Of a stretch of 64,000 bases of DNA, positions 1 through 64,000 are shown in pieces. Position numbers and translations under genes: made by a program. Under the pieces are notes generated by a model, which was not told the origin of the DNA, did not search any database, and was given only the letters and a program-made list of their open reading frames with translations. The stretch spans positions 500,519-564,518 of the forward strand of contig NZ_KQ948425.1 of NCBI RefSeq assembly GCF_001514065.1, in the 5' to 3' direction. This DNA is from Streptomyces antibioticus. GTDB taxonomy: Bacteria > Actinomycetota > Actinomycetes > Streptomycetales > Streptomycetaceae. Position 1 is the stretch's first letter; the number at the start of each line of letters is the position of its first letter.

Positions 1-30
1 GGACGTGTGGTGGATCTTCCGCTGCTGCAA
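1..30 (-). other. possible 5' end of the next operon gene (cut by window edge)
   Basis: Immediately downstream of the kinase gene an AGGAG sequence lies about 7 bases before a TTG that would read M-Q-Q-R-K-I-H-H-T-S before the window ends. That N-terminus is reminiscent of aldo-keto reductases, which include L-fucose dehydrogenases, but ten residues cannot establish a family. It may equally be non-coding. Confidence 0.22.
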
Positions 31-66
31 GACGTGCTCCTGGGGATACGGGCGACGGGGCGCCGG

Positions 67-1104
67 TCAGCGTCTGACGTGGGCCGAGCCGCCCGCGATC
101 AGTGCCTCGACCTCGGTGAGGGTGGCCATGGAGACATCGCCGGGGGTGGTCATGACGAGGGCGCCGTGGGCGGTGCCGTAGGCCAGGGCCCGGTCCAGGG
201 GGTGACCGGTGAGCAGGCCGTGGATGAGTCCGGCGGCGAAGGCGTCGCCGGAGCCGATGCGGTCCAGGACGTGCAGGCCGGGCATGTGGGGTCCGGTGAC
301 ATGGCCGGTTTCGGCGGACCAGGCCGCCGAGGTCCAGTCGTTGACGCCCGCCGAGGGCACCTCGCGCAGGGTGGTCGCCAGCACCTGGGCGCCGGGCAGC
401 AGGTCGGCCACCGCGGCGAGGGCGTCCGGCACCTCGTCGGCCGAGAACCGCAGGGCGCCCGGATGTTCGCCCGCCAGACCGAGGGCGCCCACCACGACAT
501 CGGCGTGCCGGGCGAGCCGCAGGTCGACCTCGCGGGCCCGCTCCGGTCCGCCGCGGTCGGCCCACAGGCTCGCGCGGTAGTTGGGGTCGTAGGACACGGT
601 GACGCCGTGGCGGCGGGCGGCCGCCATCGCCTCGTCGGCCACGTCGACGGTGGTGTCGGACAGGCCGGCGAAGATGCCGCCGGTGTGGAACCAGCGCACC
701 CCGGCCGCGAAGACGCTGTCCCAGTCCACGTCCCCTTTGCGCAGCTGGGAGACGGCGGTGTGGGCGCGGTCGCTGACGCCGAGGGCGCCGCGGATGCCGT
801 AGCCGCGTTCGACGAAGTTCAGGCCGTTGCGGGCGGTGCGGCCGATGCCGTCGTCGGGTACCCAGCGGATGAGCGAGGTGTCGACGCCGCCCTGGAGGAT
901 CAGGTCCTCCACGAGCCGTCCGACCGCATTGTCGGCGAGGGCGGTGACCACCGTGGTGCGCAGACCGAAGCAGCGGCGCAGCCCGCGGACGACGTTGTAC
1001 TCGCCACCGCCCTCCCACACCTGGAAGGTGCGGGCGGTACGGATGCGCCCCTCGCCCGGGTCGAAGCGCAGCATCACCTCACCGAGCGCCACCACGTCGA
1101 TCAT
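67..1104 (-). CDS. kdgK: PfkB-family sugar kinase, 2-keto-3-deoxygluconate kinase-like
   Basis: This 345-residue cytoplasmic kinase has the PfkB/ribokinase fold. The N-terminal GEVMLRFDPGEG strand-turn and the C-terminal signature D-R-I-G-S-G-D-A-F near residues 281-289 are clear, and Asp287 is the expected catalytic base. It most resembles 2-keto-3-deoxygluconate kinases, which phosphorylate the C6 hydroxyl before KDPG aldolase cleavage. The ATG overlaps the stop of the aldolase gene by 4 bases (ATGA), so it is translationally coupled as the last complete gene of the operon. The context is odd: the operon otherwise encodes L-fucose oxidation, whose keto-deoxy intermediate has no C6 hydroxyl. 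The true substrate is therefore uncertain. Confidence 0.85.
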   Translation of the reverse strand: MIDVVALGEVMLRFDPGEGRIRTARTFQVWEGGGEYNVVRGLRRCFGLRTTVVTALADNAVGRLVEDLILQGGVDTSLIRWVPDDGIGRTARNGLNFVERGYGIRGALGVSDRAHTAVSQLRKGDVDWDSVFAAGVRWFHTGGIFAGLSDTTVDVADEAMAAARRHGVTVSYDPNYRASLWADRGGPERAREVDLRLARHADVVVGALGLAGEHPGALRFSADEVPDALAAVADLLPGAQVLATTLREVPSAGVNDWTSAAWSAETGHVTGPHMPGLHVLDRIGSGDAFAAGLIHGLLTGHPLDRALAYGTAHGALVMTTPGDVSMATLTEVEALIAGGSAHVRR

Positions 1105-1745
1105 GTCCTGCTCCTGTCCACCGCGTCGGCGGTCAGCCGGCGGATCTCCTCGTAGTCACCCCGGCCCAGGTGGTCGGCGGTGGCCATCCAGCTGCCGCCG
1201 ACAGCGAGGACCGCGGGCTCGGCCAGGTAGCCGGACAGCTGGTCGGCAGCGATCCCGCCGGTCGGCACGAACCGCGTCCCGGGGAAGGGGGCCGCGAGCG
1301 CACGCAGGGTACGCACCCCGCCGAGCGACTCGGCGGGGAAGAGCTTGACGGTGTCCAGGCCCGCCTTGAGCGCGCGCATCAACTCGGTGGCGGTGGCGAC
1401 GCCGGGCACGACGGGCACCCCGAGCTCACGGCACTTGGCGACGACCTCCTCGTCGAACCCGGGCGAGACCACGAAGCGGGCCCCGGCCGCCACGGCCCGC
1501 TCCGCCTGCCCGGCAGTGAGGACCGTGCCGGCGCCGACGGCGAGGCCACCGTGGTCGGCCATCTCTTTGAGCACCTGCTCGGCGTCCGGGGTGCGGAAGG
1601 TGACCTCGGCGCACCGCGCGCCACCCGCCGCGAGCGCGTCGGCCAGCCGGCCCGCGCTCGCGGCGGACGGCACCGTGAGGACCGGCACCACACGGGCACC
1701 GTCGAGCACGGAGGCCAGGTCGCTCTCACTCACCGGCCGAGCCAT
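1101..1745 (-). CDS. eda: KDPG/KDPGal aldolase family protein (class I aldolase)
   Basis: The product is a 214-residue class I aldolase of the KDPG/KHG family, which splits 2-keto-3-deoxy sugar acids into pyruvate and an aldehyde. Glu47 (in EVTFRT), the GAGTV loop and the Schiff-base lysine Lys134 (DTVKLFPAES) are all present. I chose the ATG at 1745 because the family N-terminus (SDLASVLDGARVVPVL) follows directly. Residues further upstream in the same frame are only shadow of the preceding gene. It overlaps the SDR gene by 16 bases and the kinase by 4. It may act on a phosphorylated product of the kinase, or directly on 2-keto-3-deoxy-L-fuconate to give pyruvate and lactaldehyde. The sequence does not decide between these. 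Confidence 0.88.
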   Translation of the reverse strand: MARPVSESDLASVLDGARVVPVLTVPSAASAGRLADALAAGGARCAEVTFRTPDAEQVLKEMADHGGLAVGAGTVLTAGQAERAVAAGARFVVSPGFDEEVVAKCRELGVPVVPGVATATELMRALKAGLDTVKLFPAESLGGVRTLRALAAPFPGTRFVPTGGIAADQLSGYLAEPAVLAVGGSWMATADHLGRGDYEEIRRLTADAVDRSRT

Positions 1746-2491
1746 CCGCCGTCGACGGGCAGGGTGACGCCGTGGACGTAGGCGGCCGCGTCGGAGGCGA
1801 GGAAGACGGTGGCGCCGGCGAGGTCGTCGGCGCTGCCCCAACGGCCGGCCGGGATGCGGTCCAGGATGGCCTTGCTGCGGACCGGGTCGTCCTGGAGGGC
1901 CTGGGTGTTGTCGGTGGCGATGTAGCCCGGCGCGATCGCGTTGACGTTCACCCCGTGCGGCGCCCACTCGTTGGCCAGCGCCTTGGTCAGACCGGCGACG
2001 CCATGCTTGGCGGCGGTATAACCGGGCACGGTGATGCCGCCCTGGAAGCTGAGCAACGAGGCCGTGAAGATGACCTTGCCCGCGCCGCGGGCCACCATGG
2101 TTGCGCCGACGGCCCGGGTCAGCGCGAACTGCGCACTCAGATTGACCTGGAGCACCAACTCCCAGTCCGCGTCGGTGTGTTCGGCGGCCGGGGCGCGGCG
2201 GATCGTGCCCGCGTTGTTGACCAGGATGTCCACCGCACGCTCCCGCCCGGCCAGGTCGGCGCCCAGCGCCCGCACCGCCTGCGGGTCGGCGAAGTCGGTA
2301 CGGATCGCCTCGAAGGTGCGCCCGGCGGCGGTGACGTCCTTCTCCACCGCGCTGCCGGACTCCTCCAGCGAGGCGCTCACCCCGATGACGTCCGCACCGG
2401 CCTCGGCCAGTGCGCGGGCCATGGCCCGGCCGATGCCGCGCCGGGCGCCGGTGACGACGGCGAGCTTCCCGGTCAGGTCGAAGGCGGTCAT
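1730..2491 (-). CDS. short-chain dehydrogenase, KduD / keto-deoxy-sugar-acid dehydrogenase type
   Basis: This is a classical SDR of 253 residues with TGARRGIG (residues 14-21) for NAD(P) binding, NNAG near residue 94 and the Ser...Tyr-x3-Lys catalytic set (YTAAK around 155). The close of the chain, P-V-D-G-G-W-L, is typical of KduD-like enzymes. KduD interconverts 3-deoxy-glyculosonates, and L-2-keto-3-deoxyfuconate 4-dehydrogenase and L-fucose dehydrogenase are also SDRs. Because the neighbours encode fuconate dehydratase, fuconolactonase and fucose mutarotase, an L-fucose or keto-deoxy-fuconate dehydrogenase role is as likely as a true KduD role. Its ATG overlaps the stop of the zinc dehydrogenase gene by 4 bases. 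Confidence 0.85.
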   Translation of the reverse strand: MTAFDLTGKLAVVTGARRGIGRAMARALAEAGADVIGVSASLEESGSAVEKDVTAAGRTFEAIRTDFADPQAVRALGADLAGRERAVDILVNNAGTIRRAPAAEHTDADWELVLQVNLSAQFALTRAVGATMVARGAGKVIFTASLLSFQGGITVPGYTAAKHGVAGLTKALANEWAPHGVNVNAIAPGYIATDNTQALQDDPVRSKAILDRIPAGRWGSADDLAGATVFLASDAAAYVHGVTLPVDGGWLGR

Positions 2492-3531
2492 ACGGCGGCC
2501 TCCTGGGCCTCGTCGGTGCAGTCCACCAGGATCTTCATCACGTCGCCGCCGCCCTCCAGCGCCTCGAACGCGGCCGGTGCCTGGGCGAGCGGGACGACCT
2601 TGCTGATCAGCCGCTCGGCCGGGATCGTGCCGTCGGCGACCAGGGCGACCGCCTTCTCGAAGTCGGAGCGGTCGTACAACCGGGCGCCGACGAGGGTGAG
2701 TTCACGCCAGAAGAAGCGGTGCAGATTCACCTCACGCGGCCGCGGATGAATGGCGACCAGGCACAACCGCCCGCGCACCCCCAGCACATCCACGGCGGTG
2801 TCCACGCCGCCCGCGGCGCCGGACACCTCGAACGCGACGTCCGCCCCCGCGTCCCCGGTCCACTGCCGGACCAGCTCGGCCACGTCCTCGGCGGCCGGGT
2901 CCCACACGGTCAGCCCCAACTCCTCGGCCAGCAGACGCCGGTGGGCGCTCAGCTCCACCACCCGGACGTCCGCCCCGGCCGCCCGGGCGACCAGCGCGAT
3001 CAGGACGCCAACCGGACCGCCGCCGACCACCACGACCTTCTCGCCCGCGGCGACCTGCGCCCGCCCCACGTCATGCACGGCCACCGCCGTGGGCTCCACC
3101 AACGCGGCCCGGTCCAGAGGCAGCGACTCGGGCAGCCGTATGAGAGTGGCGGCCGGCACCGTCCAACGCTGCTGCATCGCACCCGGCGAGTCGATCCCGA
3201 TGAAGTCCAGGTGCTGGCAGATGTGCTGATGACCGGCGCGGCAGGCCGGGCAGGTGTCGTCCCAGCGCAACGGCATCACCGTCACCGCGTCCCCGGGCGC
3301 CCAGCCCTCCACCCCGTCACCCACCCGCACGATCCGGCCGGACATCTCATGCCCCAACACGGCCGGCGTGGTCACCCGGGCGTCCATGTCGCCGTGGAAG
3401 ATGTGCAGGTCGGTGCCACAGATACCGACAAAGGCAGGAGCCAGCTCCACCTCGCCGGGGCCCGGTGGCGTGCTGGGGGCGGGAGCCGTGTCCAGGGTGC
3501 GGGCGGCTGTGTAACGAACGGCGAGAGTCAT
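2488..3531 (-). CDS. zinc-dependent medium-chain alcohol/polyol dehydrogenase
   Basis: This 347-residue medium-chain dehydrogenase resembles threonine, butanediol, sorbitol and L-idonate dehydrogenases. The catalytic-zinc ligands are visible as CGTD near residue 38 and GHE near 61-63, and the Rossmann motif VVGGGPVG is near residue 167. The structural-zinc loop reads D-D-T-C-P-A-C-R-A-G-H-Q-H-I-C, so the first of the usual four cysteines is replaced by aspartate. In this operon it could oxidise L-fucose to the lactone, or act later on a keto-deoxy acid or lactaldehyde. It overlaps the mutarotase gene by 4 bases and the SDR gene by 4. Confidence 0.88.
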   Translation of the reverse strand: MTLAVRYTAARTLDTAPAPSTPPGPGEVELAPAFVGICGTDLHIFHGDMDARVTTPAVLGHEMSGRIVRVGDGVEGWAPGDAVTVMPLRWDDTCPACRAGHQHICQHLDFIGIDSPGAMQQRWTVPAATLIRLPESLPLDRAALVEPTAVAVHDVGRAQVAAGEKVVVVGGGPVGVLIALVARAAGADVRVVELSAHRRLLAEELGLTVWDPAAEDVAELVRQWTGDAGADVAFEVSGAAGGVDTAVDVLGVRGRLCLVAIHPRPREVNLHRFFWRELTLVGARLYDRSDFEKAVALVADGTIPAERLISKVVPLAQAPAAFEALEGGGDVMKILVDCTDEAQEAAV

Positions 3532-3965
3532 CGTGTGGTCAGGGTCCCTTCAGCGCGGACGCCGATGGTCAGCAGCAGGTTGGCGTAGGTGCGGGTGTCG
3601 GCGGTGACGATGGCCAGCGCCAGGTCGGGCGAGCGGGCGGCGTCGTAGAACTCGTAGCGCCCGAGCGTGTCGACCCGTACGGGCGCCAGCCTCTTGCGGT
3701 ACTCGGCGATGGCCGGCGGCTCCGGCTCACCCTCGGGCGGCACCATCACCTGAGCGGCCTCGACAGGCAGGGCGCGCAGGAGGACGTCGAGGATGGTGGT
3801 GACGTCCAGCAGGCCGGGGGCGAGGTTGAGGTGGACGGTCCTGGCGCGCTCGCCGGTGGCGGTGCTCGCCGGGTAGTGACCGTCGGCGAGCAGGACCCGG
3901 GCGCCGTGGCCGGCCCCGGCCAGGGCTTCGAGGATGCCGGGGTGGAGCAGTTCCGTCAGAAGCAC
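3528..3965 (-). CDS. fucU: RbsD/FucU-family L-fucose mutarotase
   Basis: The 145-residue product belongs to the RbsD/FucU family, which interconverts the alpha and beta anomers of fucose or ribose. The diagnostic N-terminus LLTELLHPGILEALAGAGHG followed by A-D-G-H-Y-P-A is present, with the family histidine in the H-Y-P motif. The C-terminal R-Y-E-F-Y-D-A-A-R segment also fits FucU. The start is the GTG at 3965, with GGAGG eight to ten bases upstream. It overlaps the lactonase stop by one base (TAGTG). Sitting between lactonase and dehydrogenase genes, it probably supplies the fucose anomer used by the dehydrogenase. Confidence in the family is high. The fucose assignment leans on its neighbours. 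Confidence 0.9.
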   Translation of the reverse strand: MLLTELLHPGILEALAGAGHGARVLLADGHYPASTATGERARTVHLNLAPGLLDVTTILDVLLRALPVEAAQVMVPPEGEPEPPAIAEYRKRLAPVRVDTLGRYEFYDAARSPDLALAIVTADTRTYANLLLTIGVRAEGTLTTR

Positions 3966-4858
3966 TAGGTCCCCTCCTTCGTGGGGGTGGGGGTCAGGCG
4001 GTAGAAGGTGGTGGCGGTGCCTGCCAGGACCGCTTGGGTCTCGGTGGCGGAACAGTCGGTGAGGAGTTCGTCGACGGCGGCGGCCCAGGCGTTCCAGCCG
4101 CCCGCGAGGTTCGCCACCGGCCAGTCGGAGCCGAACATCAGCCGGTCGGGACCGAAGGCGGAGAGCAGCACGTCCCACACCGGGCGGATGTCGTCGACCG
4201 TCCACTTCTCGTGGTCGGCCTCGGTGATCAGACCCGAGACCTTGCAGCGGACCTGGGGATGCCGGGCCAGCGTCCGCAACTGGTGTTCCCAGTCGGCGAG
4301 TTCACCCCGCGCGATGGGGGGCTTGCCCGCGTGGTCCAGGACCAGCGGCAGCTCGGGAAGCCGCTCCGCGAGGCGGATCGCCTGCGGGAGCTGGTGGGGG
4401 CCGATCAGCACGTCGTATCCGAGGCCGCGCTCCCCGACCGCCCGCAACCCGCGCTCGACGTCGGGCCGTTGGAGCCAGTCCGGGTCCGACTCGCCCTGCA
4501 CGACGTGCCGTACGGCCCGCAGGTAGCCGCCCGCACTCCCGGTGCGCAGGTCGTCGAGCGCGTCACCGATCGCCGGGGACGTCAGGTCCGCCCAGCCCAC
4601 GACGGCGCCGATCAGCGGATCGCTGTCGGCCAGCGCGAGCAGGTCGCGGGTCTCGGGCACGGAGGCGATGCACTGGACGACCACCGTGCCGGCCAGTCGC
4701 CGTCCGGCGATCGGCCGGGTCGCGGCCGATCGCAGGGCGTGCGCACTGAAGGTGCGGCGGATCGGTTCGTGGGCAGGCTCCTCCAGCCAGGGCTGTGGGC
4801 GCACCTCCAGGTCCCAGACGTGGTGGTGGGCGTCGACGAGGGCCGGTGCGTCAGGCAC
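3965..4858 (-). CDS. amidohydrolase, probable L-fucono-1,5-lactonase
   Basis: The 297-residue product is an amidohydrolase_2 family TIM barrel. It begins with the metal-binding V-D-A-H-H-H-V-W-D motif, and later shows [11 protein letters not shown] around residue 170 and [13 protein letters not shown] near 245, where the aspartate is the expected catalytic acid/base. Characterised relatives hydrolyse L-fucono-1,5-lactone and L-rhamnonolactone. Placement between fuconate dehydratase and fucose mutarotase makes L-fuconolactonase the best call: lactone to L-fuconate in the cytoplasm. The GTG start at 4858 overlaps the end of the dehydratase gene by 8 bases. Confidence 0.88.
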
Positions 4859-6185
4859 GGGCGGTCCAGACGGGGCCGCCCGGGTAGGCGTACTCCTTGA
4901 GCGAGGCGGCGTGCATCTGCGCGCTCAGTCCGGGCAGCGTCGGCGCGAGGTAGTGCCCGTTGACGATGCGGACCGGGTCGACGAAGTGCTCGTGCAGGTG
5001 GTCGACGTACTCGATGACGCGGTCCTCGGTGGTGCCGGAGACGGCGACGTAGTCGAACATCGACAGGTGCTGGACCATCTCGCACAGGCCGACCCCGCCG
5101 GCGTGCGGGCAGACCGGGACGCCGAACTTCGCGGCGAGCAGCAGGATCGCGATGTTCTCGTTGACGCCGCCCACGCGCGCGGAGTCGATCTGGACGATGT
5201 CGACGGCTTCGGCCTGCAACAGCTGCTTGAAGACGACCCGGTTGGCGATGTGCTCGCCGGTGGCGACCTTGATCGGCGTCACGGCCTTGCGCACGGCGGC
5301 GTGGCCGAGGATGTCGTCGGGTGAGGTGGGCTCCTCGATCCAGTACGGCTGGTAGGGGGCCAGGGCGCTCATCCAGTCGATGGCGGGCTGGACGTCCCAC
5401 CGCTGGTTGGCGTCCACCGCGATGCGGATGCCGTCGCCGACCGTCGCGCGGGCGGTGCGCATGCGCCGTACGTCGTCCTCCAGGTCCGCGCCGACCTTCA
5501 GCTTGATCTGGGTGAAGCCGTCGGCGACGGCCTCGCGGGCCAGGCGGGCGAGCTTCTCGTCGGAGTAGCCGAGCCAGCCGGGGGTGGTGGTGTAGGCCGG
5601 GTAGCCGCGCTCCAGCAGCCGCGCGGTCCTCTCCTCGCGGCCGGGCTCGGCGCGGCGCAGGATCTCCAGGGCCTCTTCGGGGGTGAGGGCGTCGGACAGC
5701 CAGCGGAAGTCGACCTGGGCGACGAGTTCTTCGGGAGACATCTCGGCGAGGAAGCGCCACACGGGCTTGCCGGCCCGCTTGGCGGCGAGGTCCCAGGCGG
5801 CGTTGACGACGGCGCCGGTCGCCATGTGGATGGCGCCCTTCTCCGGGCCGAGCCAGCGCAGTTGGGGGTCGTGGACAAGGGAGTTGGAGAACGCGCCGAG
5901 GTCGGCGCAGACCGCGTCGACCGACAGGCCCACCACGTGCGGGGCGAGGGCGGCGATGGCGGCGGCTTGGACATCGTTGCCGCGGCCGGTGGTGAACGCC
6001 AGGGCGTGGCCCTCCAGTCCGTCGCCGGCGTCGGTGCGCAGGACCACGTAGGCGGCGGAGTAGTCGGGTTCGGGGTTCATCGCGTCCGACCCGTCCAGGT
6101 GCTCGGACGTCGGGAACCGTACGTCCAGGACGTCCAGGGCGGTGATGCGGGCAGAGGAAGGAGAGGAGGACAGGGCGGATGACAT
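4851..6185 (-). CDS. fucD: L-fuconate dehydratase (enolase superfamily)
   Basis: This 444-residue protein is a mandelate-racemase-type enolase superfamily member with extensive similarity to bacterial L-fuconate dehydratase and its human homologue ENOSF1. Recognisable stretches are [13 protein letters not shown] (about 200-212), the catalytic K-L-K near 228-230, metal ligands in [15 protein letters not shown] and ATGEHI, and the general acid/base histidine in [15 protein letters not shown] near 361. It removes water from L-fuconate to give 2-keto-3-deoxy-L-fuconate. The ATG at 6185 has AGGAG nine bases upstream. It follows the permease gene after 93 bases. This is the most specific identification in the operon and anchors its assignment to L-fucose. 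Confidence 0.94.
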
Positions 6186-6278
6186 GGCGGCAACTCCTGG
6201 AAGGGCAGGGGCTGGTACGGCCCGTGCGACGAGACGGCGGTACGGCGGAGGTCGGGCGGCCGGCGACGGCCGCCCGGG

Positions 6279-7322
6279 TCACTCCTGGACTTTGCCGCCG
6301 GTGATGCGGGAGATGGCGAGGGCGACGAGGATGATCAGGCCGTTGAGGGCGCCGATCCACTGGGCGGGGACGCCGCCCAGGGTCAGCACGTTCTGGATCA
6401 TGAAGAGCAGCAGGATGCCGCAGAACGCGCCGAACATGGTGCCTTTGCCGCCGTTGAGGCTGATCCCGCCGATGACGGCGGCGGCGAAGACGGTGAAGAT
6501 GTAGCCGTTGCCCTGCGCCGAGGCCACCGAGGCCAGGCGGCCGGAGAGCAGCAGTCCGGCGAGGGCGGCGAGCACGCTGCCGGTGACGATGACGATCCAC
6601 AGCACCCGGTCGGTGCGGATGCCGGCCGCCTTGGCCGCGTCGACGTTGCCGCCGATGGCGTACAGCGAGCGTCCGAAGCTGGTCCAGCCGAGGACCACGA
6701 TCGCGACGGCGAACAGCGCCAGGCAGATCCAGATCGAGGCGGGCATGCCGAACCACTGGGCGGTGCCGAGGTAGAGCATCGACTCCGGCAGCTGGAAGAA
6801 GGTCTGGCCGCCGGAGATGCCGGTGAGGACGCCGCGCAGGACGATCAGCATGCCGAGGGTGACGATGAACCCGTTGAGGCCGAAGCGGATGATGAGCAGG
6901 GCGTTGATCACACCGATGACCGCGCCGACGGCGAGGGTGAGGGGAATGGCCCAGGCGCCGGGGAGCAGTCCGAGGCCGTGGGTCGCGCCGGTCGGCACCA
7001 CCAGCCAGGCCGCGACACCGGGCGCGAGGCCCATGGTGGACTCCAGCGACAGGTCCATCTTCTTGACGATGAGGACCATCGTCTGGGCGAGGACCAGCAG
7101 GGCGATCTCGGACATGGTCTGCAGGACGTTGATGAGGTTGTCGGTCTGCAGGAAGACGGGGTTGACGATCTGTCCGACGATCGCGATGACGACGATCGCC
7201 GGTACGAGGGCCAGGTCACGCAGCCGGGCCAGGGGTATCCGGCCGCCGAACAGGGCATTGCGCTTGGGCCGCGGGGCGTCCGGGGCTTTGGCGGCGGTGT
7301 CCGCGAGGACGGTCTCAGGCAT
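6279..7322 (-). CDS. sugar ABC transporter permease (RbsC/AraH family)
   Basis: The 347-residue polytopic membrane protein has about nine to ten hydrophobic segments, beginning near residue 36 (LALVPAIVVIAIVGQIV). It contains the BPD_transp_2 family region LNGFIVTLGMLIVLRGVLTG, the coupling-region motif G-G-N-x-x-A-A-x-x-A-G-I-R, and the late segment AAVIGGISLNGGKGT. It would form the translocation pore for the neighbouring double ATPase and binding lipoprotein. The ATG is preceded by AAGGAG and overlaps the ATPase gene by 8 bases. The substrate is inferred from the operon (L-fucose or a fucose-containing sugar), not from the permease sequence. Confidence 0.93.
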   Translation of the reverse strand: MPETVLADTAAKAPDAPRPKRNALFGGRIPLARLRDLALVPAIVVIAIVGQIVNPVFLQTDNLINVLQTMSEIALLVLAQTMVLIVKKMDLSLESTMGLAPGVAAWLVVPTGATHGLGLLPGAWAIPLTLAVGAVIGVINALLIIRFGLNGFIVTLGMLIVLRGVLTGISGGQTFFQLPESMLYLGTAQWFGMPASIWICLALFAVAIVVLGWTSFGRSLYAIGGNVDAAKAAGIRTDRVLWIVIVTGSVLAALAGLLLSGRLASVASAQGNGYIFTVFAAAVIGGISLNGGKGTMFGAFCGILLLFMIQNVLTLGGVPAQWIGALNGLIILVALAISRITGGKVQE

Positions 7323-8877
7323 GCAGGTCCACTCCTTCCATCGCGGCCACGAGGTCGTGGTCGTGCCAGCCGCGGGCGATCTCTGAGGTCACTCGGCCCT
7401 GGAACATCACCAGGACCCGGTCGCACATGCGCAGGTCGTCGAGTTCGTCGGAGGCGATGAGCACTCCGGTGCCGGTTTCCGCGGTCTCCTCGACCTTGCC
7501 GAGGAGGAACTCCTTGGAGCGCACGTCCACGCCCGCGGTCGGGTTGATCAGGACCAGCAGCTTCGGGTCGTCGGCCAGGGCGCGGGCCATGACCACCTTC
7601 TGCTGGTTGCCGCCGGACAGGGCGGAGACGGGCAGGTCGGGGCCGGGAGTCTTGATCGCCAGGTTCTCGATCATGGCTGCGGCGAGCCGGTCGCGGCGGC
7701 TGCGGCTCAAGAACCCGTTCTGGCCCAGCTTCTTGGGCACCGACAAGGTGGCGTTGTCGGCGATCGACATGTCGGGGACGAAGCCCTGATGGTGCCGGTC
7801 CTGCGGAACGAACCCGGCGCCCGCGGCGAGCGCGGCCGGCACGCTGCCGAGCCGGGGCCGGTTCCCGGCGATCTCCACCTCCCCCGCCGTCGGCGCCCGC
7901 AGTCCTACGACGGTCTCGGCGACCTCGGTCCGGCCGCTGCCCGCGGCCCCCGCGAGGCCGACGATCTCCCCGGCACCCACCTGGAAGGTGACGCCCTGGT
8001 AGGTCTCACCCTCCAGGCCGCTGACGCCGAGGGCCGGCGTGACACCGACGTCCAGTGAACTCGCCCGTTCCTCGCGGCTGTCGGCCGCGGCCTCGCCGGT
8101 CATGGCGGCGACGAGTTCGGTACGGGGCAGCTCGGCGACCGGCGCGGTCACGATGTGCCGGGCGTCCCGGAACACGGTCACCATGTCGCAGATCTCGTAG
8201 ACCTCCTGCAGGTGGTGACTGATGAACAGGAAGGTCACGCCCTGCCGTTGGAGGTCGCGGATGCGGTCGAAGAGCCGGTTGATGGCCGCGCCGTCGAGCT
8301 GGGCGGTCGGTTCGTCGAGGATGATGAACCGGGCACCGAAGGACAGGGCCCGGGCGATCTCCACGAACTGCCGCTGCTCCACGCTCAGATCACCGGCCGG
8401 GGTCTGCGGATCCACGTCCACCGACCATGTCGACAGCAGCTCCTGTGCCCGCCGGCGCACACCCTGCCAGCTGATCAGTGGGCCGCGGGCGCGGTGGTGC
8501 CGGTTCAGGAAGAGGTTCTCGGCCACGGTCAGCGTGGGGATGATCGTCGACTTCTGGTAGACGCACGCCACACGCTGTCGCCAGGCGTCGCGGTCGGCCA
8601 GTCGTGGTGCGGGGCTGCCGCCGAAGGTGACCGTTCCCTCGTCGGCGGACTGGAGCCCGGTGAGGACGGACACCAGCGTCGACTTGCCGGCTCCGTTGCG
8701 GCCGACGAGCGCATGGGTCTCGCCGGGCCTGATGGTGATCCCGGCGCCGTTCAGGGCCACCGTCGGACCGTATCGCTTGACTATGCCCGCCGCTTCGACG
8801 ACGGGCAGGCCCGCGTGGGCCTGGCCGTCGTCCGCCGGGGCGGGCGCGGGGGTGGCTGTTCGCTCCCCGTCACTCAT
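7315..8877 (-). CDS. sugar ABC transporter ATPase with two nucleotide-binding domains (RbsA/MglA type)
   Basis: This 520-residue protein carries two fused ATPase domains, as in RbsA, AraG and MglA. The first is complete: Walker A GRNGAGKST, a signature-type LSVEQRQ, and Walker B FIILDEPTAQLD. The second has the degenerate A-A-G-S-G-R-T-E loop usual for the family, a good LSGGNQQK signature, and an unusual Walker B reading L-V-L-I-N-P-T-A-G-V-D in place of D-E-P-T. I chose the ATG at 8877, with AAGGCGG upstream, because the earlier in-frame residues lack family similarity and a ribosome-binding site. It couples ATP hydrolysis to uptake through the adjoining permease. Confidence 0.92.
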   Translation of the reverse strand: MSDGERTATPAPAPADDGQAHAGLPVVEAAGIVKRYGPTVALNGAGITIRPGETHALVGRNGAGKSTLVSVLTGLQSADEGTVTFGGSPAPRLADRDAWRQRVACVYQKSTIIPTLTVAENLFLNRHHRARGPLISWQGVRRRAQELLSTWSVDVDPQTPAGDLSVEQRQFVEIARALSFGARFIILDEPTAQLDGAAINRLFDRIRDLQRQGVTFLFISHHLQEVYEICDMVTVFRDARHIVTAPVAELPRTELVAAMTGEAAADSREERASSLDVGVTPALGVSGLEGETYQGVTFQVGAGEIVGLAGAAGSGRTEVAETVVGLRAPTAGEVEIAGNRPRLGSVPAALAAGAGFVPQDRHHQGFVPDMSIADNATLSVPKKLGQNGFLSRSRRDRLAAAMIENLAIKTPGPDLPVSALSGGNQQKVVMARALADDPKLLVLINPTAGVDVRSKEFLLGKVEETAETGTGVLIASDELDDLRMCDRVLVMFQGRVTSEIARGWHDHDLVAAMEGVDLHA

Positions 8878-8921
8878 CGCAACCGCCTTGTGTTGGATAG
8901 CCGTTGGGTTCAGAGGAGAGG

Positions 8922-9983
8922 TCAGCCGAGGTTGTTGCCCCACAGCGCCTTGTCGTCGCTCTTCACGCTGGACACCCCGCCGTAGGTGCCGCCGTCGGCG
9001 GTGACCAGCGGCGCGGACAGCTGGTCCTCCAGCACACCCTCACGGACCTGGATGATCGTGCTGTCGTGGTCGGTCTTGCCGGGCTTGAACGTCTTCCCGT
9101 CGATGGCGGCCTTCAGGTAGTACAGCGCGTACTTGGCGTACAGGTCGGCCGGCTGGGAGACCGTCGCGTCGATCTTGCCCGCGGCGATGTCCTTGAGCTC
9201 CTCGGGGATGCCGTCGTTGGAGACGACGAAGACGTGCTTCGGGTCCTTCGGGTCGACCAACAGACCCTTCTGCTTGAGGACTTGGAGCGTGCCGGACAGC
9301 GCGAAGCTGGACTGCATGTAGACGCCCTTGATGTCCGGGTGGGCGGTCAGGTCCGTCTGGAGCTTCTGCGCGGCGACGGCACCGTCCCAGTTGGTGGCCT
9401 CACCGAACACCTTGATGCCGGGGTAGTTCTTCTTCATGCAGTCGTTGAACGCCTCGGTACGGTCACGCCCGTTGATGGAGTCGAGGCCGCCCTGGAGCAT
9501 GACGACCTTGCCCTTGCCGCCCAGCTTGGTGCCGAGGTACTGGCAGGCCTTCTCGCCGTACGCGCGGTTGTCGGCGCGCACCACCATGAACACCTTGCCG
9601 GTGTCGGGGCGGGTGTCCACGGTGACGACCGGGATCTTCTTCGCCTCCAGCTGCGCCAGCGTCGGCGCGATGGCGGCGGTGTCCTGCGGGGCCATCGCGA
9701 GGCCCTTGATGCCCTGGCTGATGAACGTCTGCGCGTTGGCGGTCAGCTTGGCGACGTCGTTCTGCGAGTTGGTGGTCTTCAGGTCCAGCCCCAGCTCCTT
9801 GGCGTACTGGGGGGTGTACTTGATGTACGAGTTCCAGAAGTCTGTGTCGGAGCGCGGGTAGTCGACGCCGACCAGCGGCTTGTCGCTCGACGAGGACGAG
9901 GTGGAGCCGCTGCCGCACGCAGTGAGCAGTGCCAGTGCGGACAGGGTGGATACTGCGGAACAGAGGGCTGTCCTGAGTCTCAT
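8922..9983 (-). CDS. sugar-binding lipoprotein of the ABC transporter (periplasmic-binding-protein type 1)
   Basis: The 353-residue precursor is a Peripla_BP_4/RbsB-like sugar-binding lipoprotein. The signal peptide RTALCSAVSTLSALALLTAC ends in the lipobox L-T-A-C, with the lipid-bearing cysteine near residue 23, followed by a Gly/Ser-rich tether. The mature domain has the typical PLVGVDYPRSDTDFW opening, the QGIKGLAMAPQDT turn and FVVSNDGIPEEL. The ATG at 9983 has GAGGAAG seven bases upstream. As the first gene of the leftward operon it is the probable high-affinity receptor for fucose released by the divergent fucosidase. The binding specificity is inferred from context. Confidence 0.92.
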   Translation of the reverse strand: MRLRTALCSAVSTLSALALLTACGSGSTSSSSSDKPLVGVDYPRSDTDFWNSYIKYTPQYAKELGLDLKTTNSQNDVAKLTANAQTFISQGIKGLAMAPQDTAAIAPTLAQLEAKKIPVVTVDTRPDTGKVFMVVRADNRAYGEKACQYLGTKLGGKGKVVMLQGGLDSINGRDRTEAFNDCMKKNYPGIKVFGEATNWDGAVAAQKLQTDLTAHPDIKGVYMQSSFALSGTLQVLKQKGLLVDPKDPKHVFVVSNDGIPEELKDIAAGKIDATVSQPADLYAKYALYYLKAAIDGKTFKPGKTDHDSTIIQVREGVLEDQLSAPLVTADGGTYGGVSSVKSDDKALWGNNLG

Positions 9984-10437
9984 CGGTGCTTCCTCGCGCC
10001 GGTCCCGTAGCGGGAGATGTTTCGCCTCGACGACATTTACGTGTCGCCGTTCAGCAGAGATGGGATGTTTATAGGCCTGCCCGCGCCGCACTGTCCAGAC
10101 CCTTGCAGCACTTCTTGGAGAAGTGCCAGCTCACTTCGCCCGGCAAGGGCAAGTACAGGACAGATCCATCCCATCAATCATCACCGCAGGCCCAGCGGAA
10201 TCAGCCACAAGGAACCTGGCAGACATGCCATGTTTGAGCCCTGAAGAATCGCAGCGAACTATCACATAAGGGTCAAAACCCTTGAAGCGTCAGCGCTTTT
10301 CATCCCTGCACGCTGGTTGACATCCCCGGGAGACATGGCGGACCTTCGTCCGTAACAAGCGGCGCTCCGCGCACAGGAGTTACGCCCCCTTGTGTTCTCC
10401 GCACTCCCCTGCCCTCCTCTGCACCAGGGATGTCTCC
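9984..10437. promoter_or_regulatory. 454-base divergent promoter region between fucose operon and fucosidase
   Basis: No gene is seen here. The region separates the leftward transporter/catabolic operon from the rightward GH29 fucosidase and must hold both promoters. It contains two adjacent dyads (10268-10302, listed separately). No regulator gene lies next to it in the window, so the controlling protein is probably encoded beyond the left edge or elsewhere. Confidence 0.6.
10268..10302. promoter_or_regulatory. two adjacent dyads, candidate operators for the fucose regulon
   Basis: A perfect inverted repeat AAGGGT-CAAA-ACCCTT occupies 10268-10283. It is followed at once by AAGCG-TCAG-CGCTT (10285-10298) inside a TTGAAGCG...CGCTTTTCA context that looks like a LacI-type half-site pair. 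The dyads sit 136-170 bases before the fucosidase start and about 285-320 before the lipoprotein start. Their role is inferred from symmetry and position only. Confidence 0.4.
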
Positions 10438-12669
10438 ATGCCGAGTTCGTTCAACAGACGCCACTTCCTGGCCGGCGCCACCGGTGTGGCCGCAGCGGCC
10501 GTCGCCGGAGGGATCTTCGGTTCCGGCACCGCCCAGGCTGCGCCCAGCACCTACACGCCCGACTGGAACTCACTCGACCAGCACCCGCCGGCTCCGGAGT
10601 GGTTCCAGGACGCGAAGTTCGGGATCTACTTCCACTGGGGAGTCTTCAGCGTCCCGGCCTACGACAGCGAGTGGTACCCGCGCAACATGTACAAGGCGGG
10701 CAGCAACGCCAACCAGCACCACATCGCAACCTACGGCCAGCCCGCGGCCTGGCCCTACCACAACTTCATCAACGGCGCGAACGACCTGAACGGCAACTTC
10801 AACAAGTTCGCACCCAAGCTGAAGTCGGCCGGCGGCAAGTTCGACCCCGACGAGTGGGCGCAGCTCTTCGTCGACGCCGGCGCCAAGTTCGCCGGCCCGG
10901 TCGCCGAGCACCACGACGGCTTCTCCATGTGGAACAGCCAGGTCAACGAGTGGAACTCGGTGAACAAGGGCCCCGGCCTCGACCTCCTGCAGCTCTTCAC
11001 CACCGCCATCCGCGCCAAGAACCTCAAGCTGCTGGTGGCCATGCACCACGCCTACAACTTCACCGGCTTCTACGAGAGCGCCCCCGCCCAGACGGACGCG
11101 AGCCTCAAGAAGCTCTACGGGCAGCTCGGCGCGACCGCGGAGAACCAACTCTGGTACGACAAGCTCAAGGAGGTCATCGACCGCTCCCAACCCGACATCC
11201 TGTGGCAGGACTTCAACCTGACCGCCGTCGACGAGCAACAGCGCCTGAACTTCCTGTCCTACTACTACAACCAGGCCAACGCCTGGGGTCGTGAGGTCGT
11301 CGCCACCTACAAGGACGGGTTCAACGGCAAGGGCGAGGTCTTCGACTACGAGCGCGGCGGCCCGGCCGACCTCACCACCCCGTACTGGCTGACCGACGAC
11401 AGCATCTCCAGCAGCAGCTGGTGTTACACCCAGGGCATCGGCTACTACAGCATCCCGCAGATGCTGCACTCGTTCATCGACCGGGTCAGCAAGAACGGCA
11501 ACATGCTCCTGAACATCGCGCCCATGGCGGACGGCACCATCCCCCAGGCGCAGAAGGACATCCTGCTGGGCATCGGTGACCATCTGAAGCGCTTCGGCGA
11601 GTCGATCTACTCGACCCGCGCCTGGACCGAGTACGGCGAGGGTCCGACGAAGATGGGCGGCGGCAACTTCACCAGTCCGACGGCCGGTACGGCACAGGAC
11701 ATCCGCTTCACCCGCAACAAGTCCGGCAACGTCCTGTACGCCACCGTCCTGGGCTGGCCCGGCAGCTCCCTGACGATCAAGACCCTCTCCTCGGACCGCA
11801 TCAATCTCTCGTCGCTGTCCTCGGTGAAGCTCCTCGGCACCACGGCCGGCACCTCCATCGACCTCCCCACACCGTCCCAGAGCTCCTCCGGGCTCACGGT
11901 CACCCTGCCGTCCTCGGCGCCCTACAGTGCGAACGCGTACGTCCTCAAGCTCACCTTCTCCGGCGCGATCCCGGTCCTGCAGCCGCTCGGCGGAGCGGTC
12001 GCCTTCGCGGACGTCAACTACACCGGCACCTCGGCGCTGCTCCCCCTCGGCGACTACACCACGGCCGACCTCACCACGGCCGGGCTGGGCGCGGGCAGCA
12101 TCTCCTCCCTCCGGCCGGCCCCCGGCTACCAGGTGATCGGCTACTCCGGGGACAACTTCAGCGGCACCGCCTGGACCTTCACCGCCGCCAACCCCGACCT
12201 GCGCGTCACCGGCAACAACGACCAGATCGCCTCCCTGCGGGTCCAGTTCAACCCGGCGACGTACTTCCGGCTCACCAACGCCACCAACGGACTCGCCCTG
12301 GACAGCGGCGGCAACGTCGCCTCCGGGTCCAACCTCAAGCAGTGGACCTGGGACGGCAGCAACAACCTCCAGTGGCACGCGGAGGCGGTCGCCGGCGGCT
12401 ACTACCGACTGGTCAACCGGACCAACGGCATGGTCGCGGACGGCTGGGGTTCCACCGCCAACGGCGATCCGGTCCGCCAGGCAGCCTGGAACGGCAGCAG
12501 CAACCAGCAGTGGAAGATCGTCGCCCGCGGCGGCAACCGCTACTCGATCGCCAACCGCACCACCGGCCTGGTCCTCGACGGCGGCGGCAACGTCGCCTCG
12601 GGCTCCGTCACCAAGCAGTGGACGTACGACGGCAGCAACAACCTGCTGTGGAGCTTCACCGCGCAGTGA
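10438..12669 (+). CDS. secreted GH29 alpha-L-fucosidase with crystallin-like and ricin-type modules
   Basis: This 743-residue exported enzyme starts with a Tat signal (N-R-R-H-F-L-A, cleavage near AQA-AP). The GH29 catalytic domain spans roughly residues 40-420. It shows WFQDAKFGIYFHWGVFSVP, the E-H-H-D-G-F substrate-binding motif, the probable nucleophile Asp258 in ILWQDF, and KNGNMLLNIAPMADG. It is followed by a beta-gamma-crystallin-like segment (about 515-600, FADVNYTGTSALL... and YSGDNFSGTAWTF) and a ricin-B/CBM13-type lectin (about 605-743, repeated Q-W). I chose the ATG at 10438 because the twin-arginine motif follows within seven residues. It would release L-fucose outside the cell for the divergent uptake operon. 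Confidence 0.93.
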   Translation: MPSSFNRRHFLAGATGVAAAAVAGGIFGSGTAQAAPSTYTPDWNSLDQHPPAPEWFQDAKFGIYFHWGVFSVPAYDSEWYPRNMYKAGSNANQHHIATYGQPAAWPYHNFINGANDLNGNFNKFAPKLKSAGGKFDPDEWAQLFVDAGAKFAGPVAEHHDGFSMWNSQVNEWNSVNKGPGLDLLQLFTTAIRAKNLKLLVAMHHAYNFTGFYESAPAQTDASLKKLYGQLGATAENQLWYDKLKEVIDRSQPDILWQDFNLTAVDEQQRLNFLSYYYNQANAWGREVVATYKDGFNGKGEVFDYERGGPADLTTPYWLTDDSISSSSWCYTQGIGYYSIPQMLHSFIDRVSKNGNMLLNIAPMADGTIPQAQKDILLGIGDHLKRFGESIYSTRAWTEYGEGPTKMGGGNFTSPTAGTAQDIRFTRNKSGNVLYATVLGWPGSSLTIKTLSSDRINLSSLSSVKLLGTTAGTSIDLPTPSQSSSGLTVTLPSSAPYSANAYVLKLTFSGAIPVLQPLGGAVAFADVNYTGTSALLPLGDYTTADLTTAGLGAGSISSLRPAPGYQVIGYSGDNFSGTAWTFTAANPDLRVTGNNDQIASLRVQFNPATYFRLTNATNGLALDSGGNVASGSNLKQWTWDGSNNLQWHAEAVAGGYYRLVNRTNGMVADGWGSTANGDPVRQAAWNGSSNQQWKIVARGGNRYSIANRTTGLVLDGGGNVASGSVTKQWTYDGSNNLLWSFTAQ

Positions 12670-12690
12670 CCGGCGGCACCCCGGTCACCG

Positions 12691-12735
12691 GGCATCCCTG
12701 GGATCGGCGCGATTGCCGCCGATCCCAGGGATGCC
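12691..12735 (+). terminator. strong hairpin terminator after the fucosidase
   Basis: A perfect 19-base-pair stem (12691-12709 with 12717-12735) encloses a 7-base loop, starting 22 bases after the fucosidase stop. There is no U-tract, as is usual in Streptomyces. Confidence 0.85.
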
Positions 12736-12842
12736 TCTCCAGACGTCCTGCGCCTGCCGCGCGGCCGCAGCGGATCTAGCCTGGAAGCGACCGCTGGAAG
12801 TGTGCCTTTGCAGGCACGGCCACCTGGACGGAGGTGTCGCTC

Positions 12843-15305
12843 GTGGACAGGGCCGGCGAGCACGATGCCCCCACTGCCGCTGTCGTGGTCGACCCGAACG
12901 GCCTAGTGAGCGGCTGGAGCGAGGGCGGACGGCTCCTGCTGGGCTGGACGGCGGAGGACATCGTCGGGCGCCCCGTGACCGATCTGCTGGCCGGTCCCGC
13001 ACCCTCCGGGTTCCCCGAGAGCCAGGAGAGCGCCCGAGGCCAATCGGGGCCCATCTCCCTGCGCCATCGGGACGGCTCCGTGGTGGGCGCCGTGGTGACC
13101 ACTCAGCCACTGTCCGGAACCGGCGGGCGGGAGCTGGGGCACGTGGTGACCGTCCAGCGCTGGGAAAGCCGCCCGGTGATCGCCGACCGAGCCTTCGAGC
13201 AGTGTCCCTTCGCTCTGGGTGTGTACGACCCTGAGCTGCGGTTTCTGTGGATCAACGCTTCCTCGGCCCGGGTGATCGCGCACTCCGAGGACCAAGTGGT
13301 CGGCAGGAAGTACCGCGAGGTGCTGCCCGAGCTCGACGACCGCTCGCTGTTTCCCGAACGGGACGACAAGCCCTACACCGACGCGCTCGCCCAGGTGGCG
13401 AGGACGGGCGAGCCCACGCGTCTCATCACTGTCTTCCAGCCCGTCGGCAGCGACTACGCCAATGCCTGGGCCACCAGCATCTGGCCGGTCCGCGATGCCG
13501 AAGGCACGGTCCGCGCGGTCGCCAACTGGGGCTTCGACATGAGCGCCGAGTACTGGGCTCGGCAACGTCTGCTCATCCTCAACAGCGCCAGCGGCGGCAT
13601 CGGCCGGACACTCGACGTGATCGGCACCGCCCAGGAACTGGCCATGACCCCGGTGCCGCGATTCGTCGACCAGGTCAGCGTGGATCTGTTCGACGAGGTG
13701 CTGCGCGGAGAGGAACCACCTGCCGAGAACGCCGGCAATCCGGACGAAGCGATCAGACTCGTCCGTGCCGCCCAGCACAGCGCGGGGGACGAGGCCGACC
13801 GTGCTGCCGGGCCCACGCAGCCGGTCACGCACGGCCCCGGCTCTGTCGCCGCCCGCTGCATGGCGACCGGCAGGTCCACGGTCGAGCTCTCCGTCGACCC
13901 CGGCCAGGGCGGCGAGTGGGCCTTCGGGCCCGGGCTCGCCGCCGACCCCGCCCACTGGCCACCGGGCAACCCGGTGATCGACGAGTCCCTCGCCGCGGAC
14001 GGGCTGACGGGCCGGATCACCGTGCCGCTCCGGGCGCGCGGCGCGCTGCTCGGCGTCGTCGCCTTCTCCCGCCTGGACCGGCCGGAGGCGTTCACCGCCG
14101 ACGACCTGATCCTCGCCGAGGAGCTGGCCGCCAAGGCGGCCGTCGCCATCGACAACGCCCGCCGGTACTCGCGCGAGCGCACGACCGCGCTGACCCTGCA
14201 GAGCAGCCTGCTGCCGCAGGGACTGCCGAGCCAGGAGGCGGTCGAGGTGGCATCGCGCTACCTGCCCGGGGGCACCGGCACGGAGGTGGGCGGTGACTGG
14301 TTCGACGTCATTCCGCTCTCCGGCGCCCGGGTCGCCCTGGTCGTCGGCGACGTCGTCGGACACGGCCTGCACGCCGCGGCGAGCATGGGCCGACTGCGCA
14401 CGGCCGTCCGCACCCTCGCCGACGTCGACCTGCCACCGGACGAGTTGCTGACCCACCTGGACGACCTGGTCCTCCACCTCGCCAGCGACCTCCGGCCCGA
14501 GAGCCACTTCCAGCCGACCGGCGAGACCGGGGCCACGTGCCTGTACACCGTCTACGACCCTGTCTCCCGGCGCGTCACGCTGGCGAGTGCCGGCCATCCC
14601 CTGCCGCTGATCATCTCCCCGGACGGCACCAGCATCCCGGTACCCGCCCATCCGGGACCGCCCCTCGGCATCGGTGGTCTGCCGTTCGAGGCCACCGAAC
14701 TCGAACTGCCCGAGGGCAGCCTGCTCGCTCTCTTCACCGACGGACTGGTGGAGAGCCGCGAGCGCGACGTCGACCAGCGGATCACCGACCTCCGGCGCGC
14801 CCTCGACGACGCGACCACCTCGTTGGAGCCGCTGTGCGACTCGGTGATGGACGCCATGCTCCCCGATCGCCGCACCGACGACGCCGCCCTGCTGCTCGTT
14901 CGCACTCGCGCGCTGGCTCGTCATCACGTCGCCGACTGGCCCGTCGAGCCCGACACCGCGCAGGTGCCGCGCGTCAGGAAGCTCGCTGTCGACCAGGTGG
15001 ACGCCTGGGGCCTGGAGGAGGCGGCGTTCGTCACCGAACTGGTCGTCAGCGAGCTGGTCACCAATGCCATCCGCTACGGCGAACCGCCGATCAGGCTGCG
15101 GCTGATCCGCGACAGCTCCCTGATCTGTGAGGTCTCCGACGCCAGCAGCACCGCCCCGCACCTGCGCCGGGCGCGCGCCTTCGACGAGGGCGGCCGGGGC
15201 CTGCTGCTCGTCGCCCAGCTCACCCAGGGGTGGGGCACGCGGCACACCACCGAGGGCAAGACCATCTGGTGCGCACAGACCCTCACCCCACCCACGCCGC
15301 TGTGA
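12843..15305 (+). CDS. PAS-GAF-PP2C (SpoIIE-type) phosphatase with C-terminal RsbW-like ATPase
   Basis: This is an 820-residue cytoplasmic signalling protein. In order it has two PAS-like segments (about 10-75 and 120-240, the latter FEQCPFALGVYDPELRFLW), a GAF domain (about 260-440), and a SpoIIE/PP2C phosphatase (about 455-680). The phosphatase has the metal-binding G-G-D-W-F-D, GDVVGHG and FTDGLVE motifs. The last domain is a GHKL ATPase (about 690-820) with VSELVTNAIRYG and DEGGRGLLL. Such proteins reset anti-anti-sigma factors, while the ATPase resembles anti-sigma kinases. The GTG at 12843 follows GGAGG by 8 bases. An alternative GTG lies 9 bases upstream. No sigma factor is adjacent. 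It is convergent with the xylanase gene. Confidence 0.9.
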   Translation: MDRAGEHDAPTAAVVVDPNGLVSGWSEGGRLLLGWTAEDIVGRPVTDLLAGPAPSGFPESQESARGQSGPISLRHRDGSVVGAVVTTQPLSGTGGRELGHVVTVQRWESRPVIADRAFEQCPFALGVYDPELRFLWINASSARVIAHSEDQVVGRKYREVLPELDDRSLFPERDDKPYTDALAQVARTGEPTRLITVFQPVGSDYANAWATSIWPVRDAEGTVRAVANWGFDMSAEYWARQRLLILNSASGGIGRTLDVIGTAQELAMTPVPRFVDQVSVDLFDEVLRGEEPPAENAGNPDEAIRLVRAAQHSAGDEADRAAGPTQPVTHGPGSVAARCMATGRSTVELSVDPGQGGEWAFGPGLAADPAHWPPGNPVIDESLAADGLTGRITVPLRARGALLGVVAFSRLDRPEAFTADDLILAEELAAKAAVAIDNARRYSRERTTALTLQSSLLPQGLPSQEAVEVASRYLPGGTGTEVGGDWFDVIPLSGARVALVVGDVVGHGLHAAASMGRLRTAVRTLADVDLPPDELLTHLDDLVLHLASDLRPESHFQPTGETGATCLYTVYDPVSRRVTLASAGHPLPLIISPDGTSIPVPAHPGPPLGIGGLPFEATELELPEGSLLALFTDGLVESRERDVDQRITDLRRALDDATTSLEPLCDSVMDAMLPDRRTDDAALLLVRTRALARHHVADWPVEPDTAQVPRVRKLAVDQVDAWGLEEAAFVTELVVSELVTNAIRYGEPPIRLRLIRDSSLICEVSDASSTAPHLRRARAFDEGGRGLLLVAQLTQGWGTRHTTEGKTIWCAQTLTPPTPL

Positions 15306-15378
15306 CACGTATGTCGGTGGCGCTGCACCCGTGGAAACTCACACGTGTGCGGCGCCCGAACCCGCTCGGCCAACGGGG

Positions 15379-15417
15379 GTGAGAGGCCGGCCGGTGGGCA
15401 GCCGGCCGGCCTCTCAC
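15379..15417. terminator. bidirectional terminator between phosphatase and xylanase genes
   Basis: A perfect 16-base-pair stem (15379-15394 with 15402-15417) encloses a 7-base loop. It lies between two convergent genes, 73 bases after one stop and 12 bases from the other, so it can serve both directions. Confidence 0.85.
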
Positions 15418-15429
15418 GTCAGGTCGTCA

Positions 15430-16959
<1,530 letters not shown>

Positions 16960-17064
16960 TCAACGTTCCGCACGGCTCATGCAGTTCGGTATTGCGAACT
17001 CAGGTCGCCCCTAGGTGACGGATGATTGACGCATTGTCAGTGGATCGTCAATACGTTTCACCGA

Positions 17065-17095
17065 GAAAGTTTCCCTGGAGTCTTCGAAACATTCG
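17065..17095. promoter_or_regulatory. pair of CGAAA/TTTCG-type operator sites, xylanase side
   Basis: GAAAGTTTC (17065-17073) and CGAAACATTCG (17085-17095) lie 200-230 bases upstream of the xylanase start. The second 11-mer recurs identically at 31674-31684, in front of other hemicellulase genes. CGAA-N-TTCG elements are known operators of xylan-responsive LacI-type repressors in Streptomyces. Assignment to such a repressor is inference. Confidence 0.5.
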
Positions 17096-17375
17096 GGCGA
17101 GCATCAGGCCGGATAGCAGGCCATGGCGGGGGAACGTGGGCTGATTCCGCACGGCCCAGGGCGCGACGAACGCCACCGGGCGAAGCTGCCGCTTCACCGT
17201 CACGTGCCTGATCAGGCCCCTTGAGTCGATGCCTCACGGCAGGCCCCTTCCGAGCGCTCCCAGCCGGCGCAAGGCTCCGCTCCACCCTGGAGAGGCGGAG
17301 CTATTTGAAGACAGAACAGCGCGAGACCTTGACCGAGGGACCCCTCATTTCTATGTTGTGGCGTCGAAAGATCCG

Positions 17376-17404
17376 GGAACTCCTCGAAAGTTTCGACGAG
17401 TTCC
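17376..17404. promoter_or_regulatory. 29-base near-perfect palindrome, candidate GH62 operator
   Basis: Two 14-base arms (GGAACTCCTCGAAA and TTTCGACGAGTTCC) flank a central G with one mismatched pair. The core reads CGAAAGTTTCG. The site lies 69-97 bases before the GH62 start codon, where a repressor would block the promoter or the early transcript. Confidence 0.6.
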
Positions 17405-17472
17405 TCTTTCCGGCCGCACCGCTCCGCGGTCCGCCCACGCCACCACGCCCCGCCCCCGAAGGAGGCCCTCCG

Positions 17473-18942
17473 ATGTGGTTGCGCCACCCGCACACCGTCC
17501 TGCTCAGACGCTTACTCGCCGTCCTCTCGCCGCTCCTGCTGGTGGCCACCTTCCTCGGTGCCCAGCCCGCCAGCGCAGCGACCGTCGATCCCAACGCCAC
17601 GTACGTGCTGGTCAACCGCAACAGCGGCAAGGCGCTGGACGTCTACAACATGGCGACCAACGACGGCGCCCGGATCACCCAGTGGACCAGGAACGACCAG
17701 AGCCAGCAGCAGTGGCAGTTCGTCTCCTCCGGGGACGGCTACTACCGCATCAAGTCCCGCCTCTCGGGCAAGGTCCTGGACCTCTACAACTGGTCCACAG
17801 CGAACGGCGGTTCGATCGTCCAGTGGACCGACCTGAACGCCACCAACCAGCAGTGGCGGCTGGCCGACAGCTCGGACGGCTATGTCCGGCTCATCTCACG
17901 CCACACCAACAAGGCCCTCGAAGTGCAGGGCGCCTCCACCGCCGACAGCGCGAACATCGTCCAGTACGACGACTGGGGCGGCACCAACCAGCAGTGGCAG
18001 CTCGTGAAGGTAGGCGCCGACACCCCCGGAGCGTGTGATCTTCCGTCGTCCTACCGCTGGACATCGACGGGCGCGCTGGCGCAGCCCAAGTCCGGGTGGG
18101 TCTCGCTCAAGGACTTCACCGTCGCCCCGTACCAGGGCAAGCAGCTCGTCTACGCGACGACGCACGACAACGGGTCGAGTTGGGGTTCGATGAACTTCAC
18201 CCCGTTCACCAACTGGTCGGACATGGCCTCGGCCGGCCAGAACGCGATGTCCAACGCCGCCGTCGCACCCTCGCTCTTCTACTTCGCGCCGAAGAACATC
18301 TGGGTGCTCACCTACCAGTGGGGCGGGAGCGCGTTCTCCTACCGGACGTCGACCGATCCCACCAACCCGAACGGCTGGTCGGCTCCGCAGGCGCTGTTCA
18401 CCGGAAGCATCTCCGGCTCCGGGACAGGGCCCATCGACCAGACGCTCATCGGTGACAGCCAGAACATGTACCTGTTCTTCGCCGGTGACAACGGCAAGAT
18501 CTACCGGGCCAGCATGCCGATCGGGAACTTCCCGGGCAACTTCGGCTCGTCGTACACCACGGTCATGAGCGACACGGAGAAGAACCTGTTCGAGGCACCG
18601 CAGGTCTACAAGCTCCAGGGCCAGAACCGCTACCTCATGATCGTCGAGGCCCGGGGCGCCAGTGAGCAGCGCTTCTTCCGCTCGTTCACCGCCACCAGCC
18701 TGAACGGCTCGTGGACCCCCCAGGCCGCCACCGAGAGCAACCCCTTCGCCGGCAAGGCCAACAGCGGCGCCACGTGGACCAACGACATCAGCCACGGCGA
18801 ACTGCTCCGCACCTCCGCCGACCAGACCATGACCGTCGACCCCTGCAACCTTCAACTCCTCTACCAGGGGCGCAGCCCCAACTCGGGCGGCGACTACGGC
18901 CTCCTGCCCTACCGTCCCGGGCTGCTGACACTGCAGCGCTGA
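17473..18942 (+). CDS. secreted GH62 alpha-L-arabinofuranosidase with N-terminal ricin-type CBM13
   Basis: The 489-residue precursor has a signal peptide ([20 protein letters not shown], cleavage near ASA-ATV), an N-terminal ricin-type lectin (about 40-180, three Q-Q-W repeats) and a GH62 five-bladed propeller (about 195-489). [19 protein letters not shown], the aspartate in LKDFTVAPY, the acid-residue glutamate in LFEAPQVY, and WTNDISHGE are characteristic. It removes arabinose side chains from arabinoxylan and so assists the divergent xylanase. The ATG at 17473 follows AAGGAGG by 9 bases. Codon 14 is TTA (17512-17514), making translation dependent on the bldA leucine tRNA. Confidence 0.93.
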
Positions 18943-18953
18943 CGGCATGACAA

Positions 18954-18994
18954 GGACTGGGCGGGCTCGACGGAAGACCGAGCCCGCCCAGTCC
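18954..18994 (+). terminator. hairpin terminator after GH62
   Basis: A perfect 16-base-pair stem (18954-18969 with 18979-18994) encloses a 9-base loop, 11 bases after the GH62 stop. Confidence 0.85.
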
Positions 18995-19066
18995 GACGCC
19001 GGGTCCCTCCCTCGTGTCGCCGTGGCAGCATGAGCGCTCCAGTCACGCTCTCAGGGAGGCTCTGCC

Positions 19067-19786
19067 GTGTCCGACCTCGACAGCCAGGTTCCGTACTGGG
19101 ATGCCGCCGCGGCCACGAAGACGTTCACCCACCCGCTCCACACGCCCTGGCTCGACGGGCTCAGCAGGCATGCCTCGATCCTCGACTACGGATGCGGATA
19201 CGGCCGCACCATGCAGGAGCTGGAAGGGCACGGCTTCAGCGACCTCACGGGCGTCGACGCCTCACCGGCAATGACCCGTCGGGCACGCGACCTGCACCCC
19301 ACCCTGCGCTTCGCCACACTGGACGCACCCCCGGCTGCGCCCTTTCCGGACGCCGGCTTCGACGCCGTTCTGCTCTTCGCCGTGCTGACCTGCATCCCCG
19401 GCGACGAGGCCCAGCACCGGCTGATCACCGAGCTGAACCGCGTCCTCAAGCCCGGCGGGATCCTCTACATCAGCGACCTCCTGCTCCAGGACGACGAACG
19501 CAACCGCATCCGTTACGACCGCCATGCCGAGCAAAACGGCGGCAGCTACGGCGTGTTCGAAACCGGCGACGGTGCGGTGTGCCGCCACCATCCCCGCGAG
19601 TGGTTCTCCGCCCTGCTTGCGGGCTTCCGAGCCATCGACACCCGGACCATCACGGTGTCCACCATGAACGGTCACGAGTCGACCGGGATCCAGATCCTTG
19701 TCCGCAAGCCCGGAAGTCCACAACGGCGCGCCGTCAGCCCCGGCGGACCGCCCCCAGTTGGGCCCGGTGCAGGTCCGGGGCGGTGA
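19067..19786 (+). CDS. class I SAM-dependent methyltransferase
   Basis: The 239-residue cytoplasmic protein has a methyltransferase_11/25-type Rossmann fold. SAM-binding motif I is I-L-D-Y-G-C-G-Y-G-R-T near residues 42-52, followed by acidic strand 2 (LTGVDASPAM) and motif III (LNRVLKPGGILYISD). The GTG start at 19067 has AGGGAGG ten bases upstream. The substrate is unknown. Its last 53 bases overlap the 3' end of the converging LysR gene with no terminator between them, so the Pro/Gly-rich C-terminal tail may not be conserved. Confidence 0.85.
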   Translation: MSDLDSQVPYWDAAAATKTFTHPLHTPWLDGLSRHASILDYGCGYGRTMQELEGHGFSDLTGVDASPAMTRRARDLHPTLRFATLDAPPAAPFPDAGFDAVLLFAVLTCIPGDEAQHRLITELNRVLKPGGILYISDLLLQDDERNRIRYDRHAEQNGGSYGVFETGDGAVCRHHPREWFSALLAGFRAIDTRTITVSTMNGHESTGIQILVRKPGSPQRRAVSPGGPPPVGPGAGPGR

Positions 19787-20687
19787 ATCGCTGGGCCACC
19801 GTACGCAGGACGCGGGCCATCGCCTGGGCCGGCGGGGTGGCGGGGCGGGCCGCGGCGCGGGCCAGGAGTATGCGGCGGGTGGGGGCCGGGACGTCGGAGG
19901 CGAACGGCAGGAGGCGTACGTCGCTGCGCCGGCTGGTGAGTGCCAGGCGGGGTGCGAGCGCGATGCCGAGTCCGGCGGCGACCATGGCCTGCGCCTCCTG
20001 GTAGTCGTGCGAGGAGTAGGCGATGCGCGGCTCGAATCCCGCCTGGCGGCAGCTGCGGCGCAGGACGTCGGCGACGGGGTGGTTGTCGGCGCGGATGATC
20101 CACTCCTGGTCGGCGAGGTCGCCCAGCCGCACCGAGGGCCGGGTGCGCAGGGGTGAGTCGGCGGGGACGACCAGCACCGTGGGGTCGTCCAGCAGGTGGG
20201 TGAGGGCGAGCGCCGGATCGTCGAGGCGGTTCCACTCGTAGTCCCAGAGCAGCCCTTGGTCCACCTCACCGGTGTGCAGCATCTCCCTGAGCTCCGAGAG
20301 GACTCCCGCGCGCACCTCGATGCGGATGCCTGCGTGGCGCCGCCGGAAACGGGTGAGCGCGAGCGGCAGCAGCGACGCGCTCGCCGTGGGGAAGGAACCG
20401 AGGCGCAGGCTGCCCTGGTCGAGGGCGGTGAAGGAGTCCAGGTCGGCCTGGGCGGCACGCAGTTCACGGCGGATGGCCTGGCCGCGTTCGGCCAGGGCGG
20501 CGCCCGCCGGGGTGGGGCGGATACCGCGGGGCAGCCGCTCGATCAGGGGCTGGCCGGCCTCCTGCTCCAGCAGGGACATCTGCTGGGAGGCGGCGGAGGT
20601 CGTCATGCCGAGGGCCTCCGCCGCGGCCGTGAGCGATCCGCGTTCGGTGGCCTCGGTGAGCAGCAGCAGACGGCGCACATTGAGCAT
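19734..20687 (-). CDS. LysR-family transcriptional regulator
   Basis: The 317-residue regulator has an N-terminal winged helix-turn-helix (residues 3-62, RRLLLLTEATERGSLTAAAEALGMTTSAASQQM) and a LysR substrate-binding domain (about 90-300). The ATG at 20687 is set by the family start MLNVRRL. Its ribosome-binding site is weak, and the ATG lies only 9 bases from a 15-base palindrome shared with the divergent prpF-like gene. The arrangement is typical of LysR control of a divergent catabolic pair, here the PrpF-like isomerase and dicarboxylate carrier. The effector is probably their substrate. Confidence 0.9.
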   Translation of the reverse strand: MLNVRRLLLLTEATERGSLTAAAEALGMTTSAASQQMSLLEQEAGQPLIERLPRGIRPTPAGAALAERGQAIRRELRAAQADLDSFTALDQGSLRLGSFPTASASLLPLALTRFRRRHAGIRIEVRAGVLSELREMLHTGEVDQGLLWDYEWNRLDDPALALTHLLDDPTVLVVPADSPLRTRPSVRLGDLADQEWIIRADNHPVADVLRRSCRQAGFEPRIAYSSHDYQEAQAMVAAGLGIALAPRLALTSRRSDVRLLPFASDVPAPTRRILLARAAARPATPPAQAMARVLRTVAQRFTAPDLHRAQLGAVRRG

Positions 20688-20696
20688 GCCGCTGAC

Positions 20697-20711
20697 TTTA
20701 GCTGAGCTAAA
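20697..20711. promoter_or_regulatory. perfect 15-base palindrome, LysR operator candidate
   Basis: TTTAGCT-G-AGCTAAA is perfectly symmetric around 20704, contains the T-N11-A pattern of LysR boxes, and sits between the divergent lysR and prpF-like genes, 9 bases from the lysR start codon. Being AT-rich in very GC-rich DNA, it stands out. Confidence 0.7.
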
Positions 20712-20859
20712 CCCAGGTGAAGCGAACTGCGATTGTTCCGAAGTCACCCCTCTGCGAAGGTCTGCGCAATCGCCGAGCGGTTCACCGGTCCGCAATGCGC
20801 CCGTAACCACCGCCTCGGCCCTTCCCCTCACCTCCGTAGATCCAGGAAGAGCCTCAGAC

Positions 20860-21981
20860 GTGCACATTCCCGCGACCCTGGTACGTGGCGGCACCAGCAA
20901 GTGCTGGCTGTTCAACCAGGTCGACGTCCCCGCCGACCGCGGCGACCTCGAAAGGCTGCTGGTCGCCGCGTACGGCGCCACCGATCCCGTAGAGCTGGAC
21001 GGGGTGGGCGGGGCGACCCCCACCACCTCCAAGGCAGCCGTGGTCAGCGCCTCACCCCGGCCCGGCATCGACGTCGACTATCTCTTCGCCCAAGTCGGCA
21101 TCGGCACGGGCTCGGTGGAGTGGACGAGCAACTGCGGCAACTGCGCCACCGGCGTCGCCCTGTATGCAGTGGCCAAGGGGCTGGTTGCGGTCACCGGCGA
21201 CCAGACGCGCGTGGTGATGCGCAACATCAACACCGGCGCCGTCCTCGAAGGGGTCGTCGACACCCAGGGCGGCGTGGTGCGTCACTTCGGCCGCCAGACG
21301 GTACCCGGCACCCGGGCCGGCGGAGTCGCCGTCGGCCTCACCTTCCTCGACCCCGCCAATGACACCGACCGCCCCCTGCTCCCCACCGGCCGGGCCGCCC
21401 AGGACCTTCGGGTCGGTGCCGCCGAGCCGCTCCGCGTGAGCATGGTGGCCGCCGGCGCTCCGGTCGTCCTCGTCGACGCCGCCGGTGCCGGGCGCACCGG
21501 CGCCGAGTCCGAGGAGCGCATGCGCGCGGACGTCCCCTGGCTGCGCAGCGTCCGCCATGCCGCCGCGCCCCTGATGGGGCTGCTCCGACCCGGCGAGGAA
21601 CCGGGCGACGCGGTGCCCAAGGTGGGCCTGGTCGGCCCGCCGGTGCCGTACACCACGCCCCTCGGTGAACCGATCGCGGCCGAGGACTACGACGTGTCGG
21701 TGCGGATGCTCTCCATGAACGCCCCGCACCCCGCCATCGGCCTGACCTCGGCCGTCGCCGTCGCGGCGGCCGGGCTGCTGGAGGGGTCCGTGGTCTCCCG
21801 CATCACGGGCGGCCCGAGGGACGAGTGGCTGCGCCTCGGTACGCCCGCGGGTGTCGTCGCGGTCCGCTGCACCGACGTGCGGGACGGCCTGCCGCACCGG
21901 GTCACCGTGCAGCGCGCGGCCCGGCTGCTCGCCGACGCCCGGATCTACGTACCGGAGGGAGGCCAGCCGCAGGCCGCCTGA
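20860..21981 (+). CDS. prpF: PrpF-family isomerase/tautomerase
   Basis: The 373-residue cytoplasmic protein belongs to the PrpF fold (diaminopimelate epimerase-like). Its N-terminus, M-H-I-P-A-T-L-V-R-G-G-T-S-K-C, carries the family R-G-G-T-S-K motif. The catalytic-region SNCGNCATGVALYAV and the C-terminal MSMNAPHPAIGLT motifs follow. Relatives isomerise methylaconitate or aconitate, or tautomerise 4-oxalomesaconate in gallate degradation. The GTG at 20860 has AGGAAGAG upstream. It is followed after 97 bases by a dicarboxylate carrier, and its divergent LysR partner suggests an inducible tricarboxylate or dicarboxylate pathway. The exact substrate cannot be read from the sequence. Confidence 0.88.
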   Translation: MHIPATLVRGGTSKCWLFNQVDVPADRGDLERLLVAAYGATDPVELDGVGGATPTTSKAAVVSASPRPGIDVDYLFAQVGIGTGSVEWTSNCGNCATGVALYAVAKGLVAVTGDQTRVVMRNINTGAVLEGVVDTQGGVVRHFGRQTVPGTRAGGVAVGLTFLDPANDTDRPLLPTGRAAQDLRVGAAEPLRVSMVAAGAPVVLVDAAGAGRTGAESEERMRADVPWLRSVRHAAAPLMGLLRPGEEPGDAVPKVGLVGPPVPYTTPLGEPIAAEDYDVSVRMLSMNAPHPAIGLTSAVAVAAAGLLEGSVVSRITGGPRDEWLRLGTPAGVVAVRCTDVRDGLPHRVTVQRAARLLADARIYVPEGGQPQAA

Positions 21982-22078
21982 ACAGCGCCAGACCTCCCTC
22001 TGTCACGCCGGCTCCCCGCCGCGCTACATTCGCGCCCTCGGGGCGCGCCCTCCCGTCCCCACCGCACCAAGGACAAAG

Positions 22079-23332
22079 ATGTCTGTTGAAGTGATCTCCA
22101 TAGGCGCCCTGTTGGTGATGTTCGTGGTCGGCACCGTGCTGCCGATCAACCTGGGCATCCTCGCCTTCGTGGCCACCTTCGCGGTCGGGACCGCCTCGCT
22201 CGGCCTCACCGAGGACGAGATCTTCGAGGGGTTCCCGGCGAAGCTCTTCGTCACCATCGTCGGCGTCACCTATCTGTTCTCCGTCGCCCGCCGCAACGGC
22301 ACCATCGACTGGCTCGTCGCCGCCGGGGTCAGGCTGGTGCGCGGCAAGGTCGAGCTCATCCCCTGGGTGCTGTTCCTGGTGGCCGCCCTGCTGACGGCGT
22401 TCGGTACGTTCACCCCGGCCGCGGTCGCGATCCTCGCGCCGATCGGCATGAACTTCGCCTACCGCTACAAGCTCAACCCGCTGGTCGTCGGCATGATGGT
22501 GATCAGCGGCGGGCACGCGGGCGCGTTCTCCCCGCTGGCCGTCTCCGGTGCGCTGGTGCTCGGCCTCGTCGACAAGACCGACGTGCATGTCTCGGCGGTG
22601 GCGCTGTTCAGCGCAAGCTTCGTGATCAACCTGGTGCTCGCGGTTCTCACCTACGTCCTGCTCGCGAAGCGTCCCGCCCCGCTGGCCGAGGGCGCCACGG
22701 AGGCGGCCGACGACGAGGACCTCGCAGTCTCCGGCCGGCCCGACTGGCGGCAGTGGCTCACCCTCGCCTCCCTGGTGGCCCTCGTCGTCGGCGCCCTCGG
22801 CTTCCACCTGGAGATCGGCTTCCTCGCGCTGGCCGCAGGCTCTCTGCTGGCGCTGGTGGACATGAAGCGGCAGGAGAAGGCCGTGGACGGCGTCAGCTGG
22901 TCCACCCTGTTGCTGGTCGCGGGCATGATGACGTACATCGCGATGCTGGAGAAGGCCGGCATCATCGAGGAGATCTCCGAGCACGCCGCCAACCTGGGCG
23001 CCCCGCTCGTCGTCGCCCTGCTGCTGTGCTTCACGGTGGCCATCACCTCCGCCTTCGCCTCCTCCACGGCGATCCTCACCGCGATCATCCCCCTCGCCGT
23101 CCCCCTGCTGCTGTCCAGCCACCTCAGCGCCGCGGGCCTGATCGCCGCACTCGCCGTCTCCACGACGATCGTCGACACCTCTCCCTTCTCGACCAACGGA
23201 GCGCTGGTCCTCAGCAACGCCCGCGGGGTGGACACCCGCCGCTTCTACCGCCAGGTCATCGGCTACACGAGCGGCATCGTCGCCTTCGGCCCCGTCATCG
23301 CCTGGGGTGCCCTGGTCCTGCCCTGGTCGTAG
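22079..23332 (+). CDS. MatC-like dicarboxylate carrier (ArsB/NhaD-SLC13 type)
   Basis: The 417-residue membrane protein has about eleven to twelve hydrophobic segments. Its N-terminal half is typical of the dicarboxylate carrier MatC family (IGALLVMFVVGTVLPINLGILAF, VGVTYLFSVARRNGTIDWL). The motifs TFTPAAVAILAPIG and STTIVDTSPFSTNGAL are re-entrant-loop regions of the ion-transporter superfamily. The ATG at 22079 has AAGGA seven bases upstream. It probably imports the carboxylate handled by the PrpF-like enzyme 97 bases upstream, as one operon under the LysR gene. Malonate and other C4-C6 acids are possible substrates. Confidence 0.88.
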   Translation: MSVEVISIGALLVMFVVGTVLPINLGILAFVATFAVGTASLGLTEDEIFEGFPAKLFVTIVGVTYLFSVARRNGTIDWLVAAGVRLVRGKVELIPWVLFLVAALLTAFGTFTPAAVAILAPIGMNFAYRYKLNPLVVGMMVISGGHAGAFSPLAVSGALVLGLVDKTDVHVSAVALFSASFVINLVLAVLTYVLLAKRPAPLAEGATEAADDEDLAVSGRPDWRQWLTLASLVALVVGALGFHLEIGFLALAAGSLLALVDMKRQEKAVDGVSWSTLLLVAGMMTYIAMLEKAGIIEEISEHAANLGAPLVVALLLCFTVAITSAFASSTAILTAIIPLAVPLLLSSHLSAAGLIAALAVSTTIVDTSPFSTNGALVLSNARGVDTRRFYRQVIGYTSGIVAFGPVIAWGALVLPWS

Positions 23333-23343
23333 TTCAGGAAAGC

Positions 23344-23374
23344 GGAGGGCGTCGCACGACGTGCGGCGCCCTCC
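23344..23374. terminator. convergent hairpin terminator
   Basis: A 14-base-pair stem (23344-23357 with 23361-23374) has one G-U type pair and a 3-base loop. It lies between the carrier gene and the converging MMPL gene. Confidence 0.75.
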
Positions 23375-23383
23375 GGCCGTCGG

Positions 23384-25561
23384 TCAACTGGGGCGTTCGA
23401 TGGACACCTTGGGCAGTCTGCGATCCAACGGCGCGGGGAGCCACCAGGCCCACCTGCCGAGCATCTGCATGACGGCGGGGACGATGAGGCACCGGATGAC
23501 GACGGCGTCGAGCAGGATGGCGACCGCCAGGCCGAGTCCGAACTGCTGGAGCATGCGGTCGGAGCTGAGGACGAACGCCCCGAAGACGAACATCATGATG
23601 GCCGCGGCGGCGGTGATGACCTTGCCGGTGGACGCCAGCCCCTCGCGCACGGACTGCGAGTGGTCCTGGCTGCGTGACCATTCCTCGTGGATACGCGAGA
23701 CGAGGAAGACCTCGTAGTCCATGGAGAGTCCGAAGACGATCGCGAAGATCAGCGCCGGGATGAACGCCTCGACGGGGCCCGGCTGGACGCCGAACCAGCC
23801 GTGCTGGAACACCAAGGTGATCACGCCCAGCGCGGCGGAGATGGACAGCAGGTTCAGGACGGCTGCCTTGACCGGAATCCAGACCGACCGGAAGACCAGC
23901 AGGAGCAGCAGCGAGGAGACGCCGACGACGACGGCGACGAAGAGCGGCAGCCGGGCGGCGAGTGTCTCGGCGACGTCCTGGGAGGCGGCCGTGGCGCCGC
24001 CCACCAACACCTCGGCGCCGGTGGCGTGTTCCAGGGGCGGGGCCACGTCGTCGCGCAGGTGGTGGACGAGGTCCACGGTCCCCTCGTCCTGGGGCGAGGT
24101 CGTCGGGTAGACGAAGACGGTGGACAGCGCCCCGTCCTCGGAGGGCATCGCCGGACTGGCCGCGGCGACGCCGTCGGTGGTGGCGAGCCGCGCCTGGACC
24201 GTCCTGCCGGCTTCCCGGTCGCCCTTCACCACGACGACGAGCGGCCCGTTGAAGCCGGGACCGAAGCCCTCGGCGAGCAGGTCGTACGCGTGCCGGGACG
24301 TGGTCTCCTCGGGATCGTTGCCGGAGTCGGCGAAGCCCAGGCGCATGCCCAGCGCCGGTGCCGACAGGGCCAGCAGCGCGAACACGCCGACCAGCAGGGT
24401 CGGCAGGGGACGTCGCTGCACGGCACGGGCCATGGCACGCCAGCCGTCGCCTTCCGTCGTGCCCTTCTTCGCCGCCTTGGCCTGCTGCTTGAGCACATGG
24501 CGCCGGATGCGCCCGCCGAACAGGGCCAGCAGGGCGGGCAGCAGCACCAGGGAGGCGGCCATGGTGATCAGAACAGTGATGGCCACCGCGAGCGCGATGC
24601 CCTGCAGCGAGCCCAGCCCGAGGGCGACCAGGCCCAGGAGGGCGACGATGACCGTGCAGCCGGCGAAGAACACGGTGCGCCCGGCGGAGTCGAGGGCCTT
24701 GCGGCCGGCCTCCGCGGGCCGTGCACCGGCCAGGAGTTCGTGCCGGTAGCGGTAGAAGATCAGCAGGGCGTAGTCGACGCCCACCCCGAGGCCGACGAGC
24801 ATCAGGATGGGCGGGGTGAAGTCGGCGACCGTGAAGACGTGCGAGGCCAGGGCGATCAGGCCGATGGCGCCCCCGACCGCGAACAGTGCCGTGATCAGCG
24901 GCAAGGAGGCCGCCAGCAGCGAACCGAACAGCAGCACCAGGATGACCAACGCGGCCACGATCCCGGCGAGTTCGGCGGTCGGGCCCTCCTTGTCCTCGGC
25001 ATTGCGTGCGGCCTCGCCGCCGACCTCGACCTGGAGCTGATCGGTGGCGATGCTCCGCGCCGTATCGATGATCCTGGCGACGTCCTCCGTGGGAACGTCT
25101 TCCGTCTTGCCGTCCAGCGTGACGGACGCGTAGGCGATCGTGCCGTCCTCGGACACCGCCGAGGCATCGGCGAAGGGGCTGCGCACATCAGCGACCCCGG
25201 CCATGTCCCTCACCTCGGCCAGCATCGGCTCGACCCTGTCCTCGGCGCTCCTGACTCCGGCGGTGTCCTTGAAGACGATCTCGACGCTGTCGCCCGCCTG
25301 GTCACTGCCGTGCTGCTTGAACAGGTCGGTGGCCGCCTGGGAATCGGTGCCCGGCAGCGAGAAGTCGTTCCGGTAGGCGGTGCCGGCCGCCGAGGCGCCC
25401 AGCGTGATGGCGGCCACCACCGCCACCCAGAGCACGAGGGCGGCCCAGCGACGGCGCTGCGCCCAGCCGGCCAGGGCACCGAACCGTCCGACGGGCCCGG
25501 ACGGGCCGTCCTGCGGCGGGGGCGAGGCAAGGAATGCGGCGGAGCCGCGGGGGGAGGACAC
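23384..25561 (-). CDS. MMPL/RND-family membrane transporter
   Basis: The 725-residue protein has the MMPL layout. One membrane helix near residue 35 is followed by a large extracytoplasmic loop, five to six helices (about 185-345), a second loop (about 385-525), and a final helix bundle (about 530-700). The functional-loop motif G-V-G-V-D-Y-A-L-L-I-F-Y-R-Y-R and its second copy F-G-L-S-M-D-Y-E-V-F-L-V-S-R-I-H-E-E are clear. The start is the GTG at 25561, after GAGGTAGGC. Relatives export lipids or antibiotics using the proton gradient. It is divergent from a two-component system that may control it through the inverted repeat at 25699-25728. Confidence 0.92.
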   Translation of the reverse strand: MSSPRGSAAFLASPPPQDGPSGPVGRFGALAGWAQRRRWAALVLWVAVVAAITLGASAAGTAYRNDFSLPGTDSQAATDLFKQHGSDQAGDSVEIVFKDTAGVRSAEDRVEPMLAEVRDMAGVADVRSPFADASAVSEDGTIAYASVTLDGKTEDVPTEDVARIIDTARSIATDQLQVEVGGEAARNAEDKEGPTAELAGIVAALVILVLLFGSLLAASLPLITALFAVGGAIGLIALASHVFTVADFTPPILMLVGLGVGVDYALLIFYRYRHELLAGARPAEAGRKALDSAGRTVFFAGCTVIVALLGLVALGLGSLQGIALAVAITVLITMAASLVLLPALLALFGGRIRRHVLKQQAKAAKKGTTEGDGWRAMARAVQRRPLPTLLVGVFALLALSAPALGMRLGFADSGNDPEETTSRHAYDLLAEGFGPGFNGPLVVVVKGDREAGRTVQARLATTDGVAAASPAMPSEDGALSTVFVYPTTSPQDEGTVDLVHHLRDDVAPPLEHATGAEVLVGGATAASQDVAETLAARLPLFVAVVVGVSSLLLLLVFRSVWIPVKAAVLNLLSISAALGVITLVFQHGWFGVQPGPVEAFIPALIFAIVFGLSMDYEVFLVSRIHEEWSRSQDHSQSVREGLASTGKVITAAAAIMMFVFGAFVLSSDRMLQQFGLGLAVAILLDAVVIRCLIVPAVMQMLGRWAWWLPAPLDRRLPKVSIERPS

Positions 25562-25698
25562 GATGCCTACCTCGGATTCGAGTGAGCGTTGCCTGGAGCC
25601 TCCGAGCCTGCCCGCGCACCCCGGCCGCGGACGTCGGCCCACGGCTGACAACCGGCGTGCACCAGCGGCAGGAGCCGACCACGGCGCCGTACACCAGC

Positions 25699-25728
25699 GG
25701 ATGTACGTCCGCGCCGCCGCGTACATCC
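25699..25728. promoter_or_regulatory. inverted repeat between MMPL gene and two-component system
   Basis: GGATGTAC and GTACATCC are perfect 8-base inverted arms separated by 14 bases. The site lies centrally in the 239-base divergent promoter region, a plausible binding site for the neighbouring NarL-type response regulator. Confidence 0.5.
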
Positions 25729-25800
25729 TCAGCACGCACTCTCGGGACAAACGCGCACATGAAGTCCTGGGTGCGGGCGAGCCCCGGGCAGAATGAAGCA

Positions 25801-26985
25801 ATGCCGCGTCTCGATGTCACCCGTTTCCGCTTGCCCGGAGGTCCGCGGGTCGACATGGCGCTCGGCGGGGTCGTGCTCGTCCTGGGGGGCGTGGCCGAGG
25901 GGCAGCGGCTGGGCCCGGACTGGCGCGCCACGCCGTCCATGGTCGTCTCCTGGCTCCTGGTCATGGCGGTGTGCGCGGCGCTCTTGCTGCGCCGCCGCCA
26001 TCCGGTGCCGGTGGGGTGGTTCACGGTGCTCGGCACCGGCGCCTACTACCTGCTGAGCACGGTCGACGCTCCGCTGGTCGTGATCCCGGTCGTCGTCCTG
26101 CACGCGCTGGCGGCCCAGGGGCGCGTCCGGGAGTCGATCGCGATGGCGTCGGTGATGGTCCTCGGGGTGGGCGCGGGAGCCCTGGCCGGCACCGGGGACG
26201 TCACCGGCACGGCCGTGTTCATGCTGACCGGCTGGCTGGTCGCGGTGGTGGCCCTGGGCGCGATGCGCCACGGCCGGGTCGCCTACGCGGAGGAGGAGGC
26301 CAGACTGCGCGCCGCGCAGGAGCGGCTGCGCATCGCCCGCGAACTCCACGACGTCGTCGGCCACAACATGTCGATGATCCATGTGCAGGCGTCCGCCGCC
26401 CTGCACCGGCTGAAGAAGGACCCCGCCCAGGCGGAGGACGCGCTGGCCGCGATCAAGCAGGGCAGCAAGGAAGGCCTGCGGGAGCTGCGCGCCACCCTCG
26501 GTGTGCTGCGTCAGGTCGACGAGGAAGCCGAGCAGGCCCCCACCGCTCCCCCGCCCGGGCTGTCCAGGATCGACGAGCTGGTCGCCTCGGCGGCCCGTGC
26601 GGGTCTCGACGTACGCATCGAGCCGGGCGGGAACGGCGCAGCGCTGCCGGTGGCGGTGGACCTCGCCGCCTACCGCATCGTCCAGGAGTCGCTGACCAAC
26701 GCCGTACGGCACAGCGGCGCCCGGCGGGTGGTCGTCCGGATCCGCCGCGGACGGCGGGAACTGACGCTCAGCATCCAGGACGACGGCCATGGCGCGGCCC
26801 GCGCCGGGCGCGGGGGCGGCAGCGGGATCGCGGGCATGGCGGAACGGGCGCGTGCGCTGGGCGGAACGCTGAGCGCCGAGCCTGGCAGCGCGGGCGGATT
26901 CGTCGTCCGGGCCCGGCTACCGTTCGCAGACCACCACGAGCCGATCGGCGGAGCAGCTGATGATCAGAATCCTGCTGGCGGATGA
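25801..26985 (+). CDS. sensor histidine kinase (NarL-partner, HisKA_3 type)
   Basis: The 394-residue sensor has four to five membrane segments in its first 150 residues and almost no external loop. A HisKA_3 dimerisation region follows (RLRIARELHDVVGHNMSMIHVQ, phospho-accepting His near residue 183), then a GHKL ATPase (about 285-380, VQESLTNAVRHSGA, QDDGHG, GIAGMAERARALGG). It phosphorylates the response regulator whose gene it overlaps by 26 bases. I took the ATG at 25801. No strong ribosome-binding site is present, so a nearby start is possible. Small integral sensors of this kind often report envelope stress or drugs, in keeping with the divergent MMPL exporter. Confidence 0.9.
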   Translation: MPRLDVTRFRLPGGPRVDMALGGVVLVLGGVAEGQRLGPDWRATPSMVVSWLLVMAVCAALLLRRRHPVPVGWFTVLGTGAYYLLSTVDAPLVVIPVVVLHALAAQGRVRESIAMASVMVLGVGAGALAGTGDVTGTAVFMLTGWLVAVVALGAMRHGRVAYAEEEARLRAAQERLRIARELHDVVGHNMSMIHVQASAALHRLKKDPAQAEDALAAIKQGSKEGLRELRATLGVLRQVDEEAEQAPTAPPPGLSRIDELVASAARAGLDVRIEPGGNGAALPVAVDLAAYRIVQESLTNAVRHSGARRVVVRIRRGRRELTLSIQDDGHGAARAGRGGGSGIAGMAERARALGGTLSAEPGSAGGFVVRARLPFADHHEPIGGAADDQNPAGG

Positions 26986-27631
26986 CCAGCGGCTGGTGCG
27001 CGCGGGGATCCGCGGCATCCTCGACGACGAGGACGACCTGCAGGTGGTCGCAGAGGCCGCCGACGGGCACGCCGCCGTGGCCTCCTGCCGTGAACTTCGG
27101 CCCGACGTGGTGCTGATGGACATCCGCATGCCCGGCATGGACGGTCTCGAAGCCGCCCGCCGCATCGTCGGCGACGAGCAACTGGCGGCGGTCAAGGTGG
27201 TCATGCTGACGACGTTCGACCTCGACGAGTACGTCTACGGAGCCCTGCGGACCGGAGCCTCGGGCTTCCTCGTCAAGGACACCGAACCCGCCGAACTCCT
27301 GCACGCGATCCGTGTCGCGGCGCGCGGCGACGCGCTCATCAGCCCCTCTGTCACCCGGCGGCTGATCGCCGAGTTCGCCGACCGCCCGGACCACACCCGC
27401 CGGCCCGACCGCCGCCTCGACGCCCTGACCAGACGCGAACACGAAGTCATGCGGCTGATCGCGGCCGGCTGCACCAACGACGAGATCGCCACGCGACTCG
27501 TGGTCTCACCCCTGACGGCGAAGACCCACGTCAGCCGCATCATGGCCAAGCTCGGCGCCCGGGACCGGTCCCAAGTCGTCGTCATGGCCTACGAGTACGG
27601 CATGGTCACCCCCGGTTGGCTCACGGACTGA
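26960..27631 (+). CDS. NarL/LuxR-family response regulator
   Basis: The 223-residue regulator has a receiver domain (DDQRLVRAGIRGIL acidic pocket, phospho-acceptor Asp in DVVLMDIRMPG near residue 54, Thr in MLTTFD, Lys in FLVKDT). A LuxR helix-turn-helix follows (about 155-215, LTRREHEVMRLIAAGCTNDEIATRL, then TAKTHVSRIMAKLGARDRSQ). The ATG at 26960 has GGAG about ten bases upstream and overlaps the kinase gene. The final codons overlap a hairpin terminator. Likely targets are its own operon and the divergent MMPL gene. Confidence 0.93.
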   Translation: MIRILLADDQRLVRAGIRGILDDEDDLQVVAEAADGHAAVASCRELRPDVVLMDIRMPGMDGLEAARRIVGDEQLAAVKVVMLTTFDLDEYVYGALRTGASGFLVKDTEPAELLHAIRVAARGDALISPSVTRRLIAEFADRPDHTRRPDRRLDALTRREHEVMRLIAAGCTNDEIATRLVVSPLTAKTHVSRIMAKLGARDRSQVVVMAYEYGMVTPGWLTD

Positions 27632-27646
27632 ACCCCGTGAGCCAAC
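27615..27646. terminator. terminator hairpin overlapping the response-regulator stop
   Basis: A perfect 12-base-pair stem (GTTGGCTCACGG at 27615-27626 with its complement at 27635-27646) has an 8-base loop that contains the stop codon. It lies between converging genes and may act in both directions. Confidence 0.7.
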
Positions 27647-27670
27647 GCGGCGAACGTCGCTCCGGCGGGA

Positions 27671-28636
27671 TCAGTAACCGTAGATCATCTTGTAGGCCGC
27701 CTCGGGGAGGAAGTCCCCGGCCCTGGAGCCGGCGCCGATACCGCAGTTGCCGTCCGACTCCCCCGGCGTCTTGATCCACAGCAGCATCTCGGCGCCTCCG
27801 CCGATGCGGGTGGGCGTGCCGATGCGGCGGCCGGAGGGGTTGCACCACTGGCCGTTGGAGCCGTTGGCGTTGCGGCTGGTGTCCACGACGAAGGGCTTGG
27901 TGTAGCCGTAGCGCGCGCTGAGTTCGCGGTTGACGGCGTCGCCGTAGGCGGTGTTCTCGCCGGTCGTGAGGTAGTTGGAGACGTTGAGCGAGAAGCCGTG
28001 GGCCTGGCGGAGGCCGGCTTCGTGGAGGCGCCGGGCCATGGTCGCCGCGTTCGTCCAGGCGGGGTTGCCGGCGTCCATGTAGACCCAGGTGTTGGGGGCC
28101 TGGCGGCTGAACTCGCCGAGGGCGCCGGTGAGCATGGCCTCGCGTTCGTCGATCTGGGCCTGGTTCATGCAGCCGTAGTCCCCGAGGGAGTCCGGTTCCA
28201 GGATGACGACGGCCGGGCGGCTCCCGATACCGCCGGCGAACTGGGCGATCCAGCTCGCGTAGGCGGACGGTGAGGAGGCGCCACCGGCGGAGTGGCCGCC
28301 GCAGTAGTCGCGGTTGTAGACGTTGTAGGCGACGAGGATCGGCAGCTTGTCGGCCTGGTCCGCGGCTCCGACGTAGGCCCCGGTGGCGGTTCCGATGGTG
28401 CCGCTCCAGGAGCCGAACCAGCGGGCCATAGGGGTGTTGGCGATGGCGGAGTTGATCGCGGGGGCCCGGCCGTCACCGGGGTTGGCGGCCACCCATCGCT
28501 TGGCCGAGGAATTCGGGTCCACGTAGAACCCGCTCGTCATGGTGGTGGGGTCGGCCGTCTGGGCGGACGGCGCGGCGGCGAGCGCCAGCGGCAGGGCACA
28601 GAGCGCTGCCGCCAGGGTGCGGAGTCTGCGGCTCAT
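27671..28636 (-). CDS. secreted GH6 endoglucanase (cellulase)
   Basis: The 321-residue precursor has a signal peptide (SRRLRTLAAALCALPLALAAAPSA) and a single GH6 catalytic domain with no cellulose-binding module. Typical motifs are VAYNVYNRDYCGGHSAGG with the catalytic-region aspartate, VVILEPDSLGDYG, YMDAGNPAWT, FSLNVSNYLTT, DTSRNANGSNGQWCNPSGR and the C-terminal LLWIKTPGESDGNC. It cleaves beta-1,4-glucan outside the cell. I prefer the ATG at 28636 (GAGG 7 bases upstream) over the GTG immediately before it. The promoter carries a perfect TGGGAGCGCTCCCA box 39 bases upstream, the known CebR operator sequence, so cellobiose-responsive repression is likely. Confidence 0.95.
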   Translation of the reverse strand: MSRRLRTLAAALCALPLALAAAPSAQTADPTTMTSGFYVDPNSSAKRWVAANPGDGRAPAINSAIANTPMARWFGSWSGTIGTATGAYVGAADQADKLPILVAYNVYNRDYCGGHSAGGASSPSAYASWIAQFAGGIGSRPAVVILEPDSLGDYGCMNQAQIDEREAMLTGALGEFSRQAPNTWVYMDAGNPAWTNAATMARRLHEAGLRQAHGFSLNVSNYLTTGENTAYGDAVNRELSARYGYTKPFVVDTSRNANGSNGQWCNPSGRRIGTPTRIGGGAEMLLWIKTPGESDGNCGIGAGSRAGDFLPEAAYKMIYGY

Positions 28637-28674
28637 CACAGGACCTCGGTTTCCTGGCAGGGAATTTCAGGAGG

Positions 28675-28703
28675 TGGGAGCGCTCCCACTGGAAGCGGTC
28701 CCA
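28675..28703. promoter_or_regulatory. CebR-type operator plus adjacent second copy
   Basis: TGGGAGCGCTCCCA (28675-28688) is the exact 14-base palindrome known as the CebR operator at cellulose-utilisation genes. One base further, TGGAAGCGGTCCCA (28690-28703) repeats it with two changes. Both lie just upstream of the GH6 start, between it and the divergent lacI-type gene. Confidence 0.85.
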
Positions 28704-28779
28704 ATCGTGGAGGCGGCTGATTCAACTGTCAATGGCTGAGGCAGAGTTGGAGCTGAAGGAGCTGTGCGGCGACGGAAAC

Positions 28780-28793
28780 TGGAAGCGCTACCA
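28780..28793. promoter_or_regulatory. third LacI-type operator, in front of the lacI gene
   Basis: TGGAAGCGCTACCA fits the same TGGNAGCGNTNCCA pattern as the two boxes at the GH6 promoter and sits 46 bases before the regulator start, suggesting autoregulation by the local LacI protein or control by CebR. Confidence 0.6.
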
Positions 28794-28839
28794 GTACCCC
28801 GGCGTGGCGAACTCCCCGCCTGTGACAGACTCCCGCTCC

Positions 28840-29853
28840 ATGGCAGAAGATCCGCCGCGCAGGCAGCCGACGCTCGACGAGGTGGCCGAACGCGCCGGCG
28901 TCTCCCGCTCGGTGGCCTCCCGCGCCCTCAACAACGCCCCGCACGTCAGCCGCGCCAAACGCGAGGCCGTCGAAAGGGCGGTCCGGCAGCTCGGTTACGT
29001 CCCCAACCCGACCGCCCGCGCTCTGGCCACGCAGCAGACGGGAGCGGCCGCCCTGGTCGTCTCGGGAGAGGATCCGTCGATCTTCGCCGACCCCTTCTTC
29101 GCCCAGGTCATCGTCGGGGCAACGGCCGCCCTCGAGGACGCGGACCTGCATCTGATGCTGTGCCTGGCCGCCTCCGACCGGGGCCGCAAGCGGGTGGCCG
29201 AACTGCTGCGGTCCAGGGGCGCCGACGGCGTCATGCTGATGGCACTGCGCGAGGACGATCCGCTCCTCCCCCTCGCCGAGGAGACGCGGATGCCCGTCGT
29301 GTTCGGCGGGCGTCCGGTCGGCGCAGCGCCCCGGTGGTACGTCGATGTCGACAACGCCGGCGGGGCACGCGAGGCGACCGAGCACCTGGTCGCACGCGGC
29401 CGGACCCGGGTGGCCGCACTGTGCGGGCGGCTGGACACCGAGGCCGGACGCGCCCGGTACCGCGGCTACCGGGATGCCCTGCTGGCGGCGGGCCTCGATC
29501 CGTTCCCGCCGCAGGAGGGCGACTTCACCGAGCCCAGCGGCGCCGCCGCCATGGCCACGCTGCTGGCGAACCACCCTGACGTGGACGGCGTGTTCGCCGC
29601 CAACGACAACATGGCGGCGGGCGCGCTGCGCACGCTGCGCGAGGCGGGCCGGCTGGTTCCCGACGACGTCGCCGTGGTCGGCTTCGACGACCTGGCCGTC
29701 GCGCAGATCGCCGACCCGCCCCTCACCACCGTCCACCAGCCCATCCAGGCGCTGGGGCGGGAGATGGCGCGCATGCTGGTCTCGCTCGTCAACGGCCAGG
29801 AACCCACGCCGCTGATCCTGCCCACCCGCCTGGTCGTCCGCGCCAGCGCCTGA
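28840..29853 (+). CDS. LacI-family transcriptional regulator
   Basis: The 337-residue repressor has an N-terminal LacI helix-turn-helix (PTLDEVAERAGVSRSVASRALNN, residues 10-32, then the hinge VRQLGYVPNPTARAL). A periplasmic-binding-like sensor domain follows (about 65-335, FADPFFAQVIVGA, VFAANDNMAAGALRTLREAG, VGFDDLAVAQIADPPLTTV). I took the ATG at 28840, where the family N-terminus begins. There is no ribosome-binding site, but a CAGACT-like -10 nine bases upstream would give a leaderless message. It is divergent from the GH6 gene, with three similar palindromes between them. It is probably a cello-oligosaccharide-type repressor, related to but not obviously identical with CebR. Confidence 0.9.
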   Translation: MAEDPPRRQPTLDEVAERAGVSRSVASRALNNAPHVSRAKREAVERAVRQLGYVPNPTARALATQQTGAAALVVSGEDPSIFADPFFAQVIVGATAALEDADLHLMLCLAASDRGRKRVAELLRSRGADGVMLMALREDDPLLPLAEETRMPVVFGGRPVGAAPRWYVDVDNAGGAREATEHLVARGRTRVAALCGRLDTEAGRARYRGYRDALLAAGLDPFPPQEGDFTEPSGAAAMATLLANHPDVDGVFAANDNMAAGALRTLREAGRLVPDDVAVVGFDDLAVAQIADPPLTTVHQPIQALGREMARMLVSLVNGQEPTPLILPTRLVVRASA

Positions 29854-29861
29854 CCGGTGCG

Positions 29862-29889
29862 CCGGGCCCCGGCCGGAGCCGGGGCCCGG
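29862..29889. terminator. convergent hairpin terminator
   Basis: CCGGGCCCCGGC (29862-29873) pairs perfectly with 29878-29889 around a 4-base loop. It lies between the lacI stop and the stop of the converging GH43 gene. Confidence 0.8.
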
Positions 29890-29915
29890 GTGGGGTGGTG
29901 CGCACCTCCGATCAC

Positions 29916-31529
29916 TCAGGGCGTGGACAGGTCGAAACGTGTGACACGGACGGAGCCGCCGAGTGCCTGCGTGGCGTGGTTGAAGAGGGCGAATCGGTAC
30001 CCCATGAAGAACCGCCAGTCGTTGCCCATCGAGAAGGCGGGTCCGAGGCGGGTGAAGGTGGTGCCGTCGGTGCTGTAGGAGAAGGTGCCGGGGCGTGCCG
30101 AGCCGGGGCGGATGTCCGCGTTCGCGCGCAGCCACACGCGGGTGCCCTGGACGGGCGCGCTCGCGGCCTCGGTTCCGGTGCCGGTGGTGTTCCAGTTGCC
30201 GTCCATGGTCAGCCCGTTGACCATCACCAGGCGTGTGGTGCCGCCGTCGCGCTTGAGGCCGATCCAGGCGGAGGAGTCACGCAGCAGGGCGAGTCCGGCC
30301 CGGTCGCCGTCGCGCATCGCGGAGTGGTCGAGGAGGACCGTGGCGGTGGAGGTGGGGCCCTGGATGCGGTGGGTGAGGGTGTTGCGGGCCCAGTAGAGGT
30401 CGTTGGTGACGGTCGCGGTGCGCAGGGTCAGGCCGTTGCCGACCGTCCACTTGGTGTTGTCCGGGTTGTGGTTCCACTCCCATCTCGGTTTGAGGGTCGT
30501 GCCGTCGAAGGTGTCGACGCCGGTCATGGGGGTGACCTGGCGCGGTGGCGTGGGCACGGCCGGGCTCGGGTACGAGGTGCCCCATGCGCCGTTCACGAGT
30601 TGCACGACGGGCCAGCCGTCCGAGGTCCAGGTGACGGGTGCCAGGGCGGGCACCCGTCCGCCGGGGTAGGCGTCGACGAAGGCCAGGTAGTACCAGGCAC
30701 CGCTCTGCGTCTGCACGAGTCCGCCCTGGTGCGGGACACCGCCGCCGGGGATCGGTCCGCGCAGGTCGAGCAGGACCTGCCGCAGGGTGTACGGGCCGAA
30801 CGGCCCTCCCGAGGACTTGAGGATGTACTGGCCGTTGGCGGGGCGGGTCAGGAAGATGTAGTACTGCCCGTTGATCTTGTAGAAGCGGGAGCCTTCCAGG
30901 GTGCCGACGCTCGACGGTGTCGTGAAGACCTGCTGGGTACGGACCTGGGTGCGGCCGTCGGGCGAGAGCTGGGCCACGCTGATGGTCGTGTTGCCGTAGG
31001 CCACGTAGAGGGTGTCGTCGGTGTCGACGAGCAGTCCCGCGTCGTAGTAGGGCGTGCTGATCGTCGCCAGCCTGCTCCATGGCCCCTCGGCGGCGGTGGC
31101 GGTGTAGACGTAGGTCCGGGCGAAGTCGATCTGGCCCAGCCAGTAGAAGGTCCTGTTGCTCGGCCGGTAGGCCAGTGACGACGCCCAGATGCCGCGGACG
31201 TAGCCGCGCGCGCCGTTGAGGTCGTACTTGGCGCCGAAGTCGAGCGTGGGCACCGAGTGTCCGGCGATCTCCCAGTTCACCAGGTCGTACGAGCGCAGGA
31301 CGGGCGCGCCCGGCGAGTAGTGCATCGTCGAGGCGGAGGCGTAGTAGGTGTCGCCGACGCGGATGACGTCGATGTCGGCGAAGTCCTGCCAGATCACCGG
31401 GTTGGTGAAGGTCGCCGCGGCCTGGGCGGAGGCCCGGGCCGTGGGGAGGAGGGCGCCCGCGGCGAGGCCGGTGGCGGCCGCCAGCGCGCGACGACGGGAA
31501 AGATCTTGTTGAGTCCATGACATATCCAT
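29916..31529 (-). CDS. secreted GH43 beta-xylosidase/arabinofuranosidase with C-terminal beta-sandwich
   Basis: The 537-residue precursor has a Tat signal (L-S-R-R-R-A-L, cleavage near ASA-QAA). The GH43 propeller (about 38-330) shows FTNPVIWQDFADIDVIRVGDTYY with the catalytic-base aspartate, the YDAGLLVDTDDTLYVAYG aspartate strand, and LEGSRFYKINGQYYIF with the acid glutamate. A C-terminal concanavalin-like domain (about 345-535, TFDGTTLKPRWEWNHNPD...) resembles the accessory domain of beta-xylosidases. The ATG at 31529 follows GAGGAG by 11 bases. It probably trims xylo-oligosaccharides or arabinosyl groups. It shares a 298-base promoter region containing CGAAA-type sites with the divergent GH27 gene. 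Confidence 0.9.
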   Translation of the reverse strand: MDMSWTQQDLSRRRALAAATGLAAGALLPTARASAQAAATFTNPVIWQDFADIDVIRVGDTYYASASTMHYSPGAPVLRSYDLVNWEIAGHSVPTLDFGAKYDLNGARGYVRGIWASSLAYRPSNRTFYWLGQIDFARTYVYTATAAEGPWSRLATISTPYYDAGLLVDTDDTLYVAYGNTTISVAQLSPDGRTQVRTQQVFTTPSSVGTLEGSRFYKINGQYYIFLTRPANGQYILKSSGGPFGPYTLRQVLLDLRGPIPGGGVPHQGGLVQTQSGAWYYLAFVDAYPGGRVPALAPVTWTSDGWPVVQLVNGAWGTSYPSPAVPTPPRQVTPMTGVDTFDGTTLKPRWEWNHNPDNTKWTVGNGLTLRTATVTNDLYWARNTLTHRIQGPTSTATVLLDHSAMRDGDRAGLALLRDSSAWIGLKRDGGTTRLVMVNGLTMDGNWNTTGTGTEAASAPVQGTRVWLRANADIRPGSARPGTFSYSTDGTTFTRLGPAFSMGNDWRFFMGYRFALFNHATQALGGSVRVTRFDLSTP

Positions 31530-31673
31530 GTGGGGGTGTTCTCCTCGCACTTCGTTCGGAGGAAGCGGCTCACGCCATTCGGCATGTCGAACACGGATCG
31601 GCGAGTCGAGCAACCTGGATGATAGAAGGCCGGTGACGGGCGTCAAGACTTACCGCACGATCGCAAGCTCTGT

Positions 31674-31684
31674 CGAAACATTCG
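31674..31684. promoter_or_regulatory. CGAAACATTCG operator-like site
   Basis: This 11-mer, preceded by T, is identical to the site at 17085-17095 before the xylanase gene. It lies in the middle of the divergent GH43/GH27 promoter region. Confidence 0.5.
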
Positions 31685-31792
31685 ATTCGATTGATGCACT
31701 CTTTTCGCAGGTCAAAGCCAATTGCGTCAGGTGCGTTGACATGTTCACGCACCTCTGTAACATCCCTGACACCGTGAGTTTCCGAACGAGGA

Positions 31793-31804
31793 TCGAAATT
31801 TCGA
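31793..31804. promoter_or_regulatory. TCGAAATTTCGA palindrome before GH27
   Basis: This perfect 12-base palindrome of the CGAAA/TTTCG class lies 24-35 bases before the GH27 start codon and just upstream of the AAGGAG ribosome-binding site, where it could act as an operator. Confidence 0.55.
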
Positions 31805-31827
31805 ACCTCCCCCCAAGGAGCCCCCTG

Positions 31828-33474
31828 GTGCCCAGACGCTCACGCGGACGACTGCTCCGCCTCCTCGCAGCCGCCGCCCTGACCATCACCGCGTCCGTGA
31901 CAGCATCCGCCCACTCCCCCGCCTCGGCCGCGCCCGGCAGCCCGGCCCTCACTCCGCCCTTGGGGTGGAACAGCTGGAACAGCTTCGGCTGCGGGATCAC
32001 CGAGACCCAGGTCCGCCAGGCCGCCGACGCGATGGTGTCCTCGGGCATGCGGGACGCCGGTTACCGCTACGTGGTGGTCGACGACTGCTGGTTCGACCCG
32101 CAGCGCGACGCGGCGGGCAACCTGCGCGGCAACCCGACCAAGTTCCCCAGCGGGATGAAGGCTCTCGGGGACTACATCCACAGCAAGGGCCTGAAGTTCG
32201 GCATCTACCAGGTGCCCGGCGAGCGCACCTGCGCGCAGGGCACCGGCGCCTATCCCGGGTCGACGGGCAGCCAGGGCCACGAGACCCAGGACGCCGCCAC
32301 GTTCGCGTCATGGGGCGTCGACTACCTCAAGTACGACTGGTGTTCCTCCAGCGGCACCCGTGACGAGCAGGTCGCGCGGTTCACGCTCATGCGCGACGCC
32401 CTGCGTGCCACCGGGCGGCCGATCGTCTACAGCATCAACCCCAACAGCTTCCACGCCATCACCGGGGACAAGTACAACTGGGGCGAGGTCGCCGACCTGT
32501 GGCGGACCACCGAGGACCTCCTCGACATCTGGCAGAACGGCAACACCAACAGCTACCCGATGGGCGTCGGCAACGTCCTGGACGTCACCGCGCCCCTGGC
32601 CGCGCAGTCCGGCCCGGGCCACTGGAACGACCCCGACATGCTGGTCGTCGGCCGACCCGGTCTGTCGCTGACCGAGTCCCGCTCCCACTTCGCCCTGTGG
32701 GCCCTCATGAGTGCCCCGCTCATGGCGGGCAACGACATCCGCACCATGTCCGCCGACGTCAGCGCCATCCTGCGCAACCCGCGCCTGCTGGCGGTGAACC
32801 AGGACACCCTGGGCGCGGGCGGACGCCGGGTACGCGACGACGGCGCCACCGAGGTCTTCGCCAAGCCCCTCGCCGACGGCTCGGTCGCCGTCGGTCTGTT
32901 CAACCGCGGCGACAGCACCGCGACCGTCAGCACGACGCCGGCCCAAGTCGGCCTGTCCGGCAGCTCGTTCACCCTCACCGACCTGTGGACCGGCGGCACG
33001 TCCAGCGCCTCCGGCCAGATCTCGGCGAGCGTCCCCGCGCACGGTGTCGCGGTGTACCGGGTGAGCGGCGGCAGCCCGCTGACCGCCACCACCGCACGCC
33101 TGCGCGGCGACGCCTCCGGCCGCTGCGTGGACGTCGACAACGCCTCCACCGCGGCCGGCGCCGGCACGCTGCTGTGGGACTGCCACACCGCCGCCAACCA
33201 GCTGTGGACCACCTGGTCCGGCGGCGAGATCCGCGTGTACGGCGACAAGTGCCTCGACGCCTACAACCAGGGCACCACCAACGGCACCCGCGTCATCATC
33301 TGGCCCTGCAACGGCCAGAACAACCAGAAGTGGACCGTCGGCTCCGACGGAACGATCCGCAACGCCCTTTCCGGACTGTGCCTCGACGCCAACGGAGCCG
33401 CCACCGCCAACGGGACCCCGCTGATCCTGTGGACCTGCAACGGCCAGGCCAACCAGAAGTGGTCGCGCACATGA
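31828..33474 (+). CDS. secreted GH27 alpha-galactosidase with C-terminal CBM13
   Basis: The 548-residue precursor has a signal peptide (RRSRGRLLRLLAAAALTITAS). The GH27 barrel (about 40-310) contains TPPLGWNSWNSFGC, VVDDCWFDPQRD, the nucleophile aspartate in YLKYDWC, WRTTEDLLDIW with the acid/base aspartate, and GHWNDPDMLVVG. A beta-sandwich follows (about 315-410), then a ricin-type CBM13 (about 420-548) with repeated C-L-D and N-Q-K-W motifs. It removes alpha-galactosyl groups from galactomannan or related oligosaccharides. The GTG at 31828 follows AAGGAG by 7 bases. It probably heads an operon with the next GH43 and CE1 genes. Confidence 0.94.
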   Translation: MPRRSRGRLLRLLAAAALTITASVTASAHSPASAAPGSPALTPPLGWNSWNSFGCGITETQVRQAADAMVSSGMRDAGYRYVVVDDCWFDPQRDAAGNLRGNPTKFPSGMKALGDYIHSKGLKFGIYQVPGERTCAQGTGAYPGSTGSQGHETQDAATFASWGVDYLKYDWCSSSGTRDEQVARFTLMRDALRATGRPIVYSINPNSFHAITGDKYNWGEVADLWRTTEDLLDIWQNGNTNSYPMGVGNVLDVTAPLAAQSGPGHWNDPDMLVVGRPGLSLTESRSHFALWALMSAPLMAGNDIRTMSADVSAILRNPRLLAVNQDTLGAGGRRVRDDGATEVFAKPLADGSVAVGLFNRGDSTATVSTTPAQVGLSGSSFTLTDLWTGGTSSASGQISASVPAHGVAVYRVSGGSPLTATTARLRGDASGRCVDVDNASTAAGAGTLLWDCHTAANQLWTTWSGGEIRVYGDKCLDAYNQGTTNGTRVIIWPCNGQNNQKWTVGSDGTIRNALSGLCLDANGAATANGTPLILWTCNGQANQKWSRT

Positions 33475-33532
33475 GGGACTCAGCGCACCCGTCGACGGCT
33501 CACCCGTCCGTCAACGTCCCCCGGAGGCCACG

Positions 33533-34948
33533 ATGACCCCGGCTCGGCCGTCACCCGCCACCCGTACCGGACTCGTCCGGGCAGTCGCCTGGACCCTGGG
33601 CCTCCTGCTGGCCTTCGCCGTCGTCCCCGCCGCGGTGCATCCCACCGCGGCCCGGGCCGACAACCCCGTCGTTCAGCACATCTACACCGCCGACCCGGCC
33701 CCGCTGGTGCACAACGGACGGGTCTACCTCTACACCGGGCACGACGAGGACGGCTCCACCTACTTCACCATGAAGGACTGGCGGGTGTGGTCCACCGCCG
33801 ACATGGTCAACTGGACCGACCACGGTTCACCGCTCAGCCTGGCCACCTTCAGCTGGGCGTCCTCCGACGCGTGGGCGGGGCAGGCCGTGGAGCGCAACGG
33901 CCGGTTCTACTGGTACGTGCCCGTGAAGAACCGGGCGACCGGCCGGATGGCCATCGGCGTGGCTGTGGCGGACAGCCCCACCGGCCCGTTCCGCGACGCC
34001 CTCGGCCGGCCGCTGGTGGAGAACGGCGAGATCGACCCGACCGTCTTCATCGACGACGACGGCCAGGCCTATCTGTACTGGGGCAACCCGAATCTGACGT
34101 ACGTCAGGCTGAACGCCGACATGACCTCCTACTCGGGCAGTCCCACCAGGATCCCGCTCACCACCGCCGGGTTCGGCACCCGCACCGGTGACCCCAACCG
34201 TCCCACGCTGTACGAGGAAGGGCCGTGGGTCTACAAGCGGAACGGCCTGTACTACATGGTGTTCGCGGCCAAGTGCTGCTCCGAGTTCATCGCCTATTCC
34301 ACCGCCCCCGGCCCGACCGGGCCCTGGACCTACCGCGGCACCGTCATGCCCACGCAGGGCAGCAGCTTCACCAATCACCCCGGGATCGTGGACTTCAAGG
34401 GCAATTCGTATTTCTTCTACCACAACGGCGCGCTCCCGGGCGGTGGCGGCTACACCCGCTCGGTCGCAGTGGAGCGGTTCTCCTACAACGCCGACGGCAC
34501 GATCCCGACGATCAACATGACGAGCACGGGTGCTCCCCAGGTCGGCACGCTCAATCCGTACGTCCGCCAGGAGGCGGAGACGATCGCCTGGGGATCCGGG
34601 ATCGAGACCGAACCGTCCGGCGACGGAGGAATGAACATCGGCTGGATCGAGAACGGCGACTACACCAAGGTCAAGGGCGTTGCCTTCGGGGCGGGCGCGT
34701 CCTCCTTCACCGCGCGCGTGGCCTCGGCCACCGGCGGCGGCACCATCGAGGTACGCCTGGACGGTCCGAGCGGGACTGTCGTGGGCCGCTGCGGTGTGCC
34801 GAACACCGGCGGCTGGCAGACCTGGACGACGGTGAACTGCCCCATCAACGGCGCGACGGGAACCCACGACCTCGCTCTGCGGTTCACCGGCGGCAGCGGC
34901 TATCTGCTCAACATGAACTGGTGGCAGTTCGCCCCGGCGCAGCCCTGA
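33533..34948 (+). CDS. secreted GH43 arabinoxylan-active enzyme with C-terminal CBM6
   Basis: The 471-residue precursor has a signal peptide (VAWTLGLLLAFAVVPAAV, cleavage near ARA-DNP). The GH43 propeller (about 45-335) shows HIYTADPAPLVHNGRVYLYTGHDE with the base aspartate, EIDPTVFIDDDGQAYLYWG, and YEEGPWVYKRNGLYYMVFA with the acid glutamate. A CBM6-type module (about 345-470) shows RQEAETIAW and INIGWIENGDY-like features. The layout matches XynD-type arabinoxylan arabinofuranohydrolases. The ATG has CGGAGG upstream and lies 58 bases after the GH27 stop, consistent with co-transcription. Confidence 0.92.
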   Translation: MTPARPSPATRTGLVRAVAWTLGLLLAFAVVPAAVHPTAARADNPVVQHIYTADPAPLVHNGRVYLYTGHDEDGSTYFTMKDWRVWSTADMVNWTDHGSPLSLATFSWASSDAWAGQAVERNGRFYWYVPVKNRATGRMAIGVAVADSPTGPFRDALGRPLVENGEIDPTVFIDDDGQAYLYWGNPNLTYVRLNADMTSYSGSPTRIPLTTAGFGTRTGDPNRPTLYEEGPWVYKRNGLYYMVFAAKCCSEFIAYSTAPGPTGPWTYRGTVMPTQGSSFTNHPGIVDFKGNSYFFYHNGALPGGGGYTRSVAVERFSYNADGTIPTINMTSTGAPQVGTLNPYVRQEAETIAWGSGIETEPSGDGGMNIGWIENGDYTKVKGVAFGAGASSFTARVASATGGGTIEVRLDGPSGTVVGRCGVPNTGGWQTWTTVNCPINGATGTHDLALRFTGGSGYLLNMNWWQFAPAQP

Positions 34949-34986
34949 CCGCACCACGAGCGAAGTCCCAACAGAAGAGGAGCCGC

Positions 34987-36264
34987 ATGTTGAAAACGTC
35001 CAGATTCCGTTTATGGACCCCCGTGGCCGCGGTGCTGCTCGTCCTGACCATGGGAGGCACGGCACTGGCCGGTGACCACCGCGCCGCCGCGCCGTCCACA
35101 CCTTCCGCGACCGCCGAAACCGCCGCCGTGAGCGCGGGCTGCGGCAAGACCCCCACCCTGACGAGCGGCACCTACACGATCCAGAGCGGCGGCAAGAACC
35201 GCACCTTCATCCTGCGCGTCCCGGACGGTTACGACCGCGACCACGGATACCGGCTGATCTTCGGGTTCCACTGGCTGGGCGGCACCTCCACGGACGTGTC
35301 CACCGGCCGCACCGTCGAGACGGGCACCTGGGCCTACTACGGCCTCCAGCGGCTGGCGAACAACAGCGCCATCTTCGTCGCACCGCAAGGCCTCAACAAC
35401 GGCTGGGCCAACTCCGGCGGGGAGGACATCACCTTCGTCGACGACATGATCCGCCGCATCGAGGCGGACCTCTGCGTCGACACCACGCAGCGCTTCGCGC
35501 TCGGCTTCAGCTACGGCGCAGCCATGTCGTACTCCCTCGCGTGCTCCCGCGCCACCGTGTTCCGCGCCGTCGCGGTGCAGAGCGGCGGACAGCTCAGCGG
35601 GTGCAGCGGCGGCACCCAGCCCATCGCCTACCTCGGCGTGCACGGGCTCAGGGACAACGTCCTGAGCATCGGCGGCGGACGGGCGATGCGGGACAAGTTC
35701 GTCCAGAACAACGGCTGTACTCCACAGAACCCGCCCGAGCCCGCGCAGGGCAGCCTGACCCACCGGGTCACCACCTACTCGGGATGCTCGGCCGGACACC
35801 CGGTCGCCTGGGCTGCGTTCGACGAAGGACACATCGCCGCCCCGCAGGACGGAGCCCCCGGTGACAGCGGCAGGAGCTGGGTGCCGGGAGAGGTGTGGAA
35901 GTTCTTCTCGCAGTTCCAGACCTCCGACCCGACACCGCCGGGAACCGCCGCCTGCCGCGTCTCCGACACCATCAGCGCTTGGAACAACGGTCTGACCTCG
36001 AACATCACCATCACCAACACGGGCACCACCGCGATCGACGGCTGGTCCCTGGCGTTCACCCTGCCGGGCGGCCAGACCATCACCTCAGGCTGGAACGCCA
36101 CCTACTCGCCCACCTCCGGCCAGGTGACCGCCAGGAACGTCGCCCACAACGCGACCATCGCACCGGGCGCGTCCACCACCATCGGTTTCCAGGCCACCCA
36201 CACCGGCAACACGGCCGCGCCGACGGCGTACACGCTCAACGGCGCCACTTGCACGGTCGCCTGA
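34987..36264 (+). CDS. secreted CE1-type esterase (feruloyl/acetyl xylan esterase) with CBM2
   Basis: The 425-residue precursor has a signal peptide (LWTPVAAVLLVLTMGGTALA). The alpha/beta-hydrolase of the CE1/PHB-depolymerase family (about 50-310) carries the nucleophile in GFSYGAAMS, an aspartate in GLRDNVLS and the histidine in DEGHIAAPQ. A CBM2 (about 320-425) shows CRVSDTISAWNNGLTSNITITN and paired cysteines. It probably removes ferulic or acetyl esters from xylan at the fibre surface. The ATG at 34987 follows GAGGAG, 38 bases after the GH43 stop. Codon 9 is TTA (35011-35013) inside the signal peptide, implying bldA-dependent translation. Confidence 0.9.
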   Translation: MLKTSRFRLWTPVAAVLLVLTMGGTALAGDHRAAAPSTPSATAETAAVSAGCGKTPTLTSGTYTIQSGGKNRTFILRVPDGYDRDHGYRLIFGFHWLGGTSTDVSTGRTVETGTWAYYGLQRLANNSAIFVAPQGLNNGWANSGGEDITFVDDMIRRIEADLCVDTTQRFALGFSYGAAMSYSLACSRATVFRAVAVQSGGQLSGCSGGTQPIAYLGVHGLRDNVLSIGGGRAMRDKFVQNNGCTPQNPPEPAQGSLTHRVTTYSGCSAGHPVAWAAFDEGHIAAPQDGAPGDSGRSWVPGEVWKFFSQFQTSDPTPPGTAACRVSDTISAWNNGLTSNITITNTGTTAIDGWSLAFTLPGGQTITSGWNATYSPTSGQVTARNVAHNATIAPGASTTIGFQATHTGNTAAPTAYTLNGATCTVA

Positions 36265-36288
36265 CCTCAACCGACTCACCCAACGCCG

Positions 36289-36320
36289 CATCCCGCCGGG
36301 GCCGTCGCTCCGGCGGGATG
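36289..36320 (+). terminator. hairpin terminator after the GH27-GH43-CE1 operon
   Basis: CATCCCGCCGG (36289-36299) pairs perfectly with 36310-36320 around a 10-base loop, 24 bases after the esterase stop. Confidence 0.78.
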
Positions 36321-36368
36321 TCGTCATACGTCAGGGAGGCGCGGATCCGCGGCGGGCGGCACGCCCCC

Positions 36369-36746
36369 TCAGCGACCGCCCCGCAGACGACCGACCCAGC
36401 GGCCCGGACTCCGTCGCGACCGGCGCGCACGCGATCGCATCGGTCGGCGACCTTGGATTCCCGCCTCTCCGGCCTCTCCGGCCTCTCCGGCCTCGCCGGG
36501 GCTCCGCCCCCAGTGGTCGTCCGGAGAGAGGAGCGGCGCCCTGCGTTCGGCCTGAACCGCGATCTCGACATGCGCTTCGTGCGCCGTGATGCGGAAGGCC
36601 TCCTCGTAGGAAGCCAGCGCCGCGCTCATCGCACCGCCGGCAAGACCTCGACGGCGGACGCGTGACGCCAGCCACGTGAAGAACCCCAGCACCGTGGCAA
36701 GGCCACCGATGAGGATCAGGTACGGCATGAACATCAGGACGTTCAC
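36369..36746 (-). CDS. small single-pass membrane protein of unknown function
   Basis: The 125-residue protein begins with one hydrophobic helix (MFMPYLILIGGLATVLGFFTWLA), then an arginine cluster and an amphipathic segment (MSAALASYEEAFRITAHEAHVEI). It ends in a low-complexity Gly-Glu-Ala repeat and an Arg-rich tail. I do not recognise a named family. The GTG at 36746 overlaps the HxlR stop as GTGA, arguing for translational coupling. An ATG 12 bases downstream with GAGGGG is an alternative start. The repeat is encoded by four 9-base direct repeats (36463-36498), so the tail may be a recent, poorly conserved extension. Confidence 0.6.
   Translation of the reverse strand: MNVLMFMPYLILIGGLATVLGFFTWLASRVRRRGLAGGAMSAALASYEEAFRITAHEAHVEIAVQAERRAPLLSPDDHWGRSPGEAGEAGEAGEAGIQGRRPMRSRARRSRRSPGRWVGRLRGGR
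36463..36498 (-). repeat. four tandem 9-base repeats within the small membrane-protein gene
   Basis: GCCTCTCCG is repeated three times exactly (36463-36489) and a fourth time with one change (36490-36498). On the minus strand it encodes Gly-Glu-Ala units, so length changes would stay in frame. Confidence 0.8.
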
Positions 36747-37171
36747 CCCTCGCCGCTCTCGCGATGTGCCAGGACCTCGGCCATATGCGTCTGTGCCCAG
36801 TCTCTGAGCCCGCGCGTCATGTGGTGGAGCGAGAGGCCGAGATCGGTCAACTCGTAGGTGACGGTGACCGGAACGGTCGGCGTCACGGTGCGGGTGAGCA
36901 GACCGTCGTGCTCCAGCGACCGCAGCGTCTGGGTCAGCATCTTCTGACTGACCCCGGCCAGAAGACGGGAGAGCTCGGAATAGCGGAGCGCCCTCGGAGC
37001 ATCGGCGTGTGTGGCACCGACGGGTCCCGGTTTGTCGTCGCCGCCCAGCGCGCACAGGATCAGCACCACCCACTTGTCCGAGATGCGGTCGAGCAGCTGC
37101 CGACTGGGGCACTCCGCGAGGAACGCGTTGAACTCCGCCTTGGCCTGAGCCCTCTTCTCGGCCGCCTTCAT
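36743..37171 (-). CDS. HxlR-family transcriptional regulator
   Basis: The 142-residue winged-helix regulator has the HxlR core (about 30-125): CPSRQLLDRISDKWVVLILCAL with the family-typical near-N-terminal cysteine, LRYSELSRLLAGVSQKMLTQTLRSLEHDGLLTR, and TYELTDLGLSLHHMTRGLRDWA. HxlR proteins with an N-terminal cysteine often sense thiol-reactive or aldehyde stress. I took the ATG at 37171. It is divergent from an aldo-keto reductase gene across 142 bases that contain an inverted repeat, so control of that reductase and itself is likely. A small membrane-protein gene is coupled downstream. Confidence 0.88.
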   Translation of the reverse strand: MKAAEKRAQAKAEFNAFLAECPSRQLLDRISDKWVVLILCALGGDDKPGPVGATHADAPRALRYSELSRLLAGVSQKMLTQTLRSLEHDGLLTRTVTPTVPVTVTYELTDLGLSLHHMTRGLRDWAQTHMAEVLAHRESGEG

Positions 37172-37228
37172 CGTCGTCAACTGATCGCACCTCTCACCGA
37201 TCGACGGGTTACGCACTCTGAAGTGCCT

Positions 37229-37245
37229 ACTTCCCCACAGGAAGT
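37229..37245. promoter_or_regulatory. inverted repeat between hxlR and aldo-keto reductase genes
   Basis: ACTTCC-CCACA-GGAAGT (arms perfect) lies in the divergent promoter region. An overlapping AAGT-GCCT-ACTT shorter dyad begins at 37221. This is a candidate HxlR binding site. Confidence 0.45.
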
Positions 37246-37313
37246 TACTCCCCAATGCTGATGCAGGCAGCCGACAGCCGCCACCCCTCCATCACCTGGT
37301 GAAAGGCACCTCC

Positions 37314-38186
37314 ATGAGCACGCCCTCCCTCCCCCTGCCCGGCGGCACCTGGACTCTGGGGGACATGACCGTCGCCCGGTTCGGCTACGGCGCCATGCAG
37401 CTGGCCGGCCCGTGGGTGATGGGGCCGCCGGCCGATCGCGACGGCGCCCTGGCCGTGCTGCGGGAAGCGGCCGACCTCGGTATCACCCACATCGACACCA
37501 GCGACGCCTACGGGCCGCGGGTCGCCAACGAGTTGATCCGCGAGGCGCTGCACCCCTACCCCGAGTCGCTGCACATCGTGACCAAAGTGGGTGCGACTCG
37601 GGACGCGCACGGCGGGTGGCCCGTCGCCCGGCGCCCCGAAGACCTGCGCCGCCAGATCCACGACAACCTCACCTCCCTCCGCCTCGACGTACTCGACCTG
37701 GTCAACCTCCGACTCGGCAACGCCGAAGGGCCCCAACCCGGCTCCCTCGCTGAGCCGTTCGAGACACTCGTCGAACTCCGGCAGCAGGGCCTGATCCGCC
37801 ACCTCGGGGTCAGCAACGCCACCGAGGAGCAGGTCGGGGAAGCGCAGAGCATCGCGCCGATCGTGTGCGTGCAGAACATGTACAACCTCGCCCACCGGCA
37901 CGACGACAAACTCATCGACCGGCTCGCCGCCGACGGCATCGCCTACGTGCCGTACTTCCCCCTCGGCGGCTTCACCCCGTTGCAGTCCTCGGCGCTGTCG
38001 GCAGTCGCCGCCCGAGCGCAGGCGACGCCGATGTCCGTCGCACTGGCCTGGCTGCTCCAGCGATCACCGAACATCCTGCTCATCCCCGGCACGTCATCGG
38101 TCACGCACCTGCGCGAGAACATCGCCGGCGCAGGACTCTCCCTGTCGGACGAGGACTTGAGCGCGCTGGACGAGATCGGGCGGTGA
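37314..38186 (+). CDS. aldo-keto reductase
   Basis: The 290-residue TIM-barrel oxidoreductase carries the AKR tetrad: Asp and Tyr in HIDTSDAYG (about 62-68), Lys in VTKVGA, and a conserved His-region residue further on. The C-terminal half has LGVSNATEEQVGEAQ and LLQRSPNILLIPGTSSVTHLRENIAGAGLSL, the NADPH-binding loop. It resembles AKRs induced by HxlR-type regulators and would reduce aldehydes or ketones with NADPH. The ATG at 37314 has GAAAGG upstream. The substrate is unknown. Confidence 0.9.
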   Translation: MSTPSLPLPGGTWTLGDMTVARFGYGAMQLAGPWVMGPPADRDGALAVLREAADLGITHIDTSDAYGPRVANELIREALHPYPESLHIVTKVGATRDAHGGWPVARRPEDLRRQIHDNLTSLRLDVLDLVNLRLGNAEGPQPGSLAEPFETLVELRQQGLIRHLGVSNATEEQVGEAQSIAPIVCVQNMYNLAHRHDDKLIDRLAADGIAYVPYFPLGGFTPLQSSALSAVAARAQATPMSVALAWLLQRSPNILLIPGTSSVTHLRENIAGAGLSLSDEDLSALDEIGR

Positions 38187-38363
38187 CGTGGCGGAGCGGC
38201 GCTCACGGGTGACCGCGGGCAACTCGGGGGGTGCCGGAACGCTCTTTGGACGATGGCTTGATTGGTGGTAGTTCGTTGGTCTTCGTCGGCATTGCCAGCA
38301 TGGTCATTTGCCACCGCCGATGCGGGGCAGACGGCCGGCAGGTGGTTGGCTAGGCTCCGGATC

Positions 38364-38801
38364 ATGTGGAGACAGACAGCGACAGCGGTCTTTCCCGGCG
38401 TGGGCTTCCGGGAACCGGCCCAGGCATCCGATCTCGTCGCGGCGGAGACGCGGCTCAGGCGAACGCTGCCGGAAGAGCTTCGGCAATTGCTCCTCGAGAG
38501 CAATGGGGTGATCGGGCACACCCACGTGGACACCGTCTGGCCCATCGATCAGATCGTTGAGACGAACCTGCTCTTCTGGTCCGACCAGACGTTCACGCAG
38601 CCCTACATGACGTTCGACGCCTTCCTCTTCTTCGGAGACAACGGAGGCGGCGACCAGTTCGCCTTCGTGCAGAAGCCCGAGCGTCCCGACATCTTCGTCT
38701 GGGAGCACGAGAGCGACAGTCGTCGATGGGTCGCCAACAACCTGCAGGACTACGTCGGCCGTTCGCTTCGAGCCGGTGGGGACGATTGGTATCAGCTATA
38801 G
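38364..38801 (+). CDS. SMI1/KNR4 (SUKH) family protein
   Basis: The 145-residue protein has the SUKH-fold pattern: FREPAQASDLVAAETRLRRTLPEELRQLLLESNGV near the N-terminus, then WPIDQIVETNLLFW, FLFFGDNGGGDQFAFV and VWEHESDSRRWVANNLQDYV. SUKH proteins often serve as immunity proteins for contact-dependent or polymorphic toxins, but many stand alone. No toxin gene is adjacent here. A TAGGCT sequence 8 bases before the ATG is a good -10 for a leaderless transcript, and no ribosome-binding site is seen. It converges on an exonuclease gene. Confidence 0.8.
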   Translation: MWRQTATAVFPGVGFREPAQASDLVAAETRLRRTLPEELRQLLLESNGVIGHTHVDTVWPIDQIVETNLLFWSDQTFTQPYMTFDAFLFFGDNGGGDQFAFVQKPERPDIFVWEHESDSRRWVANNLQDYVGRSLRAGGDDWYQL

Positions 38802-38846
38802 CGCAGCGGTGAGCCGACGCCAATCAGAACACCGTCTTGTACGACT

Positions 38847-39434
38847 TTATACGGCGTCGGCCGCGGCGGGCCACGCTCCGCGGGCCAGCAGGTCAAGGAC
38901 GAGCGCCGCGATGTTCCACGCGTCGTCCTCGCCGCGGTGATGACGTCCCTCCAGCGGCAGTCCGGCGATCTGCAGGGCCTGGCTCATGCCGGGCTTCCTG
39001 CGCAGCCCGTACGCCGTGGTGAACACGGCCTTGGCGTTGGTGTGGGTGCGTTCCGTCGGATAGCCGAACGGGTAGGCCACGCCATCGGCCTGACTCTGCC
39101 GCGCGAACTGCCGACGGTCGTACTCTCCCCAGCTCGCCCAGCAGCGCTCCCCGGCCCCGTGTTCCTCGACGAGGATCCGGCACGCCTCGGCAAAGGTGAC
39201 GCCGCCTGCCACCTCGGACTGTGTCAGGCCGGTCAGTTCCGTGCAGAAGCTGCTCACCGCCGAACGGACCGGACGCACCAGGACACGGTGCCGGGACACG
39301 CGCCGTCGTGCCGACACGTCCACGACCGTCAGACCGATCTCGATGATCTCGCTCACCGAGCCGGGCGGAGGTTGCCCATCCCAACAGGTGGCTTCCACAT
39401 CGATGACGTTCAGCAGGGAGGATTCGGCGCGCAT
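38847..39434 (-). CDS. DEDDh 3'-5' exonuclease (ERI-1/KapD-like)
   Basis: The 195-residue nuclease has all DEDDh motifs. Exo I is V-I-D-V-E-A-T-C-W near residues 10-18. Exo II includes the CTELTGLTQSEV region and W-G-E-Y-D. Exo III is H-R-G-E-D-D-A-W-N-I-A near 170-180. It resembles ERI-1-like exonucleases that trim RNA ends or small nucleic acids. The ATG at 39434 is set by the family start just before LLNVIDVE. Same-strand genes lie 67 bases upstream. The 3' end faces the SUKH gene, with imperfect dyad sequence between them. Confidence 0.85.
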   Translation of the reverse strand: MRAESSLLNVIDVEATCWDGQPPPGSVSEIIEIGLTVVDVSARRRVSRHRVLVRPVRSAVSSFCTELTGLTQSEVAGGVTFAEACRILVEEHGAGERCWASWGEYDRRQFARQSQADGVAYPFGYPTERTHTNAKAVFTTAYGLRRKPGMSQALQIAGLPLEGRHHRGEDDAWNIAALVLDLLARGAWPAAADAV

Positions 39435-39501
39435 GGGCCTGAGGGTAGGGACACCCGCCCGGTCCCGGCACCCCGATTTTCTCCAGGACGCTCTGCCGTC
39501 G

Positions 39502-39996
39502 TCAGGGACGCGGCGGCGGAGGGGGCATGGTGGACAGGCCCGGCGAGGCCTCGGGCCAGACCAGGAGCACCGGGCAGGGGGCGTGGTCGACGACGAAACG
39601 GCTGGCGGGGCCGAGACTGTGCGGGCCGAGGTGCGTACGGTCGCCGTCACGGGCCAGGATCAGCAGGTCGCGGCCCTCGGCCGCGGCTACGACCTCCCGC
39701 TCGACGCGGCCGGTGCGCTCGGTACGCGTACAGGGGCGCCCCAGGCGGTCGGCCGCGGACTGCAGCAACTCCTGTGCGGACGCGGCGGCGAGGTGCTCCA
39801 GCCGTGTGCCGGGATCGCGCTCGCGGTGACCGCGGCCGAGCAGACCGGCGAAGGCACCGTGCGCCGCACCCGGGACGTCGGCCGGTGTGACGTGCAGCAG
39901 GGCGACGTCGGCGTCCGTCGAGGTGTGGGCGCGGGCGGCGTCCACACAGGCGGGCCAGGTGCCCTCGACGATCCAGACGACCACGGACATGGGCAT
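39502..39996 (-). CDS. universal stress protein (UspA) family
   Basis: The 164-residue protein has the UspA layout: a first strand MSVVVWIVEGTW, ALLHVTPADVP, and a C-terminal RDLLILARDGDRTHLGPHSLGPASRFVVDHAPCPVLLVWP. The nucleotide-binding G-x2-G-x9-G(S/T) motif is partly preserved as GDRTHLGPHSLGPASRFV. The Pro-rich tail is unusual but short. The ATG at 39996 has GGAGG seven bases upstream and lies only 3 bases after the stop of the carrier gene, so the two are co-transcribed. Confidence 0.85.
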   Translation of the reverse strand: MPMSVVVWIVEGTWPACVDAARAHTSTDADVALLHVTPADVPGAAHGAFAGLLGRGHRERDPGTRLEHLAAASAQELLQSAADRLGRPCTRTERTGRVEREVVAAAEGRDLLILARDGDRTHLGPHSLGPASRFVVDHAPCPVLLVWPEASPGLSTMPPPPPRP

Positions 39997-39999
39997 GGG

Positions 40000-41304
40000 T
40001 CAGCCTCCTCCGATGACGGCCAGCGAGCCCCACAGTGCCAGTACGGCGGCGCCCAGGCTCGCGGGCACCGCGTACACACCGAGCCGTGTGAACTCCTTCA
40101 GCTCCACCTCGCCCTCGTGGGCGTGGACGATACGCCGCCACAGCAGGGTGGCCAGCGAGCCCGCGTAGGTCAGGTTGGGGCCGATGTTCACCCCGAGCAG
40201 CACGGCGAGGACGGCGCCCGGACCCGACGGGGCGGTCAGCGGCAGCAGCACCAGCACGGCGGGCAGGTTGTTGATGACGTTGGCGAGGACGGCGGCGAGC
40301 CCGGCGAGCGCAAGCAGCTCCCACAGCCCGCTGCCCTCGGGGACCAGGTGGCCCAGAGCCTCGTCGAGCCCGTTGTCGACGACCGCCCGGACGACGACAC
40401 CGAGGGCCAGCACGAAGGCGAGGAACGGCACCGAGGCCGCGCCCAGCAGCGCCCGCGGCGTGGTACGGCGCCGCAGCAGGCCCCTGACGGCGAGGGCCAG
40501 GGCACCGCCCAGGGCCGCCCAAGCCGGATCGACACCGACCACCGAGGTCAGCACGAACCCCGCCAGCGTGCATGCCACGGTCACCAGGGCGAACATGGGC
40601 AGCCGTGGTGGCTCCCCGCCCGCAGGAGCCTGCGCTCCGGCGTCCAGGTCCGAGGCGAAGAAGCGGCGGAAGACGACGTACTCGACGGCGATGGCGGCCA
40701 CCCAGGGCAGGGCCATCAGCGCGGCGAACCGGGTGAAGCTGAGCCCGCTCGCCGCGAACGCCAGCAGGTTGGTCAGATTGGAGACCGGGAGCAGCAGCGA
40801 GGCCGTGTTCGACAGGTGCGTGCAGGCGTAGACGTGCGGCCGGGGGCGGGCGCCGAGCCGGGCCGCGGTGGCGAACACCACGGGCGTCAACAGCACGACG
40901 GTGGCGTCCAGGCTGAGCACCGCCGTGATCGCGGAGGCCGCCATGAACACCAGCGCCAGCAGCCGTCGCGGCCGGCCCGCCGCCGTCCGCGCCATCCAGG
41001 CCCCGCATGCCTGGAACAGCCCTTCGTCATCGCAGAGTTGAGCCAGTACCAGCACCGCTGCCAGAAAGCCGACCACCGGCCCCAGTCGCTGGACCTCGTC
41101 CAGCGCGTCGTCCAGCGAGATCGCCCCCGTGGCGATCAGCAGCCCGGCAGCGGGTACGGCCACCACCGCCTCCGGCCAGCCGAAGGGCCGGACGACCGCG
41201 CAGACCAGCACCAGGACGAGCAGGACCGCGGACAGTGTCTCCGCGAGCTGGGTGTTCAGAATCGGGTCCTTCCGATCAGTGGCAGACGAACCGCCCCACG
41301 TCAC
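40000..41304 (-). CDS. ArsB/SLC13-type membrane transporter
   Basis: The 434-residue membrane protein has eleven to twelve hydrophobic segments and the ArsB/NhaD superfamily layout. Features include VLSLDATVVLLTPVVFATA, STHLSNTASLLLPVSNLTNLLAF-like segments (HLSNTASLLLPVSNLTNLL), and in the second half VLANVINNLPAVLVLLPL and GVNIGPNLTYAGSLATLLW. Relatives move arsenite, sodium or dicarboxylates. The start is uncertain. I took the GTG at 41304, as no ATG precedes the first helix. It is co-transcribed with the universal stress protein and divergent from the metzincin gene across 273 bases without an evident operator. No arsenic genes are nearby. Confidence 0.8.
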   Translation of the reverse strand: MTWGGSSATDRKDPILNTQLAETLSAVLLVLVLVCAVVRPFGWPEAVVAVPAAGLLIATGAISLDDALDEVQRLGPVVGFLAAVLVLAQLCDDEGLFQACGAWMARTAAGRPRRLLALVFMAASAITAVLSLDATVVLLTPVVFATAARLGARPRPHVYACTHLSNTASLLLPVSNLTNLLAFAASGLSFTRFAALMALPWVAAIAVEYVVFRRFFASDLDAGAQAPAGGEPPRLPMFALVTVACTLAGFVLTSVVGVDPAWAALGGALALAVRGLLRRRTTPRALLGAASVPFLAFVLALGVVVRAVVDNGLDEALGHLVPEGSGLWELLALAGLAAVLANVINNLPAVLVLLPLTAPSGPGAVLAVLLGVNIGPNLTYAGSLATLLWRRIVHAHEGEVELKEFTRLGVYAVPASLGAAVLALWGSLAVIGGG

Positions 41305-41577
41305 ACCGAAAGATATCCCCCGCACAAGCGGACAGACGCACGTCGCCGCGCCCGGAGTGACGCCGGCGGAGGACTTGCGGCACCGGACCCGCCGGCCGTT
41401 GCGAGTCAACCCTGCTATCGGCCGCGGCCTCTGACGCAACGTCACGCGGGGTGGCCCGCCTGTGGCGATCCGGACCAGTGGCCGAGAATCGCCCTTTCCT
41501 GTCGTGATCAAGGGGCGTCAGAATGCCAGTTCGATAAAGGTCCCGCACCAAGGGGCCCGATCACAGGGGGTGGGAGA

Positions 41578-42675
41578 GTGGCTGGACGTCGTCCAGGGCT
41601 CGCAGGCAGAACCGTCTTGGCGTTCGCGTTGGCCGCGTCGCTCGCGGTCGTCGGCGGCAGCGCGCAGGCCGGCACGAGCGCGATACCGATATGTCCGACC
41701 GCGGACGAGCTGTCGGTCTACGAACTGCCGACCGGCCTGAATGTGCACACCTGCGACGTGGAAGGCGTTGTCGTCACCTACGACGGCACCGGGATCGAGA
41801 TGCCCGAGGCCGACACCGCCGTGAGCATCGACTCCCTGTCCGAAGACGGTACGGAGCACGGATTCACACTGACCGTCGCCGCGGACGGCAAAGTCTCCTA
41901 CGACCTGTCCACGGCCAACACGGAGTCGCCCACGGCAGGCCAGGACCGTGCCGATGTCGTGAGCCCGCGGCTCACGTCGGGGGACCTGACGCAGGAATCG
42001 GATGCACCGGTGTCCGAGCCGCCCACACCCGACGGTCTCGAGGTGGGCGAGGTGGACGCCGCGAGCTCCCCCGGCGAGTGCCAGGACGGCGCGTACTCGA
42101 CGCTGGACCGGAAGGAGTACGGCATCTACAACTGGTACCTCGGGGACGGGGCCTATCCCGCGGGCATGACACACTCCCAGGCGCTGGAGTACTTCGAGGG
42201 CTCCATCGGCCGGATCACGGCCAGCACCAACAACTGTGGCCTCACCGACCAGGTGCCCGCCAAGAGTCACTACGCGGGCACGACCACATATGAGGCGGAC
42301 ATCAGCAACCACGGGACGTGCACCGCTCGGGACGGCAAGAGCACGTGGGACGCCGGTGACCTGGCCGCCGGGACAGTCGCCTCGACCTGCGCGCACACCT
42401 GGCCCAACCCGGTCGGCAAGAACGACCTGCGGGAAGCGGACGTGCGGTTCAACATCGCGGACTTCGACTTCACGAGGAATCCCACGAACACCTGCAACGG
42501 CCTGTACCACGATGTTCTCAACACGGGCACGCACGAGGCCGGTCATGTCTTCGGTCTGGGCCACGTGGGCTCCGGGCATTCGAATCTCACCATGTACACC
42601 AAAGCGGACCGCTGCGAAGTGAAGAAGAGGACCCTTGGTAAGGGCGACGTCATGGGGCTTCGCAGCCTCTACTAG
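41578..42675 (+). CDS. secreted metzincin-type zinc metalloprotease
   Basis: The 365-residue precursor has a signal peptide (GRTVLAFALAASLAVVGGSAQA). A beta-rich N-terminal region follows (about 35-165), then a catalytic domain with the metzincin zinc site H-E-A-G-H-V-F-G-L-G-H near residues 320-330 and a following N-L-T-M-Y-T Met-turn. Several cysteines suggest disulphides. It resembles matrixin-like proteases, but the N-terminal region matches no domain I recognise. The GTG at 41578 has a purine-rich GGGAGA upstream. The same frame stays open for 2.4 kb upstream but only as shadow of other genes. A small lipoprotein gene follows after 9 bases. Confidence 0.82.
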   Translation: MAGRRPGLAGRTVLAFALAASLAVVGGSAQAGTSAIPICPTADELSVYELPTGLNVHTCDVEGVVVTYDGTGIEMPEADTAVSIDSLSEDGTEHGFTLTVAADGKVSYDLSTANTESPTAGQDRADVVSPRLTSGDLTQESDAPVSEPPTPDGLEVGEVDAASSPGECQDGAYSTLDRKEYGIYNWYLGDGAYPAGMTHSQALEYFEGSIGRITASTNNCGLTDQVPAKSHYAGTTTYEADISNHGTCTARDGKSTWDAGDLAAGTVASTCAHTWPNPVGKNDLREADVRFNIADFDFTRNPTNTCNGLYHDVLNTGTHEAGHVFGLGHVGSGHSNLTMYTKADRCEVKKRTLGKGDVMGLRSLY

Positions 42676-42684
42676 GGAGACTCC

Positions 42685-43086
42685 ATGAGCTGGGTCGGAC
42701 GACATGCGATCGCGGCGGGGCTGGCAGCCGTGGCGTTCACCGCGGTCGGATGTGGATCAGAGGGTTCGGAAGGCGACGAGGCGAACGCCGAGAGCGTGTG
42801 CGCGAGCGACTTCTCCTACGAAGGCCGCACGTACATCAAGCTCACGGACGTCGACTTCAAGGTCGGAGAGAAGGTCGGCACCGCCACGAGTCCGGAGTGC
42901 CGTGACACCAATGACCAGGCCGCCGAAGTACCGGCGACCTCGGAGAACGCCTATGCGGTGAGCGGCATTTCTCCAGAGGTGGTCATAGCGATCGGGTCAT
43001 CTCCTGAAGAGGCGGAGGCCTTCAGGGTCCTGCGCTCCGACAAGAAGATTCCGCCCGAGGTACAGGAGTTGATCGACGGATCGTGA
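42685..43086 (+). CDS. small lipoprotein (DUF6281-like)
   Basis: The 133-residue precursor has a signal peptide with lipobox A-V-G-C (cysteine near residue 23), an acidic linker and a compact domain. That domain contains CASDFSYEGRTYIKLTDVDFKVGEKVGTATSPECRDT and ends VLRSDKKIPPEVQELIDGS. It resembles Streptomyces small lipoproteins of the DUF6281 type, with no known function. The ATG at 42685 has AGGGAG six bases upstream and lies 9 bases after the protease stop. It is therefore co-expressed, and a role as inhibitor, anchor or partner of the protease is a reasonable hypothesis only. Confidence 0.8.
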   Translation: MSWVGRHAIAAGLAAVAFTAVGCGSEGSEGDEANAESVCASDFSYEGRTYIKLTDVDFKVGEKVGTATSPECRDTNDQAAEVPATSENAYAVSGISPEVVIAIGSSPEEAEAFRVLRSDKKIPPEVQELIDGS

Positions 43087-43108
43087 GCCGAGGCGTGGCC
43101 GGAGGCTC

Positions 43109-43130
43109 CCCCGGGGCGAATGCCCCGGGG
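43109..43130. terminator. hairpin between lipoprotein and acetyltransferase genes
   Basis: CCCCGGGGC and GCCCCGGGG (43109-43117 and 43122-43130) pair around GAAT. Outer bases GGAGGC and CTTCC extend the stem imperfectly. The two genes converge here. Confidence 0.7.
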
Positions 43131-43159
43131 CTTCCGTCACCACGACGCCCTGACATCCA

Positions 43160-43741
43160 TCAGCCGGCTCGAACCGGCGCCGGCGACGGCCGCCATTCTC
43201 TCCTGAGCAGCCCGAACACCCAGGAGTCGGACACCTCGCCGTTCACGACGCAGTCCTCCCGCAACGTGCCTTCCCGCACGAATCCGATCTTCTCGAGGAC
43301 CCGGGCCGATGCCAGGTTGCGCGTATCGGTCTCGGCCTGCACCCGGTTCAGGTCCAAGGTGTCGAACGCCCATTGCAGCAAGGCGTGTGCGGCCTCCGTC
43401 GCATAGCCATGGCCCCACATCGCATCGCCCAGGACATAGCCCAACGACGCGCTGCGGTAGTCCGGATTCCATCCGGTCAGCCCGCACCAACCGACGAAGG
43501 CCCCGTCGGAAACCCGGTCGATGGCCACTCGGGCCCCGCTGCCTTCGTCCGCCATCGTCCGGCACATCGCTAGGAAGCGTTCGGCGCGGGCTCGTTCGCT
43601 CCACGGCGGGGAATCCCAATAGCGCAGCACGTAGGCGTTGCTGTGCAGCGTGAAGAGGGGGTCCGCGTCGGCGTCGGTGAAGGGGCGCAGTCGCAGGCGA
43701 GCGGTGTGCAGTACGGGGGTGGCCAGAGTCATGCGGACCAT
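43160..43741 (-). CDS. GNAT acetyltransferase (RimJ/RimL type)
   Basis: The 193-residue protein is an Acetyltransf_3 GNAT enzyme. It opens with VLHTARLRLRPFTDADADPLF, and has the SLGYVLGDAMWGHGYATEAAHALLQWAF acetyl-CoA region (with W-G-x-G-x-A) and the NLASARVLEKIGFVREGTLRED motif near the C-terminus. These features are typical of ribosomal-protein or small-molecule N-acetyltransferases. The ATG at 43741 has GAGG about seven bases upstream. The ATG nine bases later lacks one. The substrate is unknown. Confidence 0.9.
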   Translation of the reverse strand: MVRMTLATPVLHTARLRLRPFTDADADPLFTLHSNAYVLRYWDSPPWSERARAERFLAMCRTMADEGSGARVAIDRVSDGAFVGWCGLTGWNPDYRSASLGYVLGDAMWGHGYATEAAHALLQWAFDTLDLNRVQAETDTRNLASARVLEKIGFVREGTLREDCVVNGEVSDSWVFGLLRREWRPSPAPVRAG

Positions 43742-43796
43742 CCTGCGGCCTCATGAGGAGGGCCGAACAACGAATATCCCATCCCGGTACGGACCC

Positions 43797-44450
43797 TCAT
43801 GAAGAAGGCGGTCCGGCCGCGTATGCCAGCGGAGGGGCGATCGCCTGGGCATCCGCGCCCTCTCCGACCCACAGCGCGATGAACAGCGCGGCGGTCGCTT
43901 CCAGGAGTCCCGCCCGTTCGAGTCCGCCGCCTGCCACGGCCTCACAGCCCACGTCGCGTACCAGCTCACGCACGCGCGCAAGGGCCGTCTCGTCGTCTCC
44001 GCAGACCGGAACGGCCAACGGCCGGCCGTCGAAAACCGGTGGCCGCATGCGCCACACGTCCTCGTGGCAGAGGTTGAAGGCCTTGACCACGTGGGCTCCC
44101 GGTGCCGCCACCGCAAGGTGTTGCGCGGCTGACGGGCCGCCTTCCGTCAGTAGCCGGAATCCCGGTCCCACGGGGTTGGAGCAGTCCAGCAGCACCTTGC
44201 CTTCCAGGGCCGCGCGCAGGCCTCGTACCACATCCGCCCCTGCCCCGAAGGGCAGCGCAGCCAGCACCACTTCAGCCGCGTCGGCCGCCGCGCGCAGACC
44301 GGCAGACTTCGCGCCGCCTCCGATACGCGTCGCGAGTCGCTGCGCCTTGTGTGCGTCCCGGCCCCCGATGACCACCTCGTGTCCGGCCCGCACCCAGTGG
44401 GTGGCCAGCGCGTCGGCCATGTTGCCCGTGCCCAGTACGCCGATTCTCAT
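43797..44450 (-). CDS. NADP/F420-dependent oxidoreductase (NADPH:F420 reductase-like)
   Basis: The 217-residue protein has an N-terminal Rossmann motif M-R-I-G-V-L-G-T-G-N-M, then VVIGGRDAHKA, VVLAALPFG and VLLDCSNPVGPGF. It ends with a helical region (GGLERAGLLEATAALFIALW). This is the F420_oxidored/Npd-type fold of NADPH-dependent F420 reductases and related oxidoreductases. The ATG at 44450 has AGGGA eight bases upstream. It is divergent from an HxlR-family gene over 73 bases, which probably controls it. Whether F420 or another flavin-like acceptor is used cannot be settled here. Confidence 0.87.
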   Translation of the reverse strand: MRIGVLGTGNMADALATHWVRAGHEVVIGGRDAHKAQRLATRIGGGAKSAGLRAAADAAEVVLAALPFGAGADVVRGLRAALEGKVLLDCSNPVGPGFRLLTEGGPSAAQHLAVAAPGAHVVKAFNLCHEDVWRMRPPVFDGRPLAVPVCGDDETALARVRELVRDVGCEAVAGGGLERAGLLEATAALFIALWVGEGADAQAIAPPLAYAAGPPSS

Positions 44451-44507
44451 CACACGATCCCTCTCTTCGCCGCTTCGACCGTTCACACCGAAGCTAGAGA
44501 GCTGTTC

Positions 44508-44529
44508 GGGCACCATTTGGTACGTGCCC
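44508..44529. promoter_or_regulatory. inverted repeat overlapping the second hxlR start
   Basis: GGGCAC (44508-44513) and GTGCCC (44524-44529) are perfect arms with a 10-base spacer. The right arm contains the proposed GTG start codon. This is a candidate autoregulatory HxlR site. Confidence 0.45.
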
Positions 44530-44880
44530 ACCGACGCCTTTCTCGCCGACTGCCGCGCCCGCCTCGCCTTCGACCTGCTCTCCAACACCTGGAACGCCGT
44601 GGTGCTCTGGGCCCTGCGCGACGGCCCGAGCCGCCCGGTCGAACTACGGGAGCGGATCGGGGGCATCAGCTCCAAGGTCCTCACGGAGACGCTGCGCCGA
44701 CTGCAGTTCAACGGCCTGGTCGAACGGCAGGCAGCCCGCGACGCATCATCACGGGTCGAGTACCGACTCACCCCTCTGGGCCGGACCTTGCTGACACCCA
44801 TCGACGCCTTCGGCGCCTGGGCCTTCGAGTACGGCGACGAGGTCATGGCCGCACAGGAAGCAGCATGCGCGGGGCGGTGA
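44524..44880 (+). CDS. HxlR-family transcriptional regulator
   Basis: The 118-residue winged-helix protein has FLADCRARLAFDLLSNTWNAVVLWALRDGPSRPVEL with a near-N-terminal cysteine. ISSKVLTETLRRLQFNGLVERQ and VEYRLTPLGRTLLTPIDAFGAWAF follow, diagnostic for HxlR. The GTG at 44524 is the best start, although no ribosome-binding site is evident, which may mean leaderless expression. It is divergent from the NADP/F420-type oxidoreductase, mirroring the HxlR/aldo-keto reductase pair at 37 kb. Its end overlaps the start of the first SARP-type giant by 16 bases, suggesting shared transcription. Confidence 0.85.
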   Translation: MPTDAFLADCRARLAFDLLSNTWNAVVLWALRDGPSRPVELRERIGGISSKVLTETLRRLQFNGLVERQAARDASSRVEYRLTPLGRTLLTPIDAFGAWAFEYGDEVMAAQEAACAGR

Positions 44881-47800
44881 AAAAGGGAATGGATTCCTCC
44901 GGTGCGGGTGTGAGGCTGCGAGTCCTCGGTCCGCTACGGGTGTGGCGCGACGGTGTGGAATGGGACGCCGGGCCTCCGCAACAGGCGTATCTGCTCGCCG
45001 TTCTCCTGGCCCGTGCGGGCGAGCCGGTCAGTACGGGCGAGTTGGTGGACCTCATCTGGGCCGAGGACGTCCCGGTCTCGGCGGTCAACATTCTCCAGAA
45101 GTACGTCGGCGCGCTGCGGCGCCTGCTGGAGCCGGCGCTGCCCGGGCGTGCACCCGGTTCGTACCTGCAACGCCGCGGTGGCGCCTACCTGTTCGTGGCC
45201 GATGCCGAGACGTTGGACGTCGTCAGGTTCCGTGAACTCCTCGCCACGGCCCGCAGCGGCGTCGAGGAGCAGCGGCTCGAAGCGGCGCTCGACGAGTATC
45301 TGGAGGCCGTGCGGCTCTGGGACGGTCCGGCCGGGGACGGAGTCGCCCACGGTGCCGGCGGGATGGCGATCTTCGCGGGGCTGGACGACGAGTTCCGCCA
45401 CGCCTGCGTTGCGGCGGCCGATCTGGCGACCACGCTCGGCCGGCCCGAACAGGTGCTCCCGTCTCTGCACATGGCCGCCCGCATGGCGCCGCTGCACGAG
45501 ACGGTGCAAGCCAGTCTCATCGCCGCGCTGGCCGCCGCCGGCCGGCCCGCCGAAGCGCTGTCGGTGTTCCGGACCGTGCGCGCCCGGCTCGCCGAGGAAC
45601 TGGGCATCGATCCCGGCCCGGCCCTGGTGGCGGCCCACCTGCGAGTGCTGGAGCGGGCACCGGCCGAGCACACGTCGCCCGAGCGGTCGGCGGCACCCTC
45701 CGCGGCAGCGCTGAGCGCCGACCACCTGGTCGGCCGGACCGAGGAACTGGCCGTGGTGCGACACACGGTGGAATCGGCACTCGCCGGCTCGACGGGGATC
45801 GTGATCGTCGAAGGAGAACCCGGAGTGGGCAAGACATCCCTGCTCGAAGAGGTCGCTGCCGAGGCCGGCCGGCGGGGCGCGCTGGTCGTGTGGGGCCATT
45901 GCCTGCCGGGGGACGGCACGCCGTCCATGTGGCCCTGGGTGCAGATCGTCGGCGCGCTCCTGGATGACGTACCGGCCGAAGCGCGCGAGGAATGGCAGGC
46001 GGGCGAGCTCGGCCGTCTCGTGACGCCGTACGGCGGCGGCCCCGCGACATCGGTGCTGCCGGACAGCGGCGTCCGGTTCCGCTTCTTCGAGCAGGCCGTC
46101 GCGCTCGTCCGCCGGGTGTCGGCGCGGCGGCCGGTGATGCTCGTGGTCGACGACCTCCAGTGGGCCGATGCCGCCTCGCTGGACCTGCTCGGTCACCTCA
46201 TGGCCCGGCTGCCGGACGGCACGGTCGTGATCGGAGCGCTCCGCGACCGTGCGCCCGCACCGAGCTCGGAACTGGGGCGGATGCTCGCCGCGGCGAGTCG
46301 GCTCCCCCGGCACCGCAGGATTCCGCTCGGCCCGCTCGACCCGGCCGAAGTCGCCGAACTCGTGCGCCGGGAAACGGGCCAGGACCCGGGGCCGGACGGC
46401 ACCCGCCTCATCCACACCCGCACCGCCGGCAACCCCTTCTTCGTCCGTGAGCTGTCCCGGTTCCTCGCCGACGGCGACGGCGCCGTCCTCTCGGAGGCCA
46501 CCGCGGCCCGGACCACGGTGCCGGCCACCGTCCGGGACGTCGTCCGCGACCGGATGACCGTGCTGGGGGAGGACGCCCGGAGCCTGGTGCGGCTCGCCGC
46601 GCTGATCGGCCGTTCCGTCGACCTCGCGCTGCTGGCCCGCGCGTCCGGTCTCGACTACGAGACGTGTCTGACCGGCCTCGAGTCCTGCGAAGGGCTCGGG
46701 CTGCTGCGGCCCTCGCCCGGGGACCCGTACGCGTTCGGCTTTTTGCACGACCTGGTCCGCGAATCGGTGGCCGAGGACATACCGCCGCCGCGCGCGGCCC
46801 GGCTGCACCTGCGGATCGCCGACTCCCTGGAGGACCGGGCCACGGACACCGAGCAGGTGGCCGAGCGCCTCGCCCACCACCTGTGGTCCGCCGGACCGCT
46901 CGCGGACCCGGCCCGCACCGCGGCCGCACTGGTGCGGGCCGGCCGCTGCGCGGCGGGAAAGTCGGCGTTCAAGGCCGCCGCACGACAGCTGCGGTCCGCC
47001 GCGCAGGTAGCGCGGGGAGCGGGCCTGGCGGAGCTGGAACTGTACGCCCTGTCGGTCTTCACCGCGGTGGGCGGGATACGGGCGGGGCAACTCGGTTCGA
47101 CGCCGGAATCGTTGGAGCGGGCCGAGCACCTGGCACGTGACCTGGGCCAGGAACGGGAGGCCGCCGACTTCCTCTTCGCCCGGTGGGCTGCGCATTCCCA
47201 GGGCATCCAGATCGACCGTGCCGGACGACTGGCACGCCGGCTGCTGGAACAGGGCGAGGCATCCGACGACCCGGTCGTCCGCACGTACGGCCAGTACGCG
47301 TGGGGCATCCACCAGTGGTCCATCGGCGACATCGGCGAGGCGTTCCGGTACTTGAGCCGGACCGGATCGGCCGTGTTCGACGACCTGGCCCCCGGCGGGG
47401 CGAACCCGCTGCGGCGCGATCTACGGCTGCTCGGGCCGGTCATGCTCGCTCTGATCACCGCCCTGCACGGCGACCTCGACACGGCACGAAAGCTGTTCGA
47501 CACCATCGAGTCCGCCGCTGACGACGACCCCTATGTGATCACCGTCTGGGCCGCGTTCGCCTGCACCGCCGCAACCCTGGCCGGCGCCCCCGAGTGGGCG
47601 CTGCAAGTGGCGCCGCGGGGCATGGCCGTGGACCCGGACTTCTCCTTCTCCTTCTTCGGCAGTTACCAACGGCTGGGGCTGTGCTGGGCGCGCGCCAAGA
47701 CCGGCGACGACCCGGCCGGCGCCGCCGCCGAGGCGCAGGACCTGATCGACGCGTCGCTCTCCGACCCGCCCCGCTCGGGTCTGGCCACCTGGTACGGGTT

Positions 47801-48077
47801 CCTCGGCGAGATGTGGCTGGCGGCCGGAAAGCTGGACGAGGCCCTCGTAGCGCTCGACCGGGCGGACTCGGCCATTGACCGGTACGGCCAGCGCTCCGCC
47901 GAGGGCCTGCTGCTTCTGCTCCGGGCGCGGGTGCTGCGGGCACGTGGCGAGCCGGTCGCCGTCGTGCGCGCCGTTGCCGAGCGGGCGTACGCGCTGTCCG
48001 TCGAGCGTGAGGCCCACTTGTTCGCCCGCCGTGCCGAGGCACTGATGGCCGAGCTCTCGCGCAGCACATCCCGCTGA
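44865..48077 (+). CDS. SARP-type regulator: BTAD-AAA ATPase-TPR (AfsR-like), first paralogue
   Basis: The 1070-residue cytoplasmic regulator has an OmpR-like winged helix (about 15-105, RLRVLGPLRVWRDGVEWDAGPPQQAYLLAVLLA). A bacterial transcriptional activation domain follows (about 110-260). The AAA/STAND ATPase has Walker A G-E-P-G-V-G-K-T near residue 318 and Walker B LVVDDLQWAD near 426. A long helical TPR-like C-terminus occupies about 700-1070. Such proteins activate antibiotic or other secondary-metabolite genes, with the ATPase and TPR part receiving a signal. The ATG at 44865 has AGGAAG upstream and overlaps the HxlR stop. A near-copy follows after 147 bases. No biosynthetic cluster is adjacent. 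Confidence 0.9.
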   Translation: MRGAVKKGMDSSGAGVRLRVLGPLRVWRDGVEWDAGPPQQAYLLAVLLARAGEPVSTGELVDLIWAEDVPVSAVNILQKYVGALRRLLEPALPGRAPGSYLQRRGGAYLFVADAETLDVVRFRELLATARSGVEEQRLEAALDEYLEAVRLWDGPAGDGVAHGAGGMAIFAGLDDEFRHACVAAADLATTLGRPEQVLPSLHMAARMAPLHETVQASLIAALAAAGRPAEALSVFRTVRARLAEELGIDPGPALVAAHLRVLERAPAEHTSPERSAAPSAAALSADHLVGRTEELAVVRHTVESALAGSTGIVIVEGEPGVGKTSLLEEVAAEAGRRGALVVWGHCLPGDGTPSMWPWVQIVGALLDDVPAEAREEWQAGELGRLVTPYGGGPATSVLPDSGVRFRFFEQAVALVRRVSARRPVMLVVDDLQWADAASLDLLGHLMARLPDGTVVIGALRDRAPAPSSELGRMLAAASRLPRHRRIPLGPLDPAEVAELVRRETGQDPGPDGTRLIHTRTAGNPFFVRELSRFLADGDGAVLSEATAARTTVPATVRDVVRDRMTVLGEDARSLVRLAALIGRSVDLALLARASGLDYETCLTGLESCEGLGLLRPSPGDPYAFGFLHDLVRESVAEDIPPPRAARLHLRIADSLEDRATDTEQVAERLAHHLWSAGPLADPARTAAALVRAGRCAAGKSAFKAAARQLRSAAQVARGAGLAELELYALSVFTAVGGIRAGQLGSTPESLERAEHLARDLGQEREAADFLFARWAAHSQGIQIDRAGRLARRLLEQGEASDDPVVRTYGQYAWGIHQWSIGDIGEAFRYLSRTGSAVFDDLAPGGANPLRRDLRLLGPVMLALITALHGDLDTARKLFDTIESAADDDPYVITVWAAFACTAATLAGAPEWALQVAPRGMAVDPDFSFSFFGSYQRLGLCWARAKTGDDPAGAAAEAQDLIDASLSDPPRSGLATWYGFLGEMWLAAGKLDEALVALDRADSAIDRYGQRSAEGLLLLLRARVLRARGEPVAVVRAVAERAYALSVEREAHLFARRAEALMAELSRSTSR

Positions 48078-48197
48078 CTCGGGCTCCCCGTTTCGCCACG
48101 AGGGCAGCGCCCAGCGGCCGTTCCGGGCAGATGGCCCCGGCTCGCGGACCGACAGTAAAGTGGCTGCGCCACAGTCGATGGGGATCGGCCTGTGCGT

Positions 48198-48221
48198 GGG
48201 GGTGGGGGTGGGGGTGGGGGT
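48198..48221 (+). promoter_or_regulatory. G-quadruplex-forming repeat at the ribosome-binding site of the second SARP gene
   Basis: Four runs of five G (48198-48202, 48204-48208, 48210-48214, 48216-48220) are separated by single T residues, a four-unit GGGGGT repeat. It ends 4 bases before the ATG at 48225 and includes the purine-rich Shine-Dalgarno region. In the mRNA it meets the strictest sequence criteria for a very stable parallel quadruplex. It could also vary in length by slippage. Confidence 0.75.
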
Positions 48222-48224
48222 GGC

Positions 48225-51200
48225 ATGACGTCCTCCGGGGGACAACTGCGTCTCCAGATTCTCGGTCCGCTCCGGATCTGGCGGGACGGCGTCGAACTGG
48301 ACGCCGGGCCCCGACAACAGGCGTATCTCCTCGCGGTGCTGCTGGCCCGGGCCGGCGAGCCGGTCAGCACGAGTGAGCTGGTCGATCTGATCTGGGACCA
48401 GGACGTCCCGTCGTCGGCCCTGAACATTCTCCAGAAGTACGTCGGCGCCCTGCGGCGACTGCTGGAACCCGCGCTGCCCGCGCGGGACACCGGCGCCTAC
48501 CTCCAGCGCCGAGGCAACGGTTACCTCTTCGCGGCCGCTCCCGGCACGCTCGACGTCCTCACGTTCCGGGAGCTGGTCGACGCGGCCGAGGCCGGCGGCT
48601 CGGAGCAACGGCCCGACGTGGCGCTCGACTTCTACGTCCGGGCGCTCGATCTGTGGCACGCCTCCGCCGGCGACGGACTGCTCCACGGGCCGGCATCGGT
48701 GCCCGTCTTCGCGGCCCTGGACGCCGAGTTGTACGTCGCGTGCGTGGCTGCGACCAAGCTGGCGACAGCGCTCGGGCAGCCTGAACGCGTGCTGCGGCCG
48801 CTGCGGCTGGCCGCCCGTATGGCGCCGCTGCACGAGACGGTGCAGGCCGGGCTCGTCTCGGCCCTGGCCGCCGCGGGCCGGCAGGCGGAAGCCCTGGCGG
48901 TCTTCCAGGCCGTTCGGGCCCGGCTCGTCGAGGAGTTGGGCCTCGACCCCGGCCCGGAGCTGCTGGCCGCGCAGCGGCGCGTGCTGGACGGGGCACCGGC
49001 CGGCAGGACACCCTCTGAGCGGCCGTCGGACCTTGATGGTGGAACCTCGTCGGACGGCCGACTGGTGGGCCGGGTCGAGGAGTTGGCGGTGCTGCGGCAG
49101 GCCGTGGAGTCGGCTCTTGCGGGGGGCACGGGTCTGGTCGTCGTCGAGGGCGAACCAGGGGTGGGCAAGACCCGGCTGCTGGAGGAGGCGGGCGCCGAGG
49201 CGGACCGGCGGGGCGCCCAGGTGGTCTGGGGCCGGTGTCTGGAGGGGGACGGCACGCCGTCGATGTGGCCATGGGTGCAGGTGGTCGGGGCGCTGCTCGC
49301 CACCCTGCCCGTCATGGCACACAAGGAGTGGCAAGCCGGTGAACTCGGCCGCCTCCTGGGACAGCACGGGAATGTCCCCGCCTCGCCGGTCCTGCCGGAC
49401 AGCGGTGCCCGGTTCCGCCTGTTCGAACAGACCGTCGCGCTCGTTCGGCAGGCATCGGCACGGCGGCCGGTCGTGCTGGTCGTCGACGACCTTCAGTGGG
49501 CCGACGCCGCCTCACTCGAGCTGTTCAGCCACCTGGCGGCTCGCCTGCCGCACGGCGCCGGCCTGACCGGCGTCCTTCGCGACCGCGCGCCGATACCCGG
49601 TTCGGAACTGGAGCGGATGCTCGCCGCGACAAGCCGGCTGCCCCGCCACCGCCGCATCCGGCTGGGCCCGCTCGGCCCGACCGAAGTGGCCGAACTGGTC
49701 CGTCAGGAGACCGGCCAGGATCCCGGCCCCGGTGCGACGCGCACCATCCACGAGCGAACCGCCGGCAACCCCTTCTTCGTCCGGGAACTGTCCCGCTTCC
49801 TCGCCGACCGCAGCGTCCTCACCGAGGCCGCCACGACACCGGCGGGGGTGCCCGCCAGCGTCCGGGATGTCGTGCGCGACCGGATGGCGAAGCTGGACGA
49901 CGCGGACGTACGACTGCTCCAGATCGCGGCGCTGATCGGCCGCGACATCGACCTCGCCCTGCTCTCGCGCGCCGCCGGTCTCCCCGTACAGACCTGCCTC
50001 GACCGTCTGGGGCCCTTGCAGGAACTCGGCCTCCTGGAGCCGTCGTTCCGGAACCCGTACGCGTTCCGCTTCGCTCATGACCTGGTGCGTGAGTCCGTCG
50101 TCGGGGCCACACCGCCACCGCGGGCGACCCGGCTGCACGCGCTCGTCGCGGATGCCCTGGAGCAGCACACGACGACGGACGACGAGCGCCTCGCTCATCA
50201 TCTGTGGGCGGCCGGCCCGCTCGCGGACCCGGCCCGCACCGCCGCCGCCCTGATCCGCGCGGGTCGCTGCGCGGCGGGCAAGTCGGCGTTCGAGGCCGCC
50301 GCGCAACAGCTGCGATCGGCCGCGCAGGTAGCGCGGAGAGCGGGGCTGGCGGAGCTGGAGCTGTCCGCGCTGTCGCTCTTCATCGCGGTCGACGGGATGC
50401 GGGCGGGATATGTGGGTGCGGCGCTCGAACTGCTGGAGCGGGCCGAGCACCTCGCCCGTGCCCTCGGCCGGGAGCGGGAGACCACGGACTTCCTCTTCTC
50501 CCGCTGGGCCGCCCACTCCCAGGGCATCCGACTCGACCGCGCCGGACGACTGGCACGACAGCTGCTGGAACAGGGCGAGGCCTCCGCCGACCCGGTCGTC
50601 CGCACCTATGGCCGGCACGCGTGGGGCATCCACCAATGGGACGTCGGCAACATCGGCGAGGCGTTCCGCTATCTGAGCCGGAGCCGCTCCACCATGCTCG
50701 ACGACCTGGCCGACGTCGGGGAGGACACGCTCCGGCGCGATCTGCGCCTGCTGGGCCCCGCCATGCTCGCGCTGATGACAGCGCTGCACGGCGACACCGA
50801 CACGGCACGGACACTGTTCGACACGATCGAGACCACCGCTGACGGCGACGCCTACGTGCTCACCGTCTGGGCCGCCTTCGCCTGTACGGCCGCGGCACTC
50901 GCCGGCGACCCGGTGAGGGCGCTGCACACCGCCGAGCGGGGCAGCGCCCTGGACCCGGAGTTCTCCTTCGTCTTCTTGGGCAGCTATCAGCGGCTGGCGC
51001 AGTGCTGGGCTCATGCCGTGACCGGCGAGGACCCGGCCGGATCGGCGGCGGAGGCACAGCGCCTGATCACCACGGCGCTGGCCGACCCACCCCGCTCCGG
51101 TCTGGCGACCTGGTACGGCCTCCTCGGCGAGATGTGGCTTGCCGAGGGCAGACTCGACGAAGCCACGGCAGCCCTCGACCGGGCCGACTCGGCCCTCGAC

Positions 51201-51389
51201 ACGCACGGCCAGCGCTACGCCGAGGGCCTGTTGCTCCTGTTGCGCGCGCGGCTGATGGGCGCCCGCGGCGCGCCGGTCGCCGCCGTGCGGGCCGCCGCCG
51301 AACGGGCCCGGGCGCTCTCCGCCGAGCGCGAGGCCCACCTCTTCGCCCGCCGCGCCGAGGAGTTGCTGGCCGGCCTCGCCGACACGTAA
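48225..51389 (+). CDS. SARP-type regulator: BTAD-AAA ATPase-TPR (AfsR-like), second paralogue
   Basis: This 1054-residue protein is a paralogue of the preceding gene and is collinear over its whole length. It has the OmpR-like helix-turn-helix LQILGPLRIWRDGVELDAGPRQQAYLLAVLLA, a BTAD, an ATPase with G-E-P-G-V-G-K-T and LVVDDLQWAD, and a TPR-like C-terminus. The ATG at 48225 replaces an upstream GTG whose extra residues would be a run of glycines encoded by the G-rich repeat. Adjacent duplication with divergence suggests two signal-input versions of one activator, or heteromers. Translation may be gated by the G-quadruplex motif at its ribosome-binding site. Target genes are not evident in the window. 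Confidence 0.9.
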   Translation: MTSSGGQLRLQILGPLRIWRDGVELDAGPRQQAYLLAVLLARAGEPVSTSELVDLIWDQDVPSSALNILQKYVGALRRLLEPALPARDTGAYLQRRGNGYLFAAAPGTLDVLTFRELVDAAEAGGSEQRPDVALDFYVRALDLWHASAGDGLLHGPASVPVFAALDAELYVACVAATKLATALGQPERVLRPLRLAARMAPLHETVQAGLVSALAAAGRQAEALAVFQAVRARLVEELGLDPGPELLAAQRRVLDGAPAGRTPSERPSDLDGGTSSDGRLVGRVEELAVLRQAVESALAGGTGLVVVEGEPGVGKTRLLEEAGAEADRRGAQVVWGRCLEGDGTPSMWPWVQVVGALLATLPVMAHKEWQAGELGRLLGQHGNVPASPVLPDSGARFRLFEQTVALVRQASARRPVVLVVDDLQWADAASLELFSHLAARLPHGAGLTGVLRDRAPIPGSELERMLAATSRLPRHRRIRLGPLGPTEVAELVRQETGQDPGPGATRTIHERTAGNPFFVRELSRFLADRSVLTEAATTPAGVPASVRDVVRDRMAKLDDADVRLLQIAALIGRDIDLALLSRAAGLPVQTCLDRLGPLQELGLLEPSFRNPYAFRFAHDLVRESVVGATPPPRATRLHALVADALEQHTTTDDERLAHHLWAAGPLADPARTAAALIRAGRCAAGKSAFEAAAQQLRSAAQVARRAGLAELELSALSLFIAVDGMRAGYVGAALELLERAEHLARALGRERETTDFLFSRWAAHSQGIRLDRAGRLARQLLEQGEASADPVVRTYGRHAWGIHQWDVGNIGEAFRYLSRSRSTMLDDLADVGEDTLRRDLRLLGPAMLALMTALHGDTDTARTLFDTIETTADGDAYVLTVWAAFACTAAALAGDPVRALHTAERGSALDPEFSFVFLGSYQRLAQCWAHAVTGEDPAGSAAEAQRLITTALADPPRSGLATWYGLLGEMWLAEGRLDEATAALDRADSALDTHGQRYAEGLLLLLRARLMGARGAPVAAVRAAAERARALSAEREAHLFARRAEELLAGLADT

Positions 51390-51560
51390 GGACAGCGCAT
51401 CGGCTCCGTGGCTGCTCTCAGGCGCTTGACGACAACGGAACCAACGGTGAACCAGACCCCGGTGCGGGCCCCGATGTCCGTTCAGTGCCCGTCAAGTGAC
51501 CCGCCCTACGCTGACCGGCGATCACCCTCGAGAACGCCGGAGAGCGAAGGGGATACACCG

Positions 51561-52358
51561 ATGACGACAACTCGCCGGGGACTGCTGGCCGGATCCGCCG
51601 CGGTCGTAGCAGGCGCCGCACTCGACACACCCACCGCACAGGCACACACCGCAGGCGGCAGCGCGCCCAAGCCGACCGTGGTACTCGTGCACGGGGCTTT
51701 CGCCGACGCCTCCGGCTGGAACGGGGTCGCCTCCCGGCTCATCCGCGACGGCTATCCCCTCATCGCACCACCCAACCCCCTGCGCGGCGTCGCCTCCGAC
51801 TCCGCCTATCTCGCCACCGTCCTCGCCACACTCAGCGGCCCGCTCGTCCTGGTCGCGCACTCCTACGGCGGGATCGTCGCCACCAACGCCGCGACCGGCA
51901 ACCCGAACGTGAAAGCACTGGTCTACGTCGACGCCTTCGTACCCGATCAGGGCGAGACGCTCCAGGGCCTGCAGACGAAATACCCCGGAAGCAGAATCAA
52001 CGAGACGGCACTGGACTTCCGCCCCCACGGCGAAGGCCTCCTCGACGCCTACATCAAGAAGGACTACTTCCACGACATCTTCGCCGCAGACCTGCCCAAG
52101 TCGGCCACCGACCTGATGTGGGCCGGCCAACGACCCGCCGACACACGCGCCCTCGGAGAACCGTCCGGCACCCCGGCCTGGAAGACCATCCCCTCCTGGT
52201 ACCTCGTGGGCCGCGACGACCAGGTCCTGCCCCCGGCGGCCCAGCGGTTCATGGCACACCGGGCCGGCGCCCACACCTACGAGATCGACGCCTCCCACGT
52301 CGCGATGATCTCGCAGCCCACCGCGACGGCCGCCCTGATCAAACGCGCAGCACGCTGA
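51561..52358 (+). CDS. exported alpha/beta hydrolase
   Basis: The 265-residue precursor begins with a Tat-like signal (M-T-T-T-R-R-G-L-L-A-G-S-A-A-V-V-A-G-A). The alpha/beta-hydrolase domain has the oxyanion strand VVLVHGAFADASGW, the nucleophile in VAHSYGGIV near residue 100, the acid in VGRDDQVL and the histidine in EIDASHVAM. It resembles EstC- or haloalkane-like small esterases (Abhydrolase_6) found widely in actinomycetes. The ATG at 51561 has GAAGGGG about ten bases upstream. The substrate is unknown. It converges on the TerD-fusion gene 31 bases away, with no obvious hairpin. Confidence 0.88.
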   Translation: MTTTRRGLLAGSAAVVAGAALDTPTAQAHTAGGSAPKPTVVLVHGAFADASGWNGVASRLIRDGYPLIAPPNPLRGVASDSAYLATVLATLSGPLVLVAHSYGGIVATNAATGNPNVKALVYVDAFVPDQGETLQGLQTKYPGSRINETALDFRPHGEGLLDAYIKKDYFHDIFAADLPKSATDLMWAGQRPADTRALGEPSGTPAWKTIPSWYLVGRDDQVLPPAAQRFMAHRAGAHTYEIDASHVAMISQPTATAALIKRAAR

Positions 52359-52389
52359 TGCAGGAGTGCAGCTCAGACCGCTCCACCGC

Positions 52390-54270
52390 TCAGTGCTGTT
52401 CCGCGACGTCAACGCCGTAGCCGCGAGCGAGGTCGGCAAGGCCGTGGTCGTAGCCCTGTCCCACCGCACGCAGCCGCCAGCCGTCACCTCGGCGGTAGAG
52501 CTCGGCAAGGATCATGGTGCGCTCCGTGGTGGCCGCGTCGAGGGTGGCGCGGGCGGTCGGAGCCGCACCGACGCCGCAGGTGGCGGTGATCTCGATGGCA
52601 CCGACGTCGGCGAAGGTCGCGGCGCCGTCGATCGCAGCGGCGACGACGACCCGGTGAACCTCCAGGGGCAGCCGCTCCAGATCTGCGGTGACGGCCTGCT
52701 CCGTCGGACCGTCCACGGCGAGCCGCACGGTGCCATCGGGGTGCTCGGGCGCGCCGTAGAAGACGAAGTCCTCGTCTCCTGCCACCTGTTCGCGCGCGTC
52801 GACCGCGAAAGCGACGACGTCCACATCACACATGGCCTGCTGACGCCACACGGCGGCCACCGTCCAGGCCGCGCCGGTGTCGGTCAGGTCGAGGACGGCA
52901 CCCCGGACCAGGACCGCCGCCGGGTCCGGCCGGCTTCCGGACTCGTTCCGGGCCGACGAGGGCATTGCCGTCGTCGTGGGCGCGAGCAGCCAGTCGGCGT
53001 CGTACACGCGCAGGCCGAGCGTGGCGATACGGCTCATGCGCCGGTCCGCCTCCCCGCCGGGCAGCACCACGACGTCGGACACGCTGGCGGAGAGGTTGAC
53101 CGCCGCGGAGGCTCCCAGGGCGACGGCACGCGCGCGTGCCTCGACGGCCTCGTCGTGGGTGCCGCCCAGGACCAGGACCCTGCGCCCCGCGAGCGGCTGA
53201 TCCGCCCTGTCGGCGGACGCTGCCGGTGTCGCAGTTCGCTGTGCCGGGACAGCGGGTGCCGGGACAGCGGGTGCCGGGACAGCGGGTGCCGACGCAGGGG
53301 GTGAGGCGGGGGCAGGCGGTGAGGCGGGCGCAGCGGAGACCTGCCGGGCGGCGCCCTTGGCCTGGCCCGGCTCGACCGCCTCCAGCAGGTGCAGGTAGGT
53401 CGACTCGTCCACGAGGGGGACGCCCTCGTTCGCGGCACGCTTCAGCTTGGCGGACGCGGCGCCGGGGTCGTTGCTGACGACGACGCTGGTCTGGCCGCTG
53501 ACCGAGGTCATGATGTTGAGCCCGGCCGCCACTGAGCGGGCGACGAGTTCCTCACGAGCGACCCGGGTGTCTCCGGTGATGGCCACCTTCATCCCCTGCA
53601 CCAGCGGCCCACCCGGCTGGAGCCGACCCGGATTGCGGTACGCGCAGGGCGTCTTGGGCACGTACGGCAGGTAGTCCTGACGCGGCGGACACTCCAGGAG
53701 CGGCAAGGCCAGGCCCAGTTGCTCGGCAGCGCTCAGTGAGCCGCGCAGGATGCCGGAGAGCACCCGTACGTCGTCCTGCGCGTCGTGGGCCTTCTCCTGG
53801 CGCACGCCGTAGTGCGCGGCGAGCGTGCCCAGTTTGAGGTCGGGTGTCGCCGGCCCGACCAGACGATTGAGGGCCAGCGTGCACAGCCGCCGGCTCACCG
53901 GGACCCAGGAACGCACGTGGGCGAACTCGTGGGCCAGGAAGTCGTAGTCGAACTGCGCGTTGTGGGCGACCAGGACGCGGCTGCTGAGCAGCGCCCCCAC
54001 CTGCGGTGCGATCTCCTCGAAGGTGGGCGCGCCGGCGAGCCGGGCCGTGGTGAGGCCGTGGACATGTACCGGACCTGGATCACAGCCCGGGTTGAGAAGG
54101 GTCGAGAACTCCCCTGTCTGGTTGCCCTGTGCGTCCAACGTGAGGACCGCCAGCGAGAGGACACGGTCGCGGCCCGGTCTCAGCCCGGACGTCTCCACGT
54201 CCACCAGCGCCCACTCGTGGAAGTAGTCGGGCAGGGTCGGCCACTTCGGGCTCGACGACAGCAGGGCCAT
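52390..54270 (-). CDS. DEDDh exonuclease - BRCT - TerD fusion protein
   Basis: The 626-residue cytoplasmic protein joins four parts. The first is a DnaQ-like 3'-5' exonuclease (about 15-185) with V-D-V-E-T-S-G, A-H-N-A-Q-F-D-Y-D and H-D-A-Q-D-D. The second is a BRCT domain (about 230-305, MKVAITGDTRVAREELVARS). The third is a Pro-Ala linker with a second BRCT-like segment (about 355-430). The fourth is a C-terminal TerD domain (about 450-620) with calcium-site-type D-E-D-F-V-F-Y-G, the TTERTMILAELYRR motif and AVGQGYDHGL. TerD proteins belong to calcium-linked stress/phage-defence (Ter) systems. A nuclease fused to BRCT and TerD suggests DNA-damage or defence work. The ATG at 54270 has GGGGGAG upstream. 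Confidence 0.88.
   Translation of the reverse strand: MALLSSSPKWPTLPDYFHEWALVDVETSGLRPGRDRVLSLAVLTLDAQGNQTGEFSTLLNPGCDPGPVHVHGLTTARLAGAPTFEEIAPQVGALLSSRVLVAHNAQFDYDFLAHEFAHVRSWVPVSRRLCTLALNRLVGPATPDLKLGTLAAHYGVRQEKAHDAQDDVRVLSGILRGSLSAAEQLGLALPLLECPPRQDYLPYVPKTPCAYRNPGRLQPGGPLVQGMKVAITGDTRVAREELVARSVAAGLNIMTSVSGQTSVVVSNDPGAASAKLKRAANEGVPLVDESTYLHLLEAVEPGQAKGAARQVSAAPASPPAPASPPASAPAVPAPAVPAPAVPAQRTATPAASADRADQPLAGRRVLVLGGTHDEAVEARARAVALGASAAVNLSASVSDVVVLPGGEADRRMSRIATLGLRVYDADWLLAPTTTAMPSSARNESGSRPDPAAVLVRGAVLDLTDTGAAWTVAAVWRQQAMCDVDVVAFAVDAREQVAGDEDFVFYGAPEHPDGTVRLAVDGPTEQAVTADLERLPLEVHRVVVAAAIDGAATFADVGAIEITATCGVGAAPTARATLDAATTERTMILAELYRRGDGWRLRAVGQGYDHGLADLARGYGVDVAEQH
53241..53285 (-). 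repeat. three exact 15-base tandem repeats in the TerD-fusion linker
   Basis: GTGCCGGGACAGCGG occurs three times in a row (53241-53255, 53256-53270, 53271-53285). On the coding strand it gives Pro-Ala-Val-Pro-Ala units of the interdomain linker, so copy-number change only alters linker length. Confidence 0.9.
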
Positions 54271-54397
54271 GCGGGGCTCCCCCTCCCCTGGCGCGGCGGG
54301 CGACAGGCCCTCTCCACGACGACGAACGACCGGTGCATTTTTGCATGTGCCGGGAGCCGTTCGTGGTGGATCTGTGACGGACAGCGATGCGCGATGG

Positions 54398-56317
54398 TCA
54401 ACGGAGCTCTGCCACGGCTGTCGCTGCCGCGGCCAGGATGCGGTCCAGGACGGGGGCTGGGATCGCCGGGTTGGTGACCGCGGTGTGTGCGGTGTCGCGG
54501 TCGTGCAGCAGTCCCGCCAGGACGCGGGCCGGGAGGCGCGGATTGCGTGTCACGGTGTCGCGGACGTGCGCCGCCGGGTCGTTGAGCAGCCGTACCGCGT
54601 CGGCCGGTGACAGCCGGGGGTCCTCAGCCGCGCGGCGGCGCACCTCGGCTTCTGGGTCCCGCGCCAGGTGGGCGACGTCGTCCGGTGTGGACTGCGGGTC
54701 GTCGAGTGCCAGGCGGCGCATCCGGCCGCTGGGGTCGGTGATGTGGTGCAGCAGGCCCGTACGCGGGAAGTTGGGGTGGCTCCGGGGCCGGCCGGGGTGG
54801 CTGAAGCTGCCGTCCCACCAGCGCCAGACCTCCAGGAGCAGGTCGCCCGGCGCGTCCTCGCACGACTCGGCGAGGAACAGGCGGACCGCCCGGTCCTCGT
54901 CCCGCGCCAGGCGCGCCACGACATCCGGCGGGAGGCGGCGGGCTCGGGCCACACTGCGGCGGATGAGCGGGTGGGACGACGCGGCGAGACGGCGCATCGC
55001 GTCGGCGTCCGCGTGCAGGTCCTCGACCCAGGCAACGGTGTGCGACATCGACATCGGGTCGAAGTCGTGGCGCACCGCAGCCCGTTGCTCCTCGGTGAGG
55101 TCGGGGCGCAGCGCCACCGTGGAGCGGATGTCGTCCCGCGGATCCTGTGCCAGTGCGGCGACGCCGGGCGCGCTCAGAGCGGGGTTGGCCCCCAACGCCT
55201 GACGTGCCTCCGTGCCCCCGTTCTTGACCAGCTCCGCCTCCAACTCGGGTGCCAGGCGGCACCGTTCGAGCGCCTGCCGTGGGTCGGGCAGGGCAGAGAG
55301 AATTTCGCGGGGCATCGGTACGTCGGTGTGGTGGGCGAGCAGTGCGGCCGTGCGCACCGCCTGGTCGGTGTCCGTCAGGAGCCGCTCGCGCAGTGGCTCG
55401 GCGAGTTCGTTCCACCGGGTACAAGCCGCCTTCCGCACCCGGGCATCCGTGTCGCTCGCGAGGTCGGGAAGGTGCCGTGCGGGGAGGTCCGGAAGTTCGG
55501 CGGCCTGTGCTCGGGACGGGCCGGCGAGGAGGTCGTCGTACAGGTCCTCGGGGAGGGCGGCGCCCCGGACGCGGGCGCGTTCCGCCCAGAACACGCGTCG
55601 CTCCGGCGACGGCTCGGCGCGCACCAGTCGTACCCACTGATCGGACGTCAGCTTGGGCCGGAACGTGTCGGCGGGCCTCGACCGCACCTGCGGGTCCGGG
55701 TGTGCCACGGCGGCGTCGAGGACGGCAGGCCGGTCGCAGTCGTGCAGGAAGCCCGTTTCCACATCCAGCAGCCGGATCAGCAGTTCGTCCGTCGCTGCCG
55801 GATTGGACCCGATCCCCTCCGCCCAGTGCAGGGGCCACGCGGGCCGGCCGGGCACCGCCGCCCATACCTCGGCACGCTCGGCCTCCGTCTCGCATCCGGC
55901 GGCCTCGGCCGCCTCCTCCAGCCTCTCCGGCAGCCGGTCCAGGGCCGTCACCCGAGTGCCCTCCTCGACGGGCAGCTCCGCCAGCAGCACCTGCCCGTCG
56001 AGGGACAGCGCCACGAACCCGGGCTCTGCGGTCAACCCCGGTACACCGCTCCCGGTGTACCGGACCCGGGTCCACCAGGAGTCGTTGCCGCCGATCCGGT
56101 GTCCGAGAACGGCCACCAGGAACTCGCCGTCGGCATCGCGAAGACGGCGCCACCACTCGGCGTCGAGCGCTTCGCGGGCCGTCCCGTCCGGTGCCGCGAC
56201 ACCGCGCGCGATCCGCCAGCCGGCCTCGGGCGGGAGCAGGCTGCCCGGGCGTATTTCCTCGACGATCGTGAGGCCGGCGCGTGTCAGCTGGTCGTGGAGG
56301 TTCTCTCGGCGTGGCAC
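54398..56317 (-). CDS. large degenerate-repeat (LRV/HEAT-like) protein of unknown function
   Basis: The 639-residue soluble protein has an N-terminal region (about 1-150) that I do not recognise. It is followed by many degenerate repeats of about 22-26 residues of the form Pro-x2-V-R-x3-A-x2-P-x-L, for example DPEAEVRRRAAEDPRLSPADAVRLL near the C-terminus. This is the pattern of leucine-rich-variant or HEAT-like solenoids, which act as protein-binding scaffolds. The GTG at 56317 is the likely start, with a weak ribosome-binding site. It lies 127 bases upstream of the TerD-fusion gene on the same strand. A functional link between them is possible but not shown. Confidence 0.75.
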   Translation of the reverse strand: MPRRENLHDQLTRAGLTIVEEIRPGSLLPPEAGWRIARGVAAPDGTAREALDAEWWRRLRDADGEFLVAVLGHRIGGNDSWWTRVRYTGSGVPGLTAEPGFVALSLDGQVLLAELPVEEGTRVTALDRLPERLEEAAEAAGCETEAERAEVWAAVPGRPAWPLHWAEGIGSNPAATDELLIRLLDVETGFLHDCDRPAVLDAAVAHPDPQVRSRPADTFRPKLTSDQWVRLVRAEPSPERRVFWAERARVRGAALPEDLYDDLLAGPSRAQAAELPDLPARHLPDLASDTDARVRKAACTRWNELAEPLRERLLTDTDQAVRTAALLAHHTDVPMPREILSALPDPRQALERCRLAPELEAELVKNGGTEARQALGANPALSAPGVAALAQDPRDDIRSTVALRPDLTEEQRAAVRHDFDPMSMSHTVAWVEDLHADADAMRRLAASSHPLIRRSVARARRLPPDVVARLARDEDRAVRLFLAESCEDAPGDLLLEVWRWWDGSFSHPGRPRSHPNFPRTGLLHHITDPSGRMRRLALDDPQSTPDDVAHLARDPEAEVRRRAAEDPRLSPADAVRLLNDPAAHVRDTVTRNPRLPARVLAGLLHDRDTAHTAVTNPAIPAPVLDRILAAAATAVAELR

Positions 56318-56397
56318 GCGGTCATGATCTCTGCCGCCTCACGGCGGGACAAGGGCGAGCACTTCCTGGCCTCCGCCGACTGGACGGGGCGGTCGGC

Positions 56398-57132
56398 TCA
56401 CCCGGCGCCGAGAAAGCCCGGATCAGCCCCGTCGAACTGTCGGCACGCGTCCCGGGCGACGCCGAGCAGCTCCTTCATGGGCACGGCGCGACGGCTGGTG
56501 GCGGAGATGTCCTGGCGCGCCTCGGCAGACCACAACGGCGGGAACAGCGACAGCCCCTGATTGCCGTTCAGCGCACGGACCTCCTCCTGCCAGCCGGGCC
56601 AGCGGAGATCGGCGTAGAAGTCATCGAGCGCCCCGGACACGAGCCACTCCAGCCACGTCGAGTGACCGACGCCCAGAGCCTCCCAGCGAAGGGAATCCGG
56701 GGCGAAGTAGACGACCTCGCCGGGGGCACCGGGACGGCCGGCGCGAGCAGGATCCGCGCCGTTGAGAGCGAACACGCCGCCCAGGACGTCGTGTGCCACC
56801 ACCAAACCGGATTCCGGTCGCCACGCCGGGTCGAATGCATCGGGGAACTGATTCACGCGAGCCAAGGACGGTGTCCCGGACGCAGCCCCACCGACGGGAC
56901 TGCCGAAGACCCGCAGCCATCCGTCGTCCACCAGCAGACCACCGCACTGCAGGACGACCGCCCCCAGGTACGACCTTGCCGTGACCTGGAGTTGATGGAT
57001 CGACGCCCTGCCCAGATCCGAGTCGGGTGGGAGCACCTCGACGGACACCGGACTTGCCTCAAGGGTCTCCCTGATGTCCGGCCAGGCCGGATCCTCGACC
57101 TCGATCAGCCGGCTCACCTCACGCATGCCCAC
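56398..57132 (-). CDS. DUF2625-family protein
   Basis: The 244-residue soluble protein matches the DUF2625 pattern: VSVEVLPPDSDLGRASIHQLQVTARSYLGAVVLQCGGLLVDDGWLRVFGS, then LVVAHDVLGGVFALNGAD, and VVYFAPDSLRWEALGVGHSTWLEWLVSGALDDFYADLRWPGW. The family occurs scattered in bacteria and has no established role. The start is uncertain between GTG 57132 and ATG 57126, and neither has a good ribosome-binding site. It lies 80 bases upstream of the solenoid protein on the same strand. Confidence 0.82.
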   Translation of the reverse strand: MGMREVSRLIEVEDPAWPDIRETLEASPVSVEVLPPDSDLGRASIHQLQVTARSYLGAVVLQCGGLLVDDGWLRVFGSPVGGAASGTPSLARVNQFPDAFDPAWRPESGLVVAHDVLGGVFALNGADPARAGRPGAPGEVVYFAPDSLRWEALGVGHSTWLEWLVSGALDDFYADLRWPGWQEEVRALNGNQGLSLFPPLWSAEARQDISATSRRAVPMKELLGVARDACRQFDGADPGFLGAG

Positions 57133-57201
57133 ATCGTCGCACCCGCGCTGTGCCTCCCCACCGGCGGTCCGCTGCCGGGACCGGATGCCTGGGAGATGCG
57201 G

Positions 57202-57798
57202 TCACTGCGTGGCGCGTCGGCCGCGGATGGTCAGGGCGACCGCGGAGACGAGGAACCAGAAGGCGCCGAAGGCCGAGTACCCGGCGATGGACGACAGGCC
57301 GCTCGTCGACGAGGCGGACATGGCGGCGAAGGAGATGCCGGCGAGGACGGACAGTCCGCCACTGATGACCATGGGCCACTGGGCGCCGACGGTGTGCCGG
57401 CGCCGGATCGCCACGGCGAGCTGGATCGCTCCGGAGAGCAGGGCCCAGATGCCGAACACGAGCAGCGTCGTCCCGATGGTCGAGAACACCGCGATGATCA
57501 TCCCGGCGGTGGCGGCGAGGCCGAGAGCCATGTTTGCGGTGCGGGCACGATCCTCGGAGGCGGTGCCGGCCAGGCGACGTTCGAGGAGCGTGGCGATGAC
57601 GTCCCAGAGGGGGTAGACGACGAGCAGCACGGCCGCGAGCGCTGTGGGCGTGTCCGTGGACACGAGGGAGGCGGAGGTCGTGGCGACGAGGGCCACCCAG
57701 ATCAGCGAGAAGGCGACTCGGATCAGGTAGAGCGAGCGGAGCCCGGAGGAGGTCGTCGTGGTCGTGGTCGTACGCGAAGGCACGGTGGTCTGAGTCAT
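57202..57798 (-). CDS. DUF308 (HdeD-like) membrane protein
   Basis: The 198-residue membrane protein starts with a Thr-rich cytoplasmic tail. Six hydrophobic segments follow, in the paired arrangement of HdeD/DUF308 proteins (LRSLYLIRVAFSLIWVALVATTS, ALAAVLLVVYPLWDVIATLLE, MALGLAATAGMIIAVFS, TTLLVFGIWALLSGAIQLAVAIRRR, WPMVISGGLSVLAGISFAAM, YSAFGAFWFLVSAVALTI). HdeD-type proteins are linked to acid or envelope stress. The ATG at 57798 has GGGA seven bases upstream. It is divergent from a two-component system, with a symmetric site between them, and is a likely target of that system. Confidence 0.87.
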   Translation of the reverse strand: MTQTTVPSRTTTTTTTSSGLRSLYLIRVAFSLIWVALVATTSASLVSTDTPTALAAVLLVVYPLWDVIATLLERRLAGTASEDRARTANMALGLAATAGMIIAVFSTIGTTLLVFGIWALLSGAIQLAVAIRRRHTVGAQWPMVISGGLSVLAGISFAAMSASSTSGLSSIAGYSAFGAFWFLVSAVALTIRGRRATQ

Positions 57799-57876
57799 CG
57801 GGTGTCCCGTGGGTGATCGTGATGGTGTGAGACGGTCGTCTCGATGAGGAGTCTCGGAGGTTCCGGGACCGGCTGC

Positions 57877-57894
57877 GTACTTCGAACGAAGTAC
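57877..57894. promoter_or_regulatory. 18-base palindrome between DUF308 and two-component genes
   Basis: GTACTTCG-AA-CGAAGTAC has perfect 8-base arms around two A residues, 34 bases before the chosen kinase ATG and 79 bases from the DUF308 start. This is a good candidate for the adjacent response regulator. Confidence 0.65.
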
Positions 57895-57927
57895 ATGGCC
57901 GCGGCACCTGTGCACGAGAATCAGGCC

Positions 57928-59109
57928 ATGGGCAAGGCGCAGAACAATCACGACGGTCCCGTGGCACCCCTGTGGGTGCGCCGGCCCGAGGCGCTGCACC
58001 TCGTGGCGTATGCGGTGGCCGCGCTGGTGTTCACCGGCCAGATCGTGGCGGTGATCCTCCGAGGATCGGACTGGCCGACGGCCCTCTCCGTACTCCTCGC
58101 CGGTTGCGGGGTCGCCCTGTCCTGGTGGCGTCCGTGGGCAGGACTGGTCGTGACGAGCGCGGCGTCCTTCGCCGTCACGGCGGTGGGCCACGACCCGCTG
58201 TCGGTGTGGATGATGGCAGTGCTCGTCCTGTTCTCGATCACTCTCAGGGGAAAGCAGCCGCTGGCCGGAACCGCCGTCGTGGCGGCGTTCTTCCTGGGCG
58301 CGTTCATGACGGTGGGAGGATTCCGGGGCGGCGCGATCGTGGGCGCCGCCGCCCTCTTCTCGGCCGTGGCCGGAGGGGCGACAGGCGCCGCACTGCGCAT
58401 CCATCGAGCGCACTGGCGGACGCTGGAGGAGCGGGCCGAGAGCGCCATCGCCACCCGCGAGATCGAAGCCACCCGGCGGGTGACCGAGGAACGGCTGCGT
58501 ATCGCCCGGGACCTCCACGACGTCATCGGCCACCAGGTCGCGATGCTGAGCATGCATCTCGGTGCCGCGGAGATCGGGCTGCCGGAGGACGCCGAGCCCG
58601 CCCGGCAGGCCCTCGTGTCGGCCAGGTCCAGCGCCCGCACCGTGGTCGTGGAGACCCAGCGGATCCTCGCGCTCCTCCGTATCGGGGACGCCGTCCCGCC
58701 GGACGAGGCGCTCCGGCCGACCCCGGCGCTCAGCGGCCTGGAAGGCCTGGTGGCCTCCTTCCGGAGCATCGGCCTCGACGTCCGGTCCTCCCTCGTCCTC
58801 CCCGCCGGTTTCGTGGAGCCCAGCGTCGGCGTGACGGTCTACCGGGTCGTACAGGAAGCACTCACCAACGCCTACCGGCATGGTGAGGGGCCGGCCACGG
58901 TGGAGGTGCGCGAGCGCGACGGCAGGATCTGCGTCACCGTCGAGAACCGCGTCAGTGACGCGCCGCACGGTTCCGGTTCAGGTGGCGGACTCGGGCTCGT
59001 GGGGATGCGCGAACGCGTCGAGTCCTCCAGCGGGCGGCTGACGATCGACCGTCACGACGGCCGATTCCGGGTCCATGCGGAGTTCAGCCCCCTGGGAGCC
59101 GCCGTATGA
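57928..59109 (+). CDS. sensor histidine kinase (HisKA_3 type)
   Basis: The 393-residue kinase has four to five membrane segments in its first 140 residues. The dimerisation helix has ERLRIARDLHDVIGHQVAMLSMHLGA with the phospho-accepting histidine near residue 197. The GHKL ATPase includes VVQEALTNAYRHGEG and GGGLGLVGMRERVE. I took the ATG at 57928. An ATG at 57895 directly abuts the palindrome and would add 11 residues. The stop overlaps the regulator start by 4 bases. It is the partner of the next gene and divergent from DUF308. Confidence 0.9.
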   Translation: MGKAQNNHDGPVAPLWVRRPEALHLVAYAVAALVFTGQIVAVILRGSDWPTALSVLLAGCGVALSWWRPWAGLVVTSAASFAVTAVGHDPLSVWMMAVLVLFSITLRGKQPLAGTAVVAAFFLGAFMTVGGFRGGAIVGAAALFSAVAGGATGAALRIHRAHWRTLEERAESAIATREIEATRRVTEERLRIARDLHDVIGHQVAMLSMHLGAAEIGLPEDAEPARQALVSARSSARTVVVETQRILALLRIGDAVPPDEALRPTPALSGLEGLVASFRSIGLDVRSSLVLPAGFVEPSVGVTVYRVVQEALTNAYRHGEGPATVEVRERDGRICVTVENRVSDAPHGSGSGGGLGLVGMRERVESSSGRLTIDRHDGRFRVHAEFSPLGAAV

Positions 59110-59768
59110 CGACGCGGATTCTGATCGTCGACGACCAGGACGAGATCCGGGCCGGGATCCGGACGATGCTCCGGCTCGACCCCGGCCTGGTGGTCGTGGG
59201 TGATCTCTCCGACGGGCTCCAGGTCGCCCCCTACCTCCGGGACCACCCCGTCGACCTGGTCCTGATGGACATCCGGATGCCCGGCATCGACGGTGTCGAA
59301 GCCACTCGCCGGATCCGCAAGGAGCATCCGCCCGAGAAGCTGCGGGTGATCGTGCTGACCACCTTCGACCAGGACGACATCGTTCTCGCCGCGCTGCGCG
59401 CGGGCGCCAACGGCTTCCTGAGCAAGACCGTGAGCCCCGCCGAACTCGTCGCCGGAATCTCCGAGGTCGTCGGCGGTGGCGGTGCGCTGTCCGCCGCCGC
59501 GACGGCCGCGCTCATCGGCCACATGACCGACAACCCGCCCCCGCTGATCGACAAGGAACTGCTGCGGCGCTTCGACGCTCTCACCCCACGGGAGCGGGAC
59601 GTGGTCCTGCTCGTCGCGAGCGGTCTCGGCAACGACGAGATCGCGGCCCAGATGTCCGTGTCGCCGTTCACCGTGAAGACGCACGCCGTACGGGCCATGA
59701 CGAAGGTCGGCGCACGAGATCGCGCACAACTCGTGTCCTTCATCTTCCGGGCCGGGCTCTATCCCTGA
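59106..59768 (+). CDS. NarL/LuxR-family response regulator
   Basis: The 220-residue regulator has a receiver domain (VDDQDEIRAGIRTML, phospho-acceptor Asp in DLVLMDIRMPG near residue 54, VLTTFD, FLSKTV). A LuxR-type helix-turn-helix follows (about 150-210, LTPRERDVVLLVASGLGNDEIAAQM, TVKTHAVRAMTKVGARDRAQ). The ATGA overlap couples it to the kinase. Probable targets are its own operon and the DUF308 gene via the palindrome at 57877-57894. Confidence 0.93.
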   Translation: MTTRILIVDDQDEIRAGIRTMLRLDPGLVVVGDLSDGLQVAPYLRDHPVDLVLMDIRMPGIDGVEATRRIRKEHPPEKLRVIVLTTFDQDDIVLAALRAGANGFLSKTVSPAELVAGISEVVGGGGALSAAATAALIGHMTDNPPPLIDKELLRRFDALTPRERDVVLLVASGLGNDEIAAQMSVSPFTVKTHAVRAMTKVGARDRAQLVSFIFRAGLYP

Positions 59769-59792
59769 GCCGGGTCTCCCCGTTTCGCCCCG

Positions 59793-60014
59793 CTAGGTGT
59801 GGCGGATGACCTCGTACAGGGTCGCGGAAGCGGGCGCCGGATGCGGAACGTTGTTCCAGCCGATGTCTGACGCGCGCTTCTCGATCGCCTGTCGCGCGGC
59901 TTGGGCGGCGGCTTCATCCTCGAAGAAGGCGATGCTCAGTCCGTTGCCGGTGACAGGATCGATGAGGTGATAGCTACCGTGCACGCCGGGAACACCGGCG
60001 GCGGCCTCCAGCAC
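59793..60014 (-). CDS. small protein, possibly an N-terminally short ABM-like monooxygenase fold
   Basis: The 73-residue product (LEAAAGVPGVHGSYHLIDPVTGNGLSIAFFEDEAAAQAARQAIEKRA...) has the strand-helix pattern of the second half of an antibiotic-biosynthesis-monooxygenase-like ferredoxin fold, but lacks the usual first strand and helix. The GTG at 60014 follows the kinase-like gene by 16 bases, with only a weak GGGACC before it. It may be a genuine small gene translated from the upstream message, or a decayed remnant. I cannot decide from the sequence. Confidence 0.45.
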   Translation of the reverse strand: MLEAAAGVPGVHGSYHLIDPVTGNGLSIAFFEDEAAAQAARQAIEKRASDIGWNNVPHPAPASATLYEVIRHT

Positions 60015-60030
60015 CCGGTCCCGATCGCCG

Positions 60031-60921
60031 TCACGACTCCAGGATGCGGTCGAGTGTCCGGCGGCCCAGGATGCTCATCGACGGATTGCTCTCGGCGTAG
60101 TACCAGACGAGGCCCATCGCCTGCTGGAACGCCCATGCCTTGCCGCGCTCCCACTCCACGTCGTCGCAGGCCAGTGTCCGTCGGAGTACGTCGCGCGGGC
60201 CCGGCTGCAACAGGTGCCAGGCACTCACCAGGTCCAGGGCGGGGTCGGCCGGCCCGAAGCCCCCGGTGTCCAGTACGCCGGTGAGCCGGTCCCCGGCGAC
60301 CAGTACGTTGCCGGGAATCAGGTCGCCGTGGCTCATCACGTCGGCGCTCGTGCGTGGCAACTCCCGAAAGCGGCTCCACATCTGACGCAGCAGGGCAACG
60401 TCGAGCAGCGCCTCGCTCTCCGCGAAGCACTCCGCCATCCAATCGTCGTGATGAGCCAGAACGCCACCGCGCCCTGCACCGTTGAAGCGCCGTCCCCTCG
60501 TCTCGGTGTCCCGCAGGGCCGCGATGAAGGCCGCGAGGTCCTCGGCGAAAGCGGTCGATCCACTCGGGTCGGCATCGGAGGCGACCGTTCCCGGCAGCCA
60601 TGTCTGGACCGACCACGGCATGGGGTAACCGTCTCCCGGCTTGCCCAGGGCGAGGGGTTCCGGGACGGGGAACGGGGACACCCGTGCCAGCTCCGCGCTC
60701 GCCTCGATCTCCTGTTCCAGCACCGCGAGCGCCTCGGCAGCATCGGTCAGACGCAGGGGGAATCGGGCGCAGAGGTCGTCCCCGATGCGGAAGATGGCGT
60801 TGACGGTCCCGGTCGACGACAGGAGGCGGACCGGCTTGCCGCTCCACTGCGGGAACTGGTCCTCGATCAAGGTCGCCACGATGTCGGTGGTCACGTCCAC
60901 TTGGTCATCGTGCATGGTCAT
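60031..60921 (-). CDS. APH-family phosphotransferase
   Basis: The 296-residue protein has the aminoglycoside-phosphotransferase/choline-kinase fold. An N-lobe has VRLLSSTGTVNAIFRIGDDLCARFPL. A hinge reads WSVQTWLPGTVA. The catalytic loop S-H-G-D-L-I-P-G-N-V-L-V is near residue 197, and the metal-binding VLDTGGFGPADPALDL near 215. The ATG at 60921 has GGAGG nine bases upstream. These enzymes phosphorylate aminoglycosides, macrolides or cellular metabolites. Nothing nearby indicates the substrate, so a resistance role should not be assumed. Confidence 0.88.
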   Translation of the reverse strand: MTMHDDQVDVTTDIVATLIEDQFPQWSGKPVRLLSSTGTVNAIFRIGDDLCARFPLRLTDAAEALAVLEQEIEASAELARVSPFPVPEPLALGKPGDGYPMPWSVQTWLPGTVASDADPSGSTAFAEDLAAFIAALRDTETRGRRFNGAGRGGVLAHHDDWMAECFAESEALLDVALLRQMWSRFRELPRTSADVMSHGDLIPGNVLVAGDRLTGVLDTGGFGPADPALDLVSAWHLLQPGPRDVLRRTLACDDVEWERGKAWAFQQAMGLVWYYAESNPSMSILGRRTLDRILES

Positions 60922-61259
60922 TCCCGCGAGTCCTCCCCCTCGTCCGGTCCAGAACCCCGCAAGCGGACCGGACCAACTGGTAGGACAGCCAGTCTTCATG
61001 GGCCAGGGTTCAGATCAACCGAGTTTCGCCCTCCGCCGACACCGCCACCTCGCTACGCGGCGACACGGTCAGGGAAGAGATCGACGCAGCCTCACGGTTT
61101 CTCCCACACGGGTACGGGTGGAAGGCCGAGTTGCCACTCGGCTCCGTCGCAACACCAAGTGAGATTGGAGAAGGCTCAGTTCATCAACTCTGGCGCGAAG
61201 TAGTCTCGCAGAGGTGCGATCCTCCCGTCGCGGATACCGCCATCGCAGTACGGATCTCC
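60922..61259. other. 338-base non-coding gap
   Basis: No gene, strong hairpin or palindrome stands out in this stretch between the APH-type gene and the end of the deazaflavin-type reductase gene. Open frames across it show no family-like composition. It presumably holds the promoter of the APH-type gene. Confidence 0.5.
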
Positions 61260-61703
61260 TCACGCCCCGGGTTCGAGCACGAAGACGGGGATCTCGCGAT
61301 CGGTCTTCTCCTGGTACTCGGCGTAGGCCGGATACGCGGCGACCGCGCGCTTCCACCACTCGGCCTTCTCGTCACCGCTCACCTCACGGGCCGTCATGCT
61401 CCGACGCACGGCCCCGTCCTGGAGCTCCACATGCGGGTCCGACGTGAGGTTGAAGTACCAGACCGGATGGCGCGGGAAACCCCCCTTCGAGGCCACCGCC
61501 GCATACCGGCCCTCGTGCTCCACACGCATCAGCGGGATCTTGCGGATCTTGCCGCTCTTCGCGCCGCGCATCGTGACGATGACGACGGGCAGACCCGTGT
61601 CCCAGAGCGTCGTGCCCTGTGTGCCGCCCGAACTCTCGTACAGCTCGACCTGTTCACGCACCCACTGCGCCGGACTCGGCTCGTACTCGCCCTCAAGCGG
61701 CAT
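61260..61703 (-). CDS. deazaflavin (F420)-dependent nitroreductase-family protein
   Basis: The 147-residue protein fits the DDN/F420H(2)-dependent quinone reductase family. The motifs are [19 protein letters not shown], the glycine-rich [39 protein letters not shown] that binds the cofactor, [19 protein letters not shown], and a C-terminal [10 protein letters not shown]. It would reduce quinones or nitro-compounds with F420H2. The ATG at 61703 is preceded by GGGGTG. An in-frame GTG six bases earlier is possible. It is divergent from the MBL-fold gene. Confidence 0.88.
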
Positions 61704-61891
61704 CACGTTCACCCCGTCGTCGCGTACGGACTGTGGTGCCCAGTTCAACACAGGACTTGCCCGCTGGAGACCCCGTCGTTCCAGCCATGGCGAACCGGGG
61801 GCGCGCGAGCTGCTCCGTGACTGAGCTCGGCTCGATCGGCTGTCGGCAGAACTCTCAGGAAAGGGCCCCAGCGGCCTGCCAGCATGACCCG

Positions 61892-62596
61892 ATGGAGAAG
61901 AAGACCGCGGTGCGTCGACTCGACCTGGGCTACTTCGTCAGGCCGGCATCAGAGGTCGCGGGCCCGCAGCCACGCGTGGAACCGGTGCTCGCCTACCTGG
62001 CTCGGCGCGAGGAAGGGCTGGTCCTCTTCGACACCGGCATCGGCACCGCCGACCCCGAAACAGAAGCCCACTACCGCCCTCGACGCAGACCTCTGGAGGA
62101 AGCCCTCTCAGCCGCGGGAGTCAGCCCTGCCGACATCTCCCTGGTGGTGAACTGTCATCTGCATTTCGACCATTGTGGCGGCAACCCCATGCTGCGCGGC
62201 AAGCCCATCGTGGTCCAGTCGACGGAGTTGTCCACCGCTCGACGAGGCGGCCACACCATCGACGCACTCGTGGACTTCCCCGGCGCCAACTACCTGGAGA
62301 TCACCGGCGAAGCGGAACTCTGGCCCGGAGTGCGGATCATCCCCACCCCCGGTCACACCGAGGGGCACCAGTCCCTGGTGATCCAACAGAATGACGGCAC
62401 CGTCATCCTGGCCGGCCAGGCACACGACTTCGCAGCCCACTTCGCCTCGGACCATCTCGCTCGCCGAGCCACCTTGGACGGCCTCGAACCGCCGCTTCCC
62501 AGCTACCGGCCCTGGCTGGAACGGCTCCTCGCATTCGACCCACGCAGAGTGCTCTTCGCGCACGACTGCTCGGTCTGGGAACCCAGCACCGCGTGA
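61892..62596 (+). CDS. metallo-beta-lactamase-fold hydrolase (AHL lactonase-like)
   Basis: The 234-residue enzyme has the MBL zinc motif H-L-H-F-D-H-C-G-G near residues 88-96, the [14 protein letters not shown] motif and the late FAHDCSVW. With the N-terminal LDLGYF... and [17 protein letters not shown] segments, it is close to the AttM/AiiB group of N-acyl-homoserine lactonases and related lactonases. The ATG at 61892 lacks a clear ribosome-binding site. A role in lactone (including signal) hydrolysis is plausible but not shown, and Streptomyces uses gamma-butyrolactones rather than AHLs. Confidence 0.83.
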
Positions 62597-62715
62597 GGCC
62601 GGCAGGGCCTGGAGTGGCGGGCTCCGTAGGTGGTCAGGGCGCAGTGGGGCGTGGCCCGCCGACCGGGCGTGAAGCCGGTCCTCCGCGGTCAGGTCCCCTC
62701 GAATAGGCTGGGTCG

Positions 62716-63564
62716 GTGGCTGATGAACGGGAGCGGGTCCAGCCGTCGGGAGTATGGGCGACGGCCGTGGGGGTTGCCCGGGTGCGGGCCTTGGAGAGCG
62801 AGCGGCGGGACGCCTTGTTCCGCGATCCGCTGGCGCAGGCCTTCGCCGCCGCGGGCGGGTTGTGGCCATCCTCGTCGCCGCCTGATGACGAGGCGGCACG
62901 ACGGAGACGGCTGGCCGTGGCGTTCTCCATCGTCATCAGGACGAAGTTCCTCGACGAGCTGTTGCAGCAGGCGTCGGCGTCCGGGGTGCGGCAGGTGGTG
63001 CTGCTCGGTGCCGGCATGGACAGTCGGGCCTTTCGGATGGACTGGCCCGAGGGCACTCGGCTGTTCGAGGTCGACACGTCCGCGCCACTGGACTTCAAGG
63101 CTTCCGTGCTGCGCCAGGAGGGGGCCGTTGCTCACTGCGAGCGGATCACGGTCCCGGTGGATCTGCGGGAGGACTGGCCCGGCGCGCTGGCCGCCGCGGG
63201 GCACGATCCGGCGGCGCCGACCGTGTGGATCGCCGAAGGGCTGCTGATCTATCTTCCCGAGGATGCGGTGGAGTTGCTGCTGGCCCGGATCAGCGCACTG
63301 TCCGCCGTGGGCAGTTGGATGGGGCTGACGTTGGGCTCGCGCGGTGTGATCGAGCGCTTCGGTGCGGATGCGGTGCCGGGGTCGGCGGCGTCCATGTGGG
63401 TCTCGGAGATGCCCGACGACCCGGTGGGCTGGTTGGCCGGACACGGCTGGGACGCCGCCGGTTACACCCTGCGCGAGCGCGCTGCCGCCTACGGCCGCCC
63501 GATCGGCACTCCACCGCAGCGCGAGGAGCGACCCGGCGGGCTGATCTCGGCGGTCCGCCGATAG
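62716..63564 (+). CDS. SAM-dependent methyltransferase, TIGR00027/LCMT-like
   Basis: The 282-residue protein matches the TIGR00027 (leucine carboxyl methyltransferase-like) family: WATAVGVARVRALESERRDALFRDPLAQAF, then QVVLLGAGMDSRAFRMDWPEGTRLFEVDTSAPLDFK with the SAM-binding glycines, and VWIAEGLLIYLPEDAVELLL. The C-terminus GWDAAGYTLRERAAAYGR is also typical. The GTG at 62716 has TAGGCT eight bases upstream and no ribosome-binding site, suggesting a leaderless transcript. The family is abundant in actinomycetes, with substrates mostly unknown. Confidence 0.9.
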   Translation: MADERERVQPSGVWATAVGVARVRALESERRDALFRDPLAQAFAAAGGLWPSSSPPDDEAARRRRLAVAFSIVIRTKFLDELLQQASASGVRQVVLLGAGMDSRAFRMDWPEGTRLFEVDTSAPLDFKASVLRQEGAVAHCERITVPVDLREDWPGALAAAGHDPAAPTVWIAEGLLIYLPEDAVELLLARISALSAVGSWMGLTLGSRGVIERFGADAVPGSAASMWVSEMPDDPVGWLAGHGWDAAGYTLRERAAAYGRPIGTPPQREERPGGLISAVRR

Positions 63565-63583
63565 AACGCTCCTGCGTTGGGGG

Positions 63584-64000
63584 CTACTCAGGGGCGGGGA
63601 CGAGTTCGCGGTCCAGGTATCGGCTGATCTTCCAGGCACCGTCCGAGGTGTTGGAGAGCACGGTGTGGGTCAGGCCGGCCCGGGGATCGTGCACGCTGCG
63701 GAACGAGACTCCGGCGTCGTATCCCGTCAGCATCACCGTGTCGTGCAAGGCGTGCAGCCAGAAGCCCAGGCCGTACCGTCGGCCCTCCGAGGGCACATCA
63801 CTGTGCGGGCGCGTCATCCGGGTGACCCAGTCGCGCGACACGATCTTCCCCGCGTACAGGGCACGCCACAGTGCGCTGATGTCATCGGCGGTGGAGTAGA
63901 TCCCGCCGTCACCACTGCCCCGCACGGGCAGATGGAACACGTTGGTCCGACTCACCCCCTCGATGGGGAGATAGCCGGTTGCCGTGCCCGGCGGCAGTTC
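63584..64000 (-). CDS. beta-lactamase-family serine hydrolase, C-terminal part (cut by window edge)
   Basis: About 138 residues of the C-terminal end are present, reading P-P-G-T-A-T-G-Y-L-P-I-E-G at the window edge and then GSGDGGIYSTADDISALWRALYAGKIV and YGLGFWLHALHDTVMLTGYDAGVSFRSVHDP. This pattern is the class C beta-lactamase/D-alanyl-D-alanine carboxypeptidase (PF00144) family, where the late H-x-G triad is replaced here by LTGYDAG. The catalytic S-x-x-K lies beyond the window. A GTG inside the visible part is internal, not the start. Confidence 0.8.
   Translation of the reverse strand, partial: ELPPGTATGYLPIEGVSRTNVFHLPVRGSGDGGIYSTADDISALWRALYAGKIVSRDWVTRMTRPHSDVPSEGRRYGLGFWLHALHDTVMLTGYDAGVSFRSVHDPRAGLTHTVLSNTSDGAWKISRYLDRELVPAPE

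Follow-up and report, generated by a model that had tools for sequence, protein, structure and literature searches.

Quadruplexes near a Shine-Dalgarno (SD) sequence have been studied in E. coli by Wieland and Hartig (2007) and by Holder and Hartig (2014); according to PMC11087576, earlier work saw translation fall when a quadruplex lay close to the SD. The inserts made for PMC11087576 itself stood 43 bp upstream of the ribosome-binding site (RBS) and raised translation; in PMC6974567, RNA quadruplex (rG4) inserts at -20 led to higher expression. The published bacterial 5'UTR experiments disagree on sign (PMC11087576, PMC6974567), and hence the direction of an effect at the locus described here cannot be taken from them.

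This locus is the leader of a SARP-type regulator gene (SARP2) in a stretch of 64,000 nucleotides from Streptomyces antibioticus (the window, by whose first letter all positions are counted). Just before the start codon stands an array of four GGGGGT units. Like the E. coli elements described in PMC11087576, the array overlaps or adjoins the SD, where competition with 16S pairing is expected; unlike them, it is natural rather than inserted, is made of SD-like units, and is known from sequence alone rather than from measured effects. It shares with the translation-enhancing element of PMC11087576 the setting of a (here candidate) RNA quadruplex in a bacterial 5'UTR, although that motif lies 43 bp upstream of the RBS whereas the array is the RBS itself. 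The natural rG4 sites of hemL and bswR, which PMC6974567 describes beside the -20 inserts, are likewise bacterial rG4s that affect expression (again, only a candidate here), but the hemL site lies in coding sequence and has short G-runs, in contrast to the G5 runs of the SARP2 leader. In the literature on quadruplexes, SD/ribosome binding and repeat-based RBS variation, as covered by sources that leave out most subscription journals, we found no description of an element of this kind in Streptomyces. Loose quadruplex motifs abound in genomes of this type: for S. coelicolor, PMC5801747 gives about 120,000 occurrences of a 2-4 G quadruplex motif.

The plus strand has four exact GGGGGT units at 48198-48221, after which come GGC (48222-48224) and ATG (48225-48227); the last G5 run ends at 48220, 4 bases short of the ATG. 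The geometry given in the first-pass annotation (four G5 runs, single T spacers, 4 bases to the ATG) is therefore what the sequence contains, and Tandem Repeats Finder scores the array at 4.7 copies and 100%. With four runs of at least three G and loops of 1-7 nt, it is a canonical G-quadruplex motif. A regular-expression scan for G3+N1-7 motifs found 13 in the window (9 on the plus strand and 4 on the minus strand), among which only the array has G5 in all four runs. Its 23-nt core (48198-48220) has a G4Hunter score of 3.48, and the 12 highest plus-strand 25-nt scores of the window all fall at the array. The three-run pattern GGGGGTGGGGGTGGGGG, allowing at most one mismatch, matched the window only at the array site, in two overlapping registers, and was absent from all 100 dinucleotide-preserving shuffles. 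The array is exceptional in this respect, as had been proposed; that it would form an exceptionally stable quadruplex is a prediction from the motif. ViennaRNA gave energies of -108.1 with and -49.1 without the quadruplex, using a term extrapolated for five layers, so we claim no stability from them, and the literature searched, available in part, gave no usable measurement for five-layer quadruplexes with single-nucleotide loops. The features are collected in the following table.

Features of the SARP2 leader and its surroundings, in window coordinates
Feature	Position	Strand	Basis
(GGGGGT)x4 array: SD-like units in tandem, forming a canonical G-quadruplex motif	48198..48221	+	Direct sequence, G4Hunter, shuffles
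GGGGGTGGC: final unit and most likely SD; two equal registers further 5' in the array	48216..48224	+	Register energies against CACCUCCU
SARP2: large SARP-type regulator (Trans_reg_C, BTAD, AAA_16), ATG at 48225	48225..51389	+	Pfam; ATG kept in 5/5 aligned leaders
SARP1: tandem paralogue, leader without array	44889..48077	+	ORF, Pfam, leader sequence
TAAAGT, possible -10 element	48156..48161	+	Sequence and leader alignment
Two adjacent inverted repeats, GTGGC-TGC-GCCAC and GTCGAT-GGGG-ATCGGC (the latter at 48174..48189)	48160-48189	+	By eye
Alternative in-frame GTG start (array read as poly-Gly), disfavoured	48192..48194	+	Open frame; out of frame in four homologous leaders

SARP2 combines an OmpR-type DNA-binding domain, a BTAD domain and an ATPase domain, the composition of a large SARP-type regulator (Pfam E-values 9.9e-08 for Trans_reg_C, 5.4e-25 for BTAD and 1.7e-28 for AAA_16). 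Its tandem paralogue lacks the array, as previously noted: within 60 nt upstream of the SARP1 ATG at 44889, the only G-runs are a single G4 and a single G3.

The array can pair with the 3' end of 16S rRNA and is suitably spaced from the start codon, which makes it an SD by a permissive measure. For the anti-SD we used CACCUCC and CACCUCCU, taken to apply to this genome's 16S. Each GGGGGTG of the array can form seven base pairs with CACCUCC, including one G.U pair, and is thus a near-perfect SD. Against CACCUCCU, three 8-mers in the last 25 nt tie as best at -12.9 kcal/mol. The SARP1 leader also pairs at -12.3 kcal/mol, so this measure does not discriminate between leaders.

DNA searches of 392 genus genomes, 394 family genomes (the two sets partly overlapping) and seven genomes reached through homologues found four other leaders that align with ours: those of G228, G498, A. 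glaucinigra (G410) and S. fuscichromogenes (G409, at a contig end). A repeated genus search around G228 found no further genome with a strong match, and G505, with matches at almost the same contig places as A. glaucinigra, was counted with it as one. By blastn, the first three are 76.5-77.9% identical to 48079-48300 (from 48090 in A. glaucinigra); the S. fuscichromogenes match starts only at 48232, and its leader was aligned by MAFFT. G228, G498 and A. glaucinigra have G-runs in the corresponding position ahead of the shared ATG. In place of our four G5 runs and GGC, the tract reads GTGGGGGTAGGGGTGGGG in G228 and GTAGGGGTAGGGGTGGGC in G498 (three runs each), GGGGGTTGGGGTAGGGGTGGGC in A. glaucinigra (four runs) and GAGGAGGAGTGGGAACAGGC in S. 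fuscichromogenes, the last with the classical GAGGAGGAG. Identity is 82-91% at the aligned tract positions (18-20 of 22), 70-74% in the remaining intergenic sequence and 87-88% over the opening 60 nt of the coding sequence (CDS). The length of the tract differs between species, which agrees with the earlier proposal that it is variable.

Over the last 25 nt, G4Hunter scores are 2.88 for our leader, 1.84 for G228, 1.60 for G498, 2.24 for A. glaucinigra and 0.76 for S. fuscichromogenes; anti-SD duplex energies are, in the same order, -14.9, -11.9, -11.9, -11.9 and -12.2 kcal/mol. Four of the five leaders are thus G-rich (best 25-nt G4Hunter of at least 1.5), and a three-tetrad motif is present in two, ours and that of A. 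glaucinigra, so the quadruplex motif itself is not kept across the homologous leaders. The second-SARP proteins of G228, G498 and A. glaucinigra share 88-92% identity among themselves, and these genomes therefore do not count as independent witnesses. The G-rich RBS tract is a trait of this subgroup whose full quadruplex strength has not been kept, and of the leaders compared, only that of this genome has the perfect four-unit array.

We also compared a wider set of homologues, 77 distinct loci from the best 80 of 111 relatives. The leader table has 80 rows (the window, 74 of the 77 loci and five more distant whole-genome loci); L047, L048 and L112 were left out because they do not reach the N-terminus, and two homologues at 51% in the plasmid collection were not used. 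Among the 74 wider leaders (best 80 of 111 relatives), positions -100 to +3 contained no G5T array, no canonical quadruplex motif and no 25-nt segment with a G4Hunter score of at least 1.5; most of these leaders cannot be aligned with ours, so this is absence rather than loss. The quadruplex search upstream of SARP orthologues that had been proposed as a check thus gives the motif in two of the five subgroup leaders and in none of the wider set from the best 80 of 111 relatives.

These leaders also bear on whether the array is translated. Upstream of the ATG, the SARP2 frame stays open as far as GTG 48192; read from there, GTG CGT and the array would encode Met-Arg-Gly9 ahead of the Met of the ATG. 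We considered this start seriously: the hexamer preserves the frame, a GGGGA 7 nt before the GTG offers anti-SD pairing of -8.4 kcal/mol, 29 of 49 classified G5T arrays elsewhere are coding, and a three-run array of the same genome reads poly-Gly inside a long open frame. However, the position equivalent to the GTG is 22 nt from the ATG in all four relatives and 33 nt here, so this frame is not common to them. An in-frame stop stands 21 nt before the ATG in three of the four (G228, G498 and S. fuscichromogenes; in A. glaucinigra the first is at -60), and the pairing 5' of GTG 48192 is weaker than at the array. Given these leaders, we judged a coding array unlikely. The spacing and the stops indicate that the array is most likely untranslated leader and contains the SD; with moderate confidence, SARP2 starts at ATG 48225. 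That the array covers the SARP2 RBS, as originally proposed, is then most likely correct, with the array itself being the SD in repeated form. In the relatives, in-frame GTG codons lie inside the tract (e.g. at -18 and -6 in G228 and G498), and partial translation of their G-tract from these is possible.

The first-pass annotation had further raised the possibility of a translation switch that depends on potassium, a helicase or a ligand; as a selected device of this kind, an RNA quadruplex would open and close access to the SARP2 RBS. The window's strongest motif does lie exactly at the SD, a G-rich tract occurs in 4/5 subgroup leaders against 0/74 wider homologues (best 80 of 111 relatives), the A. 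glaucinigra leader also has the three-tetrad motif, and PMC11087576 and PMC6974567 describe altered expression from rG4s located at bacterial start sites or close to them. Yet the full motif is missing from three of the five leaders, one of which has an ordinary GAGGAGGAG. Rfam covariance models, for riboswitches and other RNAs, gave no match over 47900-48500 at E-values up to 1. We found no evidence of a response to potassium and no sign connecting the leader with a ligand or a helicase. In addition, the hexamer is a sporadic microsatellite elsewhere (43 of 295 genomes), mostly at unrelated coding positions. A dedicated switch thus seems quite improbable.

Of 295 genus genomes sampled, 43 carry arrays of four or more G5 runs. 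This genome has them at two places, with a three-run array at a third. We counted 52 array clusters by hand (an adjacent pair in G252 as one) and classified 49 (L001, L114-L163 and the window); the census is without the arrays of G287, G058 and G304 and the three-run array of this genome on C5. Gene calls came from a codon model for which 91 blast segments of SARP homologues served as the training set. The C-rich strand is coding in 26 of the 49 arrays, as Thr-Pro (22) or Pro-His (4) repeats, and the G-rich strand in three; the remaining 20 lie outside predicted CDS, and some of these 20 calls may be wrong. Among arrays in CDS, the C-rich strand is therefore the one in the mRNA by 26 to 3 (binomial p 1.5e-5), a bias in which the usefulness of Thr-Pro and the avoidance of G-rich mRNA are confounded, since the two strands encode different peptides. 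Only the SARP2 array is in sense orientation within 100 nt upstream of a predicted start (1/49); three others lie 241-523 nt upstream of one. The SARP2 array thus shares its hexamer and its four or more runs with the genus microsatellites (GGGGGT)n / (ACCCCC)n but differs from most of them, which are in CDS with the C-rich strand coding, by being G-rich in the sense strand of a leader.

A looser "G-tract then ATG" pattern matched in 81 of 150 genomes. Of the 30 loci listed, 21 are antisense in CDS, three are sense in CDS, five are other and one is near a predicted start, the last through a match 350 nt off the locus centre and so not the listed one. The SARP2 site does not fit this pattern. 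The backwards control ends in GTA, is not clean and was left out of use. The other two arrays of this genome lie at L001 1501-1529 (G000:C3:412021-412049) and L006 1501-1517 (G000:C5:191762-191778). The first has five runs and is antisense to a gene start, its opposite strand giving THRTPTPTPTPTPTST from about 19 nt after the predicted start; the second is the three-run array, which reads poly-Gly on the G-rich strand.

As a perfect short tandem repeat at a control site, the array has the form of a contingency locus, where frequent slippage in unit number would be selected as an expression rheostat or phase-variable switch. A perfect hexamer array at an RBS and a tract length that differs between species are what such a locus would show, and PMC12344412 reports GnT motifs as T-to-G hotspots in Salmonella and P. 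fluorescens. By analogy, such hotspots, if active in Streptomyces, would destabilise the array by substitution too. However, four units are short, the 11 nt difference to the relatives is not a whole number of units, across the genus such arrays show no preference for RBS positions (1/49), and the comparison covered one genome per species. We regard a contingency locus as very unlikely.

The explanation we favour, and consider probable, is that the G-rich SD of SARP2 expanded as a microsatellite in this lineage, with constitutive mild dampening rather than a dedicated switch. The earlier state would have been a G-rich leader of the kind GGGGTAGGGGTGGGC-ATG, as in the relatives, already with two SD-like hexamers in tandem, from which slippage and substitutions would have produced four perfect units; the same 11 nt difference counts against expansion by whole units. 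If transcription runs through the array, as we infer, translation would start at ATG 48225 with the 16S anti-SD pairing with any of several equivalent GGGGGTG registers. The same guanines could fold as a quadruplex in the mRNA, and folding and 30S binding would then be mutually exclusive. Overall, SARP2 translation would be altered constitutively, most likely towards mild dampening if the RNA folds, and the tract would persist mainly because it works as an SD. The array appears to be a G-rich SD that underwent a rare expansion specific to this lineage, with a quadruplex effect that is testable but unproven.

The contrast between 4/5 G-rich leaders in the subgroup and 0/74 in the wider set (best 80 of 111 relatives) may also indicate maintenance beyond plain SD function, an argument limited by three of the four G-rich leaders coming from close relatives (88-92% protein identity). 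Together with the full three-tetrad motif in two leaders, this contrast lies behind a further idea, that the RBS competes with itself: each unit would be both an anti-SD partner and a quadruplex strand, and unit number would set the balance between 30S binding and the quadruplex, as an evolvable rheostat in this SARP subgroup. We consider this idea rather unlikely.

If the RNA folds, this expanded SD would be a natural example of an SD and a quadruplex built from the same bases, and would offer a simple way to ask whether quadruplexes at start sites are tolerated or used by high-GC bacteria. Should it prove inert, the five leaders would still be a ready series for relating G-run number to initiation, ranging from GAGGAGGAG over three G-runs up to four G5 runs. 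The locus also calls for caution: a G-rich SD and a microsatellite can together yield a striking quadruplex motif as a by-product.

SARP2 and its relatives differ in similarity along their length. The proteins of G228, G498 and A. glaucinigra are 79-83% identical to SARP2 over the first 100 residues and 59-63% overall, and an S. fuscichromogenes fragment starting at residue 175 is 79% identical to it. From these values, the leader and N-terminus may have a different history from the gene body, and a mosaic formed by recombination between paralogues is possible. The S. fuscichromogenes contigs L047, L048, L224 and L225 break in the 5' part of a SARP gene, two beginning at residue 175 and two ending near residue 29, as expected if near-identical paralogues have that stretch in common.

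A consensus promoter scan upstream of SARP2 found none, and we therefore dropped promoter spacing as a means of choosing the start codon. The TAAAGT is identical in G228 and G498, reads TAAAGC in A. glaucinigra and is not kept in S. fuscichromogenes. The two inverted repeats, in part conserved among the relatives, could be an operator or a leader hairpin; GTCGAT-GGGG-ATCGGC, just 5' of the array, seems weakly kept in the relatives when the alignment is read by eye. Further downstream, a 15-nt tandem repeat (53241-53291, 3.4 perfect copies) lies in the minus-strand ORF 52390-54270 and encodes a PAVPA-type protein repeat.
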